A DNA stretch of 64,000 nucleotides. It comes from Desulfovibrionaceae bacterium. Lineage in GTDB: Bacteria > Desulfobacterota > Desulfovibrionia > Desulfovibrionales > Desulfovibrionaceae. A program made the position numbers and the translations under genes. The DNA lies in the NCBI GenBank assembly GCA_015709315.1, contig JACCQI010000010.1, positions 1 through 64,000 on the forward strand, in the 5' to 3' direction. A model generated the notes under the pieces. That model saw nothing but the letters and a program-made list of their open reading frames with translations. It was not told the origin of the DNA and searched no databases. Shown one piece after another: positions 1 through 64,000 of this stretch. Every line of letters starts with the position of its first letter. Position 1 is the stretch's first letter.

Positions 1-45
1 TGTTACCCATGTTCCCGGACTAATGTGTTACCTATGTACCCGGAC
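1..45. repeat. Tandem 20-bp repeat resembling an IS end
   Basis: Two near-identical 20-bp units lie at 1-20 and 26-45 (TGTTACCCATGTTCCCGGAC and TGTTACCTATGTACCCGGAC, 18 of 20 identical), 25 bp apart. Units of this kind recur at the ends of some IS481/IS21-type insertion sequences as I remember them. No transposase is inside the window, so the element would have to lie to the left, or this is a leftover end. Confidence 0.4.
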
Positions 46-277
46 TGTACCCTTTTTCCTCTTCCCTTCCCCCGGACCCCCATCCCCCCTTTTTTCCTAA
101 ACTTTTTGGCGCGCCTTCGGCGGGGTCGTGCGGTCGCATGCGTCCTGCCTGATACCATCTAATTCCGATTGCGGCATAGCCAAAGAAGCACAACACCCAT
201 TTTACGCATATCAGTATCTATGACCGCGTTCGTACGCATCCCGCCGCAGGCGCGACAAAAAGTTCTGGAGGGGGAGT

Positions 278-315
278 CCAGAGGGGGAACCTCTCTCAAG
301 AGGTTTCCCCTCTGG
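278..315. repeat. Long hairpin, REP-like intergenic element
   Basis: A 17-bp stem (278-294 with 299-315, one G-T wobble) closes on a 4-base loop CTCA. It sits beyond the tmc terminator and has no T-run of its own. It looks like a dispersed intergenic repeat of this genus rather than a terminator, but only one clear copy occurs in this window. Confidence 0.45.
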
Positions 316-334
316 CCGCCGGAGGCATCACAAC

Positions 335-369
335 AAAAGGCCCCGGGCGCATGCGCCCGGAGCCTTTTT
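335..369. terminator. Intrinsic terminator of the tmc operon
   Basis: A GC-rich stem centred on CCGGGCGC-AT-GCGCCCGG is flanked by AAAAGG on one side and CCTTTTT on the other, so it can end transcription in either direction. It lies about 20 bases past the tmcA stop codon on the minus strand. Confidence 0.8.
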
Positions 370-388
370 GTTGCGGGGTTGATCCGTC

Positions 389-787
389 CTACTTCACGTG
401 GCACTCGCCGCAGGCGACGGGGCCTTTGCCCTGGTCCTCGTGGCAGGTGATGCACTGCTGGTGGTAGGCGCGCATGAGCGGGGTGCCGCCGTCGTTGCGC
501 TCCACCTCGTGGCAGGACGAGCAGGGTTCGCCCTCGGAGGATTCCTCGAGGTTTTGCGTGCCGTCGTCATTCATGGAATGATGGCAAACCACGCAGTCGT
601 CCAGCTCGGCCTTCTCGTTGTGGGCGTCATGCTCGAAAGCGGCCTGGGGCCGCTCCAGCTTGGCGAACGCATCCACCGGGATGTGGGTCATGTCGTCCTG
701 AGAGTAGGCGACCGGGACCATGTAGGCGATGACCAGCGCGATGATGGTCAACATGGAGGCCGCTATTTTCAGAGTATTCTTTTTCAT
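389..787 (-). CDS. tmcA: TmcA, acidic tetrahaem cytochrome c3 (type II)
   Basis: A periplasmic tetrahaem cytochrome c of 132 residues. An N-terminal signal peptide (about residues 1-29) ends near VAYSQ. Four haem-binding CXXCH motifs follow: CVVCH, CSSCH, CITCH and CGECH, the last near the C terminus. The many Asp and Glu residues fit the acidic type II cytochrome c3 (TpIIc3). In the known Tmc complex this subunit takes electrons from type I cytochrome c3 and hydrogenase and passes them to the membrane complex. It is the last gene of the tmc operon, 9 bp after tmcB, and is followed by an intrinsic terminator. Identification is firm because of the tmcBCD neighbours. Confidence 0.93.
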
Positions 788-796
788 GGCGTCCTC

Positions 797-2116
797 CTAG
801 ACTTCCGGCTTTTCCATCAGTTCATAAATGATATCGCCGATAAAGTGGCCGTGCATGCCGAGGTCGTAGTACCCGATGATGTCTTCGATGCCGCCGTGGC
901 AGTTGTGGCACGGGATGACGATGTCCTTGACGCCGGTGTTCTTCAGCTGTTCGGCCTTGACCCGGTTGCCGGTCATGCGGGTGTTCTTGAACGGCGGACC
1001 GCAGTTGATGACGCCGCCGCCCGCGCAGCAGCAGTAGTTGTGCTCGCGGTTGGGGGTCATTTCCACGACCTCGTCGCACAGGAAGTGGACCACGTCGCGG
1101 AGCTTGTCCATCAGGCCCCGGCCGCGGATGATGTTGCACGGGTCCTGGATGGTGACGGGCTTCTCGTACTTGTGGGTGATCTTGATCTTGCCGTCCTGGA
1201 TCAGCTCCCAGTAGAACTGGATGGCGTGGATGACCGGGATGGGCATTTCCTTGTAGCCGAGCCAGCGGTTGCCCATGTCGTAGATGGACCGGAAGGCGTG
1301 GCCGCACTCGCCCATGACGATGCGCTTGCAGCGCAGCTTCATGGCCGATTCGTAGTGGGCGCGCTTGATGCGTCCCATGTTTTCCCAGTCGCCCACGTAC
1401 ATGCACATGTCCGAGTTATCCCAGCCGGGATGGGACGGCATGGTCCAGTCGATGCCCGCCGCGTTCATGATGGCGGCCGCCTGGTAGATGAGCTGGGTCC
1501 GGAACTTGGGTTCCGGTCCGATGACCGAGTAGTAGACGTCCGCCCCTTCCTTGTCGAGCGGGATGCGCAGGCCCGGGAACTCGTCGCGGGCTTCGTCTTC
1601 CTGCCACTGCAGGGAGTCGATCCACTCGTCGTCCTTGACCCACATCTGGTTCATGGTGGAGGAGTGCGAGTGGGCCGTGTCGCGGATGTACTGCGGGACC
1701 ACGTCCAGCAGGTAGCAGATCCGGCGCACGGTGATCATCACGTAGGCGATGTCGATGCCCACCGGACAGTAGTGCGCGCACCGCTTGCAGAGGTTGCACT
1801 CGGTGAAGGCGATCTGGGCCATCTGGTAGATGCGCTCGGGCGAGACTTTGCCCTTCTTGTCGATCAGTTCGTACATGGTCTCCGTGGCCTTGCTGACCGG
1901 CGAGTAGCTCGGGTCCTGGTCATGGGACATGTAGAAGTGGCAGCCCTGGGAGCAGAGGCCGCAGCGCATGCAGGTTTCCTTGTAGACTTTCAGCTTGGCC
2001 CCGGTTTCTCCCTTGAGCACCCTGGTGACCACGGCCTCGATTTTCTCGGGAGTCAAGCTGGCGACACCGGATTCAAGACCGACGTCGGATATGATTCTGT
2101 CAGCGATGTGACTCAT
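797..2116 (-). CDS. tmcB: TmcB, HdrD-like iron-sulfur subunit
   Basis: A cytoplasmic iron-sulfur protein of 439 residues related to HdrD and DsrK. Two ferredoxin-type cluster motifs lie in the N-terminal third (CMRCGLCSQGC near residue 50 and CNLCKRCAHYC near residue 110). The C-terminal part has CCG-type cysteine-rich signatures (CCCAGGG near residue 360 and CHNCHGG near residue 405), which in HdrD-type proteins bind the unusual catalytic [4Fe-4S] cluster. In Tmc it should receive electrons through the membrane cytochrome b TmcC. Its physiological acceptor in the cytoplasm is unproven. It lies 31 bp downstream of tmcC. Confidence 0.92.
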   Translation of the reverse strand: MSHIADRIISDVGLESGVASLTPEKIEAVVTRVLKGETGAKLKVYKETCMRCGLCSQGCHFYMSHDQDPSYSPVSKATETMYELIDKKGKVSPERIYQMAQIAFTECNLCKRCAHYCPVGIDIAYVMITVRRICYLLDVVPQYIRDTAHSHSSTMNQMWVKDDEWIDSLQWQEDEARDEFPGLRIPLDKEGADVYYSVIGPEPKFRTQLIYQAAAIMNAAGIDWTMPSHPGWDNSDMCMYVGDWENMGRIKRAHYESAMKLRCKRIVMGECGHAFRSIYDMGNRWLGYKEMPIPVIHAIQFYWELIQDGKIKITHKYEKPVTIQDPCNIIRGRGLMDKLRDVVHFLCDEVVEMTPNREHNYCCCAGGGVINCGPPFKNTRMTGNRVKAEQLKNTGVKDIVIPCHNCHGGIEDIIGYYDLGMHGHFIGDIIYELMEKPEV

Positions 2117-2147
2117 TATTCGTACCTCGCGTTACTTATGGTTTGGC

Positions 2148-2807
2148 TTACCAGTCGTTGGCGTTGCGGACACCGCCGAATTCCGAACCCATGTACGCCC
2201 TGGTGAAGAGGACAAACAGAGCGTGGCTCAGGCGGGTGAACGGAATCAGCGCCAGCAGGATCTCGGCAAAGATCACGTGCAGGGTGGTCATCAGGAGAAC
2301 CGGCCCCACCTGGTGGTAGGCCAGCACGCCGGTGATGAACGGCAGCACGACGAGGATCAGGGCAAACCAATCCTGGCACTTGGTGACGCTCTTGACCTGG
2401 GGCAGCGCGAAACGGCGGTAGGCGAAGACCGCGCAGGTGGCGATGACCACGAAGCTGACGATGTCGCCCACGTAGGTGGGCAGGCTCGGGATGCTGATGC
2501 CGAAGTTGGTGTCCCAAAGCACCACGTGGGCGTTCAGGAACACGGCCACCAGCAGGAAGCCGATGTGGAACACGAAGGTGGTCACGGTCGCGAGGGGATC
2601 GGACTTCCAGCCCATGGACTTGAACGGGATCATCCAGACCAGGATGGAGCGGATTCCGTAGAACCAGCTCATGTATGCGAGCGAGGAGCCGTCTTTGGCC
2701 TTGGCCAGCGCGAGCATGCTCACGAAACGGTAGACCAGGCCGATGATGAAGATGCCGAAGGCGACCCAGGCGAGGGGGCCGGTGACGAGTGCATAGAATT
2801 CAGTCAT
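2148..2807 (-). CDS. tmcC: TmcC, membrane cytochrome b subunit
   Basis: An integral membrane protein of 219 residues, related to the gamma subunits of nitrate reductase (NarI) and DsrM. Hydrophobic segments lie near residues 10-30, 58-75, 80-100, 115-135, 150-170 and 175-195. Histidines inside the helices are candidates for b-type haem ligands. It should carry electrons across the cytoplasmic membrane between TmcA outside and TmcB inside. It is 15 bp downstream of tmcD, within the four-gene operon. Confidence 0.9.
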   Translation of the reverse strand: MTEFYALVTGPLAWVAFGIFIIGLVYRFVSMLALAKAKDGSSLAYMSWFYGIRSILVWMIPFKSMGWKSDPLATVTTFVFHIGFLLVAVFLNAHVVLWDTNFGISIPSLPTYVGDIVSFVVIATCAVFAYRRFALPQVKSVTKCQDWFALILVVLPFITGVLAYHQVGPVLLMTTLHVIFAEILLALIPFTRLSHALFVLFTRAYMGSEFGGVRNANDW

Positions 2808-2822
2808 TGCGTCTCCCTCCGC

Positions 2823-4082
2823 TTAGAATTGGGCCACTTCCGCAACGATGCGGACGTAGCTGTTGTTTTCGATGGCGCGGATCAGCACCTTGGTGCCGTC
2901 TTCGCTGAAGACCGGCGGCCAGGCTTGGTCGAAGTCGCGCTCAAAGGGCTTGCCGTTGACCAGGATGCGGCGCTTGCCGTTCTTTTCCACCATGGCGGCC
3001 ACGTTCTTGGAGTCTTCGGAGAAGACCACGGGCCAGACCATGTCGTAGGTGTCGGGCCAGGGAGTTCCGTCGACCACGATGTGGAAGTCGGTGCTGTACG
3101 TGCTGGCGAGGACGCCCGCGCGCATGCCGTCGGGGCTGACCACCAGGTCGGTGACCGTGGGGAAGGTCTGCTCCCAGGGGGCGTTGTCGCAGGCCGCGGT
3201 GAACAGGCCGTATTCCGGGGACACGATGGCCCACAGCTTCTTGCCGTCACGGGAGTGCGTCAGTTCCAGGCACTGCTGGTAGCGCGGCTCCCAGATCAGG
3301 GCGCCGTCGCGGGCAACGCCCCATTTGCCGCTCTGCCGGACCGGGGCGGCCACGGAGTCGTCGATGGGGCTGAAGGTCGGTTCCCACACCTGGTTGAAGG
3401 TCTGGGCCCACGGCTTGTCGTTCACCGCGATGGTGTTTTCATAGACCGTGACGCGGGCCTGTACGGCCACCTTGTCGCCGGCGTCGTTGAAGGACGGGCC
3501 CCAGGCGTTCAGAAAACGCGTGGTCCAGGGCTTGCCGTCGATGACCACGGTGTAGACGCCGCGTTTGAAGGCGTCGAGATCGGCCGCGCCCATGCTTTCC
3601 ACCTGGGCCACTCCGGCCGTGTGGACGCCGTCCTTGGACAGGGCGGGCGTGGTGACGTTTTCGTACAGCTCTTCCCACGGCTCGCCGTTGAGGCACATGC
3701 CGTACCTTTCCATGGATTTGTACATGGTGGAGATGGCGGAGCCGTCTTCGCTGAACATGGTGTCCCAGATGTAGTCGGTGGTCTCGCCCAGCGGCTCGCC
3801 GTCCACTGCCAGGACCCATTCCATGTCCTGCTGGCAGATGGCGGTCAGCCTGCCGTCCGGCGAGAAGCGCGGATACCAGATTTTTTCAAATGTGTTTTCC
3901 CAGACCGTGTTGTTGGTCCGAATGGAGAATTCGCCTTCGCCCACCTGAACTATGGCGGCGACGGTCTCGCCGTCGGGCGAAACGTACGGCTCTTCCTGCC
4001 ATCCGTGTCCTTCGAGTGGGGAGAGGGAGTCAACGACCGTTTTCTGGCCGGTTTCCCAATCCCAAGAGGAGATTTTTCCCAT
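2823..4082 (-). CDS. tmcD: TmcD, tryptophan-rich Tmc subunit
   Basis: A soluble protein of about 419 residues with many repeats of the form 'DGxPW...FSxDG', consistent with a WD40/TolB-like beta propeller and with the tryptophan-rich TmcD of the Tmc complex. No cofactor motif is visible, so it probably has a structural or assembly role. I start it at ATG 4082 (MGKISSWDW), preceded by AAGGGGG at 5-base spacing, not at the longer in-frame ATG at 4142, whose extra 20 residues look like untranslated leader. A hairpin lies just upstream (4104-4125). It is the first gene of the operon. Confidence 0.88.
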   Translation of the reverse strand: MGKISSWDWETGQKTVVDSLSPLEGHGWQEEPYVSPDGETVAAIVQVGEGEFSIRTNNTVWENTFEKIWYPRFSPDGRLTAICQQDMEWVLAVDGEPLGETTDYIWDTMFSEDGSAISTMYKSMERYGMCLNGEPWEELYENVTTPALSKDGVHTAGVAQVESMGAADLDAFKRGVYTVVIDGKPWTTRFLNAWGPSFNDAGDKVAVQARVTVYENTIAVNDKPWAQTFNQVWEPTFSPIDDSVAAPVRQSGKWGVARDGALIWEPRYQQCLELTHSRDGKKLWAIVSPEYGLFTAACDNAPWEQTFPTVTDLVVSPDGMRAGVLASTYSTDFHIVVDGTPWPDTYDMVWPVVFSEDSKNVAAMVEKNGKRRILVNGKPFERDFDQAWPPVFSEDGTKVLIRAIENNSYVRIVAEVAQF

Positions 4083-4103
4083 AGCACCCCCTTGTGTTGT
4101 GAC

Positions 4104-4125
4104 GCCGCCCGGCTTGGCGGGCGGC
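4104..4125 (-). promoter_or_regulatory. Leader hairpin of the tmc operon
   Basis: An 8-bp GC stem (GCCGCCCG with CGGGCGGC, 6-base loop) lies about 10 bases upstream of the tmcD ribosome-binding site. There is no T-run, so it is more likely a 5' stabilising stem than a terminator. No clear -35/-10 pair was found. Confidence 0.35.
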
Positions 4126-4261
4126 AATAAACGACCCGCCATGCGGCGAGCCTAGTCAATCAACGCGGGGTCGTGATCGTCATGAAACGGCGTGGGCCAT
4201 CCCGGCCAGGTCATCGACTGCAAGCAACCGTCGGGCTTTGCAGGGCAAAGCCGCAGGATGC

Positions 4262-4525
4262 TCAAACTCCGAGGGATGACCCGCATGCAGGTTCATGAAA
4301 CCCGTCTAGAACGATCTTCCCATGATCATCGTTCGTGACGATTTCGACACCCAAGGACTTGAGGATATCTTGGCGGCAACAACCGCCTGACATCATAGTG
4401 CAGCCCTTCCCAAAGTGCACCCTCAATTCCGTTGCTGTAACCAGCTTGCGCCTTTGTTCCAGCGGACCCATAGATGCGGCAAACTGCTTGATATTGCAAG
4501 CGATTTGCACATCCTCCCGGCCCAT
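4262..4525 (-). CDS. Doubtful small ORF, 87 codons
   Basis: An open frame of 87 residues with four cysteines (CTMMSGGCC in the middle and two others). I do not recognise a family. No convincing ribosome-binding site precedes the ATG at 4525, and overlapping frames on both strands are also open. The lower GC of this patch leaves room for a foreign or decayed gene. Its left end is close to a short hairpin at 4234-4252. I list it only as a possibility. Confidence 0.25.
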   Translation of the reverse strand: MGREDVQIACNIKQFAASMGPLEQRRKLVTATELRVHFGKGCTMMSGGCCRQDILKSLGVEIVTNDDHGKIVLDGFHEPACGSSLGV

Positions 4526-4710
4526 GGGGCAAAGACATTGTTTTCTATAAACACACGATAGGGAAATAGTCCATGTTTTTCCTAGATAAATGGGAATTCC
4601 ACACCGTTCCAGTAGGTTTTGAGAGGGGGAACGGCGGCGGCAGAGGGGGCGGATTTTCGCGGTCCGGGATTATGGGTTTCCGGCCACGGGGCGGCCGGTT
4701 GCGTTGCATG

Positions 4711-4745
4711 AAAAAGACGCCGTCCGGTTGTCCGGGCGGCGTCTT
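4711..4745 (-). terminator. Intrinsic terminator after tadG
   Basis: A GC stem of about 11 bp (GACGCCG/CGGCGTC core) on the minus strand is followed by five T residues (A-run at 4711-4715 on the plus strand). It ends the three-gene Tad-like operon. Confidence 0.8.
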
Positions 4746-4769
4746 GCCGACGCATGTGCCGGGGGTGGA

Positions 4770-5942
4770 TCACATCCGGCCCGAGTCGAGCAGGATCCGG
4801 CTCATGCGAAGGAGGCAGTCCGTGCCGTCGGCTGGTTCCGGGTCCACGGCCACGGTGTTCATGAACCGGGCGGACACGTTGCCCGCGCTGTCCACGTCCT
4901 CGACGAAGAACGCGCCCAGTTGATGGACGATCAGGGTGTTCCTGCCCCCGGACGGAGGTTCCCGGGGGTCGTAGAAGGCGATGATGATGACCCGGGGGGA
5001 GTCCAGGGGATCGGGATATGTGCTGCCTTCCACCGCATTGGTGGAGGCGTCCCAGCGGGCGTAGGGGTCCATGTTGATGAGGGTGTTGGCCCCGGCCTTG
5101 ACCGGACCGGCCGAGTTGCCCGGCTCGATGAGGACCTCGTCGCCGGGTTCCATGGCGGCCTCGCTGTTGGACCCGGTGCAGCCCTCGATGTTCTCCTTGA
5201 CCATGGCCGCGCCCGTGATGGGGTCGCCCTTGTTGACGGGCGGCAGGTCGATCAGGTTGTACTGGCCGGGAGCGATGGCCAGCTTCGGGTCGCCCGGCTT
5301 GATGACGATTCGGGTGCCCACGTCGTCTTGGCTGTAGCCCAAGACCTCCACGGTGGCCAGCTCCCGGAGGCTTTCCACGTCAAAGGTTCCGTTCTGGTAA
5401 TACTTGGTGCCGGGCGCGGCCTCGTCGTCCCAGGTGAACCGGGTGGGGACGATGAAGGGCTTGGCGCACTTGGACGAGCAGATGCCCACGATGCCCGCGC
5501 GGGACACCGCCGCGATGTCCATGGTCGGCACGCCCACCACCTTGCCGAAGTAGAGGGGGAATGCGTTGTCGCGCCCGGTGCTCAGGGTGACGGTCACCTC
5601 GACCTGGTTGGGGGCGGTCTCGTCCGGGACGCCGTCCCGGAGAAAGATGATGTCCGCGTCCTTGATGGCGGCGGCGGGCACGTCGGCGTCCCGGAGGTTG
5701 CGAACGGCATACCGCGTGACGATAGCCCGGAGCTTGGCGATGTCGTTGCCCTCGGACAACAGGGAGTTGGCCCCGGCCAGGGCCCCGGCGTCGGCGGCGG
5801 TCTGCAGGGCGCTGCGCTTGAGGTAGGCCCGGCCGAGATCCACGGCCAGGGCGGTCAGCCCCATCAGAGCCGCCATGCTCAGGCCGACGATGACGGTGGC
5901 GATGCCGCGTTGATCGGGGAAAAAATGTCGGATGCGTGTCAT
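4770..5942 (-). CDS. TadG-like pilus-assembly protein
   Basis: A 390-residue protein with the N-terminal features of the TadE/TadG family: a short basic start, then a hydrophobic helix (about residues 14-36) containing ALMGLTALAVDLGRAYL, followed by the typical AxxAADAGALAGA segment. The long extracytoplasmic remainder has no recognised catalytic motif. In Tad/Flp systems TadG is a membrane-anchored minor pseudopilin-like protein. It is the last of three such genes. None of the tad ATPase, secretin or prepilin peptidase genes is nearby, so the secretion machinery must be elsewhere if it is used. Confidence 0.75.
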   Translation of the reverse strand: MTRIRHFFPDQRGIATVIVGLSMAALMGLTALAVDLGRAYLKRSALQTAADAGALAGANSLLSEGNDIAKLRAIVTRYAVRNLRDADVPAAAIKDADIIFLRDGVPDETAPNQVEVTVTLSTGRDNAFPLYFGKVVGVPTMDIAAVSRAGIVGICSSKCAKPFIVPTRFTWDDEAAPGTKYYQNGTFDVESLRELATVEVLGYSQDDVGTRIVIKPGDPKLAIAPGQYNLIDLPPVNKGDPITGAAMVKENIEGCTGSNSEAAMEPGDEVLIEPGNSAGPVKAGANTLINMDPYARWDASTNAVEGSTYPDPLDSPRVIIIAFYDPREPPSGGRNTLIVHQLGAFFVEDVDSAGNVSARFMNTVAVDPEPADGTDCLLRMSRILLDSGRM

Positions 5943-5949
5943 GGCTGGG

Positions 5950-6345
5950 TTACTCCATTTTGGCGTAGGCGGAGGCGCTTAATCCGCCGGGCAGCAGCCC
6001 GTTCCAGGGATAGACCATGCCGTCCGTGAAATCGTAGCTGAGGGTGACGGAGACCTCCTGGCCGTAGCCCGGCTCTTCCGGTCCGTGCTGGACGGTGACG
6101 GTCAGGTTGTCGGAGGACAGCCCCTCGGACCGGACGTAGTCGAGCACCCTGGGGGCCGGGTCGTCGCCCCGCGACGCCAGGACCACGCCTTCGCGCGCGG
6201 CGCGGGTGAGCACCTGGTTCATGTCGATCAGCCTGGCCGTGTCCCATATGCCCGCCAAGAGCGGGACGAGCAACACGGCCATGAGAAGCGCGAATTCCAC
6301 GATGACGCTGCCGTTTCTGGTGTGGTCGTTCTTTTTCATGGTCAT
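5950..6345 (-). CDS. TadE-like pseudopilin
   Basis: A 131-residue TadE-family protein. A basic N terminus is followed by NGSVIVEFALLMAVLLVPLL, the glutamate-containing prepilin-like hydrophobic helix, and then by a small extracytoplasmic domain. Its start overlaps the stop of the upstream TadE-like gene, which indicates translational coupling. It is probably processed by a prepilin peptidase encoded elsewhere. Confidence 0.78.
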   Translation of the reverse strand: MTMKKNDHTRNGSVIVEFALLMAVLLVPLLAGIWDTARLIDMNQVLTRAAREGVVLASRGDDPAPRVLDYVRSEGLSSDNLTVTVQHGPEEPGYGQEVSVTLSYDFTDGMVYPWNGLLPGGLSASAYAKME

Positions 6346-6740
6346 CTCTCATGGGTCATGACGGCCGTGGCCGACACGGGCTTGTTCCCGTCCAGGGAGG
6401 GGATGATGCTGCCGAGGACGTAGAATTCAAACGGCACGGAGACCGTGACGTCCACGGGCTGGTCCGGTTCGCGGGCACCGACGGTGATGGCCGGTTCCCG
6501 GCCGACTCCCCCGGCCGCGAGCTTTTCCACGACTGCGGTCTCGACCTGCAGGGTGGTCGGCTCGTGCAGAATGGCCGTGCGCGCGCCCTCGAACGCGGCG
6601 TCCCGGACCACACCCTGCGTCCAGTAGAGCCGGGAAACGTCCATGATGCCCATAAGCAGCAGCAGGAAGACGGGCAGCACCAAAGCCATCTCCACGGCGG
6701 CCAACCCGCGTCTTTGTCGTTTGTTGCGTGAGCTTTGCAT
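6342..6740 (-). CDS. TadE-like pseudopilin, first gene of operon
   Basis: A 132-residue TadE-family protein with the segment RRGLAAVEMALVLPVFLLLL near residues 9-28, including the conserved Glu of the pseudopilin helix. I choose ATG 6740 (MQSSRNKRQRR) because AGGAG lies 6 bases before it. The longer frame to 6806 would add an implausible leader. It leads the operon with the second TadE and the TadG-like gene. Confidence 0.75.
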   Translation of the reverse strand: MQSSRNKRQRRGLAAVEMALVLPVFLLLLMGIMDVSRLYWTQGVVRDAAFEGARTAILHEPTTLQVETAVVEKLAAGGVGREPAITVGAREPDQPVDVTVSVPFEFYVLGSIIPSLDGNKPVSATAVMTHER

Positions 6741-7090
6741 TGCGTACTCCTGTAACGGCGTCGTCGGACGCCTTGACTGATGGGGCGCAAGCAACCGCCG
6801 TGCCAATATGTTGAGGCTGAAAATGGTTTATAACCATATGTATTATATGAATAAAAAATATGTGACCAAAGGCCGGTGAGAAGCGTATCCCCAATGTGCC
6901 GATCTTGTTTTTATGGAGTATAAGGCGGGCTGAAAGTCCATGAATAATGGTTTTTGGCGGGTGTTTCCTTTACGGCGAAAGACGCGTGGGCGATTTTGCG
7001 CAGCCTTCGTCCGAGGTTTGCATTAAATGGTTTTTGGGCCTATCTTGCGGGTAATGGACGAACTGCATACCAAGCGTGCGAGGTTTCATC
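6741..7090. promoter_or_regulatory. Divergent promoter region, tadE / cytochrome c553
   Basis: This 350-bp spacer separates the divergent Tad-like operon and the cytochrome gene. An AT-rich core at about 6825-6865, with runs such as TTTATAACCATATGTATTA, is the likely promoter zone. I could not assign -35/-10 boxes with confidence and saw no gene in it. Confidence 0.45.
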
Positions 7091-7396
7091 ATGAAGAAAG
7101 TGTTTGTCGTTTTGACCCTGGTCCTTTGTTTCGGCGTGACCGCCGCCTTTGCCGTGGACGGCGCCGCCCTGTACAAGAAGGGGTGCGCCAAATGTCACCG
7201 CGACGGGTCCGAATCCTCCAAGGCCGGAGGGGGCGCGGTGCTCAAGGGCCAGTCCGCCGCCGAGATCGAGATGAAGTTCAACGGCTACCTGGACGGCTCC
7301 TACGGCGGGAAGAAAAAGAAGACCATGGCCCGGCTGATGGGCAAGTATTCCCCGGAAGAACGCAAGGCCATGGCCGAGTACATCGGCTCCCTGTAG
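7091..7396 (+). CDS. Cytochrome c553, monohaem periplasmic
   Basis: A small exported class I cytochrome c of 101 residues. The signal peptide (about residues 1-19, [15 protein letters not shown]...AFA) is followed by a single haem site CAKCH, and the C-terminal half has a YADGSYGG-like stretch and Met residues (ARLMGKYS) suitable as the axial ligand. The overall pattern matches Desulfovibrio cytochrome c553, a proposed electron acceptor of formate dehydrogenase. I start it at ATG 7091, preceded by GAGG; the GTG at 7076 is an alternative. It is monocistronic, with a hairpin downstream. Confidence 0.88.
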
Positions 7397-7417
7397 CCCG
7401 TTGCGCCGGGCGCATGC

Positions 7418-7462
7418 GAAAGCGAAACGGCCGTCCTCCGGGGGCGGCCGCTTTTCGTTGCC
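7418..7462 (+). terminator. Terminator-like hairpin after cytochrome c553
   Basis: An inverted repeat built from GCGAAACGGCCG and CGGCCGCTTTTCG lies 22 bases after the cytochrome stop. The T-run (TTTT) lies within the descending arm and is short. Confidence 0.55.
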
Positions 7463-7477
7463 GGACCCGATGGCTTG

Positions 7478-7814
7478 GTTTAGGACCTTGAGCGGGCCTT
7501 CGGCTTCGGCCTCGGCCGCGGCGGGCAGGACGGCGTCGGCGTCCCAGGCGAGCACGATCAGGGCATCGGCCCCGCGCGCGATCAGGTTCTCGCTGTCGGC
7601 AATCTGCTTTTCGGCGGGCGCCTGGGCGTCGGCCATGATGTATTTTGCGCCCATCGCTTTGAGCCGATCATTGATGGCCGCTTCATCGGTTTTCCAGCGT
7701 TCCTCCTGGAAGTTGGACCAGGAAACGCCGACAACCAAGATCGTTGTCCAGGGCGTTCGCGCCGAAGGACGGGATCACGGCGGCAACAACCGCCGGCAAA
7801 GCAAGACGTTTCAC
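7478..7814 (-). pseudogene. xylF: xylF remnant (xylose-binding protein), frameshifted and truncated
   Basis: This is the decayed 5' end of a periplasmic sugar-binding protein gene. From GTG 7814, preceded by GGAGGAA, one frame encodes a signal peptide ([20 protein letters not shown]). The mature protein then continues in a different frame from about 7738: [16 protein letters not shown], then a lobe resembling the XylF N terminus ([20 protein letters not shown]). The two parts are out of register (76 nt apart), so at least one frameshift is needed. Similarity stops near 7485, beside the cytochrome c553 terminator, so roughly three quarters of the gene is missing. The divergent ROK regulator and the xylA remnant support the xylose assignment. 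Confidence 0.75.
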
Positions 7815-8389
7815 CCTGTGAGTTCCTCCGTGCCTCGAGATGTGTACACACCCGGCTTTCGTCCCGAGCCGGACAGGGTGGAAGTCTTCTGGACCCATAA
7901 TTCCCCGGAAGGGGGGGGGCATTCGCAACAAGGTCCGAAATTCGGGATGGCGGCGGGGTTCGCGCGCGGGCGCGCGTTGGAGACCACGCCGCACCATACT
8001 CGGCCACTGACAAAAATGCATCGGTTGGCAAGAATTAATTTACTCATTGAATTATCAGGATCGACCATGAGTCCCATTTTTATTTTAAACAAGCCACTGT
8101 CTGGTAATCATTTGAAATAACATATTAAATATATTGCATGCGTGTGGCGCCGAGGCCTTTTTCCGGGCATGCCGCAAGAATTTCAACCCGTTTCGGCTCC
8201 TTGCCAATTCGATATTTCCCTGCTAGATGGTGCAGTAACGCGAAAGACGTCCGACCCATGCCTGTCGGAATTAATCTATAATACATCAAAATAACGTGAT
8301 TTATTGTCATAAATTGGAAAATTTAACTTGTCCGCCTCAATTCGGCAAGCTTGTTTTTTTGTTTTGTGAATAAATTAAATGGGTCTTGT
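7815..8389. promoter_or_regulatory. Former xyl divergent control region
   Basis: An AT-rich intergenic region of about 575 bp, much lower in GC than the flanks beyond 8030, lies between the xylF remnant and the ROK regulator. It presumably held the operators for both. Short AT palindromes such as AATTAATT (near 8034) are present but none is long enough to call as an operator. No gene is supported. Confidence 0.4.
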
Positions 8390-9601
8390 ATGAAGCCTGC
8401 CAATCGTACTTTCACCCGGGCCGTGAACCGATTCAACATATTGAACACCATTCGCGAGTCCGGCCGCATTTCCCGCGTGGAGATCGCGGCGAAGACCGGA
8501 CAGAGCCGGGCGTCGGTGACCAACATCACCGCGGCCATGATCCGGGAGGGAATCATCCGGGAGGAGCCGTGCCGGTGCAAGCCGTCGCGCGGCCGCAAGC
8601 GGATCATGCTGAGTCTCAATCCCGAAGCGGCCTTTGTCGTGGGCGTCAAGATATCCGCCTTCCAGGTCGGTTTCGCGGTGGTCAATTTCGTGGGCGACGT
8701 CATGTCCTCCCTGGTCATGCCGGTGCGCGCGGCCGAGCGGGAAGAGGAAGTCGTGGCCGACCTCATCGAGGACGGCGTGCGCCATTGCGTGGCCGACGCC
8801 AAGCTGCGCATGGAGGACATCTCCGGGTGCGGCATCGGGGTGTCCGGCTTCGTGGACTCGGCTGCGGGCAAATGCCTGTGGACGCCGCTCAAGAACTCCG
8901 AGAGCCATATCCGCAGCATGGTGGCCCGGCGGCTCGGCGTGGATACCTACATCGAGAACGACGCCAATTCCGTGACCGTGGCCTCCCAGTGGTTCGGCCT
9001 GGGCAAGGGCATCGATAACTTTCTGGTGGTCACGGTGGAGCACGGCGTGGGCATGGGCATCGTGGTGGACGGCAAGTTGTACCGGGGGGCCGCGTGCATC
9101 GGCGCGGAGTTCGGCCATATGGTCCTGGTGCCCAACGGCGAGCCGTGCCGGTGCGGCAAGAAGGGGTGCGTGGAGGCATACGCCTGCGACGGCGCGCTGT
9201 TGCGTCGGGCCAGGAGGATTTTGTCCCGCCGACGCCTCCTGAAGCCGGACTTGGACCGGCTGACCATCGAGGACGTCACGCGCATGGCCAGGGAAGGCGA
9301 CTCGGGCCTGCGCCGGATATTCCGCGAGGGCGGGATCATTCTCGGCCAGGGCATTGCCGGGCTGATCCAGATATTCAACCCGGAACGGATCATCGTCACC
9401 GGGGATGGCGTGCGCGCGGGAGACCTGCTCTTCGCGCCCATGCGCCGGGCCGTGCGAAAATACCTCAACAAGGAGCAGGCGGCGGTGACCGACATCGTCA
9501 TCCAGGAGTGGAACGACTTCGACTGGGCACGCGGGGCTGCGGGCTTCGTCCTGAGCGAGCTGTACAAGTCCCCCTTGGACAAGAGCCGCCCGGCCCGGTG
9601 A
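8390..9601 (+). CDS. ROK-family transcriptional regulator (XylR-like)
   Basis: A 403-residue ROK-family repressor. The N terminus is a winged helix (about residues 8-65; ISRVEIAAKTGQSRASVTNI). The sugar-kinase-like domain follows, with the ENDAN segment and the zinc site CRCGKKGCVEAYA near residue 260. Regulators of this class commonly control xylose or other sugar genes and bind the sugar. I prefer ATG 8390 (MKPANRTF), although no strong Shine-Dalgarno site is visible; in-frame GTG 8366 is possible. It sits intact between the xylF and xylA remnants, so its original targets appear to be lost. It may now act on genes elsewhere or be on the way to decay. Confidence 0.85.
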   Translation: MKPANRTFTRAVNRFNILNTIRESGRISRVEIAAKTGQSRASVTNITAAMIREGIIREEPCRCKPSRGRKRIMLSLNPEAAFVVGVKISAFQVGFAVVNFVGDVMSSLVMPVRAAEREEEVVADLIEDGVRHCVADAKLRMEDISGCGIGVSGFVDSAAGKCLWTPLKNSESHIRSMVARRLGVDTYIENDANSVTVASQWFGLGKGIDNFLVVTVEHGVGMGIVVDGKLYRGAACIGAEFGHMVLVPNGEPCRCGKKGCVEAYACDGALLRRARRILSRRRLLKPDLDRLTIEDVTRMAREGDSGLRRIFREGGIILGQGIAGLIQIFNPERIIVTGDGVRAGDLLFAPMRRAVRKYLNKEQAAVTDIVIQEWNDFDWARGAAGFVLSELYKSPLDKSRPAR

Positions 9602-9662
9602 TCCTCAGGGCAAATTTGATCAAAATATAATAAAATCACATAAACGCCGAGCAATGCGTACA

Positions 9663-9850
9663 ATGAAGGCCTTTTCCCCCGGTGTGAGGAAGATCGAGTT
9701 CGAGGGCAGGGATTCCACCAACCCGCCGGTCTTCAACTGCTCCGATCACCGGCGCGTCGCCAGGTTCTTGTGGGACACGGCCAACCTGATCAGCTTCCCC
9801 GGTTCATGCACGACCCGGCCTCACGCGCCACGGCCCGCCGACAGGCCGGT
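9663..9850 (+). pseudogene. xylA: xylA remnant (xylose isomerase), internally deleted and frameshifted
   Basis: The first 25 codons from ATG 9663 match the start of bacterial xylose isomerase (IEFEGRDSTNP; known enzymes carry FEGKESTNPLAF or similar). The frame then jumps to FLWDTANLIS, which corresponds to the LWGTANLF segment about 130 residues further on. The next residues of that segment, PRFMHDPAS, are found in another frame. One internal deletion of roughly 115 codons and one frameshift, plus loss of the 3' half, explain the pattern. It lies 62 bp after the ROK regulator on the same strand. Confidence 0.75.
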
Positions 9851-9949
9851 GCGAAACCGGGGCGATGTGCGGCCCGGTTGCCAGGATATTCCTTTCCTGC
9901 GCATCATGCCTAGACAGAGAACCATCACTTTTGCCCTGAGAGGCGTGCA

Positions 9950-10492
9950 ATGAAAAACGTAACTATGATTCTGGCGATATTGGCGCTCCTGCTGACGGCG
10001 GTCCCGGCCTCGGCGGACGTTTTCCCCGACCTGGAGCTGCGCGGCGACCTGGCCCCGGAGCAGGCGGCGTACCTCGGCATCGAGGCCGCGCCGGTCAAGG
10101 TGTCGGCCATCCCGGCGGACTTTCTCCTCGTGGAGGTGTTCAGCATGTACTGCCCCATCTGCCAGCGCGATGCGCCCGCCGTGAACGAGCTGTACAAAGA
10201 GCTGTCGGCCGCGGACACCGAAGGACGCATCCGGTTCGTCGGCTTGGGCGCGGGCAATACCCCGTTCGAGGTGAATTTCTACGCCAAGAAGTACGAGGTG
10301 CCCTTTCCCCTGTTCCACGACCAGGAATTCGAGGGCCACAAGGCCCTGAACAACGTGGGCACGCCCGCCTACTATCTGGTGGACATCGCCTCCGGCCGGG
10401 AAATTCGTTTGTTCCACATCGGCGCCATCGAGGACGTTTCGGCCATGGTCGGGGCCTTGCTCGAGGCGGCCGGAATCAAGGGGGCGGAGTGA
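9950..10492 (+). CDS. Exported thioredoxin-fold protein with CPIC motif
   Basis: A 180-residue protein with a cleavable signal peptide (about residues 1-22, ending ASA). A TlpA/AhpC-like thioredoxin fold follows, with a CPIC redox pair near residue 70 ([13 protein letters not shown]) and the cis-proline segment GTPAYYLV near residue 145. It probably acts as a thiol-disulfide oxidoreductase in the periplasm. GAGAGG precedes the ATG. Its stop overlaps the start of the next gene (ATGA), so the two are translationally coupled and probably act together in thiol or peroxide chemistry. Confidence 0.78.
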
Positions 10493-11070
10493 TGCGGCGC
10501 GCATGGCTGGCGGCCGTCGCCGTCCTGTTCCTGTGGGCTGCGCCCGCGGGGGCTGATTCGGGCCTGATATACGATACGGGCGAATTGAAGCCCGTGGATT
10601 CCGTGCTCAAGGTGGCCGTGGGCGACGAGGCCCCGGACTTCGAGCTTCCGGCCGTGGGGGGCGGCACGGTCCGGCTGAGCGATTTCCGCGGCAGGCGCAA
10701 CGTGGTCCTGTCCTTTGTCCCGGCGGCCTGGACCCCGGTCTGCTCGGACCAGTGGCCCGGCTACAACCTCGCCCTGGACCTCTTTAAGCAATACGACGCG
10801 GAGCTGATCGGCATCTCCGAGGACAACACGCCCAGCCAGTACGCCTGGATCAAGGAGATGGGCGGGTTGAACTTCACGGTTCTGTCCGACTTCTGGCCTC
10901 ACGGCGAGGCGGCGAAGCAATACGGGATACTGCGGAGCGACGGCACGGCCGAGCGGGCCTTGTTCGTCATCGACAAGCAGGGAATCATCCGTTTCATCCT
11001 GGTCGGCGACATCAACCGGCGGCCCGACCTGGGCCTGCTGGTGGACGCGCTTTCCAAGTTGCCGAAATAG
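10489..11070 (+). CDS. Exported peroxiredoxin (AhpC/TSA family)
   Basis: A 193-residue peroxiredoxin-like protein with an N-terminal signal peptide (about residues 1-20, ending GADS). The peroxidatic motif is [14 protein letters not shown] (Cys near residue 85), which keeps the Thr-x-x-Cys of the AhpC/TSA family. No second strictly placed Cys is visible, so it may be a one-Cys enzyme reduced by a partner. The upstream CPIC protein, which overlaps it by 4 bp, is the obvious candidate reductant. The pair would detoxify peroxide outside the cytoplasm of an oxygen-sensitive anaerobe. Confidence 0.8.
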
Positions 11071-11201
11071 GTGGGAGGTACGGTCCGCCCGAAGGGTGGG
11101 GGCGGGTGCCCGCCATGCCTGGACGGGCCGTGATTTCAAGGCGGGCCAATGCGCGACAGGCCGGACCGACGCCTGTTTGACCCGACGCCCGTGTTTCCGC
11201 G

Positions 11202-11921
11202 CTATGCGGGCCGGGACGACAGGGCTTCGTCCGCGTTGTCGAAAAGCTCGGCCAACCGGGTGATGCCCATCGAGGCGAAGACCGCCTTGAAGTTGCTGGA
11301 CAGCCCGGCCAGGACCACCCGCACATTTTTGTCACGGGTTCTGGACAGCAGCTCGGTCAGGCCGGAGATGCCCGCCCCGTTGATGGAGGCGTTTTCGTCG
11401 AAGTCGATGATCACGGTGGGTTTGTCCATCCCGAGCGCCTTGTCGAACGCCTCGTTCAGGTGGGGAATGGTGTGGCCGGTGACGTTGCCGCGCACGTTCA
11501 CCACGGCGGCCGAGGGCCGCTCCTCCAAACAGACCTGCTCCTCTTCGCTGCGGGCGATGGCCAGCCGCTCCCCGGCCCGTTCCAGGGCCTTTTCCAGCGC
11601 ATCGCGCTGCAGCGGCTTGTTGATGAAGTCCGTGGCGTCGAGGTTGAGCGCCTGGATGGCCAAATCCATGTCTCCGTGCCCGGTGATCACGATGACCTCG
11701 GTATGCGGGTTGATGGCCTTGATCTGTTTCAGGACCTCGATGCCGTCCATGACGGGCATCTTTATGTCGGTCAGCACGAGCCAGGGGGAGTGCTCGCGGA
11801 ACGCGTCCACGCCCATCTTGCCGTTTTCCGCGGTCAGCACTTCGTAGCCGTAGGCCGACAGCAGCAGGCTGAACATCTTCAATGTGGGTTGTTCGTCGTC
11901 GACGACCAGTATCTTCCTCAT
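11202..11921 (-). CDS. Response regulator with C-terminal STAS domain
   Basis: A 239-residue protein with a CheY-like receiver (residues 1-120; phospho-acceptor Asp in LVLTDIKMP, switch Thr in VITGH, Lys in INKPL) joined to a STAS domain (about 135-235), with the segment IDFDENASINGAGI resembling the phosphorylatable Ser region of anti-sigma-factor antagonists. Output is therefore likely by protein-protein contact, not DNA binding. It follows the sensor kinase by 2 bp. The STAS partner is not encoded in the window. Confidence 0.85.
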   Translation of the reverse strand: MRKILVVDDEQPTLKMFSLLLSAYGYEVLTAENGKMGVDAFREHSPWLVLTDIKMPVMDGIEVLKQIKAINPHTEVIVITGHGDMDLAIQALNLDATDFINKPLQRDALEKALERAGERLAIARSEEEQVCLEERPSAAVVNVRGNVTGHTIPHLNEAFDKALGMDKPTVIIDFDENASINGAGISGLTELLSRTRDKNVRVVLAGLSSNFKAVFASMGITRLAELFDNADEALSSRPA

Positions 11922-11923
11922 AG

Positions 11924-13927
11924 TTATGCAGTGCCTCCTCGCACTCCGGGGGCCGGAAATTCCATCCTGAAGACGGTACCGATGCCTTTTTCGCTTTGTA
12001 TGCGGATTTGCCCGCCGTAGTCCCGTACGATTCCGTAGGTGATGGCCAGGCCGAGGCCCATGCCCTGGCCCGCCTCCTTGGTGGTGAAAAACGGTTCGAA
12101 AACCTTGTGGCGGTCTTCCTTGTCGATGCCCGTGCCGGTGTCCTCGATCTCGACGAAGACCTTGCCGTTTTCGGTGCCGGTGCGGATGGAGATGCGCCGT
12201 TCGGACGACGGCTCGTGCGCGCTCTTGTCGTTGATGGCGTCGCGGGCGTTGGCCACCAGGTTGAAGACCACCTGTTGCAGCCGGTTGGAATGTGCCTGGA
12301 CCGGGGGCAGGTCCTTGCAGAAGTCGAGATCGAAGGTGATGTTGTCCAGCTCGAACTGCCGCCGGAGCATGGACAGGACGGCCTCGATGGGCTGGTTGAG
12401 GTCCACGGATTCCTCCAGCAGCTCCGATTTGCGGCTGAATGAGCGCAGGGTGTCGATGATCTCGGCGGCCCGGTCAACCTGGATGGAAATTTCGTTCACG
12501 ACCTCCCGGAAATGCTCCTTGGGGATGTCCAGGTCCTCTTCGCTGACCAGGGCCAGGTATTCGCTGCCCAGCTTGATGGCGTTGAGCGGCTGGTTGATCT
12601 CGTGGGCCACGCCGGCGGACATCTCGCCGAGCGACTTCATCTTGCCCGCCTGGATGAGCTGGGCGTCCTTTTCGATCAGTTCGGTGATGTCCGTGACCGC
12701 GATGATGATGGCCTGGCGGCCCCGGTAGGAGATGGGGCAGGCGTGCATGTTCACGAAGAAGGGTTCGCCGTCGTTGCGGTAGTGGATGAGCTTCGGGAAA
12801 TAGACGCACCCGCCGCCGCCCTCGATGAAGTATTCCAGACAGCCCGCGTTGTGGTCCGGGCCGAGATCCAGGAACTTCATGCCGGTCAGTTCGTCCTTGG
12901 TATGACCGTAGAGTTCCAGGGTACGCGGGTTGGCGTCGCGGATTTCGCCCGTGCCGCAGTCCACCACGAAGATGGGGTCCGGGCCGGAGTCGAACAGGGA
13001 GCGGTATTTTTCCTCGGATTCCCTGAGCCGCCGCCGGTAGAGCTTGATGGACCAGACCATGTTGCGGAAGGAGTCTCCGAGCTGGATGACCTCGTCGCCC
13101 TCGTGCTTGCGGTAGAAGGTGCAGTCCGCGCAGGTCCGGTGCAGGTTGTCGGGCCGTTCCCCGTCCCTGGACTGGTCGAAGTGCCAGCACGGCAGGTCGG
13201 TGTTGGTGAAGGCCGGGCACTTGGAGGTGTCCCAGTGCTCGTCGCCGAACTGGAGCGGGATGTCGAAATTGCCCCGGCTGATCTCGTCGGACAGGCGGGT
13301 CAGGTCGGACACGGGCTTGGTGATGTACTTGGACAGCCAGGAACTCAAAAGGATGGTGATGACGATGACCGCCGAGATGAAGCCCAGGAAGACCACCCTG
13401 AGCTTGCCCACCAGGGCGTCGATATGGGTCTTGTTCAGCCCCACGTGGACCGTGCCGATGGGGTAGAGTCCCTCATGGATGGCCGTGGCCAGGTCATAGA
13501 TGGGCTGGCCGTCGAGCTTCACCAGCTTGATGGAGGTGCTGCTGCCCGCCGGGATGGAGTTGCCCCGCAGGTTGTCCGGCAGCTTTCGGGTCAGGGTGTG
13601 GGCCAGGATGTCGCCGCGCGGGTTTTCGATGAAGATGTAGGAAACCAGGTTCTTGCGCTGCCTGAGCTTGGCTTCGTCGAAGATGAGCGTCAGGAGCGGG
13701 GGAATGTTGTCGTCCAGGATGTAGGAACCGCCGCGTTCGGCCACGGAGTGGGCGATGGCGAAGCCGCGCGCCTCCAGCTCGTTGGTCAGGGAGCTGACCA
13801 GGATGTAGCGGGAGATCAGGGCGATGGCCACGGAGATGAAGAGCACGGCCGCCAGTATGGAGAACAGCAGCTTCAGGCGCAGACTGCTTTGCGAAATGCG
13901 GGCGAGGACCTTGTCCATGCTGCTCAT
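11924..13927 (-). CDS. Membrane sensor histidine kinase with Cys-rich insert
   Basis: A 667-residue kinase. It has a transmembrane helix at about 20-40, an extracytoplasmic domain (about 41-178), a second helix (about 179-200) and a HAMP domain. A cysteine-rich insert at about 235-275 (KCPAF, PCWHF and CADCTFY) follows, then a PAS domain (about 305-420), a HisKA box (VAHEINQPL, His near 445) and an HATPase domain with the N, G1 and G2 boxes (DTGTGIDKED, GQGMGLGL). The four-cysteine insert next to HAMP could hold metal or respond to redox state. It is translationally coupled to the upstream binding protein and precedes the receiver-STAS gene. Confidence 0.9.
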   Translation of the reverse strand: MSSMDKVLARISQSSLRLKLLFSILAAVLFISVAIALISRYILVSSLTNELEARGFAIAHSVAERGGSYILDDNIPPLLTLIFDEAKLRQRKNLVSYIFIENPRGDILAHTLTRKLPDNLRGNSIPAGSSTSIKLVKLDGQPIYDLATAIHEGLYPIGTVHVGLNKTHIDALVGKLRVVFLGFISAVIVITILLSSWLSKYITKPVSDLTRLSDEISRGNFDIPLQFGDEHWDTSKCPAFTNTDLPCWHFDQSRDGERPDNLHRTCADCTFYRKHEGDEVIQLGDSFRNMVWSIKLYRRRLRESEEKYRSLFDSGPDPIFVVDCGTGEIRDANPRTLELYGHTKDELTGMKFLDLGPDHNAGCLEYFIEGGGGCVYFPKLIHYRNDGEPFFVNMHACPISYRGRQAIIIAVTDITELIEKDAQLIQAGKMKSLGEMSAGVAHEINQPLNAIKLGSEYLALVSEEDLDIPKEHFREVVNEISIQVDRAAEIIDTLRSFSRKSELLEESVDLNQPIEAVLSMLRRQFELDNITFDLDFCKDLPPVQAHSNRLQQVVFNLVANARDAINDKSAHEPSSERRISIRTGTENGKVFVEIEDTGTGIDKEDRHKVFEPFFTTKEAGQGMGLGLAITYGIVRDYGGQIRIQSEKGIGTVFRMEFPAPGVRGGTA

Positions 13928-15150
13928 TGTCCGTTCCCCAGCAGGGTCTTGAGCCCGAACCAGTCGTTGAAGGGCACGAATCTGCCGTCCACGAGTCTTG
14001 TGAAGTAGATGGCGTCGAGCCCCTGCCGGTCCTCCGGCCCGTATGTGATGATCATGCCCGGCCCGACCTCGAAGTTTCGGATGGACTCGATGGCCTGGAT
14101 CAGCCCTTCGCGCGTCAGGTTGCGCCCGGCCCGCTGAAGCCCCTCCACCAGGATGCGGGCGTTGAGAAAGCCCTCGAGCCCCACGAAGCTCGGGGTGTCG
14201 TTGGGGAAATACTTCTTGAGCAGGGCCACGTATTCGGAGGCCGCGCCCTTGACGTCCGAGGACGACGTCGGGGGCGGCACTACCTGGGACATGAGCACGT
14301 TGGCCGGGGTGCGGGAGCCGATGCGCCGGGCAAGTTCCTCAGCGCCCACAAAGGAAACGTTGTGGAAGACCGGGTCGTAGCCTTGGTCCAGGGCCAGGTT
14401 GATGAACCGGGCGCACGCCCCGTAGGTGCCGATCATGATCACGGCTTCGGTCCCGGCCTTGCGGATCTTGTCCAGGGCGTCCTCCACGTTCAGGGTGCCG
14501 CGGATGTAGGAGCTGCGGGCCACCAGTTCCATGCCGAACTGCTTGAGCGCCAGCTCGGTGCCGACCAGGCCGTCGAAGCCGTAGGCGTCGTACTGGTAGA
14601 AGACCCCGATCTTGGACAGCTTCAGGTCCTCGACGATGTGCCGCACCGCCGAGGCGGTCTCCTGGTAGTAGGATGCCCGGATGTTGATCACGTTGCGGTT
14701 GAAGGGCTCGCGCAGCCGGTTCGCGCCGGTGAACATGCCGATCAGCGGAATCTTGGCTTCGTCCACCAGGGGGAGCACCTTGACCGTGGTCGGGGTGCCC
14801 ACATAGCAGAACAGGGCGAACACGTCGTTGTCGATGATCAGGTTCTGCGTGTTCACCAGACATTGGGGCGGGTCGTAGGAGTCGTCCATGGCGATCACTT
14901 CGATGCGTCTGCCGTGGACGCCGCCGGAGTCGTTGACGTTGTTCAGATACGCCTGTGCCCCGCGCAGGGTCTGGGTGCCGAGGTACCCGGCGTGCCCGGT
15001 CAGAGCCAGGGAAGAGCCGAGGCGGATGGTGTCGTCCGAAACGCCGGAAGTGCGAACGGCCTTCCCGGCATGGTCGTCCGCCGTATCACAGGAGGCGACC
15101 ACGGGCACAAGCAGGCAGATACAAAGGAGTATGCGGATGAAGTGGCGCAC
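13924..15150 (-). CDS. Periplasmic binding lipoprotein, branched-chain amino acid type
   Basis: A 408-residue type I periplasmic binding protein of the Leu/Ile/Val-binding (ANF receptor) family. A lipobox LVPVVASC at about residues 14-21 predicts a lipoprotein. The mature part begins with IRLGSSLALTGHAGYLG and contains GGVHGRRIEVIAMDDSYDP, both typical of the family. No ABC permease or ATPase genes are adjacent. Its stop overlaps the sensor kinase start by 4 bp, so it probably presents ligand to that kinase rather than to a transporter. Confidence 0.85.
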   Translation of the reverse strand: MRHFIRILLCICLLVPVVASCDTADDHAGKAVRTSGVSDDTIRLGSSLALTGHAGYLGTQTLRGAQAYLNNVNDSGGVHGRRIEVIAMDDSYDPPQCLVNTQNLIIDNDVFALFCYVGTPTTVKVLPLVDEAKIPLIGMFTGANRLREPFNRNVINIRASYYQETASAVRHIVEDLKLSKIGVFYQYDAYGFDGLVGTELALKQFGMELVARSSYIRGTLNVEDALDKIRKAGTEAVIMIGTYGACARFINLALDQGYDPVFHNVSFVGAEELARRIGSRTPANVLMSQVVPPPTSSSDVKGAASEYVALLKKYFPNDTPSFVGLEGFLNARILVEGLQRAGRNLTREGLIQAIESIRNFEVGPGMIITYGPEDRQGLDAIYFTRLVDGRFVPFNDWFGLKTLLGNGQ

Positions 15151-15269
15151 CTGGACTGTCTCCCGTAGGCTCTATTTGATTGAATTGGAACCATAGTTAC
15201 TGGCTCGGCAGGGAAAAGACAAGACCGCAGGGGAATATAGCGATTCTGCATGGCGCCATGGGAAAAAGG

Positions 15270-15298
15270 GGACCCCGGTGGATCGCCCGCCGGGGTCC
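15270..15298 (-). terminator. Intrinsic terminator of fdhAB
   Basis: A 9-bp stem, GGACCCCGG with CCGGGGTCC, is followed on the minus strand by CCTTTTT (A-run at 15263-15267). It lies between fdhB and the binding-protein promoter. Confidence 0.75.
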
Positions 15299-15369
15299 GG
15301 GAAAAGCTCCGCATGCCCCGGGGGAAGGATTCCCGGACGGTTTGGCTTACGGAGGTGTCCCGTCTATGA

Positions 15370-15406
15370 AGCCCGGTGCCGGCAGGCTGAGAGCCGACAC
15401 CGGGCT
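15370..15406 (-). terminator. Strong hairpin directly after fdhB
   Basis: A 14-base inverted repeat (AGCCCGGTGCCGGC with GCCGACACCGGGCT, one mismatch) begins 9 bases after the fdhB stop. No T-run follows on the minus strand, so it may protect the 3' end of the mRNA, with the stem at 15270-15298 acting as the true terminator. Confidence 0.5.
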
Positions 15407-15414
15407 GTTTTCGA

Positions 15415-16134
15415 TCAGGAGGTTATGCTTTTTACCGGACGGCCCAGGGTGGCCAGGAATTGCTTTCTGGTCAGGGGGCCGCGCGGCGCGACCGAGGCGG
15501 ACAGGGACTCGTAGTAGCTGTCCGGGTCGGTCTGGACCAGGTAGATGACGCGCACGTATTCGGCATCCACCAATTCGGCTTCGGGGTACTTTTTCTTCGC
15601 CTGGGCCAGCCGCTTCTCCGCCAGGGCGAGCATCTCGTCCCGGTCGCCGAAGTTCATGGCTCCGGTGGGGCACGTCTGGACGCAGGCGGGCAAAAGCCCC
15701 ACCTTGACGCGGTCCACGCACATGTCGCACTTCACGACCTGGCCCGTTTCCTCGTTGATGCGGGGAATGTCGTAGGGACAGGACATCTGGAAGGCGTCCT
15801 TGTCCGGTTCCTGGGCCGTCAGTTCGGTGTAGACCACGGCCCCGGTCTCCTCGTCATGGATGATGGAGCCGGGCACGGTCATGGCGTCCAGGCAGGGCGG
15901 TTCAATGCAGTGGCGGCACTGTTCCGGGAAGAACAGCCACTGCATGTCTCCGCGGTCGCCCACTTCCTCGAAGCGGACCAGTTTAAGGGTAACGCCGGAC
16001 AGGTCCTTGGGGTTCTGGTGGGAGCCCCAGTTCTCGGTCTTTTCGGCGGGCAGTTTCTTCCATTGCTTGCAGGCAACCTGGCAACCACGGCAGGCCGTAC
16101 ACTTGGTCAGGTCGATGAAGAATGTCTTGCTCAT
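15415..16134 (-). CDS. fdhB: Formate dehydrogenase beta (iron-sulfur) subunit
   Basis: A 239-residue ferredoxin-like electron-transfer subunit with four cysteine clusters: CTACRGCQVAC (residue 12 on), CRHCIEPPC (about 73), CPYD (about 119) and CDMCVDRVKVGLLPACVQTC (about 137). These would carry four [4Fe-4S] clusters linking the molybdenum or tungsten site of FdhA to periplasmic cytochromes. It has no signal peptide of its own, so it should be exported with FdhA by the Tat route. AAGGAGG precedes the ATG, and it lies 12 bp after fdhA. No gamma (cytochrome b) or dedicated cytochrome c3 subunit follows. Confidence 0.93.
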   Translation of the reverse strand: MSKTFFIDLTKCTACRGCQVACKQWKKLPAEKTENWGSHQNPKDLSGVTLKLVRFEEVGDRGDMQWLFFPEQCRHCIEPPCLDAMTVPGSIIHDEETGAVVYTELTAQEPDKDAFQMSCPYDIPRINEETGQVVKCDMCVDRVKVGLLPACVQTCPTGAMNFGDRDEMLALAEKRLAQAKKKYPEAELVDAEYVRVIYLVQTDPDSYYESLSASVAPRGPLTRKQFLATLGRPVKSITS

Positions 16135-16146
16135 TTCATTCCTCCT

Positions 16147-19100
16147 TTACGCCTTGCGGACGTTGACCATGAAGGCCTTGGTTTCAGGAATGCCGGTGTT
16201 CGGGTCACCGACGGACGGGGTCAGCAGGTTGGCGGAATCGCCTCCGTCCTTGGGCCATGTCCAGCCGAAGTGCCAGGGCAGGCCGACCTGATGGACGGTG
16301 GTTCCCTGGATGGAGAACGGCTTGAGCCGCTTGGTGACGATGGCCTTGCCCCACAGGGAGCCGCGCAGGGATTCGATCACGACCTTGTCGCCGCTGCCGA
16401 TGCCGCGCATTTCGGCCAGTTCGGGACTCATTTCCACGAAGACCTGCGGCTCGCATTCGGTCAGCCAGTCGCAGTTGCGGGTCATGAGGCCGGTCTGCCA
16501 GTGTTCGGTCACGCGATAGGTGGTGCCGATCAGGGGATACCTGGGATCGCACACGGCCTTTTTCTCGTCGTCGAACTTGATGGCCGTCGGGTTGTGCAGG
16601 GTCTTGGAGAACGGATGCTCCTTGACCGGGCATTCCAGCGGCTCGTAGTACTCGGGCAGCGGTCCGTCTGCACGGCCGGGGCCGAAGAGCTGGCCGAAGC
16701 CGTGCTTGCGCATGATGAATGCGTACTTGGAACCGGGAGCCCAGCCGCCGTCGGGCACGTCGCCGACCCACTTCTCGCCGTTCCAGGCGATGACCGCCTT
16801 TTTCGGGTTGTAGGGCTTGCCCTGAAGGTCCACGGAGGCGCGGTTGTACAGAATGCGGCGGTTGACGGGCCAGCACCAGGAGAAGTTCGGGAACAGCCCG
16901 ATATTCGCCTGCTCCGGGGTCTGGGCCAGGTCGCGCCGGGCGGCCATGTTGCCCTTTTCCGTGTAGGAGTTGCAGTACAGCCAGTTGCCGGAGGTCGTGG
17001 AACCGTCGGCCTGGAGGAAGGCGAAGCTGGGAACCAACTCGCCCTTCTTGTACATCTTGCCCTTGATTTCGATGTCGCGGGTGAAGCGGCCGTTGATCAA
17101 CTGGGCCGTCTTGTGCGGATCGAACACGCCGTTGGTGGCGATGGCGTCCCAGGTGAGCCTGGTGATGGGCTCGGGATACGCGCCGCCTTCCTTCTTGTAG
17201 AGGGACTGGATCTCATGCATCAGTTCGTAGATGAGATCGCCGTCCGGCTTTTGGTCGTTCGGGGCGTTCGGGCCCTTGTAGCGCCATTGCATCCAGCGGC
17301 CGGAGTTGGTGATGGAGCCTTCCTTTTCGATGGAGACCGCGCAGGGCAGGAAGAAGACCTCGGTCTTGATCTTGGTCGGATCCATGCCGGGACCTTCCCA
17401 GAACCAGCCGGTTTCATTCGGGAAGATGTTGACGTTGACCAGCCAGTCCAGCTTGGACAGGGCGTTTCTGGTCTTGTTGGAGTTGGCGCCCGAACAGGCG
17501 GGGTTCATGCCCCAGGCGAACAATCCCTTGAACATGCCCTCTTCCATCTTGTCGAACATGGGCAGCCAGGAGTAGATGCTGGCCGCGTTCTTGTCGAGCC
17601 TGGGCAGGTACTCGTACGACTTCGCCGGATCGTCATCCTGCCACATGGACTTGAGGAGGGAGGCGGAGTACTTCGGGTAGTTCTGCCACCAGTTGGCGGA
17701 CTTGGGATCGTTGGAATGCGGGGTGTACGCCTTGTTGTACGCCTCGAAGGAGTCGTCCTTGGCCGACGGTGTCTTGAGGTAGCCGGGCAGGATGTGGAAC
17801 AGCAGGCACTGGTCCGTGGATCCCTGGACGTTGGATTCGCCGCGCAGGGCGTTGACGCCGCCGCCGGCCACGCCGATGTTGCCGAGCAGCAGCTGGACCA
17901 TGGCCATGGTCCGGATGTACTGCACGCCCACGGTGTGCTGGGTCCAGCCCATGGCGTACATGATGGTGCCCGCCTTGGTGCCCGTGCCGGTGGCCGCATA
18001 GGTTTCGTACAGCCCGACCAGTTCCTTCTTGGACATGCCGGAGATGGCCATGACCTTGTCGAGGTCGTAGCGCGCGTAATGCTTCTTGAGCATCTGGTAC
18101 ACGCACCGCGGGTTCTTGAGGGTCGGGTCCTTTTTCGGGTTGCCGTCCGCATCCATGGCGAACGCCCAAGTGGACTTGTCGTAGCTTTTGGTCTTGGGAT
18201 CGTATCCCGAGAACAGACCGTCGTCGAAGGTGTACTTGTCGCCGAGGATGAAGGACGCGTTGGTGTAGTTGACCACGTAGTCCTTGAAGATCAAATCCTT
18301 GTCCAGGATGTACTTGATCATGCCGCCGAGCACCGCGATGTCGGAGCCGGAGCGCAGCGTCATGTGCATGTCGGCCTTGGCCGAGGTCCTGGTAAAGCGC
18401 GGGTCCACGTGGATCACGGTCGCGCCCTTTTCCTGCGCCCGCGTCACCCATTTGAAGGATATGGGATGGTTTTCGGCAGCGTTACTGCCCATTATGAGAA
18501 TGCAATCGGAGTTCTGGATGTCGGTCCAGTGATTGGTCATCGCGCCGCGTCCGAACGACTCTGCCAGAGCCGCAACAGTCGCGCTGTGTCAGATACGTGC
18601 CTGATGCTCTATATACACCAGGCCGAGGCTGCGGAGCATTGTCTGGTAGGCCCAGCACTCCTCGTTGTCCAGGGCGGCCGAACCGACGGAAGCGATGCCG
18701 TCGCAGCGGTTGACCACCTGGCCCTTGGCGTTCTTGACCGTGAAGGTTTCGTCACGCGTTTTCTTGACGTTGTGGGCGATCTTTTCCAAGGCCCAGGCCA
18801 GAGAGACCTTCTTGAATTCCTTGGAATAGGGCGCGCGGTACAGGACGGAATCCGGGCGGCGGTCGTTTTCGGCCAGCTGCCAGATGGATGCGCCCTTGGC
18901 GCACAGGGCGCCTTCGTTGATGGGATGATCAGGATCACCCTCGACGTTGACGGCCCGCATGTCCTTGAGGGACGTGTTGACGATCAAACCGCAACCCACC
19001 GCACAGTAACAGCAGATGGACGTGGTTTGCTTGCTCCACTTCGGGTTCAGCGCGGCCGCGTGGTCGGGCAGTTTGCCCGCCTTGGCGTTACGGGCGAACC

Positions 19101-19173
19101 CGAGCCCTCCGAATGCCGTGGCCGTGGCCGCGGCGGCGGAAAGCTTCAGAAAATCCCTTCGATTGGTGTGCAT
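16147..19173 (-). CDS. fdhA: Selenocysteine formate dehydrogenase alpha subunit
   Basis: A catalytic subunit of 1008 residues that oxidises formate (or reduces CO2) at a molybdopterin or tungstopterin site. The N terminus is a Tat signal (NRRDFLK near residue 4). A [4Fe-4S] motif CCYCAVGCG follows near residue 53. An in-frame TGA at 18589-18591 (codon 195) stands between EHQARI and HSATVAALAESFGRGAMTNH, exactly where known enzymes have selenocysteine in RVUHGPTV; a SECIS-like hairpin follows at once. Automated callers would split the gene here. GAGGAGG precedes the ATG. It is upstream of fdhB; fdhE and fdhD are nearby. Confidence 0.95.
18557..18580 (-). promoter_or_regulatory. SECIS element of fdhA
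   Basis: Starting 8 bases after the UGA, GACT pairs with AGTC and, inside it, TGC pairs with GCA around the apical loop GGCTCTG. Size, position and the G/U-rich loop resemble the bacterial SelB-binding hairpin of E. coli fdhF. This supports reading the UGA as selenocysteine. Confidence 0.7.
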
Positions 19174-19199
19174 TCAACCTCCTCTTGTTGCGTACGGGC

Positions 19200-19430
19200 T
19201 TATCGCCCGCGAATCTCGCGCCCCAGGGACACGAGCAGCTTGTAGCCGGTTGGCCGGGCGCATTCAGGGGTGGGCGGGACGGTTCCTTGGCAGTCACGAT
19301 GACGACGAGGTGTTGCCGGGACCATCATCCGCGCCGCCGCCAGAACGCCGTGCGTGTCGAATCCCAGCCCGCCGAAAGGCATGAGTTCCGTCACGGCCGC
19401 AGCCGCCGAATGTTTGGTGAAAAAGCGCAC
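19200..19430 (-). pseudogene. 76-codon ORF resembling a decayed fdhA N terminus
   Basis: From GTG 19430, preceded by GGGAGAGG, the frame reads VRFFTKHSAAAAVTE and then FGGLGFDTHGVLAAARM. This recalls the Tat signal region of FdhA proteins (RRDFLKLSAAAA...FGGLGF in the intact copy next door), but one arginine of the twin pair is missing. After about 40 residues no similarity remains, and it stops 27 bp before fdhA. I read it as the remnant of a second fdhA copy or of a partial duplication. A short translated leader peptide is the alternative. It lies between the operon promoter and fdhA. Confidence 0.4.
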
Positions 19431-19700
19431 TTGCGTACCTCTCCCGTTATTTCGGTTATCCCTTTTATGTACACATAGCGGGAAGGTTTCCAAGAAAACC
19501 GTCATAGGCTCGCTCTCGCACAGGCGAAAATGATGTCTTGTAGTATAACTAGTTGTTTTTAATGGAGTTCTTTTATGTCAAAATGGACATAAATTGTTAA
19601 CTTGATTATGTTTTGGCACTAAACTGGGGAAATTGGAGTGTGAAGGGGGCGTCCGGCATGCCGGACGCCCCCTTCATGTGGTCGGAGAGGTTGGGCCGGG
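19431..19700 (-). promoter_or_regulatory. fdhA upstream region with palindrome
   Basis: This AT-rich stretch holds a perfect 8-bp inverted repeat, TTTATGTC-N6-GACATAAA, at 19572-19593, a good candidate operator or promoter element for the fdh operon. At 19642-19675 there is a separate 34-bp perfect palindrome belonging to the 3' end of the transposase-like gene. No ORF is supported in between. Confidence 0.5.
19642..19675 (-). terminator. 34-bp perfect palindrome after transposase-like gene
   Basis: The arms (GAAGGGGGCGTCCGGCA and its exact complement) form a 17-bp perfect self-complementary sequence centred at 19658/19659. It lies 25 bases past the stop of the transposase-like gene. There is no T-run, so termination is only one possibility; it could also be the end signal of a mobile element. 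Confidence 0.5.
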
Positions 19701-20630
19701 TTATTCCGGCGTGGAGGGCACCAGGGCGCACAGATAGGCGGCCAGGATTTCGTTGAGAGGCTTGTCCCGGTTGTTGAAGCGGAACTCCAGCTCCTTCATG
19801 TAGAGCGGGAAGCGTTGGCAGGAGATGCCCCGGAATTTCTTGATTCGGGACTGGGCGAATTCCCAGAACGTGTCGCCCACGGCGTCGATGTGGGGCGGCT
19901 CGTCGTAGCGCCGGATGATCTCGTAGGGCAGCGAGTCGTTGCCGCAGAAGATGAGCGCCTGGTATTCCTTGTATCGGTCGGTGTACACCAGGTTTCCGGT
20001 GCGGATGAGCTTCAGGTGGAAGTTCATATGGAAGTGGAACAGGGTCTCGGCCTGGAATCCGGGCACCAGGTCCACGAAGACCAGGCCGTCGCGGCGCAGG
20101 ATGCCGTAGACCGGGATGGTGTCCATGCGCATCTCGCGCGGCCCGCCGGTCAGCCGGTTGCCCTTGATGTAGGAGTCCAGCCCCGTGGCCGGACTCAGGA
20201 GCTGGCGCGCGTCGATGGCATGGGCCAGGATGGCGAACCGGATGGCGGTCAGGGCCTTATATACTGTATTGTACGACAGCGAGAGCGTCTCCTTCATCTG
20301 GTGAACGGACTGCTCCTTGACGAACAGGCTGATCAGCCGCAGCCACTCGGACGGGGAAAGCGCGCCGGAATTGATCCACCGCCCGGAAAAGGGCTGGAAG
20401 GTGTATTTGCAGCCTGCGCAGCGCAACCGTTCGCCGGACAGCGTATAAACCTTGCGGTGGCCGCAGCGCGGACAGAAGGGGTCGCCCATGGGCCAGGTCA
20501 GGCCGAGCAGGTAGTCGCGCGCGGCCTTGTCGTCGTCAAGCAGGGCCTTGAAGCCGCCCGGCGCGGCCGGGGCGCAGTCCGCGGGTATGACGTGCGAATT
20601 GTGGAGGCGCTTGCGTTGCAAGGCGGGCAT
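19701..20630 (-). CDS. IS1595-type transposase homologue in the fdhE operon
   Basis: A 309-residue protein of the IS1595/ISXO2 type. A zinc ribbon lies at about 52-77 (CPRCGH...CAGCKYTF), then a helix-turn-helix, and a DDE-like region with GLDSYIKGN (about 150), VYTDRYKEY (about 217) and the C-terminal signature FRGISCQRF...EFRFNNRD. The ATG is only 13 bp after the fdhE stop and has a strong GGGGGT site, so it is expressed with fdhE. No inverted repeats bracketing the gene alone were found. It may be a resident transposase kept for another job, or a recent insertion that lost its ends. Confidence 0.75.
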   Translation of the reverse strand: MPALQRKRLHNSHVIPADCAPAAPGGFKALLDDDKAARDYLLGLTWPMGDPFCPRCGHRKVYTLSGERLRCAGCKYTFQPFSGRWINSGALSPSEWLRLISLFVKEQSVHQMKETLSLSYNTVYKALTAIRFAILAHAIDARQLLSPATGLDSYIKGNRLTGGPREMRMDTIPVYGILRRDGLVFVDLVPGFQAETLFHFHMNFHLKLIRTGNLVYTDRYKEYQALIFCGNDSLPYEIIRRYDEPPHIDAVGDTFWEFAQSRIKKFRGISCQRFPLYMKELEFRFNNRDKPLNEILAAYLCALVPSTPE

Positions 20631-20643
20631 AATACCCCCTGTT

Positions 20644-21513
20644 TTAGAATCCCCAGGCGGACAGTGTCGCCCGCTTGTATCCCTGGTTCGCGGCCACGTA
20701 GTCCAGCGCCAGGGAGTCCAAGTCGTCCAGGATGGGAACGGCCACCCGGTCCAGGTTGCGGAAATCGATGGTCTTGACGTAGGTCTTGCAGGTTTCGCAG
20801 ACGTCCACCCGGAACCCCGGCTCCTCGTCCACGGTGAAAAAGGTCAGCTTTTTCTGATCGTCCTCGCCGCAGATCGGGCAGGCCAGCCGCCTGATCCGGT
20901 ACTGGTGGCGGCAGAACGAGCAGGTGGCCTGCCGGAATCCCTCCTTGTTCTCCAGGGAGGAAATGAGCGGCAGCGAGCCGCAGATGGGACAGGTGCCCGA
21001 TTGCGTCACCTTCATGTCCGGCAGCTTTTCGGCAAGCTTACGGGCCACCGCCTCTATGGACGGATTCAGTGCGGCGAAGGCGAGGAAGGACAGCGTCCTC
21101 GGCGCTTCGGGCATGCGTTCGGCCCAAGGCGCGAAGAATTCGTGATCGTCTTCCAGAAATTTTCGGAACAGCACGTCGGGGCGCAGTTCTCCGGCATCGA
21201 GGGCTGCGCGGACCGCGGCCGCCCCGTCGGCCAGGGGGCCTCCCGCGTCCCTGAGCAGGGTGATCATCCTGTCCAGGAGGCTTTCGGCCTGGCGGGCGTC
21301 ATAGGGGAAGTTGCCGCGCCCGAGCAGCGGCACGCCCTGGAACACGGCTTCGGCCGGGGCGAGCTGGTTGTCGGCGGGCAGTTCGATCTCGGCCAGTTCG
21401 CGCATATCCAGATGAAGATGGGTCACCGTGTCCAGCAGGTCGATCAATTCACGGGAAATATAGGACTTGCCTCGCAGTTGGGCGAGTTTCTTGTCCAGTC
21501 GGGTTTTTTCCAT
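20644..21513 (-). CDS. fdhE: FdhE, formate dehydrogenase accessory protein
   Basis: A 289-residue FdhE-family protein. The C-terminal half carries four CXXC pairs (CPIC, CSFC, CPIC, CETC between about residues 172 and 250), which bind iron in a rubredoxin-like way. FdhE assists maturation of formate dehydrogenase before Tat export. It starts the operon that continues into the transposase homologue, and lies between fdhD and fdhAB in the same orientation. The 270 bp upstream are AT-rich and probably hold the promoter. Confidence 0.9.
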   Translation of the reverse strand: MEKTRLDKKLAQLRGKSYISRELIDLLDTVTHLHLDMRELAEIELPADNQLAPAEAVFQGVPLLGRGNFPYDARQAESLLDRMITLLRDAGGPLADGAAAVRAALDAGELRPDVLFRKFLEDDHEFFAPWAERMPEAPRTLSFLAFAALNPSIEAVARKLAEKLPDMKVTQSGTCPICGSLPLISSLENKEGFRQATCSFCRHQYRIRRLACPICGEDDQKKLTFFTVDEEPGFRVDVCETCKTYVKTIDFRNLDRVAVPILDDLDSLALDYVAANQGYKRATLSAWGF

Positions 21514-21782
21514 GGTCAGGTCCTTGTAGGTATTTCCTCGTCAAATGAAACCTATGACCGCGTGCGTATCTTGCCAAAGCTTTTACACTTGCTTAAGGTT
21601 TGGCACAATATGTAGTAACACGTTGAATTTATGGAATAATATTAGAAATTAATATGCCTAAAAAGACATAATGCAATTGAAAAATGTCGAAAAATATGAC
21701 TGTTTCAATAGGCGAAAGCCATACGATTTTTCCGGGTCTAGCCGGGGCTAGCCAGCCGAGGCGGGGTCGGAAGGGAGGGGGG
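21514..21782 (-). promoter_or_regulatory. fdhE upstream region
   Basis: This AT-rich spacer between fdhD and fdhE includes the half-site GACATAA near 21666, the same core as the palindrome upstream of fdhA. No gene is supported. There is no clear T-run terminator for fdhD. Confidence 0.35.
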
Positions 21783-22562
21783 TCAGAACCCGGTGATGCG
21801 GCCCGCGTCGTTGTACACCCAGAACCGATCATCCCGGGTGTTGCCGATCAGGGTGATGCCGGTCTTGCGGGCCAGCTCCACCGAGAAACTGGTGGCAACG
21901 GCCGTGGAGCAGAGCACCGGGATGCCGATGCGGACCACCTTGAGCAGGATTTCCGAGGCCACCCGGCCCGTGGTGACGATCATCTTGTCGTCCACGGAAA
22001 CGTCGTCCAGGAAGCACTGGCCGCAGATCATGTCGATGGCGTTGTGCCGCCCGATGTCCTCGCGGAAGAGCAGTATCTCCTCCGGGGTACACAGGGCGGA
22101 GTTGTGGCAGCCGCGCGTGGCCGAGTAGAGAGTGGAGCGTTCGTGCAGTTGCCGGGCCAGGGCCAGCACCTGCTCCGGCGCGACCTTGATGTCGCCTGTC
22201 AGCCGCCGCTTGGAGATGGTGGCCACGTTGCGGCCGAAATTGGTTCCCTTGCCGCAGCCGGAGGTGATGGACCGCTCCATGATCCGGCCCTTCCACGGGT
22301 CGTGGCAGGTCTCGACTTCGGCCACCAGGCGGTTCCCTTCCTCGCGCACGGAAATGTCAGTGATCTGATCGGGGGCGGACAGGAAGGCGTCGGATTTCAA
22401 AAAGCCTATGGCAAGATATTCCGGGTGCTTGGCCGTACACATCAGGGTAACGACCTCCCGGCCGTTGAGCATGATGGTCAACGGCACCTCGCGGATGGAG
22501 TGCACGGGCTTTCTGACGAAGCCTGAACGGTATTCGTGGATTTCGTGGTTCATGGAATCCAT
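21783..22562 (-). CDS. fdhD: FdhD, sulfur carrier for formate dehydrogenase
   Basis: A 259-residue FdhD-family protein needed to sulfurate the molybdenum cofactor of formate dehydrogenase. The family landmarks are present: FREDIGRHNAIDMICG (about 155-170), TTGRVASEI (about 190) and GITLIGNTR near the end. The catalytic cysteine region reads SGCGKGTNF, so the first Cys of the E. coli CxxC is kept and the second is replaced by Gly. I start it at ATG 22562 with AAGGGAG 5 bases upstream; a longer frame begins at 22592. It is separate from the fdhE operon but in the same direction. Confidence 0.9.
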   Translation of the reverse strand: MDSMNHEIHEYRSGFVRKPVHSIREVPLTIMLNGREVVTLMCTAKHPEYLAIGFLKSDAFLSAPDQITDISVREEGNRLVAEVETCHDPWKGRIMERSITSGCGKGTNFGRNVATISKRRLTGDIKVAPEQVLALARQLHERSTLYSATRGCHNSALCTPEEILLFREDIGRHNAIDMICGQCFLDDVSVDDKMIVTTGRVASEILLKVVRIGIPVLCSTAVATSFSVELARKTGITLIGNTRDDRFWVYNDAGRITGF

Positions 22563-22661
22563 GGCAGCTCCCTTTGGTCCCTCAATATGCATCCTTCATA
22601 CCGGACGCGGGAAAAGGGGGGCAAGCGCCGCCCATTTGCCCCGGCTCTTGCACTGGCGCGC

Positions 22662-23060
22662 CTACTTGGCCGGAACGGTGCGGCAGCGCGCCGCTTCCAT
22701 GATGCGGTCGGCCAGGACGTCCGCCCCGGCGGGCTTGTGGAACAGGTCGAAGGCTCCGGCCCGGAAGGACTCCAGGCAGCCTGTCCGACCGCCGGTGAGC
22801 ACGATGAACTCGATGGTCCGGGATTGGCGTTTGATGGCCTTGAGCAACTGCATGCCGTTCACGTCGGGCAGGCCCACGTCCAGCACCACCACGTCGAAAG
22901 GCTCGCTTTCGACCATGGCGAACGCCTCCCCGCCGTCGGCGGCGGTACGCACGGAAAATCCGCGCCGGGCAAGCCGTTTGCGCAACACGTTTGTGAAGTC
23001 GTAGTCGTCGTCCACCAGCAGGACACGGATGGCGTCGGCCTGTGTTCCGTTTCGGTGCAT
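22662..23060 (-). CDS. Single-domain response regulator (CheY-like)
   Basis: A 132-residue receiver domain with no output domain. The acidic pocket is LLVDDDYDF, the phospho-acceptor Asp lies in VVVLDVGLP (near 60), the switch Thr in IVLTGG (near 88), and the Lys in LFHKPA. No Shine-Dalgarno site is obvious before ATG 23060. It is transcribed toward fdhD, about 100 bp away, and is divergent from the next sensor kinase. Such stand-alone receivers usually act by protein contact. Confidence 0.82.
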   Translation of the reverse strand: MHRNGTQADAIRVLLVDDDYDFTNVLRKRLARRGFSVRTAADGGEAFAMVESEPFDVVVLDVGLPDVNGMQLLKAIKRQSRTIEFIVLTGGRTGCLESFRAGAFDLFHKPAGADVLADRIMEAARCRTVPAK

Positions 23061-23591
23061 GGGTTTTTTGTTACAATGTACATGCCAACCGGAGCGGAAG
23101 GGGATTTTTTTTTCACCTGGCCGGCCTCGGGGGGAGATGCCTGTTTATTCCATTAATACATTATGTTGCAAGGTGTGAGCCGCTGTTGGCAAGTACTGGC
23201 CGGACATGTTTTTTTGCCCTTGGATTTCATGAGCGGAAGCAGGTTGGGCACAAAGTGGGGCGTTTCGCCCCACTTTGTCCGAAAAAAAATAGGTCAAACC
23301 GTGCCAACCGGGGTTTTTTGTGATATTGAGAATACGGTACAAAAGGTGCCGGCGATACAAAATGTATCACTTCAAAGTGATTCATTCCGCGCCGGTTGCT
23401 TGCTTTGGGCTGATGAAGGGAGCGGGTGGTTTTGATCCATTGTTAAAAATATTCAATAAAATCAGTATGAATATCTGTTGTGGCCGCAATTCGAAACAGG
23501 CACATTTTTGCCCGGTATGGCACGCGGCTTGCTCATGGAGGAACGGTGGCCCTGCCGTCGCGGCGGTGCACGGCCCCGGCAGAGGAGCGGC
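23061..23591. promoter_or_regulatory. Divergent control region between receiver and sensor kinase
   Basis: This 530-bp low-GC region has no supported gene. It holds a perfect 13-bp hairpin at 23250-23278 (ACAAAGTGGGGCG, 3-base loop), a 16-bp palindrome ATCACTT-CA-AAGTGAT at 23366-23381, and two copies of TGCCAACCGG (near 23089 and 23301). These are candidate regulatory elements for the signalling island to the right. Confidence 0.45.
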
Positions 23592-25307
23592 ATGAAAAAG
23601 GGAAAAATATCATCATACGACAGGCTGACGCGCAATATCGCGCTGACGGTCATCACGGTTTCCCTGGCGCCGCTTATCCTGGTGGGCGGGGTCATCTTCG
23701 ATCAGTTCCGTTCCATATATGAAGAAAAGGTGTATTCGCATCTCTCCGAGGTGGTGGACAAGCACGCCACCAACATCGACGCCTTTCTCCGGGACAAGCT
23801 CTACGAGATCCAGTATCTGAACACCGCCTATTCGTACGAGCAGCTGACCTCGGCCGAGTTCCTGGACGAGACCCTGCGTGGCATGCAGCAGCAGTTCGGG
23901 CGTATTTTCGTCGACTTCGGCGTCATCGACGCCCATGGCCGCCAGGTGGCCTATGCCGGTCCCTTCAAGCTTTTGGGCGCGGATTATTCCAACGCGGACT
24001 GGTATCGCAAGTCCCGGGACCGGAATGCCTATGTGTCCGACGTGTTCGAGGGCCTCAGGCAGTCCCCGCATTTCATCATCACCATCAACAACGGCAAGGG
24101 CGAGCGGGCATGGACCCTGCGCGCCACCGTGGATTTCCTGGCCTTCAGCCACCTGGTGGAGAACATCCGCATCGGCAAGACCGGGTTCGCCTACATCCTG
24201 AACGACCAGGGCGTGTTTCAGACCAAGCCCCATGAGGACCAGGCCGAAAAGCTGGTGCTCACGCCCGGGAAGAGGATCGAGACCGCCGGGGCCGAGGGCG
24301 GCGTGACCATCCGCCACTCCGAGGGCAGCGACGGGGAAATCTACATCACGGTTTCCTCTCCGCTCAACGGGGGCAATTGGGAGCTGGTCTACCAGCAGAG
24401 CCTCGGGGATGCCTTTTCCGACATGATCCGCGCCGAATACGTGGTCCTGATCATCTTCGCGCTCGGCGGCCTGGGCATCGTGGCCATGGCCGTGCTTGTC
24501 TCCCGCAAGCTCGTGGGCCGCTGCCGGGCCATGGACAAGGAGTCCGAGCTGATGAACCGGCAGATGGTGGAAACGGGCAAGCTGGCCGCCATCGGCGAAC
24601 TGGCCGCGGGCATCGCGCACGAGATCAACAATCCCGTGGCCATCATGATCGAGGAGGCGGGCTGGGTCGGCGATCTCCTGAAGGACGAGGCCCCGCCCAT
24701 GCCGTCCAGGGGCGAGATCGACCGGGCGTTGAACCAGGTGGTCACCCAGGGCCGCCGCTGCAAGGACATCACACACAAGCTGTTGAGCTTCGCCCGCCAG
24801 ACCGATCCGCGCGTGACCGAGGTGTCGTTGCCCGCGCTCATCCGCGAGGTGGTGGAGCTGTCCATGCAGCCCGCCAAGTACGGCCACGTGGATTTTTCCC
24901 TCAATCTGGACCAGGACATGCCGCCGGTTGCCGCGTCCATGTCCGAGTTGCAGCAGGTCTTTCTCAACCTGGTCAATAATTCCATCCAGGCCATGGAGGC
25001 CGACGGCGGCGTCCTGACCCTCGGCTGCTCCCGGCAGGGAAACGACGCCGTGGTCACGGTGCAGGACACCGGCCCCGGCATTCCGGCGGCCAATCTGGGG
25101 CGGATCTTCGATCCCTTCTTCACCACCAAGCCGGTGGGCAAGGGGTCCGGGCTCGGCCTGTCCATATGTTTCGGAATCATCCACCAGATGGGTGGAGACA
25201 TAGAGGTGGAAAGCGCGGTGGGCGTGGGGACCAAGTTCACGGTTCGGCTGCCGTTCCCGCCGCCTGCCGATCAACAGGAAAGACAGCAGGAGATGTACCA
25301 TGACTGA
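23592..25307 (+). CDS. Sensor histidine kinase with extracytoplasmic Cache domain
   Basis: A 571-residue kinase. Transmembrane helix 1 (about 14-38) is followed by a large extracytoplasmic sensor of dCache type (about 40-285, with YSNADWYRKSRDRN and FAYILNDQG), then helix 2 (about 290-312). The HisKA box is GIAHEINNPVA (His near 370). The HATPase part has an N box NLVNNSIQAM and G boxes DTGPGIP and GKGSGLGL. I start at ATG 23592, with AGAGGAG upstream, rather than the long frame from 23478. It leads a run of kinase plus three receivers, and its end overlaps the first receiver by 8 bp. Confidence 0.9.
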   Translation: MKKGKISSYDRLTRNIALTVITVSLAPLILVGGVIFDQFRSIYEEKVYSHLSEVVDKHATNIDAFLRDKLYEIQYLNTAYSYEQLTSAEFLDETLRGMQQQFGRIFVDFGVIDAHGRQVAYAGPFKLLGADYSNADWYRKSRDRNAYVSDVFEGLRQSPHFIITINNGKGERAWTLRATVDFLAFSHLVENIRIGKTGFAYILNDQGVFQTKPHEDQAEKLVLTPGKRIETAGAEGGVTIRHSEGSDGEIYITVSSPLNGGNWELVYQQSLGDAFSDMIRAEYVVLIIFALGGLGIVAMAVLVSRKLVGRCRAMDKESELMNRQMVETGKLAAIGELAAGIAHEINNPVAIMIEEAGWVGDLLKDEAPPMPSRGEIDRALNQVVTQGRRCKDITHKLLSFARQTDPRVTEVSLPALIREVVELSMQPAKYGHVDFSLNLDQDMPPVAASMSELQQVFLNLVNNSIQAMEADGGVLTLGCSRQGNDAVVTVQDTGPGIPAANLGRIFDPFFTTKPVGKGSGLGLSICFGIIHQMGGDIEVESAVGVGTKFTVRLPFPPPADQQERQQEMYHD

Positions 25308-25731
25308 TGCAACCGTCCTCATCGTGGATGATGAAACGGGGTTCGTGGAAACCATGGCCAAGCGCCTGGAGAAGCGGAACATGACCGTTCTCAAGGCGTT
25401 CGACGGGGAGGCCGCCATGCGCGTGCTGGCGGACAATCCCGGCGTGCAGGTCGTGATCCTGGACATGAAGATGCCGGGCAAGGACGGCCTGGTCGTGCTC
25501 CAGGAGATCAAGGAGGCGCATCCGCTGGTGGAGGTCATCATGCTCACCGGCCACGCCACGGTTCCCTCGGCCGTCGAGGGCATGCAGTTCGGCGCTTTCG
25601 ACTACCTCATGAAGCCGTGCGGATTCGATGAGCTGAACCAGAAGATTTTGGAGGCGGTGGAGTTGAAGGAGCAACATGAGGGCGAGGCGTTGGAGGCCCG
25701 CCTGGGCAATATTGCCCAGCGTATGATTTAA
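25300..25731 (+). CDS. Single-domain response regulator 1
   Basis: A 143-residue receiver. Landmarks are LIVDDETGF, the phospho-acceptor Asp in VVILDMKMPGKDG (near 55), Thr in IMLTGHA (near 85), and Lys in YLMKPC (near 106). There is a short charged C-terminal tail but no DNA-binding domain. Its start lies within the 3' end of the kinase gene, so it is the closest partner of that kinase. Confidence 0.87.
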   Translation: MTDATVLIVDDETGFVETMAKRLEKRNMTVLKAFDGEAAMRVLADNPGVQVVILDMKMPGKDGLVVLQEIKEAHPLVEVIMLTGHATVPSAVEGMQFGAFDYLMKPCGFDELNQKILEAVELKEQHEGEALEARLGNIAQRMI

Positions 25732-25750
25732 GCGTGCCGGAGGTGGAGTC

Positions 25751-26149
25751 GTGACTTGGACCGATACGGAAAGACCGGCCGTCAGGCTGCTCATCGTGGA
25801 TGACGAGGCCGGGTTCACTGATGTGCTGTGCAAGCGCATGGCGCGTCGGGGCGTGAACGCGACATCCGTGTCCTGCGGGGAGGACGCCGTGCAGGTGCTC
25901 CGCCGCGCCGAGTTCGACGTGGCCATCGTGGATCTCAAGCTCCAGGGAATGGACGGCGTCGAGATCCTCAAGGTCTTCAAGCTGATGGCACCGGAAATGC
26001 CGGTGATAATGCTCACCGGCCACGGCAGTGACGAAGCGCGCGAAGCGTGCATGAAACTGGGGGCTGAAGGGTACCTGTCCAAGCCCGTTGATTTTGAGCT
26101 GTTGTTCGTCAAGACCCTCCATTGGGGGGCGGGGAGAGCCACGGCATGA
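25751..26149 (+). CDS. Single-domain response regulator 2
   Basis: A 132-residue receiver with a GTG start at 25751, preceded by GGAGG. The Asp pocket is LIVDDEAGF, the phospho-acceptor is in VAIVDLKLQGMDG, the switch Thr in IMLTGHG, and the Lys in YLSKPV. Its stop overlaps the start of receiver 3 (ATGA). It follows receiver 1 by 19 bp. Confidence 0.86.
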   Translation: MTWTDTERPAVRLLIVDDEAGFTDVLCKRMARRGVNATSVSCGEDAVQVLRRAEFDVAIVDLKLQGMDGVEILKVFKLMAPEMPVIMLTGHGSDEAREACMKLGAEGYLSKPVDFELLFVKTLHWGAGRATA

Positions 26150-26589
26150 CTGCGATCAGGGTTTTGCTCATCGACGACGAGGTCGAATACACCGAAACCC
26201 TGGGCAAGCGTTTGGGACGGCGGGGATTCACCGTTCGGACCGTGGGCGGCGGGGCCGAGGCCCTTACCGTTCTCGGCGGGGAGGCGTTCGACGCCGTCCT
26301 GCTCGACATCAAGATGGCGGGCATGGACGGGATACGGACCCTTCAGGAGATCAAGCGGCGGCATCCGGGTGTGGAGGTGGTTATGCTCACCGCCCACGCC
26401 AACACGGACATCGTCATATCCAGCCTGGCCATGGGGGCGTTCGATTACCTCATCAAGCCGGTCAACCTGGATGCGTTGACGTCCAAGATCAGGGACGCCG
26501 CCGCGCGGAGTAAACACAACCTGGAGTCGGGTGCCCGTGAGGGGCGGGGTTCCGGGAAAACTGAAACCAGACAAGAGAGGAAGTCATGA
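26146..26589 (+). CDS. Single-domain response regulator 3
   Basis: A 147-residue receiver starting at ATG 26146, coupled to receiver 2. It shows LLIDDEVEY, phospho-acceptor Asp in VLLDIKMAGMDG, Thr in VMLTAHA and Lys in YLIKPV. The C-terminal tail is basic and unstructured in appearance. Its stop overlaps the start of the permease gene (ATGA), which ties this receiver to the transporter. Confidence 0.86.
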   Translation: MTAIRVLLIDDEVEYTETLGKRLGRRGFTVRTVGGGAEALTVLGGEAFDAVLLDIKMAGMDGIRTLQEIKRRHPGVEVVMLTAHANTDIVISSLAMGAFDYLIKPVNLDALTSKIRDAAARSKHNLESGAREGRGSGKTETRQERKS

Positions 26590-27866
26590 GATTTTTCAGT
26601 GAATGGGGAAAGTTCATGATGGCGGGGGCCGGTGCTCTCGCCAGATGGGAGATCGACAATGCGCGGTCCATCATGGGGAGTCGGAAACGGCTTATGATAT
26701 TGGGATTGATGCTCATCCCCGTGGTGTTGGGCGGCATCGCCTTCGCCAATGACATCGGTCCGGCCCTGCCCGACCTGCTGGGCGGCAAGAAGGCATACAG
26801 CCCGGCCTTTTATTCCCTCGGCATCTTTCTGGTGTCCATCGCCATCGGCATGGGTGCCGGTCTGATCACCGGCTGCATAGGCGCGGGCGGCGGCTTCATC
26901 ATCGCCCCGGCGCTCATGAGTGCGGGCATCAAGGGCATCCTGGCGGTCGGCACCGACCTGTTCCACATCTTCGCCAAGGCGATCATGGGCAGCGTCATCC
27001 ACCGCAAGCTGGGCAACGTGTCCGTGCCCCTGGCCGTGGTCTTCCTGATCGGCGCGATCCTCGGGGCCACGGCGGGCGGCATCATCAACCGCGTCCTGTA
27101 CGAGATCAACCCGGTCCTGTCGGATGCGTTCATCACCACGGTTTACTCCCTGATGCTCGGCTTCCTGGGCTTCTACGCCCTGACCGACTTCCTGCGCTCC
27201 CGCAAGGCGGGCGGCGGCGGCGACGCCCACGGCGGTGCCGAGGGTGCCGATATCGGCGGACTGTCCAAGAACCTGCAGGCCGTCAAGTTCCCGCCCATGA
27301 TCAAGTTCGACCAGGACCTGATCCCCGGCGGTCGCCAGATCTCCTGGATATTCCTGGTCCTGTCCGGCGCGTTGGTCGGCCTGGCCGCCGGTATCATGGG
27401 CGTCGGCGGCGGCTTCCTGACCTTCCCGATCTTCGTCTACGTGCTGGGCGTGTCCTCCATGACCACGGTCGGCACCGACATCTTCCAGATCGTGTTCACG
27501 GCCGGTTTCGCCTCCATCACCCAGTATGCCATTTACGGCTTTATCTTCTACACCCTGGCCATGGGCATGCTTCTCGGGTCCCTGCTGGGCATCCAGATCG
27601 GTGCCCTGGTGACCAAGGTCGTGCCCGGCATCACCATTCGCGGCTTCTATGCCATGGCCGTGCTGGCCGGCTTCGTGAACCGGATATTCGCCCTGCCCGC
27701 CAAGCTCAGGGAAATGGGGGTTATCTCGCTTGATCCGGGGCTTGCCGTCCTGCTGTCCGATATCGGCGTATGGGCGTTCTTCATCGTCATCGGCGGATTC
27801 TCGGTCTGGGTCATCGGAACCTTCCTGAAGAACATAAGTTCCCTCAAGAGAACGGAGGCGATGTAA
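26586..27866 (+). CDS. TauE/SafE-family membrane permease
   Basis: A 426-residue integral membrane protein of the TauE/SafE (DUF81) family, which includes exporters and importers of sulfite, sulfonates and organic acids. Two repeats carry the family's glycine-rich signature: GLITGCIGAGGGFIIAPAL (about residues 94-112) and GIMGVGGGFLTFPIFVY (about 270-286). About eight to nine transmembrane helices are visible, with a long cytoplasmic N terminus and a charged loop near 205-225. AGAGAGGAAG precedes the ATG. The substrate is unknown; a sulfur oxyanion is a reasonable guess in a sulfate reducer. It is coupled to receiver 3 and to the next small membrane protein. Confidence 0.85.
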   Translation: MRFFSEWGKFMMAGAGALARWEIDNARSIMGSRKRLMILGLMLIPVVLGGIAFANDIGPALPDLLGGKKAYSPAFYSLGIFLVSIAIGMGAGLITGCIGAGGGFIIAPALMSAGIKGILAVGTDLFHIFAKAIMGSVIHRKLGNVSVPLAVVFLIGAILGATAGGIINRVLYEINPVLSDAFITTVYSLMLGFLGFYALTDFLRSRKAGGGGDAHGGAEGADIGGLSKNLQAVKFPPMIKFDQDLIPGGRQISWIFLVLSGALVGLAAGIMGVGGGFLTFPIFVYVLGVSSMTTVGTDIFQIVFTAGFASITQYAIYGFIFYTLAMGMLLGSLLGIQIGALVTKVVPGITIRGFYAMAVLAGFVNRIFALPAKLREMGVISLDPGLAVLLSDIGVWAFFIVIGGFSVWVIGTFLKNISSLKRTEAM

Positions 27867-27867
27867 C

Positions 27868-28554
27868 ATGATATACAATAAGAAGGAATTCTACACCGGC
27901 GCGTCCCTGCTGGTCGTCTTCTTCATCGTGCTGTTCATGATGTTCCAGCCCATTTATCATGGTCATAACGCAATGCAGTTCCTGGACCACCTCTACAACA
28001 CCATCTCCAAGGGATCGATCACTTACATCCCCGAGCTGATGGATGAGGCGGGCGCTTACGACGCCAAGCAGGTCACCCTCGAAATGACCTACGACAGCGA
28101 GGCCGAAGCCACGCAGTCCGAAGCCCTGTTCACGGCCACGGGCGCGCAGGCCTCCGTGTCCGGCGCCACCCTGAAGGTGACGGGCAGCCTGGGGGCCATC
28201 CTCAAGGGCAGCCTGGTCGATTCCGAGTACATGTACAACAACGACGGCGATGCCGTGACCGCCAAGTATTCCCTCGACGGTCGGCGCGCCCTGTACAACT
28301 GGTGGACCAGCCTGAAGCTCATGGACAAGAGCCTCAAGTCCCAGAAGGAGTTCGCGGCGGCCAAGATCGCGGGCACGGTGCAGACAAAGGCCGTGGAAGC
28401 CGCCTACAACTATTACGGGGTGGAGCCGGTCCAGATCGCGGACGAGATGGGAATGGTCGCATTCTCGCTGATCTTCTATGTGATCTATACCCTGTGGTAC
28501 GGCTTCGCCATCCTCTTTGTGTTCGAGGGATGGGGCCTGAAGTTGAGTCATTAG
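27868..28554 (+). CDS. Two-helix membrane protein of unknown function
   Basis: A 228-residue protein I do not recognise. One hydrophobic helix lies at about 10-32 (LLVVFFIVLFMMF), then an extracytoplasmic domain of roughly 165 residues rich in Ala, Thr and Tyr, then a second helix at about 195-222. The gene starts 2 bp after the permease stop, so the product is probably an accessory subunit of that transporter or a sensor that reports its load to the adjacent kinases. No enzymatic motif is seen. A strong hairpin lies after it. Confidence 0.65.
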   Translation: MIYNKKEFYTGASLLVVFFIVLFMMFQPIYHGHNAMQFLDHLYNTISKGSITYIPELMDEAGAYDAKQVTLEMTYDSEAEATQSEALFTATGAQASVSGATLKVTGSLGAILKGSLVDSEYMYNNDGDAVTAKYSLDGRRALYNWWTSLKLMDKSLKSQKEFAAAKIAGTVQTKAVEAAYNYYGVEPVQIADEMGMVAFSLIFYVIYTLWYGFAILFVFEGWGLKLSH

Positions 28555-28585
28555 CAACCACGACAATACTCCATACCTAACCGGA

Positions 28586-28621
28586 GTGCGGCCCGGCAGC
28601 CATGCGGCGGCCGGGCCGCAC
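28586..28621 (+). terminator. Hairpin after permease operon
   Basis: A 12-bp perfect stem (GTGCGGCCCGGC with GCCGGGCCGCAC) has a 12-base loop, 31 bases after the stop. It is followed by a C-run, not a T-run, so termination is uncertain. Confidence 0.5.
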
Positions 28622-28698
28622 CCCCCCTTCCCACCGGGGAAGGTCGGGGTTTACTTGATGATAAAAGCAAGATATTTTAACAGGATGAGGAATACGCG

Positions 28699-30185
28699 AT
28701 GAATCTCCAGAATTACTACGATACGGTCATGGAACTGAGCCATGGCATCGTGGTGACCCTGGATCTCGACGGGGGCATCATCCACGGCAACTCCGAGTTG
28801 GAGGCTCTTTCCGGGTTTTCCATGCAGGAGCTGGCCGGAAAGGACTGGTTCACCACCTTCATCCCCAAGGGCGAGCGGAGAATGGCCCGACGGGCTTTGT
28901 TCGACTCGGCCAGGGGGCCGTGGATCACCGCCTTTGCCGGGGTGATCCAGGCCAAGGACGGCGACGTCGTCTACGTCAACTGGAACCTGAAGCCGCTTAC
29001 GGATTCGGACGGGGCGGTCATCTCCCTGCTCTGCGTGGGCCAGGACGTGACCGACCTTGTGCTGCGCGAGAAGGGGCTGCTGCGCGAGCGGTCCGCCCTG
29101 CTGGAGCGGAACAAGGAGCTGAATTGCCTCTACGAGCTGAGCCTTTTTTCGGGCGACACCTCCCTGGAACTGGACGAACTGCTCAACCGGACCATCGCAT
29201 TGTTGCCCTCCGGGTTCCAGAACCCGGACCGGACCTTCGTCCGGGTGAAGCTCGACGGCTGCGTCTGGGAAACGCCCGGGTACGAGGAGTCCGGGCACCG
29301 GCTTAAGGAACCCTTGGAGATCAACGAGGAGAAGCGCGGATCCGTCACCGTGTCGGCCATGGACGCTCCAGACAACGGCCCGGCGTTTCTCGACGACGAG
29401 AAGGACATGTTCTCCACGGTGGTCCGGCAGATCAGCGTGACCGTTTCCAAGAAGGAAACGCGCAAGGCCAAGCAGGACCTGGAGCGGCAGTTGCGCCAGT
29501 CCGACCGGCTGGCCAAGATCGGCCAGTTCTCGGCGGGCGTGGCCCATGAGATCAACGAGCCCTTGGCCAACATTCTCGGCTTCGCCGAGCTGGCCCTGCA
29601 AACGCCGGGGCTGGCCGAGCAGTTGGTTACGGATCTGAACAACATTGTGGATTCCTCGCTGCACGCCAGGGAAATCATCCGCAAGCTCATGTTCTTCGGC
29701 CGCCAACTGCCGCCGCAACTCACCTCCATCGACCTCAACGACACCGTGGAGCAGGCCCTGCGGATCACCGAGTCCGGGGCCATGCGCGGCGACATCTCCA
29801 TCGTTAGGCACTTCGACGACTCCCTGCCGAGGATCACCGCCGACCCGCAGCACATCAAGCAGGTGGTGGTCAATCTGGTGGTCAACGCCATGCAGGCCAT
29901 GCCGGACGGCGGCGAGGTGACCATCCGCACCCTGAGCGACGGCAGCGACGCCTACCTCATCGTGGAGGACTCGGGCACCGGCATGACGCCCGGCGTGCTC
30001 AAACAGATTTTCACTCCCTTCTTCACCACCAAGGACGTGGACAAGGGATCCGGGCTTGGCCTTTCGGTCATCCATGGTATAGTCAAGGCTCATGGCGCGG
30101 TCATCCAGGTGGAGAGCACGCCCGGCGAAGGCACCCGCGTGGAGGTGGCCTTTCCCAGCACCAACCCCAAAAAGGTGATTGATTT

Positions 30186-30189
<4 letters not shown>
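28699..30189 (+). CDS. Cytoplasmic PAS-containing sensor histidine kinase
   Basis: A 496-residue kinase without transmembrane helices. An N-terminal PAS domain spans about 10-125, then a linker with a GAF-like region (about 140-255), a coiled coil, HisKA (GVAHEINEPLANILGFAEL, His near 283) and HATPase (NLVVNAMQAM, DSGTGMTP, GSGLGLSV). GAGGA precedes ATG 28699. Its stop overlaps the start of the sigma-54 activator by 4 bp, so the two form a cognate pair that senses an internal signal. Confidence 0.9.
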
Positions 30190-31532
<1,343 letters not shown>

Positions 31533-31568
31533 TACGCCGACTGCATCCCCTGGGGGGATTTCGAGCCC

Positions 31569-33254
31569 ATGTACTACATCATCGCCGCGTCCATCCTTTT
31601 GCAGTTGGCGGCCGCTGTCTACGCCCTGCGTCTTATTGGTCTCACCGGTCATCGCATTTCCTGGATACTCATCGCCGTGGGCCTGGCGGGCATGGTCCAT
31701 CGCCGCATGCATACCCTGTGGATGGGCATGCTGGGCCGGGGTCATCCGGACATGATCTTCGAACTGGTCGGGCTCGGGGTCTCCATTCTCGTGTTCATGG
31801 GCGTCATCCTGATCCGGCCGGTGTTCAAGCAGCTTAAGGAAGCCAACGACAAGCTCGCCGCCAGCGAGGCGCGTTTCCGCACGGTGGCGGATTTCACCTA
31901 TGACTGGGAATACTGGCGCGGCCCGGACGGGGAATTCCGCTATGTCTCGCCGTCCTGCCTCCGGGTGACCGGCTATCCCCGCGAGGCGTTCATCAACGAC
32001 CCGGGCCTGCTGGAGCGGATCGTTCATCCCGAGGACGCCGACGTGGTGGCCGCGCACCTGTCCAGCGAGCGGGGCCAGTCCGGCGGGTCGGATTTCGATT
32101 TTCGGATCATCGCGGCGGACGGGACCATGCATTGGCTCGGCCATCGCTGCGTGCCCGTGACCGATGCGGCGGGCACTCCCTTGGGCACGCGGGCCAGCAA
32201 CCGGCTCATCGACACGCGCAAGAACGCCGAGGAGAACCTGCGCCGGAGCCGAAGGCGGTACCGGAACCTGGTCGAGCAAGCCCATGCCATCGTCCTGGAG
32301 TTGTCCATTGACGGCCGGATTCAGTTCATGAACAGCTTCGGCCGCGACTTCTTCGGCTACGGCGAGGAGGAAATCAAGGGGCGCAGGGCCTCCGAGCTGA
32401 TGCTGACGGACGCTTCGGCCCCGGAGAGCGTCGATGTCTCGGCCCGCGACGAGATCGAGGTCCGCCGCCGCAACGGGAGCAGCGCCTGGCTGTCCCTGGC
32501 CTCATCCCTGTCCACGGACCGGGACGGCCGGGTCATCGGCATCCTGGTCATCGGCATCGACGTCACGGCACACAAGGCGGCGGAAAAGCTCCGGGAGGAC
32601 GTGGAGCGCATCGTCCGCCACGACCTGAAGTCGCCGCTCATGGGCATTGTCGGGCTGCCCGCCATGATGCTCAAGGCGGACAACCTCACCGCGCGCCAGC
32701 GGGAGATGCTCGAGGTCCTGGAAGAGGCGGGCATGCGCATGATGGATCTCATCAACCAGTCGCTTACTCTGTACAAGCTGGAATCCGGGACCTACGTCCA
32801 TCGGCCCGTTCCCACGGACTGGCTGGGCATGGTCCGGCAGGCCGCGCGGGGGCTGGAGTCCCACAAGGCATTCCATCAGTCGGTGAAGATCTCGGTGGAC
32901 GGGGTCCCGGCCACTGCGGGCGACACCTTGGTCATCCCCGGCGATCCGACCCTGCTGTACGGCATGGTCGCCAACCTGATCAAGAACGCCCTGGAGGCGG
33001 CCGGGGATTCCCCGGTGCTGATCGCCTTGACCCGGGGCGATCCGGCGGTCATGGAGATCCGCAACAGCCTGCCGGTGGCGGAGTCGGTCAGGGAAACGTT
33101 TTTCGCCAAGTATTCGACGTACGGGAAGCACGACGGGACAGGGCTGGGCACCTACTCGGCCCATCTGGCCGTGAAGGCGCACAGCGGCGCCATCTCCATG
33201 GAAACGTCGGAGGATGCGGGCACGGTCGTGCGCGTGGAGCTGCCTGCGACCTGA
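31569..33254 (+). CDS. Membrane PAS histidine kinase
   Basis: A 561-residue kinase. Three hydrophobic helices lie in the first 85 residues without a sizeable extracytoplasmic domain. Two PAS domains follow (about 95-215 and 225-335), then a HisKA-like box RHDLKSPLMGI (His near 354) and an HATPase domain (LIKNALEAA; a modified G2 box GTGLGTYSA). GGGGGGA precedes the ATG. It is 36 bp after the sigma-54 activator and in the same direction, and probably adds a membrane-linked input. Confidence 0.87.
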   Translation: MYYIIAASILLQLAAAVYALRLIGLTGHRISWILIAVGLAGMVHRRMHTLWMGMLGRGHPDMIFELVGLGVSILVFMGVILIRPVFKQLKEANDKLAASEARFRTVADFTYDWEYWRGPDGEFRYVSPSCLRVTGYPREAFINDPGLLERIVHPEDADVVAAHLSSERGQSGGSDFDFRIIAADGTMHWLGHRCVPVTDAAGTPLGTRASNRLIDTRKNAEENLRRSRRRYRNLVEQAHAIVLELSIDGRIQFMNSFGRDFFGYGEEEIKGRRASELMLTDASAPESVDVSARDEIEVRRRNGSSAWLSLASSLSTDRDGRVIGILVIGIDVTAHKAAEKLREDVERIVRHDLKSPLMGIVGLPAMMLKADNLTARQREMLEVLEEAGMRMMDLINQSLTLYKLESGTYVHRPVPTDWLGMVRQAARGLESHKAFHQSVKISVDGVPATAGDTLVIPGDPTLLYGMVANLIKNALEAAGDSPVLIALTRGDPAVMEIRNSLPVAESVRETFFAKYSTYGKHDGTGLGTYSAHLAVKAHSGAISMETSEDAGTVVRVELPAT

Positions 33255-33262
33255 AATCGAGC

Positions 33263-33898
33263 CTATGCCCGTGCCTTGCGGACCGCCTGGACCGCCTCGG
33301 CGGCCAGGGTGCGGATTCGGGCGAAGTGCCCGTCGACCACAAGCCGCCTCGTGACCATCCAGCTGCCGCCGACGGCCAGGATGCGGTCCCAGGCCAGGTA
33401 GGGGGCCATGTTGTCCATGGACAGGCCGCCGGTGACCATGAATCGCATGGGTCGAAACGGGGCCGCCAGGCTTTTCAGGGTCTTGAGGCCGCCCATGGCC
33501 TCGGCCGGGAAGAACTTCACGGCGGGCAGCTCCCGGAGCACGGCCTGGGTCAGTTCGCTGGCCGTGGCCACGCCGGGCATGACCGGGATGGAGCGTTCCA
33601 GGCAGTAGTCCACCACCACGGGGTCGAATCCGGGGGCCACGATGAAGGCGGCCCCGGCGTCCACGGCCGCGTCCACCTGGTCCGTGGTCAGGACCGTTCC
33701 GGCGCCGACCAGCATGTCGGGAAAGTGGCGGGTCATCAGCCCGATGCCCTCGGCCGCGGCCGGGGTGCGGAAGGTGACTTCGGCCACGGGCAGTTCTCCG
33801 TCCACCAGGGCCTGGGCCAGGGGAACGGCGTGCCCGGGATCGGGAAGGGCGACCACCGGGACGATGCCGGTCGCGTGTATGGCGTCGAGTGGATTCAT
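33263..33898 (-). CDS. eda: KDPG aldolase (2-dehydro-3-deoxyphosphogluconate aldolase)
   Basis: A 211-residue enzyme that cleaves 2-keto-3-deoxy-6-phosphogluconate to pyruvate and glyceraldehyde 3-phosphate. The family landmarks are PVAEVTFRTPAA (about 32-43), VGAGTVLT (about 63) and the Schiff-base lysine in VKFFPAEAMGG (about 128). I start at ATG 33898 with AGGAA upstream; this gives the usual family length. It is the last gene of the uronate operon and completes the route that begins with KduI. Confidence 0.92.
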   Translation of the reverse strand: MNPLDAIHATGIVPVVALPDPGHAVPLAQALVDGELPVAEVTFRTPAAAEGIGLMTRHFPDMLVGAGTVLTTDQVDAAVDAGAAFIVAPGFDPVVVDYCLERSIPVMPGVATASELTQAVLRELPAVKFFPAEAMGGLKTLKSLAAPFRPMRFMVTGGLSMDNMAPYLAWDRILAVGGSWMVTRRLVVDGHFARIRTLAAEAVQAVRKARA

Positions 33899-33924
33899 GC
33901 GTTGTTTCCTGCCGGGTCGGCGGT

Positions 33925-34704
33925 TCACAGCGTCTTGGCCGAGGCGGTCTTCCAGCGATAGCCCATGCGGTGGGATATCTCCTGGGTGGCCTCCACCACC
34001 AGGGCGGCCAGCCGCTTCAGGTCGAGGTCCGGCTGGCCTTCGATTTCCCAGGCCACGCTGACCGCCGCGATGACCATGTTCCGATAGTCGTAGACCGGCG
34101 CGCCCACGCACATGGTCCCCAGTTCGTTTTCCTGGTTGTCGTGCGCCCAGCCCCGCCGCCGAGTCAGTTCCACTTCCTTGAGCAGGTCGTGGACGTTGTC
34201 GATGGTGTGGTCCGTGATCTGCTTGAAGGGCTTGTTGCGGTAGAGCTTGACGATCTCCGCGTCGGTCAGCCCGGTGAGCAGGGACTTGCCCAGCGAGGTC
34301 GCGTAGAGCGGCATGCGCTTGCCGATGATCTTGTAGCGCCTGAGGCTGTTGAAGGCCTCGACCTTGTCGATGTAGACCACGTCGCCCTCGCGCATGATGG
34401 CCATGAACACGGTCTGCCCGGACTGGCGGGAGAGCTGGTTCAGGATCGGCTGCGCCTCGGTCTTGAGTTCCAGGCTGTTCAGGAAGGCGCTCGAAAGCTC
34501 GATGAGTTCGAGCCCGAGCCGGTAGACCTTCCCCTGCTCGCGCTTTTCCACGTATCCCCTCTCCTGGAGGGACGCCAGGATGCGGTGGGCCGTGGATTTG
34601 TTCAGGCTCATGCGCGAGGCGATTTCCGTGAGGTTCAACCCCCCGGTTTCCCTGGAAAGAAGTTCGACGATGTCGAAAGCGCGGTCAAGTGTTTGAACAG
34701 CCAT
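33925..34704 (-). CDS. IclR-family regulator of the uronate operon (KdgR-like)
   Basis: A 259-residue IclR-type regulator. It has an N-terminal winged helix-turn-helix (about 5-65, LTEIASRMSLNKSTAHRILA) and a C-terminal effector domain with GKSLLTGL and GAPVYDYRNMVIAAVSV. Lying inside an operon of kdu/kdg genes, it most likely binds KDG or a related keto-deoxy acid, as KdgR does in enterobacteria. The palindromes at 40420-40434 and 39310-39324 are its probable operators. It lies 9 bp after kduD. Confidence 0.88.
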   Translation of the reverse strand: MAVQTLDRAFDIVELLSRETGGLNLTEIASRMSLNKSTAHRILASLQERGYVEKREQGKVYRLGLELIELSSAFLNSLELKTEAQPILNQLSRQSGQTVFMAIMREGDVVYIDKVEAFNSLRRYKIIGKRMPLYATSLGKSLLTGLTDAEIVKLYRNKPFKQITDHTIDNVHDLLKEVELTRRRGWAHDNQENELGTMCVGAPVYDYRNMVIAAVSVAWEIEGQPDLDLKRLAALVVEATQEISHRMGYRWKTASAKTL

Positions 34705-34713
34705 TTGAGTGTG

Positions 34714-35475
34714 CTACCTCGCGAGCCACCCACCGTCAACAGCCACGGTATAGCCGTTGACGTAATCGGAGGCGTTGGACGCGAGGAAGACCACGCATCC
34801 CTTGAGATCGTCGGGGTCGCCCCAGCGTCCGGCCGGTATGCGCGCCAGTATCTGCTCGTTGCGGACCTTGTCGGCCCGTAGCGGGGCCGTGTTGTCCGTG
34901 GCGATGTAGCCGGGTGCGATGGCGTTGACCTGGATGCCCTTTTCCGCCCATTCGTTGGCCAGAAGCCGGGTCAGGCCCATGACGCCGCTCTTGGAGGCGG
35001 TGTAGGAGCTGACCAGGACGCCCCCCTGGAAGGAGAGCATGGAGGCCACGTTGATGATCTTGCCGCCGCCTTCCTGCCGGACCATCTGCCCGGCGGCGGC
35101 CTGGCTCAGGAAGAACAGGCTTTTCAGGTTCACGGTCATGACCTGGTCCCAGTCCTCCTCGGTGAACGTGAGGGCCGGGTTGCGCCGGATGATGCCCGCG
35201 TTGTTGACCAGGATGTCCACCCGGCCCAACTCGGCCACGGCCTTGTCCACGATGGACCGGACGCGGCCGGGGTCGCCGAGGTCGGCCTGTATGCCGTAGA
35301 AGCGGCGGCCCATGGCCGTGATCTCCTCTTCCACGCCAGTGGCCGTGGAGTGGAAGACCCCGGCGATGTCCGCGCCCGCTTCGGCCAGGCCCAGCGCCAT
35401 GCCTTTGCCGATGCCCCGGTTGCAGCCGGTGACGATGGCGACCTTTCCGTCGAGCTTGAATTGATCCAGAATCAT
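34714..35475 (-). CDS. kduD: KduD, 2-deoxy-D-gluconate 3-dehydrogenase
   Basis: A 253-residue short-chain dehydrogenase. The NAD(P)-binding motif is VTGCNRGIGKG near residue 15, NNAG is near 91, and the catalytic Ser-Tyr-Lys set includes SSYTASKSG (Tyr near 157). In uronate catabolism KduD interconverts 2,5-diketo-3-deoxygluconate, the product of KduI, and 2-keto-3-deoxygluconate (KDG). It starts 9 bp after kduI stops. Confidence 0.9.
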   Translation of the reverse strand: MILDQFKLDGKVAIVTGCNRGIGKGMALGLAEAGADIAGVFHSTATGVEEEITAMGRRFYGIQADLGDPGRVRSIVDKAVAELGRVDILVNNAGIIRRNPALTFTEEDWDQVMTVNLKSLFFLSQAAAGQMVRQEGGGKIINVASMLSFQGGVLVSSYTASKSGVMGLTRLLANEWAEKGIQVNAIAPGYIATDNTAPLRADKVRNEQILARIPAGRWGDPDDLKGCVVFLASNASDYVNGYTVAVDGGWLAR

Positions 35476-35484
35476 GCGTCCTCC

Positions 35485-36312
35485 CTACCTGAGTTCGGCC
35501 ATGTCGATGCCGTCCATGTCCGTGAAGGTCTGGTTCTCGCCCGCCATGCCCCAGATGAAGGTGTAGGCGCCGGTGCCGACGCCCGCGTGCAGGGACCAAC
35601 TGGGGGAGAGCACCGCTTCGCCTTCCCGGACAACGATGTGCCGGGTCTCGGATGCCTCGCCCATGAGGTGGAAGACCACGTTTTGGGGGTCCATGTCGAA
35701 GTAGATGTATGCCTCCATGCGGCGCTGGTGGGAGTGGGGCGGCATGGTGTTCCAGACGCAGCCCGTTTCCAGGGTGGTCATGCCCATGACCAGCTGGCAG
35801 CTCTTGACGCCGTCGGGATGGATGTACTTGCGGATGGTCCGCTTGTTGCTGTTTTCCATTTCGCCCAGGGTGACCGGCGCGGCATCGGCGAACGAGATGT
35901 GGGTGGTGGGGTAGGCGGTGTGCGCCGGGGCGGACAGGATGTAGAACCGTGCCGGGGCGTCGGCGTCGGCGCTCTCGAAGACGATGTCTTTGGACCCCAT
36001 GCCGATGAACAGGCCGTCGCGCGGGGCCATGTCGTAGCGGGTCCCGTCCACGGTGACCGCACCGGGGCCGCCGATGTTGATGACGCCCATTTCGCGGCGT
36101 TCGAGCAGGTACTCGGCGCCGATGATCCTGGGGTCGGCCTCCAGGGCGCAGGGCGCGGTCGGCTTGGCACCGGCCACGATGAGCCGGTCGTAGAACGAGT
36201 AGACCATGACGGGTTCCCCGGCGAACAGGTTCTGGATCAGAAAATGTTCGCGGAGTTCTTCCGTGTCCATTGCGGCTGCATGATCGGGATGTACTGCGTG
36301 GCGAACTTCCAT
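35485..36312 (-). CDS. kduI: KduI, 5-keto-4-deoxyuronate isomerase
   Basis: A 275-residue cupin-fold isomerase that converts 4-deoxy-L-threo-5-hexosulose uronate (DKI) into 2,5-diketo-3-deoxygluconate. The zinc-binding stretch NTMPPHSHQRRMEAYIYFDMD (given here in part: MPPHSHQRRMEAY) lies near residue 193, and the late LHAGVGTGAYTFIWGM segment contains another conserved His. It matches E. coli KduI closely in length and layout (family about 278). It follows the TRAP transporter genes. Confidence 0.94.
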   Translation of the reverse strand: MEVRHAVHPDHAAAMDTEELREHFLIQNLFAGEPVMVYSFYDRLIVAGAKPTAPCALEADPRIIGAEYLLERREMGVINIGGPGAVTVDGTRYDMAPRDGLFIGMGSKDIVFESADADAPARFYILSAPAHTAYPTTHISFADAAPVTLGEMENSNKRTIRKYIHPDGVKSCQLVMGMTTLETGCVWNTMPPHSHQRRMEAYIYFDMDPQNVVFHLMGEASETRHIVVREGEAVLSPSWSLHAGVGTGAYTFIWGMAGENQTFTDMDGIDMAELR

Positions 36313-36358
36313 TGTATGACTCCTTGGATGTTTAATGTATGTTAAGGCAATTATTGGT

Positions 36359-37633
36359 TCAGTAGAAAATAGACGGCAGCCACAGCGTGACCTGCGGGAT
36401 GAACGTGATCATCAACAGGACGATCACGTTGGCCAGCAGGAACGGCGCGGCCGCCGTGAATATGGTGCCTATGCCGAGCTTGCTTATGGCCGAGGCCACG
36501 TTCAGGCACATGCCCACCGGGGGCGTGACCAGGCCCACGGCCAGCCCGGAGATGAGCAGCACGCCGAACTGGATGCCGTCCACGCCCATGGCCCTGGCCG
36601 CGGGCAGGAAGACCGGGGTGAGCAGCAGGATGGCCGGGCTGACGTCCACGAACGTGCCGGTGACGATGATGATGATGTCGAGCACCAGCAGCATGAGCAG
36701 GGTGGGCATGTCCAGCCCGGCGACGAAGGCGGCCACGGTCTGGGGAATCCTCTCCAGGGCGAGAATCCAGATGTAGAGCTGCGACAGGGCGATGATTATC
36801 ATCACCGTGGAGCTGGTCAGGATGGCGCTCTTGAGGAGTCCCGGCACCTTTTTCATGTCCAGCTCGCGGATGACGAACGCGCCCACGAGAAAGGCGTAGA
36901 GCGCGCCCATTCCGGCGGATTCGGTGGCCGTGGCCACGCCGAAGACCACCGCGCCCACCACGAACACGGGCATGATGATGGCCAGGATGGACTGCCGGGT
37001 CCGCTGCACGACCAGGGCTCGGGTCAGCTTGAGGTCTTCCTTGGGATACCGCTTGATGTGGGAGTAGATGAGCGTGATGGCCAGCATGAGCACGCCGATG
37101 AGCACGCCGGGAATGAGGCTGCCCATGAACAACTGGCCCACGGATTCCTCGCTGACCAGGGCGTAGATGATCATCGGCACGCTGGGCGGGATGATCATGC
37201 CCATGGTGGACGAGGCCACGGTGATGCCGCTGGAGAATTGCGGGGTGTAGCCCTTCTTGACCATCTCCGGGATGAGCACCGCGCCCACAGAGGCCGTGTC
37301 CGAGACCGAGGACCCGGAGATGCCGCCGAAGATCATGCTGGCCAGGACGTTGACCGCTCCGAGTCCGCCCCGGAACTTGCCCACGAACAGCATGGAAAAG
37401 TTGATCAAGCGCGTGGTCACGCCGCCCGAGTTCATGAACAGCCCCATGAGGATGAACAGGGGGAGCGCGATCATGGCGTAGGAGTCCATGCCCGCGAACA
37501 GCCGCTGGGGCAGGACCGTCAGCAGCTCCGGGTGGACGATGAGGAAATAGAGAAACCCGGAGATGCCGAGCGAGTAGGCGATGGGCACGCCGAGCAGCAG
37601 GCAGGCGGCGAGGCTGCAAAGAAGAATCAGCAT
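36359..37633 (-). CDS. dctM: TRAP transporter large permease (DctM family)
   Basis: A 424-residue membrane protein of about 12 helices, the large subunit of a TRAP secondary transporter. Family segments include GLFMNSGG (near 60), GGISGSSVSDTASVG (near 122), and a late LAVGLVTPPVGMCLN. Its start overlaps the end of dctQ by 7 bp. With DctP and DctQ it should import a uronate using the sodium gradient. The context of kdu genes, not the protein sequence, indicates the substrate. Confidence 0.93.
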   Translation of the reverse strand: MLILLCSLAACLLLGVPIAYSLGISGFLYFLIVHPELLTVLPQRLFAGMDSYAMIALPLFILMGLFMNSGGVTTRLINFSMLFVGKFRGGLGAVNVLASMIFGGISGSSVSDTASVGAVLIPEMVKKGYTPQFSSGITVASSTMGMIIPPSVPMIIYALVSEESVGQLFMGSLIPGVLIGVLMLAITLIYSHIKRYPKEDLKLTRALVVQRTRQSILAIIMPVFVVGAVVFGVATATESAGMGALYAFLVGAFVIRELDMKKVPGLLKSAILTSSTVMIIIALSQLYIWILALERIPQTVAAFVAGLDMPTLLMLLVLDIIIIVTGTFVDVSPAILLLTPVFLPAARAMGVDGIQFGVLLISGLAVGLVTPPVGMCLNVASAISKLGIGTIFTAAAPFLLANVIVLLMITFIPQVTLWLPSIFY

Positions 37634-38127
37634 GTGATGTTACCCCCTTCGGGATCGTCGCAGGCGGCAATACGGATCATGTGGAGCAGGCAGAACAGGC
37701 AGGCCAGTCCGCATCCCAGCGGGATGATGACCTGGACGATCCACATGGGCAGGCGCATGACCGGGGACTCGAACCCTCCGGCCGAGGCGATCCAGGGCAG
37801 GCTGAACCAGCCCATCACGGCGTTGATCATGAAGACCAGCAGGCAGCCCGTGAAATCCAGGATCTTGCGAAGGCCGCCCCGGGTCATGTCCTTGAGGAAG
37901 CTGATCTTGATGTGCGACCCGTTGCTCACCGCGGCCGCCGCCCCGAGGGAGGTGGTGTAGATGAACAGGAAATTCATGGCTTCGCTGCCCCAGATGAGTG
38001 AGGAATTGAACCCGTATCGGAGCACGACCAGGGTTACGGTCAGGCACAGTATGCAGAAGAAAAACAGGGTGATGGCGGCTTCCAGCGCCTTCCTGGTCCA
38101 CTCTTCGATGAATTCGATCCACGTCAT
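37627..38127 (-). CDS. dctQ: TRAP transporter small permease (DctQ family)
   Basis: A 166-residue protein with four hydrophobic helices, typical of the small TRAP permease. Landmarks are RYGFNSSLIWGSEAMNFLF (about 38-56) and GSHIKISFL (about 70). I start at ATG 38127 (MTWIEFIEEW); the frame is open to 38181 but the extra residues do not look translated. It lies between dctP and dctM. Confidence 0.88.
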   Translation of the reverse strand: MTWIEFIEEWTRKALEAAITLFFFCILCLTVTLVVLRYGFNSSLIWGSEAMNFLFIYTTSLGAAAAVSNGSHIKISFLKDMTRGGLRKILDFTGCLLVFMINAVMGWFSLPWIASAGGFESPVMRLPMWIVQVIIPLGCGLACLFCLLHMIRIAACDDPEGGNITC

Positions 38128-38208
38128 GGAACTCGTCCCCCGGCAGGAGTTCGCGGCGGTCGCGGAAAGGTTTCTCCCCACGACCGCCGATGTGTTCTTG
38201 GGCGTCGG

Positions 38209-39201
38209 CTACTGGGCGATTTCCTGGGCGCGATTGATATCGTCCCAGGTGAAGTCGCCCTGGTCAACGTAGTACTGCCAGACAGGCTTCACGGCTTCGA
38301 CGAATTCCTTGTACGCGGCATCGTCGAGGACATTCACTTCGAGCTTGGTCTTGAGGGTCTCGAAGTAGCCGTCTTCGGAGGCCAGCCAGATCTTGTTGCT
38401 GTAGTTCATGGTGTCCACGGCCACTTCGTCGAAGACATTCCGCAGGTCGGCGGGAAGGCCCTGGTACCAGGCGGGGTTGACGTAGAACGGGTCGGGATGG
38501 ACCTGCCAGTTCAGGACGGACAGGTACTTCTGCACCTCATAGAACTTCATGTCCACGCAGTTGGAGAACGGGTTTTCCTGGCCGTCCACGACGCCGGTCT
38601 TCAGGGCCATGTAGACTTCGGTGTAGGGAACCTGCTGCGGGTTGGCGCCCAGCTCCTTGAAGGTGCGGATGGTCACGTCGATGGGAGGCGTGCGCAGTTT
38701 GAGGCCCTTGAGGTCGGCCACGGACTTGATGGGCCGGACCTTGTTGGTGGGCTGGCGCATGCCGCCCGCCACGCCGGTGGCCGGGATGTAGAAGCCGTTC
38801 GCCATGGCGCCCTTGTTGATTTCCTGGCCCAGGTCGGAGTTCATGACCTTCACCACCTGGTCGGCGTTGGCGAACATGAAGGGCAGGGTGTACATCAGGT
38901 ACTTCTTGTTGGCGCGCTCGAACAGGCCGCCGCGGCAGCCCTGGAGATTGCCGAGTTTGACCATTTCCAGGACCTCGGATTCCTTGCCCAGGGTGCCGGA
39001 GAAATACAGCTCCACCTGGATATTGCCGCCGGAACGCTGTTCGAGCTGCTCCTTGAAATAGACCATGGATTTGCTGCGCGGATGGTTTTCGGACTGGGTG
39101 TTGGCGTACTTGAACGTGTAGTCCGCGGCGGACGCGGTAATCGCCATGGCCGGGATTGCCAGTGCAAAGACCAGTACTGCAATCATCAAACGTCTGAACA
39201 T
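38209..39201 (-). CDS. dctP: TRAP transporter substrate-binding protein (DctP family)
   Basis: A 330-residue periplasmic protein with a signal peptide (about residues 1-26, ending TASA). The mature part shows the DctP family pattern: YTFKYANTQSENHPRS at the start, YFSGTLGKESEVLEMVKLG near 70, and GLKLRTPP near 155, where the conserved Arg that binds carboxylates lies. I start at ATG 39201 with GGAGGG upstream. It delivers an acid sugar to DctQM. A palindrome in the spacer upstream (39310-39324) probably controls it. Confidence 0.92.
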   Translation of the reverse strand: MFRRLMIAVLVFALAIPAMAITASAADYTFKYANTQSENHPRSKSMVYFKEQLEQRSGGNIQVELYFSGTLGKESEVLEMVKLGNLQGCRGGLFERANKKYLMYTLPFMFANADQVVKVMNSDLGQEINKGAMANGFYIPATGVAGGMRQPTNKVRPIKSVADLKGLKLRTPPIDVTIRTFKELGANPQQVPYTEVYMALKTGVVDGQENPFSNCVDMKFYEVQKYLSVLNWQVHPDPFYVNPAWYQGLPADLRNVFDEVAVDTMNYSNKIWLASEDGYFETLKTKLEVNVLDDAAYKEFVEAVKPVWQYYVDQGDFTWDDINRAQEIAQ

Positions 39202-39309
39202 GTTGGTACCCTCCTTCGAACGGGAAAGTTGTTTGTCGGCACCTGCGTGGCGGCAACTGCCGGTTGGACCGCGACGGGACCCATCCTCCCTACGTCCCGT
39301 CATAACAAT

Positions 39310-39324
39310 TTCCATAATATGAAA
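39310..39324. promoter_or_regulatory. Candidate KdgR operator before dctP
   Basis: TTCCATAATATGAAA differs by one base from the palindrome upstream of kdgK at 40420. It sits between kdgK and dctP, in front of the transporter genes. Confidence 0.6.
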
Positions 39325-39348
39325 CCCTTTTCACAAAATGACCCCGAA

Positions 39349-40299
39349 TCAGCGGTCTTCGGGGTCCATATGTGAGAGAACATCCTGTTTCATGGGTATG
39401 GGCGTCACGCAGCCGATACCCGTCGTGCTCAAGCCCGCCGCGACCACCGCGAATCCGGCGCTCCAGGCGGCCGTGCGGCCTTCCATGTACGCGGCCGCGA
39501 ACGCCCCGGCAAAGGTGTCGCCCGCGCCGGAACAGTCCACGGCGTTGACCCGCAGGGGCGGGATGTGCGTCATGTCGTCCCTTGTGGCGAGCAACGCACC
39601 GTGGATTCCCAACTTCAGTATCACGATTCCGGCTCCGAGTTCGAGATATTTTCGTGCGGCGTCCTCTGGATCGGCGGGGCCGAAAAGCATTTCGGTCTCC
39701 TCCATGCTGGGGAAGACGATGTCGGCCCGCGAAACGGACTCCCTGATCACGTCCGTGGCGCGCTGCATGGGCCAGAGCGCGGGCCGGTAATTGGGGTCGT
39801 AGGAGATGAGCGTTTGCCCCCGCCGGGCCATGTCCATGGCCGCGAAGGCCGTGTCGCAGGCGGACTCGGAGATGCCCTGGGTCACGCCGGTCACATGGAG
39901 CAGGCGCGCGTCCTGGATGGCCTTTTCGGGCAGCAGTGCGGGCGTCATGCGGGCGGCGGCGGACCCGGCCCGGTAATAGGTGAACTGGTGGCTTCCCCTG
40001 GAGCGGGAGATGAAATAGATGCCCGTGGGGCCTTCCCCGGACCGCTTCACCAGCCGGACGTCCACGCCTTCGGCTTTCCACATGTTCAGGAAGGCGTCGC
40101 CGAAGGGGTCGTTGCCCACCTGGGTCAGCATGGCCACGTTGCCGCCCGCCCGGCGCGCCGCGATGGCGAAGTTGGAGGCGTCGCCGCCGAAGCCGGTGAT
40201 GAAGGAGGAGACCGTATCGAGGCGGCCTTCCTCGGTGGCCGACAGTTCGATGAGCGGTTCGCCCAGCGAAATGATTGTATTGCTGTTTGCTGAAGCCAT
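39349..40299 (-). CDS. kdgK: 2-keto-3-deoxygluconate kinase (PfkB family)
   Basis: A 316-residue ribokinase-family sugar kinase. The N-terminal GGDASNFAIAARRAGG motif (about 35-50) and the C-terminal PfkB signature with the catalytic Asp, DCSGAGDTFAGAFAAAY (about 247-263), are clear. Context assigns KDG as the substrate: it would make KDPG for the Eda aldolase of the same locus. No strong Shine-Dalgarno site precedes the ATG. The gene has its own palindromic control site upstream and is 148 bp ahead of dctP. Confidence 0.87.
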   Translation of the reverse strand: MASANSNTIISLGEPLIELSATEEGRLDTVSSFITGFGGDASNFAIAARRAGGNVAMLTQVGNDPFGDAFLNMWKAEGVDVRLVKRSGEGPTGIYFISRSRGSHQFTYYRAGSAAARMTPALLPEKAIQDARLLHVTGVTQGISESACDTAFAAMDMARRGQTLISYDPNYRPALWPMQRATDVIRESVSRADIVFPSMEETEMLFGPADPEDAARKYLELGAGIVILKLGIHGALLATRDDMTHIPPLRVNAVDCSGAGDTFAGAFAAAYMEGRTAAWSAGFAVVAAGLSTTGIGCVTPIPMKQDVLSHMDPEDR

Positions 40300-40419
40300 G
40301 TTCGTCGCGGGTTGAGGTTGTTTCGTCCCGGCCGTGCGGATGGGCCGGGGCGAATCATTGCCTCACGTTAGGCGGCTGGTTTCAAAATCGTCAACGGAAT
40401 TTCAATATTCAGATTACAT

Positions 40420-40434
40420 TTTCATAATATGAAA
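40420..40434. promoter_or_regulatory. Candidate KdgR operator before kdgK
   Basis: TTTCATAATATGAAA is a nearly perfect palindrome about 120 bases upstream of the kdgK start. It repeats, with one change, at 39310-39324. The shared site suggests one regulator, most likely the IclR protein of the same locus. Confidence 0.6.
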
Positions 40435-40501
40435 TAATCGGATTCCGCCAGAGGAGGGCGACGCCGTCCGGAGGCGGCGGACAGGGGGGCGCTATGGCGT
40501 G

Positions 40502-40530
40502 AAAAAGGGCCGGGTACGAATACCCGGCCC
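40502..40530 (-). terminator. Intrinsic terminator of the nrdD operon
   Basis: A 10-bp perfect stem (GGGCCGGGTA with TACCCGGCCC, 4-base loop) is followed on the minus strand by five T residues. It lies 10 bases past the small gene downstream of nrdD. Confidence 0.88.
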
Positions 40531-40539
40531 CGTAGTGCG

Positions 40540-40764
40540 TCATTCTTCGGCGTTAAGGACGATCTCGCCGATGGCCCGGAGCGATTTGCCCCGGTCCTGG
40601 GCGACCTTCTTCCATTTCCTCTTTTCCTTTTTCAGGGCCTCGATGGTGTGCAGCAGGTTCTGGATGGTCTGCGCCGGGTAGCCGTGGGTGCCGCGGCCGC
40701 CTTGGCGCAGCTGCTCGTCGTTGTGCTGCCGGATGGAGGCGATCTGATTGGCGTCGAGGATCAT
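40540..40764 (-). CDS. Small protein downstream of nrdD, unknown function
   Basis: A 74-residue, charged, probably helical protein (two predicted helices; the second is very basic, KKEKRKWKKVAQ). I do not recognise a family. It begins 12 bp after the nrdD stop and ends just before the operon terminator, so it is co-transcribed with nrdD and under the same cobalamin riboswitch. It is far too short, and lacks the cysteines, to be the NrdG activase. Confidence 0.6.
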   Translation of the reverse strand: MILDANQIASIRQHNDEQLRQGGRGTHGYPAQTIQNLLHTIEALKKEKRKWKKVAQDRGKSLRAIGEIVLNAEE

Positions 40765-40776
40765 GGCCGTTTTGTC

Positions 40777-42840
40777 CTAGGCCGTTTGGCAGAAGGATTC
40801 CCGGGCGTATTCGAGGCGGTCCCTGTACTCCTGCTGCTTGCCCTTGTTCCAGCGGCCCACCGGGCGGTAGTAGCCCACCACGCGGGTGTAGACCTCGGTT
40901 TCCTTGTTGCAGGTCGGGCAGTTGAAGTGCTCGCCGTACAGATAGCCGTGGTCCTCGCACACGGAGAAGGTGGGCGTGACCGAGATGTAGGGGATCTTGG
41001 TCTTGCTCATGGCCTTGAGCAGGAAGCTCTTGACGCTCTCCTCGTCCGGGGCGGCCTCGCCCAGGAAGGTGTGGAAGACCGTGCCGCCGTTGTACAGGGT
41101 CTGGAGGTCGTTCTGGTGCTCCAATGCGAAGAACACGTCCGAGGAAACGCCCACGGGCAGCAGGGTGGAGTTGGTGTAGTAGGGGGTCTCGTCGCCCGAG
41201 GTGTGGATGTCCGAGTACAAATCCTTGTCGATTTTGGCCAGGCGGTAGCAGGTGCCCTCGCCGGGCGTGGCCTCCAGGTTGTACAGGTTGCCGGTCTCCT
41301 CCTGGAAACGGACCACCAGGCGGCGCAGGTGGTTGAGCACGCGCTGCATGAGCCGGGTGCCGCCCGGGGTCTCGATGCCCTTGCCCAGCAGGTTCATGCA
41401 CGCCTCATGGCCGCCGATCAGCCCGATGGTGGAGAAATGGCCCTTGAAGCCGTTCTTCAGGTAGCGGCGGGAGAAGGGGAACATGCCCGCATCCAGGTTC
41501 TGTTCCACCACCTTGCGCTTGAATTCCAGCGACTGGCTGGCCAGCTCGGCGTACTCGGTGACCAGGTCGATGAAGTCGTCCTCGTTGTGGGCCAGGTAGG
41601 CGAACTTGGGCAGGTTCAGGGTGACCACGCCGATGGAGCCGGTCAGGTCGCCCGCGCCGAACAGGCCGCCGGTCTTCTTGCGGATTTCCCGCAGGTCCAT
41701 CTGCAGCCGGCAGCACATGGAACGCACGTCCTCGGGATTGAGGTCCGAGTTGATGAAGTTCTGGAAGTAGGGCGCGCCGTACTTGGCGGTCATCCTGAGC
41801 AGGAGCCCCGCCTCCTCGGTGTCCCAGGGGAAGTCCTTGGTCACGTTGTAGGTGGGGATGGGGAAGGAGAATATGCGGCCGTCCGCATCGCCTTCGAGCA
41901 TGACCTCCAGGAAGGCCCGGTTGATCATGGCCATTTCCTCGGCATATTCGCCGTAGGTGGAGTCCTGGAGCTTGCCGCCGATGATGACCGCCTCCTTGGC
42001 GATGTGCGCGGGCGGCACGAAATCGAAGGTGAAGTTGGTGAACGGGCTTTGTCCGCCCCAGCGCGACGTGGCGTTGAGGTTGTGCAGAAGTTTCTGGATC
42101 TGCTGCTTGACGTTTTCGTAGTCCAGCCCGTCGTTGCGGATGAACGGGGCCAGGTAGGTGTCCACGTTGTTGAACGCCTGGGCTCCGGCCCATTCGTTTT
42201 GCAGGGTGCCGAGGAAGTTGACCATCTGGCCGCAGGCCGCGTCAAAGTGCTTGGCCGGGGTGGACGAGCACCTGTCGCGCAGGTTGAATCCTTCCAGCAG
42301 CAGGTCGCGCAGGGACCAGCCCGAGCAGTATCCGGCCAGCCCGAAGGAGAGGTCGTGGAGGTGGAAATAGCCGTGGGTGTGCGCCAGCCGCACTTCCTCG
42401 GGGTATTTTTCCAGCATGTACCGCGCCTGGACCGAACCGGCCATGTGCAGGATCAGACCCTGGTAGGAGTGGGTCATGTTGGAGTTTTCGTTGACGCGCC
42501 AGTCCACGTTGTCCAGGTAGCTTTCGGTCACCCCGGCGATGTCCAGGAACGCATCGTCCTGGGCGCGGAGTTCCCGCCGCTTTTCGCGGTAGATGATGTA
42601 TCGTTCGGCCACCTTGTACAGCCGGGCCTCCATGAGTACCTGCTGGACCATGTCCTGGACCTGTTCCTGTTCGGGCTGGTCGACGCCCGAGAGCTTGGTT
42701 TCGACCTTTCCGGCCAGCCGGTCGGCCAGGAGCGGGTCCTTGATGCCGCTGCTGTTGAGGGCCTTGAAAATGGCGCTGCCGATGCGTTTGGTGGACCAGG
42801 TTTCAATGCATCCGTCGCGCTTGAGAATTGTGCTGGGCAT
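40777..42840 (-). CDS. nrdD: Anaerobic ribonucleoside-triphosphate reductase (class III)
   Basis: A glycyl-radical ribonucleotide reductase of 687 residues. It begins with an ATP-cone-like region (ILKRDGCIETW). The C terminus has the zinc motif CEDHGY...CPTCNKETE and the radical-bearing segment TRVVGYYRPV, in which the Gly is the likely radical site. I start at ATG 42840 (MPSTILKR); the frame extends upstream to 43005 through the riboswitch leader but has no start signal there. The enzyme makes dNTPs without cobalamin, which explains the cobalamin riboswitch in front. No nrdG activase gene is adjacent; it must be elsewhere. Confidence 0.93.
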   Translation of the reverse strand: MPSTILKRDGCIETWSTKRIGSAIFKALNSSGIKDPLLADRLAGKVETKLSGVDQPEQEQVQDMVQQVLMEARLYKVAERYIIYREKRRELRAQDDAFLDIAGVTESYLDNVDWRVNENSNMTHSYQGLILHMAGSVQARYMLEKYPEEVRLAHTHGYFHLHDLSFGLAGYCSGWSLRDLLLEGFNLRDRCSSTPAKHFDAACGQMVNFLGTLQNEWAGAQAFNNVDTYLAPFIRNDGLDYENVKQQIQKLLHNLNATSRWGGQSPFTNFTFDFVPPAHIAKEAVIIGGKLQDSTYGEYAEEMAMINRAFLEVMLEGDADGRIFSFPIPTYNVTKDFPWDTEEAGLLLRMTAKYGAPYFQNFINSDLNPEDVRSMCCRLQMDLREIRKKTGGLFGAGDLTGSIGVVTLNLPKFAYLAHNEDDFIDLVTEYAELASQSLEFKRKVVEQNLDAGMFPFSRRYLKNGFKGHFSTIGLIGGHEACMNLLGKGIETPGGTRLMQRVLNHLRRLVVRFQEETGNLYNLEATPGEGTCYRLAKIDKDLYSDIHTSGDETPYYTNSTLLPVGVSSDVFFALEHQNDLQTLYNGGTVFHTFLGEAAPDEESVKSFLLKAMSKTKIPYISVTPTFSVCEDHGYLYGEHFNCPTCNKETEVYTRVVGYYRPVGRWNKGKQQEYRDRLEYARESFCQTA

Positions 42841-43018
42841 GTAAGTCTCTTGGCAGGCAGGGGTGCGGAAACGCCAACGGGGGTACCGTGAAGCTGAACT
42901 GCCTGCGGGTTGTCCGTGACGGCTCGTCCGGCGGGACCGGAGAGCGCGACAACCGGTGAAAGGTGTATTTCGTTCGTGTCCGGGCGCGGGTTCCGCGGGC
43001 CGCATCCGGCAGGAAACG

Positions 43019-43170
43019 CTTCAGGTAGGTCTTCTGGCTTTCCCCGCCCGGTCCGCCTTCCCGCCCGTGGGCAGTGGCGCGTGGACCGGGCCTTCATGGG
43101 GGATAACAGCGGCGGGACCGCTCCGGTTTCGCACCGGATTCCCTTTTATGGCCTCCCGGCCACCTGAAGG
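43019..43170 (-). ncRNA. Cobalamin riboswitch upstream of nrdD
   Basis: Read on the minus strand from 43170, CTTCAGG-type arms at both ends pair as the closing stem (ACCTGAAG at 43162-43169 complement with CTTCAGGT at 43020-43027). Inside are AAGGGAATCCGGTGCGAAA, the CCGGAGCGGTCCCGCCGCTGT core and, near the 3' end, AAAGCCAGAAGACCTACC. These are the conserved blocks of the B12 element (GGTGCGAAxCC, GCxCCCGCxxCTGT, GCCAGAAGACCTGCC) in the right order. It lies about 180 bases before nrdD. Confidence 0.93.
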
Positions 43171-43247
43171 ACTCTTGATGCGGACAGACTAGCCCAAGGC
43201 GGTTCCGGGCGCAAGCGCGGAGCGCAAAACGAACCCCGTTTTTCGCG

Positions 43248-44123
43248 TCACCCGTCCAGCTCGGGCAGGTCCGACACGATGTCCAGGCAGACGTCCGCGT
43301 TGTTCAGCGTGTAGAGGTGGATGCCGGGCGCTCCCAGCGCGATCAGATCCCTGATCTGCCGGCGGGCGATGGCCACGCCCTTGCGCCGGACCGCCTCGTC
43401 GCCGCCCTTGTCGTGGGCCTCCTGGAGTTCGAGGTAGAGCTTCAGCGGGATGGCGGCCCCGCACAGGGAGAGGATGCGGTTCAGGGACTGGAGGCTGACC
43501 ACCGGGAGCACGCCGGGCGCCACCGGGGCGGTCACGCCGCGCCGTCGCAGGCGGTAGACCAGGTCCTTGTACCGGCGCACGTCGAAGAGCAGTTGGGACA
43601 CGCCGAAGTCGGCCCCGGCGCGGAATTTGCGGCAGGTCCACTCCACGTCGTCCTCGATGGACGGGGACTCGGGGTGCGCGTCCGGGTAGCAGGCCACGCC
43701 GATGCCCATGTCCGGCCAGCCCCGGCGGATGAATTCCACCAGGTCCGAGGCGTGGGCGAAGTCCTTCCATATCTCTGCCGGGTCGCCGTCGGGCATGTCG
43801 CCGCGCAGGGCCAGCACGTTGTCGATGCCCGCGTCCATGAGCCGGTTCAGGTAGCTGGCGATGGAGTCCCGCTCGGCCCCCACGCAGGTCAGGTGCGACA
43901 TGGTGGCCAGGCCGAAGCGCTCATGCACCGCCGAGGCGATGTCCAGGGTGTTGTCCCTGAACCGTCCGCCCGCCCCGTAGGTGACGGACACGAACAGGGG
44001 GTCGAGTTCGGCCAGGCGGCTCACCTGGTCGAAGAAGCGGGGCCATTCGGCCCGGTCCCTGGGCGGGAAGAATTCGAGGGAGAGAAAGCGGTCGGAGCCG
44101 GATATCAGGTCGGATATCTTCAT
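43248..44123 (-). CDS. metF: Methylenetetrahydrofolate reductase
   Basis: A 291-residue TIM-barrel flavoprotein that makes 5-methyltetrahydrofolate, the methyl donor for MetE. Family landmarks are SLEFFPPRD near residue 15, FVSVTYGAGG near 44 and HLTCVGAERDSIAS near 77. It is about 70 bp downstream of metE and in the same direction, so the two form an operon supplying methionine. An inverted repeat (44145-44171) lies between them. Confidence 0.92.
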   Translation of the reverse strand: MKISDLISGSDRFLSLEFFPPRDRAEWPRFFDQVSRLAELDPLFVSVTYGAGGRFRDNTLDIASAVHERFGLATMSHLTCVGAERDSIASYLNRLMDAGIDNVLALRGDMPDGDPAEIWKDFAHASDLVEFIRRGWPDMGIGVACYPDAHPESPSIEDDVEWTCRKFRAGADFGVSQLLFDVRRYKDLVYRLRRRGVTAPVAPGVLPVVSLQSLNRILSLCGAAIPLKLYLELQEAHDKGGDEAVRRKGVAIARRQIRDLIALGAPGIHLYTLNNADVCLDIVSDLPELDG

Positions 44124-44144
44124 GGTTCATCCTTGGTTGCATGT

Positions 44145-44171
44145 CGGGCGGGCAGGAGGGGTGCCCGCCCG
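44145..44171 (-). other. Intercistronic hairpin, metE-metF
   Basis: A 10-bp perfect stem (CGGGCGGGCA with TGCCCGCCCG, 7-base loop). It has no T-run, so it probably affects mRNA stability or partial read-through rather than full termination. Confidence 0.45.
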
Positions 44172-44193
44172 GTTGTGGGGGCGGCGGGATTGC

Positions 44194-46461
44194 CTATTCG
44201 TGATTCGCGCGCAGCCGTTTCGCGGCGCGCACCATATTGTCAAGCGAGGCCAGGGTCTCGGGCCAGGCGCGGGTCTTGAGGCCGCAGTCCGGGTTGACCC
44301 AGAGCCGGTTTGCCGGAATGACCGCCAGGGCCTTTTCAAGCAGCTCGCATATCTCGTCCTCGTCCGGCACGCGGGGACTGTGGATGTCATAGACGCCCGG
44401 CCCGATATCGGCCGGATAGTCGTAGGCGCTGAAGGCATCGAGCAGATCCATGCGGCTGCGGCTGGCCTCGATGCTGATGACGTCCGCGTCCATCCGGGCG
44501 ATGGCGGGCATGATGACGTTGAACTCACTGTAGCACATGTGCGAATGGATTTGCGTCTCGTCCCGCACCCCGGCCGAGGCCAGCCGGAAGCAGTCCACGG
44601 CCCAGCGCAGGTAGTCGTCCTGAAGCGCCTTTCTGATGGGCATGCCCTCGCGCAGGGCCGCCTCGTCGATCTGTATCATGGAGATGCCCGCGGCCTCCAG
44701 GTCCAGCACCTCGTCGCGGACGGCCAGGGCGATCTGGCGGCAGACCTCCTCGCGGGACAGGTCGTTGCGGACGAAGCTCCAGCACAGAATGGTCACCGGC
44801 CCGGTCAGCATGCCCTTCATGGGCTTGTCGGTCAGGCTTTGGGCGTAGAGCGCCCAGTCCACGGTCATGGGGGCCGGGCGGGACACGTCGCCGTAGATGA
44901 CGGGCGGCTTGACGCACCGGCTGCCGTAGCTCTGCACCCATCCGTTCTCCGTGAAGCAGAAGCCGTTCAACTGCTGGCCGAAGTATTCGACCATGTCGTT
45001 GCGCTCGGGTTCGCCGTGAACCAGCACGTCGAGTCCCAGTTCCTCCTGGCGCGCGACGGTCTCGGCGATGTGCCCCCGCATGGCGGCGGCGTAGTCCGCC
45101 TCCGCGAGTTCCCCCTTGCGGAACCGGAGCCGGTCCCGCCGGATTTCGGCGGTCTGGGGATAGGAGCCGATGGTCGTTGTCGGGAACAGGGGCAGGGCGA
45201 ATCGCTCCTTTTGGATCGCGGACCGTTCGGCGGAGGCGGAAGCACGCTCGAGCATGCCGGGGGTGACGGCCCCGGCCCGGTCGCGGATCTTTCGGTCCAC
45301 CACGCCGCGATGCGCGCCCCGTGCCAGGAGCGACGCCTTGTTTTCCTCGAAAAGGCGGGGCTTGCGGCCTGCCGCCGCCTGCTTGACGGCCGCGATTTCG
45401 GCGCATTTTTGCACGGCAAAGGCCATCCACTGTTTCAGTTCGGGGTCGAGCTGTTTTTCGGCTGTCAGGTCCACCGGGGAGTGAAGCAGCGAGCAGGAGG
45501 ACGCCACCATGAGCCGGTCGGCCTTCACCGTGCAGGCGGCCCGGCTCACCTTGCGAAGCGCGGTGCCGAGATCGGTCTTCCAGATGTTCCGGCCATCCAC
45601 CAGGCCCAGGGAAAGGGTTCGGTCCGCGGGCAGCCCGGCCAGGACCGCATTGAGCTGGCCCGGCCCGCGCACCAGGTCCACGTGCAACCCGTCCACGGGC
45701 AGGGACAGGGCAAGGTCGAGGTTGTCGCCCAACTCGCCGAAATAGGTGGCCAGCAGCAGCCGCGAGCAGGATGCGGCATCGGCGAGCCGGGCGTAGATCG
45801 TCCTGAAGGCCTTCTCGGCCTCGGGGCCGAGGTCCGAGCACAGGACCGGCTCGTCCACCTGAATCCAGGGGCAGTGCGGGGCCAGTTCGGCGATGATGCC
45901 TTTGTATGCCTGCGCGATGGCGTCCACATGGTCCCACCGGTTGCAGCCGTCCACCTCCTTGGCCAGCAGCAGGAAGGTGACCGGCCCGACCAGCACGGGT
46001 TTGGCGGCGTGTCCCAGCTCCTTGACGGCCAGGATGTCGGCGAGCAGCCGGGAGCCGTCCCCGGCCAATCGGGTGTCTGGTGCCAGCTCGGGTACGATGT
46101 AATGATAGTTGGAATCGAACCACTTGGTCATCTCCATGGCCGGAACGCCCTGTTCGGCGTCCCCCCGCGCCATGCGGAAATACGTCTTCAGATCCGTTGG
46201 GCCGCTGCTTCGGCCGAACCGAGCGGGAACAGCCCCGAGCATGACCATGGTGTCGAGAACGTGGTCGTACAGGGAAAAATCGCCCACCGGCAGCAGGTCC
46301 AGGCCCGCATTGGCCTGGATGCGCCAGTGGCGGCGCTTGAGTGCATCGGCTTCGGCAACCAGTTCCGTCTCGGGAATTTCGCCCCGCCAGTGCCGTTCCA
46401 AGGCCCATTTCAGTTCACGATTGATTCCCACTCTGGGAAAACCCAGTGCATGCGCGTTCAT
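44194..46461 (-). CDS. metE: Cobalamin-independent methionine synthase
   Basis: A 755-residue MetE, close to the 753 residues of the E. coli enzyme. It transfers a methyl group from 5-methyltetrahydropteroyl-polyglutamate to homocysteine with zinc and no cobalamin. The start MNAHALGFPRVGINRELK is typical. Zinc ligands are seen in HMCYSEFN (near 640) and NPDCGLKTR (near 725). I start at ATG 46461, with GGAG upstream. A cobalamin riboswitch with an overlapping terminator lies just before it, so it should be switched off when B12 is present. Confidence 0.95.
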   Translation of the reverse strand: MNAHALGFPRVGINRELKWALERHWRGEIPETELVAEADALKRRHWRIQANAGLDLLPVGDFSLYDHVLDTMVMLGAVPARFGRSSGPTDLKTYFRMARGDAEQGVPAMEMTKWFDSNYHYIVPELAPDTRLAGDGSRLLADILAVKELGHAAKPVLVGPVTFLLLAKEVDGCNRWDHVDAIAQAYKGIIAELAPHCPWIQVDEPVLCSDLGPEAEKAFRTIYARLADAASCSRLLLATYFGELGDNLDLALSLPVDGLHVDLVRGPGQLNAVLAGLPADRTLSLGLVDGRNIWKTDLGTALRKVSRAACTVKADRLMVASSCSLLHSPVDLTAEKQLDPELKQWMAFAVQKCAEIAAVKQAAAGRKPRLFEENKASLLARGAHRGVVDRKIRDRAGAVTPGMLERASASAERSAIQKERFALPLFPTTTIGSYPQTAEIRRDRLRFRKGELAEADYAAAMRGHIAETVARQEELGLDVLVHGEPERNDMVEYFGQQLNGFCFTENGWVQSYGSRCVKPPVIYGDVSRPAPMTVDWALYAQSLTDKPMKGMLTGPVTILCWSFVRNDLSREEVCRQIALAVRDEVLDLEAAGISMIQIDEAALREGMPIRKALQDDYLRWAVDCFRLASAGVRDETQIHSHMCYSEFNVIMPAIARMDADVISIEASRSRMDLLDAFSAYDYPADIGPGVYDIHSPRVPDEDEICELLEKALAVIPANRLWVNPDCGLKTRAWPETLASLDNMVRAAKRLRANHE

Positions 46462-46487
46462 GTCTACTCCGTTGTTCGGGTGAAAGA

Positions 46488-46510
46488 CCGGGAGCGTGAC
46501 GCTCCCCGGC
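46488..46510 (-). terminator. Attenuator terminator in the metE leader
   Basis: A stem of CCGGGGAGC and GCTCCCGG around GTCAC is followed on the minus strand by TCTTTC. Its 5' arm abuts and partly overlaps the 3' closing strand of the cobalamin riboswitch (46508-46513), as expected for a switch that works by premature termination. Confidence 0.65.
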
Positions 46511-46635
46511 AAGACGTCTTCCGGCTCCCGGCCCCATCATGTTGATCCCCTTCCCGAAACCGGTGGTCGTCAACGGGTTCTGCCGGTTACGGCGGCGCGT
46601 CCGCAGCGGCTTTCCACCGCTTTCCGTTTCTTGCC
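46508..46635 (-). ncRNA. Cobalamin riboswitch upstream of metE
   Basis: Read on the minus strand from 46635, GGCAAG at the 5' end pairs with CTTGCC at the 3' end. Between them are GGAAAGCGGTGGAAAGCCGC, then CGGACGCGCCGCCGTAACCGG, and near the 3' end GGGAGCCGGAAGACGTC. These correspond to the conserved blocks of the B12 element (GGTGxAAAxCC, GCxCCCGCxAC, GxxGCCxGAAGACxT). It is more divergent than the copy before nrdD. A terminator-like stem overlaps its end. Confidence 0.85.
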
Positions 46636-46642
46636 ATATTCC

Positions 46643-46664
46643 TATATCAAGATTCATTGATATA
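46643..46664. promoter_or_regulatory. Palindromic operator candidate upstream of metE
   Basis: TATATCAA-GATTCA-TTGATATA is an 8-bp perfect inverted repeat directly upstream of the metE riboswitch and facing the chemoreceptor gene. It has the size of a dimeric regulator site, for example one for a methionine-cycle repressor such as the ArsR-family SahR known in Desulfovibrio. I could not check the SahR consensus. Confidence 0.55.
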
Positions 46665-46794
46665 TTAATCCGACTCTGAGCGCAACCCCCTCCATCATGC
46701 CGCAACTTATAATATGCCCACATGAGTATCGGGGGCATGATCGGGTTCAATGGCATAGTGCCGAGTCGTCCCAGCATGCATGAAGGGAGGAACC

Positions 46795-48837
46795 GTGCGT
46801 CTCAGAACCAAATTGTACATGTCGGTCGCGGCCCTGCTGCTCATCGGGTTGGCCATGTTCGTGGCCACGTCGGTCATCACGTCGGCGCAGCAGAGCGACG
46901 GTCTCGTCATCAACCTGGCGGGCCGCCAGAGGATGTTGAGCCAGAAGATGGCCAAGGAAGCGCTGCTGTGCCGGGACACCGTCCGGCAGGGCGGTGACTG
47001 CGTTGCGCTCCGCAGGCAGACCGAGTCCACCATGGCCCTGTTCGAGAAGACCTTGGCCGCGCTCGCCAAGTCGGGCCAGGCGCCCGTGACCACCGATCCC
47101 GGCGGCGCGACCGCCTTCATCCCCGTCCCGTCCGAGGGGGTGGCGAAGCAGCTCGCCGTCGTGGAAAAGCGGTGGACGCCCTACAAGGCGAACATCGCCG
47201 AGGTCCTCGACAACGGCCGCATCCCGGAAGGGTTCCTGCAATCCAGCCTGGACGTGCTCGTGGAGATGAACAAGGGCGTGGGCATGATGCAGGCCGAATC
47301 CGAGGCGCGTATCGGCGTTCTGCTTGCCAGCCAGGCGGCGGGCATCGTGTTCATGGCCGTGATCGGCCTTGTCATCATCGTCATGTTCAGCCGCAAGATC
47401 ATCAACCCCATCGGCGTGGTCAGGCAATCCATGGAAAGCCTGAGCAACGGCGACCTGACCGTGACCGGCGGACCGGCGGGCCGGGACGAGATCGGCGAGG
47501 TCAACCAGAGCCTGGCCGCCATGATCGACCGCCTTTCGTCCATCGTTACCGGGGTGAAGCGGTCGGCCGAGGCCGTGTCCGCGGGCAACTCCGAGTTGTC
47601 GGCGACCACGGGGGCGCTGGCCGACGGCACCGCGCGGCAGGCGTCGGACATCGAGGTCATCGACTCCCAGGTGCGGGACATGCGCGCCACCATCGCGGCC
47701 ACGGCGCGCAATGCCGACGAGACCCGGCAGGGCGCGCTCCAGGCCGCCCAGGACGCCCGGAAGAGCGGGGATTCGGTCAATGCCGCCCTCACGTCCGTGA
47801 AGACCATCGCCGAAAAGATCACCGTCATCGAGGAGATTGCCCGGCAGACCAACCTGCTGGCCCTGAACGCGGCCATCGAGGCCGCCCGCGCGGGCGAGCA
47901 CGGCAAGGGATTCGCGGTGGTGGCCGCCGAGGTGCGGAAGCTCGCGGAGCGCAGCGGCAACGCCGCCGCCGAGATCGGCGAGCTGTCCAAGGGAACCATT
48001 CATCGGTCGGACGAGGCCGGGGAACTGCTCAACGCCCTGGTGCCCGAGATCGAGCGGACGGCCGGGATGATCGAGGAAATCCATGCCGCGGGCACCGAGC
48101 AGCGCCGCAAAGCGGACGAGATCGGCGAGGCCGTGGTCAGCCTGGACGGCATCATCCAGCAGAACGCCTCCATCGCCGAGGAACTGGCCTCCACCACGGA
48201 GTCCCTCAACGACCAGGCCATCCAGCTTCGCGACGGGATCCGCTTTTTCAGGACGCGCGAAGGGGACGCGGCCTATGCCGCCCCGGTCCGTCGGCAGCCC
48301 GCCAGGGTGGTCCGGCCGGCCCGCCCCGCGCCCGCCCTGCGGCCGTCCGCGCCGCCCAGGCCGTCCAAGCCGCTGGAGCTGACCGAGCCGCCGGAGCCCG
48401 CCGTCGCGCCGCCGGAGGATCGGGACATCCCCCTCCTGGTGGAGTGGAACGATTCCCTGGTCACGGGCATCCCGGAGGTCGACCGGCAGCACAAGAAGCT
48501 CGTGGACATGGTCAACGAACTCAACCACGCCATGGCCTCCGGCGCGGGCCAGTCCATGCTCGGCAGGATATTCTCCGGGTTGCGGGAATACACGGTGGTC
48601 CATTTCGGCGACGAGGAATCGCTGTTCGATCGGTACGGCTATCCCGAGGCCGAGGGGCACAAGAAGATCCACGCGGAGCTGCTGGACAAGGTCGTCCGGC
48701 TGTCGGACGACTTCGGGAGCGGGCGGCTGGCCATGAGCACGGAGATCATGGAGTTTCTCAGGGATTGGCTGCAAAATCACATCCAGGGCGTGGACATGCG
48801 CTACACGGGGTTCCTCAAGGAACGCATGGGGATCTAG
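46795..48837 (+). CDS. Chemoreceptor with C-terminal hemerythrin domain
   Basis: A methyl-accepting chemotaxis protein of about 680 residues resembling Desulfovibrio DcrH. It has a helix at about 5-28, a PilJ/NarX-type sensor ([16 protein letters not shown] near 40), a second helix at about 175-195, HAMP, and a signalling domain ([25 protein letters not shown] shortened here as [15 protein letters not shown]). A proline-rich linker (about 500-540) leads to a bacteriohemerythrin with all di-iron ligands: [22 protein letters not shown] and HIQGVD. It should sense oxygen at its cytoplasmic end. I prefer GTG 46795 behind GGGAGG; ATG 46780 overlaps that site. Confidence 0.93.
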
Positions 48838-48842
48838 GCGAC

Positions 48843-48874
48843 AAGGGTCCGGCCGGAATGACCGGGGCCTTTTT
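48843..48874. terminator. Terminator between convergent genes
   Basis: AAGGGTCCGG pairs with CCGGGGCCTT (one mismatch) around a 9-base loop and is followed by TTTTT. It ends the chemoreceptor transcript and can also face the RND gene coming from the other side. Confidence 0.75.
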
Positions 48875-48888
48875 CAGGTCGTTGCCGT

Positions 48889-51800
48889 CTAGGCCGTCCG
48901 GCCGCCGAACAGGCGGTCGAGCTTTTGCTGGGCCGCATCCAGATACATGTAATAGACCGGCGTGAAGTAGAGGGTCAGGAATTGGGAGACCACCAGGCCG
49001 CCGACCACCGCCAGGCCTAGGGGCCGCCGCGCCGCCGCGCCCGCGCCGATGCCCAGGGCGATGGGCAGGGTGCCCATGAGCGCGGCCATGGTGGTCATCA
49101 TGATCGGCCGGAACCGGACCAGCGCGCCCTGGCGGATGGCCTCCAGGGCCGGGACGGCCTGGTCGCGCTGTGCCTCCAGGGCGAAGTCGATCATCATGAT
49201 GGCGTTTTTCTTGACGATGCCGATGAGCATGATGATGCCCACGAAGCCGTAGATGTTCAGGTCGAGCCCGAAGAGCATCAGGGTCAGGAGCGCGCCCACG
49301 CCCGCCGAAGGCAGGCCGGACAGGATGGTCAGCGGGTGGACGAAGCTTTCATATAGGATGCCGAGCACCAGGTAGATGACCAGGATGGCCATGACCAACA
49401 GCACCCACAGCCCGCGCATGGAGTCCTGGAACGCCTGGGCCTCGCCCTGGAAGCTGGTGGACACCGACGCCGGCACCACCTCGCGGCCCAGGTCGGCCAC
49501 CGCGTCCATGGCCGAGCCGAGCGACTGGCCCGGCGGCAGGTTGAAGGAGATGGTTGCGGACAGCATCTGCCCGGAGTGGTTGACCGACAGCGGCCCCACG
49601 CCCAGCCCCCATTGGGCCAGGGTCTCCAGCCGGACCAGCTTGCCGCCTTGCGAGCGCACCGAAAGCATGGCCAGGGCATCCGGGTTGCTCTGGTACTCCG
49701 GGGCCAGCTCCATGATCACGTCGTAGGTGTCGGTGGGCGCGTAGATGGAAGAAATCTTGCGGTTGCCGAAGGAGGTGGAGAGGGCGTCCTCCACCTGATA
49801 GGCGGAGATGCCGAGCGCCGACGCCTTGTCGCGGTCGATGACCACGTTCAGCTCGGGGTTGTCGAATTCCATGTCCGAGGCCACGTCCTGGACTTCCGGC
49901 AGCTCCCGCATGCGCAACTCCATGGTCGAGGCCGCCCGGAACAGCTCGTCGGTGTCCGGGCTTTGCAGGGTGTACTGGTACTGCCCCTTGGAGCTGCGCC
50001 CGCCGATGCGGATGGACGGCGGGTTGGACACGAAGGTTCGGATGCCGGGCACCTGGGAAAGCTTTTTTCTGAGCCGCTGCTGCACGGTTTCGATGCTTTC
50101 CCGTTCGCTCCGGGGCTTCAACTGGAGCATGAGGCGGCCGGTGTTGCCGCCCCGGTTGGGACCGCCGCCGCCGACCACCGACATGTAGCCCTTCACGGCC
50201 TCGTCCGCGGTCACGATCTCCATGAGCTTCTGCTGCCGCTGCTTCATGGTGTTGAAGGGCACGCCCTGTTCCGCCTCGGTGCTGACCATGAGCCGCCCCG
50301 CGTCCTCGATGGGCAGGAATCCCTTGGGGATGGCCCGGAACAGGATAACGGTCAGGCCCAGCACCAGGAACGAGGCCAGCAGGGTCAGCCGGTGATGGCG
50401 GATGGTCCAGTCGAGGGAAACGGAGTAGGCGGAGCGCAGCCCCTCGAAGCCGCGTTCGAACAGGTTGAACAGTCTGCCCCGGCGCTGTTGTTTTTTGGGC
50501 TTGATGATCAGGTTGCAGAGCATGGGGGTGAGCGTCAGGGAAACCACCCCGGAGATGAGGATGGAGGCGCAGATGGTCACCGCGAACTCGTGGAACAGCC
50601 TGCCCACGATGCCGCCCATGAACAGCACCGGCAGGAAGACCGAGGCCAGGGAGATGGTCATGGACACGATGGTGAAGGCGATTTGGCGCGAGCCTTCCAT
50701 GACCGCCTCGCGCGTGCTTTTGCCCATCTCGCCGTGGCGGACGATGTTTTCCAGCATGACGATGGCGTCGTCCACCACGAAGCCCACGGACAGGGTGAGC
50801 GCCATGAGCGTGATGTTGTTCAGGCTGAATCCGTACAGGTACATGACCGCGAAGGTGCCGATGATGGACATGGGCAGGGCCAGGCTCGGGATGAGCGTGG
50901 CCGACAGTCTGCGGAGGAAAAGGAAGATGACCATGATGACCAGGCCCACGGTGAGGAGCAGGGTGAACTGCACGTCCTCGATGGATTCCTTGATGGACTC
51001 GGACCGGTCGTAGAGCACGTGGAGGTTGATGGCCGCCGGGAGCTGTTTTTCGAAGGAGGGCAGCAGCTCGCGTACCGCGTTGACCACCTCCACCGTGTTG
51101 GTGCCGGGCTGGCGCTGGATGGCCAGGACCATGCCGGGCTGGCCGTTGTACCAGTTGAGCCGCCTGGTCTGTTCCACGGAATCGAACACATGGGCCACGT
51201 CGGACAGCCGCACCGGCGCGCCGTTGCGCCAGGCCACCACCAGCGGGCGGTAGTCGTCGGCGTTCATCAACTGGCCGTTGGACCGGACGATGTATTCGCG
51301 CACCGGCCCGGCCACGGTGCCCACGGGCAGGTTGACGTTGCCCTTGCGGACCGCCTCGGCCACCTCGTCCACGCCCAACTCCATGGAGGAGAGCTTCTCG
51401 GGCGAGAGCTGGATGCGGACCGCGTATTTCTTGGACCCGTAGACCATGACCTGGGCCACGCCGTTGACCATGGAGATGCGCTGGGCCATGAGGTTCTCGG
51501 CGTACTCGTTGACGTCGGACAGCCGCATGGTGGGCGAGGACAGGGCCAGGTAGAGGATGGGCGAGTCGGCCGGGTTGACCTTGCGGAAGCTCGGCGTGGA
51601 GGTCATGTCGTCGGGCAGCCGCCGCAGGGCCGTGGTGATGGCCGACTGCACGTCCAGGGCCGCGTCGTCGATGTTGCGTTCCAGGTTGAATTGCAGGGTG
51701 ATGCGGGTGGCCCCCAGGCTGGAGATGGAACTCATGGAGTCCAGCCCGGCGATGGTGGAGAATTGCTTTTCCAGCGGGGTGGCCACGGACGAGGCCATGG

Positions 51801-51972
51801 TCTCCGGGTTGGCCCCGGACAGGCTGGCCTGGACCTCGATGGTCGGGAAGTCCACGCTGGGCAGGTCGCTGACCGGCAGGCGGAAATAGGCCATGGCCCC
51901 GAACACCAGGATGGCGGCCATGACCAGGGTGGTCATTATCGGGCGGCGGACAAAGATTTCGGAAGGGTTCAT
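48889..51972 (-). CDS. RND multidrug efflux permease (HAE1 family)
   Basis: A 1027-residue inner-membrane proton antiporter. The duplicated twelve-helix layout is clear: a helix at 12-30, then two large periplasmic loops (about 35-335 and 560-860). Family motifs include FRLPVSDLPSVDFPTIEV near the N terminus, LPMSIIGTFAVMYLYGFSLN near 365 and VGFVVDDAIVMLENI near 400, which holds the proton-relay aspartates. Start and adaptor stop overlap by 4 bp. No TolC-like outer-membrane gene is adjacent. The drug range cannot be told from sequence. Confidence 0.93.
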   Translation of the reverse strand: MNPSEIFVRRPIMTTLVMAAILVFGAMAYFRLPVSDLPSVDFPTIEVQASLSGANPETMASSVATPLEKQFSTIAGLDSMSSISSLGATRITLQFNLERNIDDAALDVQSAITTALRRLPDDMTSTPSFRKVNPADSPILYLALSSPTMRLSDVNEYAENLMAQRISMVNGVAQVMVYGSKKYAVRIQLSPEKLSSMELGVDEVAEAVRKGNVNLPVGTVAGPVREYIVRSNGQLMNADDYRPLVVAWRNGAPVRLSDVAHVFDSVEQTRRLNWYNGQPGMVLAIQRQPGTNTVEVVNAVRELLPSFEKQLPAAINLHVLYDRSESIKESIEDVQFTLLLTVGLVIMVIFLFLRRLSATLIPSLALPMSIIGTFAVMYLYGFSLNNITLMALTLSVGFVVDDAIVMLENIVRHGEMGKSTREAVMEGSRQIAFTIVSMTISLASVFLPVLFMGGIVGRLFHEFAVTICASILISGVVSLTLTPMLCNLIIKPKKQQRRGRLFNLFERGFEGLRSAYSVSLDWTIRHHRLTLLASFLVLGLTVILFRAIPKGFLPIEDAGRLMVSTEAEQGVPFNTMKQRQQKLMEIVTADEAVKGYMSVVGGGGPNRGGNTGRLMLQLKPRSERESIETVQQRLRKKLSQVPGIRTFVSNPPSIRIGGRSSKGQYQYTLQSPDTDELFRAASTMELRMRELPEVQDVASDMEFDNPELNVVIDRDKASALGISAYQVEDALSTSFGNRKISSIYAPTDTYDVIMELAPEYQSNPDALAMLSVRSQGGKLVRLETLAQWGLGVGPLSVNHSGQMLSATISFNLPPGQSLGSAMDAVADLGREVVPASVSTSFQGEAQAFQDSMRGLWVLLVMAILVIYLVLGILYESFVHPLTILSGLPSAGVGALLTLMLFGLDLNIYGFVGIIMLIGIVKKNAIMMIDFALEAQRDQAVPALEAIRQGALVRFRPIMMTTMAALMGTLPIALGIGAGAAARRPLGLAVVGGLVVSQFLTLYFTPVYYMYLDAAQQKLDRLFGGRTA

Positions 51973-53195
51973 TGCCGCGCGCCCTCGGCCGCGCCTGGAT
52001 CGTCCGCCGGGACGGGGGGCGGCCCGTTTTTGATGGTCACCGCCGCGCCGGGACTGAGGCCCAGCTGTCCGTCGAGGACCACCAGTTCGCCCGCTTCAAG
52101 GCCGGAATCGATAACCGTCCGGTCGTCCACGATGTGGGAGGCGGTCACGTCGCGCGCCTCCACGGTCCCGGACGCCGGGTCTTCCACGGAGGGAGCGACC
52201 ACGTAGACGTAGGACCCGTTCATGCCCTGGAGCACGGCCCCGGTGGGCAGCCAGACCGCTCCCTTGAGGGTGCGCAGGGTCAGGCCCACGCGGGCGAACT
52301 GCCCCGGCCAGAAACGGTTGTCGTCGTTGGGGTAGGAGGCCAGGAGCCGGATGGTGCCCGTGGTCGTGTCCACGGCGTTGTCCACGGCCGTCAACTCGGC
52401 CTCGACCGTGCTTCGGTCGGTGCCCGACGGGGTTATGCCGACCTTGAGCGGGCCGTCGGCCTGGCGTTCCATGATTTCGCCGAGATAGCGTTCCGGCAGT
52501 GAGAAGGACACGGTGATGGGCCTGATCTGGTTGATGACGCACAGCGTCCGGTCGTCATTGGCCTTGATGACGTTGCCCTCGTTGACCTGGACGATGCCCA
52601 CGCGCCCGGAGATGGGGGCCGTGATGGAGGCGTATGCGAGGTCGAGCTGCGCCTTTTCCAGGGCGGCCTCGTTCAGCCGGATGGTGTTTTCCAGCGACGT
52701 GGCCTCGGCAAAGGTGTCGTCGTACTGGTCCTGGGCCACCACGTTCATCTGCCTGAGCTTGGCGTAGCGGCGCAGGTCCTCGCGGGCCTTGACCAGGTGG
52801 GCGCGGTCGCGGTCGAGCTTGGCCCTGGCTTCCTTGACGGCCAGGGCAAAGGGGCGCGGGTCGATGCGGAAGAGCAGGTCGCCTTTCTGCACGTCCTGGC
52901 CGTTTTGCACGAGTTGCTTATCGATGATGCCGCCCACGCGGGACTTGATCTCCACCGAAGCCAGAGCGGTCACGTTGCCCACGGCGCTCAGGGTGACGGG
53001 CAGGTCCTCACGGGCGGCCGCCACCACCGTGACCGGAACCGCCCGCGCGCGCTTGGCCTGTTTTTCGCCGCCGCAGCCCGCCAGCAGACAGAGCGCGGCC
53101 AGGCAGAGGAGCGCGGCCGTTGCCGGGCCGTGGGCCGGGAACCGTTTCCGGGATCGGGTGCAGGGGACATGTTGATGCGATGGAATGCGGGTCAC
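51969..53195 (-). CDS. RND efflux membrane-fusion adaptor lipoprotein
   Basis: A 408-residue periplasmic adaptor. A lipobox CLLAGC near residue 40 predicts a lipid anchor. The lipoyl halves (VEIKSRVGGIIDKQLVQNGQ and ITAPISGRVGIVQVNEG) flank an alpha-helical hairpin, followed by beta-barrel and membrane-proximal domains. It links the RND pump to an outer-membrane channel. It is coupled to the permease gene by a 4-bp overlap. Confidence 0.92.
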   Translation of the reverse strand: MTRIPSHQHVPCTRSRKRFPAHGPATAALLCLAALCLLAGCGGEKQAKRARAVPVTVVAAAREDLPVTLSAVGNVTALASVEIKSRVGGIIDKQLVQNGQDVQKGDLLFRIDPRPFALAVKEARAKLDRDRAHLVKAREDLRRYAKLRQMNVVAQDQYDDTFAEATSLENTIRLNEAALEKAQLDLAYASITAPISGRVGIVQVNEGNVIKANDDRTLCVINQIRPITVSFSLPERYLGEIMERQADGPLKVGITPSGTDRSTVEAELTAVDNAVDTTTGTIRLLASYPNDDNRFWPGQFARVGLTLRTLKGAVWLPTGAVLQGMNGSYVYVVAPSVEDPASGTVEARDVTASHIVDDRTVIDSGLEAGELVVLDGQLGLSPGAAVTIKNGPPPVPADDPGAAEGARQ

Positions 53196-53641
53196 GCTTT
53201 CTCCCGTGATGCGGCCCTGCCGAGGGCAGGCGGCCGGATGAGTCGTTTCCGGCTGCAGGGCCGGCAGGCCCCTCGGGGCTTCTCGCGCTTATATGATGAA
53301 AGAGGCGGGATGACAACGGGTGGCGTCCATGCTCACCTCCTTTTTTCATCAATGCCGCAGGCCGCTTTTCGGCCGGGGGGGGATCCGGGACCGGGTGGGC
53401 CGGATTCTTTTGTTTTGGAACGATTGCGGGGAGCGGCGGGCATGAGGCTGCCCACAGGCCGGTTGGGGACGGCCTCACCGGCGCGGACATCGCCCTTTTC
53501 ATGCGCGAGGCGGCCTGCTCCGCCCGGCCGCGGTCCTGCCGCCGGCATCGTGATCGACAGGGACGGACAGGCCGTGACGGGCTGTCCGGCCTTGCGGTTG
53601 GAATTCGTTTGCGGCAAGGTTTTGTAAAGGGAGAATTTCGG
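53196..53641. other. Intergenic region before the CBS protein
   Basis: This 446-bp region between the divergent adaptor and CBS genes shows no supported gene. A hairpin GGACAG-N11-CTGTCC lies at 53565-53587, and an inverted repeat CCTTGC...GCAAGG precedes the start of the CBS gene. Neither matches a riboswitch I know. Confidence 0.45.
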
Positions 53642-54874
53642 ATGTTTATCGATATAGAGATGATCAGAATATTCATCGGCGAATCGGCGCGGTGCGGCAA
53701 CCGCCCGGCCTACGAGGCCATCGTGGAGGAGGCGCGCAGGCGCGGCATGGCCGGGGCCACGGTCTACCGGGGCGCCATGGGCTTCGGGGCCAACAGCCTC
53801 ATCCATACCTCCAAGATTCTTCGCCTGTCCGAGGACCTGCCGGTGGTCGTGGAGATCATCGACGTGCCCGAGCGGGTCCGGGCCTTCCTCCCCCGCGTCC
53901 AGGCCATGCTCCCGGAGGGGACTCTGGCCGTCTCCCCGGGCAAGGCCGTTTTTCATCTGCCCCTGCGGGTTCGGGACGTGATGGTTTCGGATGTGGTTTC
54001 CACGGCTCCCGATACGCCCCTGGTCGAGGTGGTGGATTTGTTTCTCGGCAGGGCAATCAAGGCCGTGCCCGTGGTCGAGGAACGCAAGCCCGTGGGCGTC
54101 ATCACCGGCGGGGACCTCATGCAGCGGGCGCGCCTGGGGCTGCGGCTCGACATCCAGCGCCGCATCCCGCAGGACCTGCGCGACGAAACCCTGTCCGCCA
54201 TCAAGGGCGAGGGGCTGACGGCCCGCGACGTGATGACCGGCCCGGCGGTGATGGTGAATATCCGGGCCTCCGTGCCCGAGGCGGCCCGGATCATGGCGGA
54301 CAAGGGCGTCAAGCGGCTGGTGGTGGTGGACGACGGCGGCGAACTGGCGGGCGTGATCAGCCGCGTGGACGTGCTGGGGGCCTATGCCCGCGCCACGACC
54401 CTGGCCACCGCGCTGCCCGGCCTGCCCAAGGCCCTGCACAGCACGGCCGGGGAGGCCATGTTCCGGGACGTGCCCTCCTGCCTGCCCTCCACCCCGTTGC
54501 GCCAGGTGCTCGACCTCATTCTCTCCACCCCCCTGAGGCGGGTGGTGGTCACGGACGAGTCCGGCGTCATAGAGGGCATCATTCTCGACGGCGACCCGCT
54601 GGCCCGCTTCGCCCGCGAGCACAATCCGGGCCTTTTCCGCTCGCTGGCGCGGCGGCTTTCCGGGGCGTCGGCCGGGGACGAGGAGTGGCAGGGCACGGCG
54701 GGCGACGTCATGCACGACGAAGTGCTCGTGGTGCAGGAGTCCACGCCCCTCGGGGAAGTGCTGGGGATCGTCCTTCACAACAAGGTGCGCCGCCTTGTGG
54801 TCAGCGACGGCAAGGGCCACCTGCTGGGCATGGTGGACAGGGATACCATCCTCAGGATGCTCGGGCGTCCGTGA
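53642..54874 (+). CDS. DUF190 and four-CBS-domain protein
   Basis: A 410-residue cytoplasmic protein. The N-terminal DUF190 (PII-like) domain spans about residues 1-100 (IRIFIGESARCGNRPAYEAIVEEARRRG in part: RRRGMAGATVYRGAMGFG). Four CBS motifs follow in two pairs, at about 105-165, 190-250, 270-335 and 350-410 (for example VRDVMVSDVVSTAP and ARDVMTGPAVMVN). CBS pairs usually bind adenine nucleotides. The function is unknown; such fusions often sit near ion transport genes, but none is adjacent. GGGAGA precedes ATG 53642. Confidence 0.85.
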   Translation: MFIDIEMIRIFIGESARCGNRPAYEAIVEEARRRGMAGATVYRGAMGFGANSLIHTSKILRLSEDLPVVVEIIDVPERVRAFLPRVQAMLPEGTLAVSPGKAVFHLPLRVRDVMVSDVVSTAPDTPLVEVVDLFLGRAIKAVPVVEERKPVGVITGGDLMQRARLGLRLDIQRRIPQDLRDETLSAIKGEGLTARDVMTGPAVMVNIRASVPEAARIMADKGVKRLVVVDDGGELAGVISRVDVLGAYARATTLATALPGLPKALHSTAGEAMFRDVPSCLPSTPLRQVLDLILSTPLRRVVVTDESGVIEGIILDGDPLARFAREHNPGLFRSLARRLSGASAGDEEWQGTAGDVMHDEVLVVQESTPLGEVLGIVLHNKVRRLVVSDGKGHLLGMVDRDTILRMLGRP

Positions 54875-54901
54875 GCGCGGCGTCGCGCGGGGGCAATGCG
54901 A

Positions 54902-55642
54902 TCAGTCTTTTTCCAGTTTTTCGGAAATCCGTTTCGCTTCCTTCATCATTCTTACCGCAATGCCCGGCACCACCTGGGGGTCGAGCTGGAGGCCGGACAG
55001 GGTCAGTGCCGCCACGGCCTGCTTCCACCTGAAGATGGGGGTGGAGATGCAGGTCATCAATTCGTTGAACTCCCTGTCGTCCACGGCGTAGCCGCGGCTT
55101 TGGATCTTTTGCAGCTCTTCCATGAAATCGATGGAGTTTTGGATGGTCCTGTCGGTGAACCGCTTGAACGTCAGCAGCGAAAACGCCTTGCGCCGGCGGG
55201 CTTCGGACATGAACGCGATCAGGCATTTGCCGGAAGCCGAGGCGTGGACGAAATCCATGCCGCTCGAAGCCACGGGCGAAACAATGGAGCCGATGGGACG
55301 GTGCTCGATGACGTAGTTCAGCGTGCCCTTTTCATAGGTGACGATCGAACCGGCCATGTTTAACTGGTTTGCCAGTTCCATCAGGATCGGTTGCGCGGCG
55401 GCATGCAGGTCCTTGCCCTTGGAGTAGGCTCCGCCCACCTCGTAGGCCATAAAGCCGATGGCATACCGCTTGTTGCTCTCCCGCAGAAAGTGCGTCTTCC
55501 GCAGGGTCTGCACGATGTCGAACGCGCTCGTCTTGGGCAGGTCCAGGCTCGCGCCGATCTCGGAGATGGTCATTCCTTCCGGGCTGTCGGCAAGCAGTCT
55601 CAATATTTCCGTCGCCCTATGGACGGTTCTGTTCAGTTTCAT
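54902..55642 (-). CDS. IclR-family regulator of the 2-oxoacid operon
   Basis: A 246-residue IclR-type regulator: winged helix-turn-helix at about 5-65 (TISEIGASLDLPKTSAFDIVQ) and an effector domain with HASASGKCLIAF. It is divergent from the oxidoreductase operon, with 327 bp between them. The paired TTCGTAT sites at 55740-55766 are its probable operator. It should respond to the substrate or a product of the operon. Confidence 0.87.
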   Translation of the reverse strand: MKLNRTVHRATEILRLLADSPEGMTISEIGASLDLPKTSAFDIVQTLRKTHFLRESNKRYAIGFMAYEVGGAYSKGKDLHAAAQPILMELANQLNMAGSIVTYEKGTLNYVIEHRPIGSIVSPVASSGMDFVHASASGKCLIAFMSEARRRKAFSLLTFKRFTDRTIQNSIDFMEELQKIQSRGYAVDDREFNELMTCISTPIFRWKQAVAALTLSGLQLDPQVVPGIAVRMMKEAKRISEKLEKD

Positions 55643-55969
55643 CGGCCTTTACCCCCTCGCGTTTTGCGGCTTTTGGCCGGCAGCGCCGTTTGCCAAGCTG
55701 ATTCTTCCTACCTTGATTCAAATGTCGGCGCAAGATTTTTTCGTATATGCGAACTAAAGTTCGTATTTAAAGATTTTTTTGACACTCGAATTGCGTGCGG
55801 CGTAGATGGGCTTGAACGTGACGGAAGGCGGACTCGTCCCGGTGGCGTCTGCTCGAAACATGGAGCTTCGCTGTCCGCGTTCATTAAAGGAAAACAGGTC
55901 CGGTCACCTGAAGGCGAAATGGGTTTTCGCCCGCATGACCGGCGCATCAAACCCGAGTGGAGGTCTCGC
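55643..55969. promoter_or_regulatory. Divergent promoter region of the kor operon
   Basis: This region lies between the IclR gene and korD. A promoter-like TTGACA is at 55779-55784, with TAGATG 18 bases further on. The operator-like repeats lie just upstream at 55740-55766. No gene is supported. Confidence 0.5.
55740..55766. promoter_or_regulatory. Candidate IclR operator
   Basis: The stretch has TTCGTATATGCGAA (inverted repeat TTCG/CGAA), CGAACTAAAGTTCG (inverted repeat CGAAC/GTTCG) and a second direct TTCGTAT, all overlapping within 27 bases. It sits 13 bases before a -35-like TTGACA, so binding there could activate or block the kor promoter. Confidence 0.6.
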
Positions 55970-56197
55970 ATGGCCCAATCTGAAAAAAAGAATGTCTGCA
56001 TGACGCAGAACCACGACGTGTGCAAGGGATGCGGCTCGTGCATCCTGCAATGCCCCAAGAACGCCCTGTCATTCTCCGACACGGTGAATCACAAGGGCTA
56101 CAACGTCGTCGATTTGGATCAGGAAAAATGCATTCAGTGTGCGATCTGCTACACCGTTTGCCCGGATTACGTATTTGAACGAGTGGAGGCCAAATAA
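55970..56197 (+). CDS. korD: 2-oxoacid:ferredoxin oxidoreductase, delta (ferredoxin) subunit
   Basis: A 75-residue ferredoxin-like subunit with two [4Fe-4S] motifs: CKGCGSCILQC near residue 18 and CIQCAICYTVC near 52. GGAGGT precedes ATG 55970, so the much longer open frame starting at 55391 is rejected. It leads an operon with the alpha, beta and gamma subunits and feeds electrons to soluble ferredoxin. Confidence 0.88.
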   Translation: MAQSEKKNVCMTQNHDVCKGCGSCILQCPKNALSFSDTVNHKGYNVVDLDQEKCIQCAICYTVCPDYVFERVEAK

Positions 56198-56198
56198 C

Positions 56199-57245
56199 AT
56201 GCCAAGACGACTCATGAAGGGCAACGACGCCCTGTCCGAGGCGGCGGTTCGCGCTGGTTGCCGGTTTTTCGGAGGGTATCCGATAACCCCCCAGAGCGAG
56301 ATTCTGGAATACCTTTCCTGGCGTTTGCCCGAGGCGGGAGGCACGTTCATCCAGGCCGAGTCCGAGCTTTCCGGCATCAATATGGTGTACGGCGCTGCCG
56401 CTGCGGGCTTCCGCGCCATGACGAGTTCCTCCGGTCCCGGCTACAGCCTGCTTCAGGAGGGCATTTCCTACATCGCCTCGGCCGAGCTTCCGGCGGTCTT
56501 CATCGACGTGCAGCGGTACGGCTCCGGTCTGGGCGACATCTTCCAGGCCCAGAGCGACTACTGGCAGGCCACTCGCGGCGGCGGTCACGGCGACTACCGC
56601 ACGCTGGTCTACGCCCCGGCTTCGGTCCAGGAGGGCGTGGACCTCATCCAGGTCGCGTTCGACAAGGCAGACCAGTATCGCAACCCGTGCCAGATCCTGT
56701 CCGACGCCTCCATCGCCCAGATGATGGAGCCGGTGACGCTGCCCGAGATGCACGAGCATGATCCGAACGCGGACTGGGCGGTCCGTGGCAAGCGCGGCGG
56801 CGACTTCAAGCGCGTAACCTCGACCATGTACTACATCGAGGACTTCGACGCCTACATCAAGAACAAGTACGACGTCATGGCCGAACAGGAGCAGCGCTGG
56901 GAATCCGTGCTCGTCGAGGACGCCGATCTCGTGCTCGTGGCCTACGGCATCAGCTCCCGCATCTGCAAGGAGGCCGTGGAGATCGCCCGTGCGCAGGGCA
57001 TCCGCCTGGGCCTGCTGCGTCCCATCACCCTGTGGCCGTTCCCGGTCAAGGGCTTTGCCGAGGTCAATCCCGACGTCAAAGCCTACCTTTCCGTGGAACT
57101 GACGTCTCTTCCCAAGATGGAGGACGACGTCAAGCTCGCCTGTGAAATGAAAGCCCCGGTGGAGAAGTTCCTCGGAGGCGCGAACATACCGGAGTCTACC
57201 GCCATCGTGGAACGCGCGGTCTCCATCCTCAAGGAACAGAGGTAG
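56199..57245 (+). CDS. korA: 2-oxoacid:ferredoxin oxidoreductase, alpha subunit
   Basis: A 348-residue subunit with the family start KGNDALSEAAVRAGCRFFGG and GYPITPQSEILEYL, which helps bind thiamine diphosphate and 2-oxoacid. The C-terminal part has the LRPITLWPFP element typical of this enzyme class. It begins 2 bases after the delta gene stops. With the beta and gamma subunits it decarboxylates a 2-oxoacid to acyl-CoA. Whether the substrate is oxoglutarate, a branched-chain oxoacid or another is not decided by sequence. Confidence 0.9.
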   Translation: MPRRLMKGNDALSEAAVRAGCRFFGGYPITPQSEILEYLSWRLPEAGGTFIQAESELSGINMVYGAAAAGFRAMTSSSGPGYSLLQEGISYIASAELPAVFIDVQRYGSGLGDIFQAQSDYWQATRGGGHGDYRTLVYAPASVQEGVDLIQVAFDKADQYRNPCQILSDASIAQMMEPVTLPEMHEHDPNADWAVRGKRGGDFKRVTSTMYYIEDFDAYIKNKYDVMAEQEQRWESVLVEDADLVLVAYGISSRICKEAVEIARAQGIRLGLLRPITLWPFPVKGFAEVNPDVKAYLSVELTSLPKMEDDVKLACEMKAPVEKFLGGANIPESTAIVERAVSILKEQR

Positions 57246-57249
57246 TCCA

Positions 57250-57990
57250 ATGACTGAAAAACGTATCCCCGAACTGCTCGTCGAACCGAACAAGTTCTGC
57301 CCTGGTTGCGGTCACGGCATCATCAACCGCGTTTTGGCGGAAGTGTTGGAAGAAATGGAGTTGGCCGACCGGGCTGTCGGCTCCCTGGCCGTGGGCTGCG
57401 CCTGCCTGATGATGGACACCTTCGGCACCGATTGGATCCAGGCCCCGCACGGCCGCGCCGCAGCCGTGGCCGTGGGCGTCAAGCGCGTCCGTCCCGAATG
57501 TTGCGTCTTCACCTACCAGGGCGACGGCGACTCCATGTCCATCGGGTTCTCCGAGACCATGTATGCCGCAATCCGCAACGAGAACATCACCGCGATCCTG
57601 GTGAACAACGGCATCTTCGGCATGACGGGCGGCCAGATGGCCCCGACCTCCCTGCCGGGCCAGCGCACCACCACGTCGCCCAAGGGACGCGACCCCGAAC
57701 TCACCGGCCGGCCCCTGAACATGATCAACCAGATGAAGCAGCTTTCCATCGGCTACCTCGCGCGCGGTTCCGTGGCTTCCGCCAAGGACATCAACAAGCT
57801 GAAAAAATACATCCGGTCCGCCATCGAGACCCAGATGAACGGCGGCTACTCCATGGTGGAGGTGCTTTCTCCCTGCCCCACCAACTGGAAGATGAACATG
57901 GAATCCAGCCTTGCCCACATCGAAAACACGGTTAAGTCCATTTTCCCGGTGGGCGAATTCGTCAAAAACGGAGAGAGAATCGATGCTTAG
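57250..57990 (+). CDS. korB: 2-oxoacid:ferredoxin oxidoreductase, beta subunit
   Basis: A 246-residue thiamine-diphosphate-binding subunit. It shows CPGCGHGIINRVLAE near residue 17 and the ThDP motif GDGDSMSIG...NN near 95-120, including NNGIFGMTGGQMAPTS. It starts 5 bp after korA and overlaps korC by 8 bp, so the subunits are made together. Confidence 0.92.
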   Translation: MTEKRIPELLVEPNKFCPGCGHGIINRVLAEVLEEMELADRAVGSLAVGCACLMMDTFGTDWIQAPHGRAAAVAVGVKRVRPECCVFTYQGDGDSMSIGFSETMYAAIRNENITAILVNNGIFGMTGGQMAPTSLPGQRTTTSPKGRDPELTGRPLNMINQMKQLSIGYLARGSVASAKDINKLKKYIRSAIETQMNGGYSMVEVLSPCPTNWKMNMESSLAHIENTVKSIFPVGEFVKNGERIDA

Positions 57991-58519
57991 TATCACTTGT
58001 GCGGGCTTCGGCGGCCAGGGCGTGCTCACCGCCGGGCTGCTTCTGGCCCACGTTTCCATGGTTTCCGGCAAGGAAATCACCTGGGTCCCGTCCTACGGCT
58101 CGGAAATGCGCGGCGGCACCGCGAGCTGCCGCCTGCGGATCGGCGACGAGGCCATCCTGAACCCGTTCTTCAGCTCGATGGACACCCTCATCGCCATGAA
58201 CCAGGAATCCCTGGACTCCTTCCAGGACGCCATCGCTCCCGGCGGCGTGCTCATCTCCAACTCCAGCATGGTCAAGGATGCCGAGTTCCGCGACGACATC
58301 CGCGTCATCGAGGTCGCCGCCACCGAGATCGCCGGTGATCTGAAGAATCCCCGGGGCGCCAACATCGTCATGCTCGGCGCTGCCGTCGCCGCCACCGGGC
58401 TGGTGGATGCCGAGGAATTCGCCGACGGCATCGACGCCTACTTCGCCAAGAAGGGCCGCAGCAATCCTCTCAACCGCGAGTGCTTCATGCGCGGCGTGCA
58501 GGCCGCGGCCGAGGCCTAG
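57983..58519 (+). CDS. korC: 2-oxoacid:ferredoxin oxidoreductase, gamma subunit
   Basis: A 178-residue gamma subunit with the family signature CAGFGGQGVLTAGLLLAH at the start and YGSEMRGGTASCRLRIG near 35. I start at ATG 57983, with GGAGAGAG upstream. It completes the four-subunit enzyme. It is followed 11 bp later by the acyl-CoA synthetase, the next step in the pathway. Confidence 0.9.
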   Translation: MLSITCAGFGGQGVLTAGLLLAHVSMVSGKEITWVPSYGSEMRGGTASCRLRIGDEAILNPFFSSMDTLIAMNQESLDSFQDAIAPGGVLISNSSMVKDAEFRDDIRVIEVAATEIAGDLKNPRGANIVMLGAAVAATGLVDAEEFADGIDAYFAKKGRSNPLNRECFMRGVQAAAEA

Positions 58520-58530
58520 GAGACTTTCCC

Positions 58531-60627
58531 ATGAGTATGGAAAAACTCCTTGCCCCCAAAACCGTTGCCATCGTCGGCGCGAGCGAAAAGGAAGGGTTCG
58601 GCGGGGACACCTGCCGCAACGTCCTGTCCTACGCCGATACGGACAACGTGTACTTCGTCAATCCCAAGCGCGATGAGGTGTTCGGCAAAAAGTGCTACCG
58701 CAGCATGGCCGACGTCCCGGTGGATATCGACCTGGCCGTGCTCTGCACCCCGCAGAAAACCATCGAGCCTTTGCTGCGCGAGGCTGCGGCCAAAGGAGCG
58801 GGCGGCGCCGTGGTCTACGCCAGCGGCTATTCCGAAGTCGGCACGCCCGAGGGCGTGCAGGCCGAGGAAAGCCTGAAGGCTTTGTGCGCCGAGCTGGACA
58901 TCTCGCTCATGGGGCCGAACTGCGCCGGCTTCATCAATTACATCGACCGGGTGGTCGGCTTCGCCTTCATCTCCGACGAACGCGACCGCACCGGCTCGGT
59001 GGGCTTCGTGTCCCAGAGCGGCCAGCTGTGCCTCTCCTTCATGGACAATCCGTCCATGCGGTTCTCCTACTCCATTTCCTCGGGCAACAGCTCAGTGGTG
59101 ACCATGGAGGATTACCTGGAGTACCTGATCGGGGACGACAACACCAAGGTCGTGGGGCTGTATCTGGAAGGCGTCACCCAGCCCGAAAAGTTCGCAAAGG
59201 CCCTGCGCAAGGCCGCGGAAATCCGCAAGCCCGTGGTGGTGCTCAAGGCGGGCCGCAGCGAGAAGGGCAGCCGGGTGGCCGCGTCCCACACCGGTTCCCT
59301 GTCGGGCGCGGACGTCGTCTACGACGCCATATTCGAGAAGTTCGGCGTCATTCGGGTGAATGACGCGGAGGAACTCCTGGCCACGACGCAGCTCTTCGCC
59401 ACGCTTCCGGCCCTGCCCGAGCGGACCGGGTTCGCCTCCATCAACCTGTCCGGGGGAGAGACCGGCATCTGCGCCGACTCCGGCGAGATGGCGGGCATCG
59501 AATTCCCGGACTTCGAGGAGGAAACCCTCGCCAAGCTGCGCGAACTGCTTCCTTCCTACGCCAGCCCGGCCAACCCGCTGGATACCACGGCGACCATCTC
59601 CTACGATGCGGACGTCTACGCCTCCGTGTTGCAGGCGGTGATGGACGATCCGAACATCGGGCTGGTGGTGGTGGGCTACACATTGCTCCACGAGATCGCC
59701 GACCCGTGCATCCACTACATGGCGAAGGGCATTGAACAGGTCGTCAACAACGGCCGGTCCAAGCCCATGGTCATGCTCCCGTTTTTCGAGAACTCCCGCA
59801 ACCCGGAGTACCTCGACAAGCTGAATGCCCTCGGCGTCCCGGTCCTTCCGCCGCCGGCCTACGGCTTTGCGGCGCTGCGCCACCTCATGGATTTCATCCG
59901 CTATACGCCCGATGAAAACACCCTTGAGCTGGCCATTCCCGCTGAAAGCGGTGAGGGCGTGGAGCGCCGTACGCTCTCCGAGTACGAAAGCGCGTCCATC
60001 CTGCGCGAATACGGCGTGCGGACCCCCGAGGGGAGTGTGGTGGAAAGCGCCGATGCCGCCGCGGAAATCGCCGAGTCCCTCGGCTATCCGGTGGTCATGA
60101 AGATCGCCTCCGCCGATATCGCCCACAAGTCCGACATCGGCGGGGTGGCCCTGAACATCCGGGACGCCGCCGCCGCGCGGGAGGCGTTCGGGCGGATCAT
60201 GGAAAACGCCCGGACCAACGCCCCCGAAGCCTCCGTGGACGGCGTCTACGTCCAGAAGATGCTGACCCCGGGCATGGAGGTCATCATCGGCGTGAACAAC
60301 GACCCGCAGTTCGGACCCGCCGTGCTGGTGGGCCTGGGCGGCATCTTCGTCGAGATATTCCGCGATACGTCCCTGCGTCCCGCCCCGTTCGGCGCGAGCG
60401 AGGCCAGGCGGATGCTGGAACGGCTGAAGGCGTTCCAGCTCTTCAACGGCTACCGGGGACAGGCCGAACTCGACGTCGACGCGCTGGCCGAGGCCGTGGC
60501 CAATGTGGCCCGCCTCGCTTCCGAGCGGAGGGATGAGATCGCCGAACTCGATATAAACCCTGTCTTTGTCTACGAAAAAGGCTCCGGAATCTGTGCCGCG
60601 GATGCCCTTGTCGTATTGAAGAAATAA
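58531..60627 (+). CDS. ADP-forming acyl-CoA synthetase (fused alpha-beta)
   Basis: A 698-residue enzyme that turns acyl-CoA, ADP and phosphate into acid, CoA and ATP. The CoA-binding Rossmann region opens with VAIVGASEKEGFGG. The ligase part has SHTGSLSG, with the phosphorylated His near 257, and an ATP-grasp domain forms the C-terminal third (MKIASADIAHKSDIGGV near 532). The alpha and beta parts, separate in some archaea, are fused here. TAGGAG precedes ATG 58531. Following the oxidoreductase, it conserves the thioester energy as ATP. Confidence 0.92.
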   Translation: MSMEKLLAPKTVAIVGASEKEGFGGDTCRNVLSYADTDNVYFVNPKRDEVFGKKCYRSMADVPVDIDLAVLCTPQKTIEPLLREAAAKGAGGAVVYASGYSEVGTPEGVQAEESLKALCAELDISLMGPNCAGFINYIDRVVGFAFISDERDRTGSVGFVSQSGQLCLSFMDNPSMRFSYSISSGNSSVVTMEDYLEYLIGDDNTKVVGLYLEGVTQPEKFAKALRKAAEIRKPVVVLKAGRSEKGSRVAASHTGSLSGADVVYDAIFEKFGVIRVNDAEELLATTQLFATLPALPERTGFASINLSGGETGICADSGEMAGIEFPDFEEETLAKLRELLPSYASPANPLDTTATISYDADVYASVLQAVMDDPNIGLVVVGYTLLHEIADPCIHYMAKGIEQVVNNGRSKPMVMLPFFENSRNPEYLDKLNALGVPVLPPPAYGFAALRHLMDFIRYTPDENTLELAIPAESGEGVERRTLSEYESASILREYGVRTPEGSVVESADAAAEIAESLGYPVVMKIASADIAHKSDIGGVALNIRDAAAAREAFGRIMENARTNAPEASVDGVYVQKMLTPGMEVIIGVNNDPQFGPAVLVGLGGIFVEIFRDTSLRPAPFGASEARRMLERLKAFQLFNGYRGQAELDVDALAEAVANVARLASERRDEIAELDINPVFVYEKGSGICAADALVVLKK

Positions 60628-60631
60628 TCAG

Positions 60632-60663
60632 GCCGGGACCCCCGGAGCGCCGGGGGCCCCGGC
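60632..60663 (+). other. Intercistronic GC hairpin
   Basis: A long GC-rich inverted repeat (GCCGGG...CCCGGC arms) lies between the synthetase and the MFS gene. It has no T-run, so it probably tunes expression across the boundary rather than ending it. Confidence 0.5.
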
Positions 60664-60689
60664 ACAATGCGGTCCACCAGGAGGTTGGT

Positions 60690-61937
60690 ATGAATCTGTT
60701 CAAGAAATATTTCGTGCTCTTCGCACTTTCGCTCGGTTACGCCGCCAGCTATATGCTGCCATACATCAAATACGTCTTCTACGATCAATTGCTGGCGGGG
60801 GTCGGATGCAACAACGAGCAGGCCGGATTCCTGCTCACCGTCTACACCATGACGGCTTTGGTCCTGTACATTCCCGGCGGATGGGTGGCCGACAAGTTCA
60901 AGGCCAAGTACGTGCTCGTGGCGTCCCTGTTCGGCACGGGCCTGCTCAATTTCGTCTTTGCCGTGAACATGAACTATTCGTTCGCGCTGGTCGTCTGGGT
61001 GCTGCTGGCCTTCAGCACCGCCTTCGCCTTCTGGTCCGGCATCATCAAGGCCATCCGCCTGCTCGGCAGTGCGGCCGAACAAGGCAAGTTGTACGGTTTC
61101 TTCAGCTCCGGCGTGGGCGCTTTCTCCGCCATCACCTCCTCCGTCGCCCTCTACGTGTACGGCCTGTTCACCGTGGATGCCATCGGCGGGCTGAAGGGCG
61201 TCATCTACGTCCAGGGCGCCACCTGCATTCTCTCCTCCGTCATCGTTTTCTTCTTCTTCGAGGAATCCGGAGGCGGCGCAGAGGAGTCCGAGGACGACAA
61301 GTTCAAGACCAGCGACATTCTCACCGTGCTGAAGAACCCCATGACCTGGGCCATCTCCATCCTGATCTTCTGCGGCCACGGCATCTACACAAGCACCTCC
61401 TACTTCAATCCCTACATGACCAACGTCATCGGCGTGACCATGACCTTCTCGGGCCTGCTCGCCATCGTGCGCACCCACGTGCTTCGTCTGACTTGCGGCC
61501 CGCTGGGCGGCATCTTCGCGGACAGGCTGAAGTCCCCGGCCCTCGTCATCATAAGCTGTTTTGCGGTCATGACCGCCATTCTGGTGGTCTTCATGCTTCT
61601 TCCCGCCGGAGCCAACTCCACCGTGGTCATCGGCCTTCAGCTTCTGCTTGCCGCCGTGACGTTCACTTGCTACTCGATCCTCTACTCCTGCGTGGAGGAA
61701 GTGGGCATCCCCCGCAAGTTCACCGGCACCACCGTGGCTGTCGCCTCAATGATCGGCTATCTCCCTGACATGATATATAATCCGCTTTTCGGCGGATGGC
61801 TCGATAATTATGGGAACACCGGGTACATGTACATCTTCAGCTTCCTCGCCGCTTCCGGCGTCGTCGGCCTCTGCGCCGCTCTGTTGATCCGCCGCAACAG
61901 CGTGGCGGCTTCCAACACGGCTGCTCAAACAGCGTAA
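60690..61937 (+). CDS. MFS transporter
   Basis: A 415-residue permease with twelve hydrophobic helices. The loop 2-3 motif GGWVADKFKAKYV near 70 is typical of the major facilitator superfamily, and a second copy-like GGIFADRLKSP lies in the other half. A charged cytoplasmic loop (about 192-208) separates the two halves. Placed inside the operon, it is a good candidate for import of the organic acid or export of the product. Confidence 0.9.
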   Translation: MNLFKKYFVLFALSLGYAASYMLPYIKYVFYDQLLAGVGCNNEQAGFLLTVYTMTALVLYIPGGWVADKFKAKYVLVASLFGTGLLNFVFAVNMNYSFALVVWVLLAFSTAFAFWSGIIKAIRLLGSAAEQGKLYGFFSSGVGAFSAITSSVALYVYGLFTVDAIGGLKGVIYVQGATCILSSVIVFFFFEESGGGAEESEDDKFKTSDILTVLKNPMTWAISILIFCGHGIYTSTSYFNPYMTNVIGVTMTFSGLLAIVRTHVLRLTCGPLGGIFADRLKSPALVIISCFAVMTAILVVFMLLPAGANSTVVIGLQLLLAAVTFTCYSILYSCVEEVGIPRKFTGTTVAVASMIGYLPDMIYNPLFGGWLDNYGNTGYMYIFSFLAASGVVGLCAALLIRRNSVAASNTAAQTA

Positions 61938-61954
61938 GCATGCGGCATCCCGGC

Positions 61955-61982
61955 CGGGCGGACCAGCTCCGCCCGGTCTTTT
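61955..61982 (+). terminator. Weak terminator-like hairpin
   Basis: A 9-bp perfect stem (CCGGGCGGA with TCCGCCCGG, 5-base loop) is followed by TCTTTC. It may cause partial termination between the two transporter genes. Confidence 0.5.
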
Positions 61983-62011
61983 CGATACGGAGGACCACAA
62001 GAGAGGCTGTC

Positions 62012-63433
62012 ATGGAACCGGTTGATTACATCGTACTCGCACTCTACTTCTGTACATTGCTCGTCATAGCCGTGTACGCGAACAAGAAGCAGAAAACCAC
62101 GGAGGACTATTACGTCGGCGGACGCGGAGTGGGCACCTTGCCCCTGGCGGCGCTCTGGATGTCCTCCTGGGTGGGCGGCGCCGCCATCATGGGCACTGCG
62201 GAGAAATCCTTCGAGATCGGGATATCCTCTCTCTGGTATCCTCTCAGCATGTTCAGCGGCTTCATCTTTTTTGCCCTGATCTTCGCCGGGCGCATCAAGC
62301 TGCTGGGCGACCGCCACCGGCACATCACGTATCCCGACCTGATCGAGCAGCGGTACGATACCAAGGTCAGGCTCGTGAGCACGGTGACCACCATCCTGGC
62401 GTACGTCGGCTACACCGCCAGCCAGCTCTTGAGCGCGGCCCACATCATCACGTCCATTACAGGAATAGAGCTCGGATACTCCTTTATCGTGGCCACCGCC
62501 GTAACCGTGATCTACACGTCGTTGGGCGGTTTCTTCGCCGTGGAGAAAACCGATCGCTTCCAGACGCTGCTGGTCATCGTGGGCGTCAGCGCCGTGGCCA
62601 CGCCCCTCACCTGGAACGCGCTCGGCGATGCCTCCCGGCTCGGCGCAGAGCTTCCGGCCGACTTCTTCCAGTTCGGCTCCTGGGGATGGGGCGCTATTGT
62701 TGCCATGTTCATCAGCATGGTTCTGACTTTCTTCACCTCCATGGACAGCTATACCAGATGCTTCGCGGCGAGATCGGTCCGCAGCGCCCGCAACGGCACT
62801 CTGCTTGCCGCGCTGATCGTCCTGTGCCTCTCGGTTTCCATCTGTTTCCTCGGCATGAGCGCGCGAATCCTGATCCCTGACGGAACGGACGGTTCGTCCA
62901 CGCTCATCCGGCTCATCATGTACGTCTTCCCGGCGGGGGTGAAAGGGCTGATGCTCGTGACGATTCTGTCGGCCATCATGTCCACGGCGGACACCTGCAT
63001 CCTGTGCGCCTCGGCCAATCTCACCCGCGACGTCTACCAGCGGTTCGTCAATCCCGACGCGCCCCAGGCCCGTGTCATGCGCATAAGCATATGCAGCTCC
63101 ATCCTGGTGGGCGTGGTCGGCGCGCTGGTCGGTTGGTATTCCAAAAGCATCATCAACCTGCTCATCATGACGTTCACCATCAATTCTGCGGGCCTGTTCC
63201 TGCCCACCCTCGGCGTCTTCTTCTGGAAACGCGCTTCCTCAAGGGCCGCCTTCTGGAGCATGAGCGTTTCCCTCGTCACGGTTATCGCATGGTATTTGGG
63301 CAGAGGCGCGTTCCCGGACAATGCCCTGTTCGCCATCGATCCGGTGTGGCCCGGCCTGTTGGCCTCCGCGCTTCTGTTCTTTCCCCTGAGCCTGGCGGCT
63401 CCCGGGTACCGGGAGGCCGAACAGAGTGTCTAG
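62012..63433 (+). CDS. Sodium:solute symporter (SSS family)
   Basis: A 473-residue membrane protein with about 13 helices. Family features are YYVGGRGVGTLPLAALWMSSWVGGAA (parts near 30-55) and the late MSTADTCILCASANLTRDVYQ near 325-345, which holds the sodium-site region. I start at ATG 62012 (MEPVDYIV) with GAGAGG upstream; the frame extends to 61940 without a start signal. It gives the operon a second, sodium-driven uptake route. Confidence 0.9.
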   Translation: MEPVDYIVLALYFCTLLVIAVYANKKQKTTEDYYVGGRGVGTLPLAALWMSSWVGGAAIMGTAEKSFEIGISSLWYPLSMFSGFIFFALIFAGRIKLLGDRHRHITYPDLIEQRYDTKVRLVSTVTTILAYVGYTASQLLSAAHIITSITGIELGYSFIVATAVTVIYTSLGGFFAVEKTDRFQTLLVIVGVSAVATPLTWNALGDASRLGAELPADFFQFGSWGWGAIVAMFISMVLTFFTSMDSYTRCFAARSVRSARNGTLLAALIVLCLSVSICFLGMSARILIPDGTDGSSTLIRLIMYVFPAGVKGLMLVTILSAIMSTADTCILCASANLTRDVYQRFVNPDAPQARVMRISICSSILVGVVGALVGWYSKSIINLLIMTFTINSAGLFLPTLGVFFWKRASSRAAFWSMSVSLVTVIAWYLGRGAFPDNALFAIDPVWPGLLASALLFFPLSLAAPGYREAEQSV

Positions 63434-63770
63434 TCTCGCGTTGCTGAAAAACAGCTGGGTGCTGCTGTATTCCGCCATCCTGCTCGAAGTGGGCGGCACC
63501 TTGGCGATCAAGTATTCCGAGGGGTTCACCAGGCTCGCGCCCTCGGCCTGCGTGGTCGGCCTCTATTGCGCCTCTTTCTACGCCATGAGTCTGGCCGTGA
63601 AGAAAATCGAACTGGGAGTGGCCTACGCCGTCTGGTCCGGCGTCGGCATCGTCGCCACGTCGGCCCTGGGCGCCCTGCTGTTCCACGAGGGGATCAATCC
63701 CAGAAAGTTGATCAGTATCGCAATCATCATGATCGGCGTCGTCTCGCTCAACCTCACTTCGGGCGAGTAG
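63426..63770 (+). CDS. Small multidrug resistance (EmrE-like) protein
   Basis: A 114-residue protein with four transmembrane helices, closely resembling EmrE. It keeps the membrane-embedded glutamate in helix 1 (ILLEVGGTLAIKYSEGFTRL) and the AYAVWSGVGIVATSALG signature in helix 3. The GTG start overlaps the symporter stop. It probably exports cations or guanidinium-like compounds, although its place in a catabolic operon raises the option of a metabolite exporter. Confidence 0.87.
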   Translation: MSSLALLKNSWVLLYSAILLEVGGTLAIKYSEGFTRLAPSACVVGLYCASFYAMSLAVKKIELGVAYAVWSGVGIVATSALGALLFHEGINPRKLISIAIIMIGVVSLNLTSGE

Positions 63771-63812
63771 GCATCGCAACAACCAAACCACAAATCCATC
63801 TTGGAGTATTCC

Positions 63813-64000
63813 ATGCTGAACCAGGAATTCATCGACAGTTTGAAACAGCTCGTAGGCGAAGACCGCTGCACCTTCTCCCCGGAAGACATGGTCGCCTATT
63901 CGTACGACGCCAATCCCGAGAAGCGGGCCAAGCCGGAAGGCGTGGTCTCGCCCCTGAACAGGGAAGAGGTGTCCGAGATCATGAAGCTGGCGTACAGGTA
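63813..64000 (+). CDS. FAD-linked hydroxyacid dehydrogenase (GlcD-like), partial
   Basis: Only the first 62 codons are present. MLNQEFIDSLKQLVGEDR, then YSYDANPEKRAKPEGVVSPL, matches the start of the GlcD/D-lactate dehydrogenase FAD family, just before its FAD-binding PP-loop. It is in line with the operon and, if complete, would oxidise a 2-hydroxy acid to the 2-oxoacid used by the upstream oxidoreductase. The gene continues past the right edge. Confidence 0.8.
   Translation, partial: MLNQEFIDSLKQLVGEDRCTFSPEDMVAYSYDANPEKRAKPEGVVSPLNREEVSEIMKLAYR

Follow-up and report, generated by a model that had tools for sequence, protein, structure and literature searches.

Among regulators of molybdenum and tungsten (Mo/W) metabolism, TunR is reportedly a tungstate-responsive regulator of sulfate reducers that arose from XerC/D-type recombinases and carries a ModE-like sensor, and TaoR is another that we take to be derived from a mobile element. 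Selection among formate dehydrogenases (FDHs) by Mo, W and formate is said to be known as physiology, and we know of no named FDH-specific regulator in these sulfate reducers. TldR proteins, in turn, originated from TnpB. In the available portions of the sources, TaoR (Rajeev, 2019, as cited in PMC10102598 and PMC11980592) is described as a tungstoenzyme-associated regulator family combining a helix-turn-helix (HTH) with a PBP-like domain, and TldRs as RNA-guided transcription factors (PMC13418256). Searches of the open-licence literature returned no paper linking ISXO2 with formate dehydrogenase and, judged by titles and the starts of abstracts, none on a domesticated IS1595-type regulator of this kind; a search on FDH, Desulfovibrio, transposase and fdhE gave only works unrelated by title, and one for TunR came back empty.

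We analysed a 64,000-nucleotide stretch of DNA from a Desulfovibrionaceae bacterium (the whole of it is called the window here), for which an original prediction had placed an IS1595-type protein, without visible element ends, directly behind fdhE and had suggested its domestication for another role. Taking the evidence below together, we consider, with a probability of roughly 0.7, that this protein, termed TNP, is a domesticated and catalytically dead IS1595-group transposase turned dedicated transcriptional regulator of FDH genes in the Desulfovibrionales.

TNP and its gene neighbourhood

The genes run on the minus strand of the window in the order fdhD, fdhE, TNP, a hairpin, a small ORF, a TGA-containing fdhA and fdhB. 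Pfam and NCBIfam both identified fdhD (21783..22592) and fdhE (20644..21513), the latter an FDH accessory protein with the Pfam domains FdhE_central and FdhE_C, and the TNP ORF (19701..20630; 309 aa) begins with an ATG 13 bp beyond the fdhE stop. Past TNP follows a GC-rich hairpin (GGGGGCGTCCGGCATGCCGGACGCCCCC, 19645..19672), read from the sequence and unscored, which is a possible terminator. fdhA (16147..19173), named by homology and context, encodes the FDH catalytic subunit, with a Tat-like start and an in-frame TGA at 18589–18591 that is read as Sec; fdhB (15415..16134), for the iron–sulfur subunit, was named by eye and context. Just 5′ of fdhA, the small ORF (19200..19430, 76 aa) contains the motifs PF-x-GLGF and LGREIRGR and matches no Pfam or NCBIfam family above cut-off. 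Small ORFs with PFxGLGFDL near the start and LGREIRGR at the end occur 21–74 bases 5′ of fdhA in 79 of 109 loci, and their first motif is similar to AFGGLGFDL in the Tat-like start of FdhA.

The predicted place of TNP and its ribosome-binding site were both borne out, an AGGGGG preceding the ATG, and the short gap together with a predicted promoter shared with fdhE (see below) suggests that the two genes are co-transcribed. Its IS1595 type was confirmed by Pfam, in which both Zn_ribbon_IS1595 (45.7 bits, cut-off 25.4) and DDE_Tnp_IS1595 (64.5 bits, cut-off 27) pass; up to E = 1, no ModE HTH, TOBE, PBP-like, HTH_17 or recombinase domain appeared in the scan, in which only the IS1595 domains pass cut-off. 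With the NCBIfam IS1595 model (equivalog-domain), TNP scored 51.5 bits, below the cut-off of 75, three further family members scored 22.6–37.4 and two living relatives 141.6 and 146.8. The zinc ribbon (residues 33–77, 20400..20534), found with Pfam, has its cysteines at C53, C56, C71 and C74, each present in 80 of 81 aligned homologues. DSSP on an AlphaFold model with a mean pLDDT of 92.1 (58 sequences) outlined an HTH region (residues 85–136, 20223..20378), with SYNTVYKA, by eye, as its recognition segment; an RNase H-like domain, its catalytic set lost, lies at residues 141–268 (19827..20210). Structural HTH matches to the model were weak (VIA-align, Z up to 4.3) and covered HTH pieces only, and Foldseek gave no match at E ≤ 0.001. 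Zinc-ribbon and immunoglobulin matches from a PDB sequence search (best E 2e-4) were rejected as true relatives and taken for chance or a shared ribbon.

Relatives of TNP without FDH genes nearby are in many cases intact insertion sequences (ISs), mostly of 898 bp, to which TNP is 36–45% identical. The catalytic columns D, D, N, E and K (DDNEK) were fixed on these living relatives, and residues were counted in 147 sequences, left from 159 of sufficient length after removal of those alike over the last 260 residues. All five are kept in none of the 129 family members (a few of which have no FDH nearby), as against 17 of the 18 rows of FDH-free relatives: none is kept in 22 family members, one in 53, two in 47 and three, the maximum, in seven. 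TNP itself reads D D D D Q, having kept D152 and D218 and replaced N by D249, E by D253 and K by Q260. The single degenerate row among the 18 (L218:8037-8819, residues -DNTR) is an IS1595 homologue from a Desulfuromonadales MAG with no FDH genes near, possibly a separate domestication. Mean identity between the family (16 rows) and living elements (14 rows) is 53% in the zinc ribbon and HTH, 29% in the catalytic part and 56% in the C-terminal part; the corresponding values among living relatives are 67%, 78% and 70%, the catalytic part being the best conserved. By sequence and model, a DNA-binding domain of zinc ribbon and HTH has been retained.

A protein search of the own genome assembly (3.28 Mb, 87 contigs) returned TNP as the single match at E ≤ 1, and PF12762 likewise found one match, leaving no copy elsewhere in that genome. 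The end pattern of the living relatives, allowing up to three mismatches, formed no pair in the window, in agreement with the predicted lack of element ends; its one match (19596–19620), 80 bases past the TNP stop, is by itself not beyond chance as a likeness to a whole element end (chance mean 0.13; 13 of 100 shuffles have a match). That TNP is a still mobile or recently inserted IS that landed behind fdhE would suit both its Pfam name, transposase, and the abundance of real IS1595-domain elements in several sister genomes, but TNP has neither the full catalytic set, nor the end pair or target duplication, nor the multiple copies or movement of an active IS, and most orthologues in the genus are 81–91% identical (27 among the matches listed, the others being 58–71% identical) and lie behind fdhE; we regard this origin as next to impossible.

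Inheritance alongside formate dehydrogenase genes

TNP relatives run throughout the order Desulfovibrionales. Matches were found in 127 of 197 genomes, the own one included, some of them hits to real insertion sequences that are weak or occur in many copies, and a profile search of 395 genomes drawn across the phylum gave 18 with a match at 1e-20. We read 80 stretches selected from a longer match list (most of 16 kb, five of 9–13 kb), of which 79 held family members and one a true IS relative (L096), making 80 family loci with the window. FdhA (at least 45% identity), FdhE or FdhD occurs within the same stretch (up to 16 kb) in 73 of these 80. Among those without FDH genes in the stretch, TNP lies behind moeA in L051 and L053, with mobA (L051) or mobB (L053) alongside; near the copies in L082, L089, L090, L110 and L111, no FDH or moeA-type gene was identified. 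The TNP homologues of family f2 in L110 and L090 adjoin a gene that by eye resembles topoisomerase I, and FDH genes are absent from their surroundings. Screening of named genomes gave 202 confirmed loci, a good number of which share a genome; among the best 80 of these 202, 17 were outside the Desulfovibrionales by title and had no FDH match, some of their contigs being short. The Desulfovibrionales loci among these best 80 have FDH matches apart from L149 and L185, whose long stretches include no FDH operon, and L158, L160, L186 and L206, which lie near contig ends.

Most of the genus, and near genera, keep the pairing of fdhE with TNP; loci of the genus are related, so that counts among them are non-independent. 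In other arrangements, TNP stands a few hundred bases 5′ of fdhA, follows fdhE and fdhD in their orientation, or is convergent or divergent to a second FDH type, with which TNP paralogues pair separately. The last pairing appears to have arisen more than once, since L054, a further duplicate within the genus, also adjoins this FDH type. Beyond the original prediction, then, fdhE is only one of several FDH and cofactor genes that neighbour TNP. Over 111 loci, the FdhA matches with 45% identity or more comprised 102 TGA and 13 Cys codons, and a Sec-specific role of TNP was rejected, as TNP accompanies both Sec and Cys FDHs.

This company of maturation and cofactor genes (fdhE, fdhD, moeA, mobA and mobB), and the presence of TNP beside both Sec and Cys enzymes, would also fit an accessory role in the maturation of FDH or the handling of its Mo/W cofactor, with the nucleic-acid-binding fold now holding the guanine-dinucleotide cofactor or FdhA and the promoter boxes described below belonging to another regulator. 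We consider such a role unlikely, if worth keeping in view: it is the HTH and zinc ribbon that are well kept relative to living transposases, and the catalytic part that is not.

Within the genus, dN/dS is 0.135 (Nei–Gojobori, 16 sequences, 120 pairs; synonymous sites fairly saturated, pS 0.57), being 0.42 in the first 45 residues and 0.084–0.11 in the three remaining core parts. In a tree made by a quick method from 83 rows selected from the 147, with five long branches flagged, a split with an SH-aLRT of 88 sets all 18 FDH-free rows apart, and the members of paralogue group 2 form one clade (100). A neutral relic on its way to loss might be suspected from the long branches of some distant copies (L111, L103 and L089 among them) and from the 70 of 197 genomes without any TNP match. 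For the genus it is contradicted by the low dN/dS of the core, by a dedicated and conserved predicted promoter and by the occurrence of an internal stop in just one match (G088) among those listed; overall we hold it to be extremely improbable. The domestication of TNP itself is well supported, upholding the original suggestion of another role: the protein is inherited by descent beside FDH genes, has lost its catalytic set, survives as a single copy with no end pair and is under purifying selection.

Boxes like those in the ends of living relatives at predicted promoters of the cluster

The ends of the living elements begin with a GGYRATT tip, followed after about eight bases by a T-Y-TGRCAC box, at both ends where both are readable; this internal box, GGTGYCARAMCT, is present in 14 of 15 right ends read. 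Where both flanks are available (11 copies), A/T-rich target repeats of 8 bp are present in seven (L190, L199, L201, L202, L204, L210 and L219). At the right end, the tip and the stop codon overlap, and the box falls within the codons for the transposase C-terminal Val-Pro (L190, L196, L199–L205, L208, L210 and L219). A 39-bp element 5′ of fdhA across the order was rejected, GTGCCAAA at several places simply encoding the conserved Val-Pro of the C-terminus; because of this overlap, the fdhA test described below was restricted to the stretch past the TNP stop codon.

A 12-column matrix was built from 15 left boxes of the living relatives alone. Among the 127,978 positions of the window, its first-ranked site is at 19609 (minus strand), in the fdhA promoter region, and its sixth at 21596 (minus strand), in the fdhE–TNP promoter, so that, going beyond the original prediction, the two promoter regions share a putative box found in the ends of living relatives. 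We then applied the matrix to 19 fdhE–TNP loci (a slice of the window and 18 others, in 16-kb slices of about 32,000 positions each): the stretch 880–1200 bases 5′ of TNP holds a site ranked 1–15 and, six times, the first, a result that none of 400 column-permuted matrices equalled. Between the TNP stop and fdhA, the best site of the locus was found in nine of 45 loci, which come from four genera, and a top-three site in 15 of 45, the remaining 30 stretches having none. None of 400 permuted matrices reached these counts (means 1.2 best and 3.3 top-three; maxima 8 and 11), one of the 400 equalled the observed mean log rank, and stretches shifted by −3 to +5 kb contained best sites in 0–2 loci and top-three sites in 1–8. 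Enrichment 5′ of TNP was not seen in paralogue group 2 (10 loci, ranks 3–98) and mostly not in 31 other loci, 24 of which rank over 10.

At the fdhE–TNP promoter, the site found with the matrix is the first box, TGTGCCAAACCT (21596–21607), of a composite element (21572..21607, minus strand). A second, weaker box, AGTGTAAAAGCT (21578–21589), follows with an 18-bp period and abuts a −35-like TTGGCA (21572–21577), and a −10-like TAGGTT (21549..21554) stands 17 bp past it, all on the minus strand. The genus consensus, GTGYCAAACCTTGAGYAAGTGYNARACCTTTGGCA, has the same two boxes with 18-bp spacing abutting TTGGCA, the tandem boxes reading GTGYCAAACCT. All 30 sites have TANNNT at a spacer of 16–19 bp (19 sites with 17 bp, eight with 18 and three with 19), as against a mean of 1.7 and a maximum of 7 in a shuffled control. 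A 35-base composite pattern, at up to three mismatches, gave 34 matches, spread over 32 of the 36 genomes of the genus (two for a reversed-pattern control); 32 of the matches are 5′ of fdhE–TNP or TNP (30 read directly, those in G010 and G015 assigned by coordinates) and two elsewhere (G006 and G026). Since the pattern was derived from these very promoters, finding it at them is circular, and independent evidence comes only from its near-uniqueness and from the matrix of the living relatives. The element is kept 5′ of TNP in G014, which has no adjacent fdhE, and in weaker forms 5′ of lone TNP copies in G023 and G017; the two lone copies in G020 have no composite element (matrix ranks 24 and 8). 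Among the TNP promoters of the Desulfomicrobiaceae and their kin (family f4 together with named relatives), nine of 11 carry, about 150 bases 5′ of the gene, GTGYMAAA and then two bases, the second being C or T; in four such promoters tested with the independent matrix, the ranks were 3, 27, 53 and 32, only L080 being high. A sigma-54 reading of TTGGCA was rejected on its spacing (by eye), and so was an RNA leader or riboswitch, as Rfam found nothing at gathering threshold in 14500–23500 and the element reads as −35/−10 with upstream boxes.

The box of the fdhA promoter region, AGTGCCAAAACA (19609..19620, minus strand), is single and lies 16 bp 5′ of the palindrome described in the next section. 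With a matrix made from the genus fdhE–TNP boxes, the best site upstream of fdhA was at exactly this distance in 10 of 14 genus loci and elsewhere in the other four.

These matches of promoter boxes to the ends of living relatives are not predicted if TNP acts away from DNA. In the regulator reading that we favour, a transposase would have been tamed in an early ancestor of the Desulfovibrionales, losing its chemistry and keeping the end-binding domain through which TNP would now bind the predicted boxes. From there it may regulate its own operon, at a site whose abutment on the −35 is activator-like, and, from the single box 16 bp from the palindrome, the small ORF–fdhA–fdhB unit; the dead RNase H-like domain could serve dimerisation or effector sensing. 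The boxes themselves may descend from actual element ends or may have been recruited later. Counting against this reading, the box holds on its other strand TTGRCA, resembling a −35 hexamer, and a different regulator could bind it.

A Mo/W palindrome and comparison with known systems

An exact palindrome, TTATGTC-N6-GACATAA (19573..19592), lies 5′ of the small ORF and fdhA, and a copy with one mismatch, TTATGTC-N6-GGCATAT (21652..21671), lies 5′ of fdhE–TNP, both on the minus strand. At up to one mismatch, the own genome contains five TTATGYC-N6-GRCATAA sites (none for the reversed control), the three others being 5′ of a second fdhA, 5′ of a MoCF-domain gene and, in C4, at no nameable Mo/W gene. 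The second fdhA (77% identical; L250, C83 near 42198) is accompanied by a small ORF and by a palindrome with one mismatch, and no TNP stands with it. Across the genus, the exact palindrome occurs in 32 of 36 genomes, at 56 sites (one for the control); 19 of the 30 loci read are at FDH, FdhE or TNP genes, seven at MoCF, FmdE-MoCF or AFOR (aldehyde ferredoxin oxidoreductase) genes (the AFOR gene of L251 about 800 bases off) and four at none of these. We selected 41 other genomes, 25 with TNP and 16 without (G110 with only a trace), and found the palindrome in 14, that is in 12 of the 25 and two of the 16 (control one). Of their 19 sites, 16 were read, and 12 of these are at Mo/W, FDH or TNP genes, two directly 5′ of TNP (G071 and G129); G042 and G068, neither with a TNP match, have the palindrome 5′ of AFOR genes. 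The palindrome marks a Mo/W-enzyme regulon (AFOR, FmdE-MoCF, MoCF and FDH) in many Desulfovibrionales (L246–L250, L251–L279 and L283–L298). In several loci, a ModE-like HTH gene lies between the palindrome and an fdhA of 44–51% identity (L259:1592-1984, Pfam HTH_1; L277, L287 and L295), a place held in other loci by the small ORF or TNP.

Its sites before fdhA, fdhE–TNP and, in G071 and G129, TNP itself could make the palindrome the operator of TNP, and TNP a general regulator of the Mo/W regulon. This was rejected as the leading view and seems to us quite improbable, given the palindromes before AFOR genes in two TNP-less genomes and a described tungstoenzyme regulator family, TaoR, which combines an HTH with a PBP-like domain. 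Because it also occurs in genomes without TNP, we do not assign the palindrome to TNP; the sequence evidence points to an operator of Mo/W-enzyme genes that is read by a protein other than TNP, or at least not by TNP alone, and perhaps by TaoR. The TNP gene or operon carries such a palindrome in G000, G071 and G129, and G020 has one between TNP and a divergent MoCF gene, which would again suit an accessory protein. Under the regulator reading, the palindrome beside each box would be read by a different regulator, placing FDH under two inputs.

Because it carries transposase domains, the TNP family would be passed over as mobile DNA, yet it travels with FDH through an order of sulfate reducers, and TNP is a candidate FDH-specific regulator with exact predicted sites. 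If this is correct, a transposase has retained the sequence that its ancestors recognised, now as an operator of the host, and its living relatives allow a direct comparison. More tentatively, and short of an even chance in our estimate, the family may represent DDE transposases turned transcription factors that reuse transposon-end boxes as operators, in tandem at their own promoter and singly at fdhA, with a dead catalytic pocket that is perhaps now a sensor of formate, tungstate or molybdate; TNP would then be the third Mo/W regulator derived from a mobile element, after TunR and TaoR.

With IS1595-family insertion sequences of the ISXO2-like type, TNP shares the zinc ribbon, the HTH, the RNase H-like domain and the 12-bp box; it differs from them in having no end pair, a single copy and a lost DDNEK set, in being inherited beside FDH and in the predicted use of the box as an operator. 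TunR is reportedly similar in being a Mo/W regulator of the same bacteria with a DNA-binding domain taken from a mobile-element recombinase, but it is reported to join that domain to a ModE-like sensor, whereas TNP descends from a DDE transposase and no sensor domain is known in it. TaoR, as the available portions of its sources present it, resembles TNP as an HTH regulator associated with tungstoenzyme genes and differs in its HTH_17 and PBP-like architecture, neither part of which Pfam detects in TNP. TldR, in the available part of its source, is likewise a transposon protein turned regulator, but it is guided by RNA, whereas for TNP no guide RNA is known or proposed and recognition would rest on the old end-binding domain.
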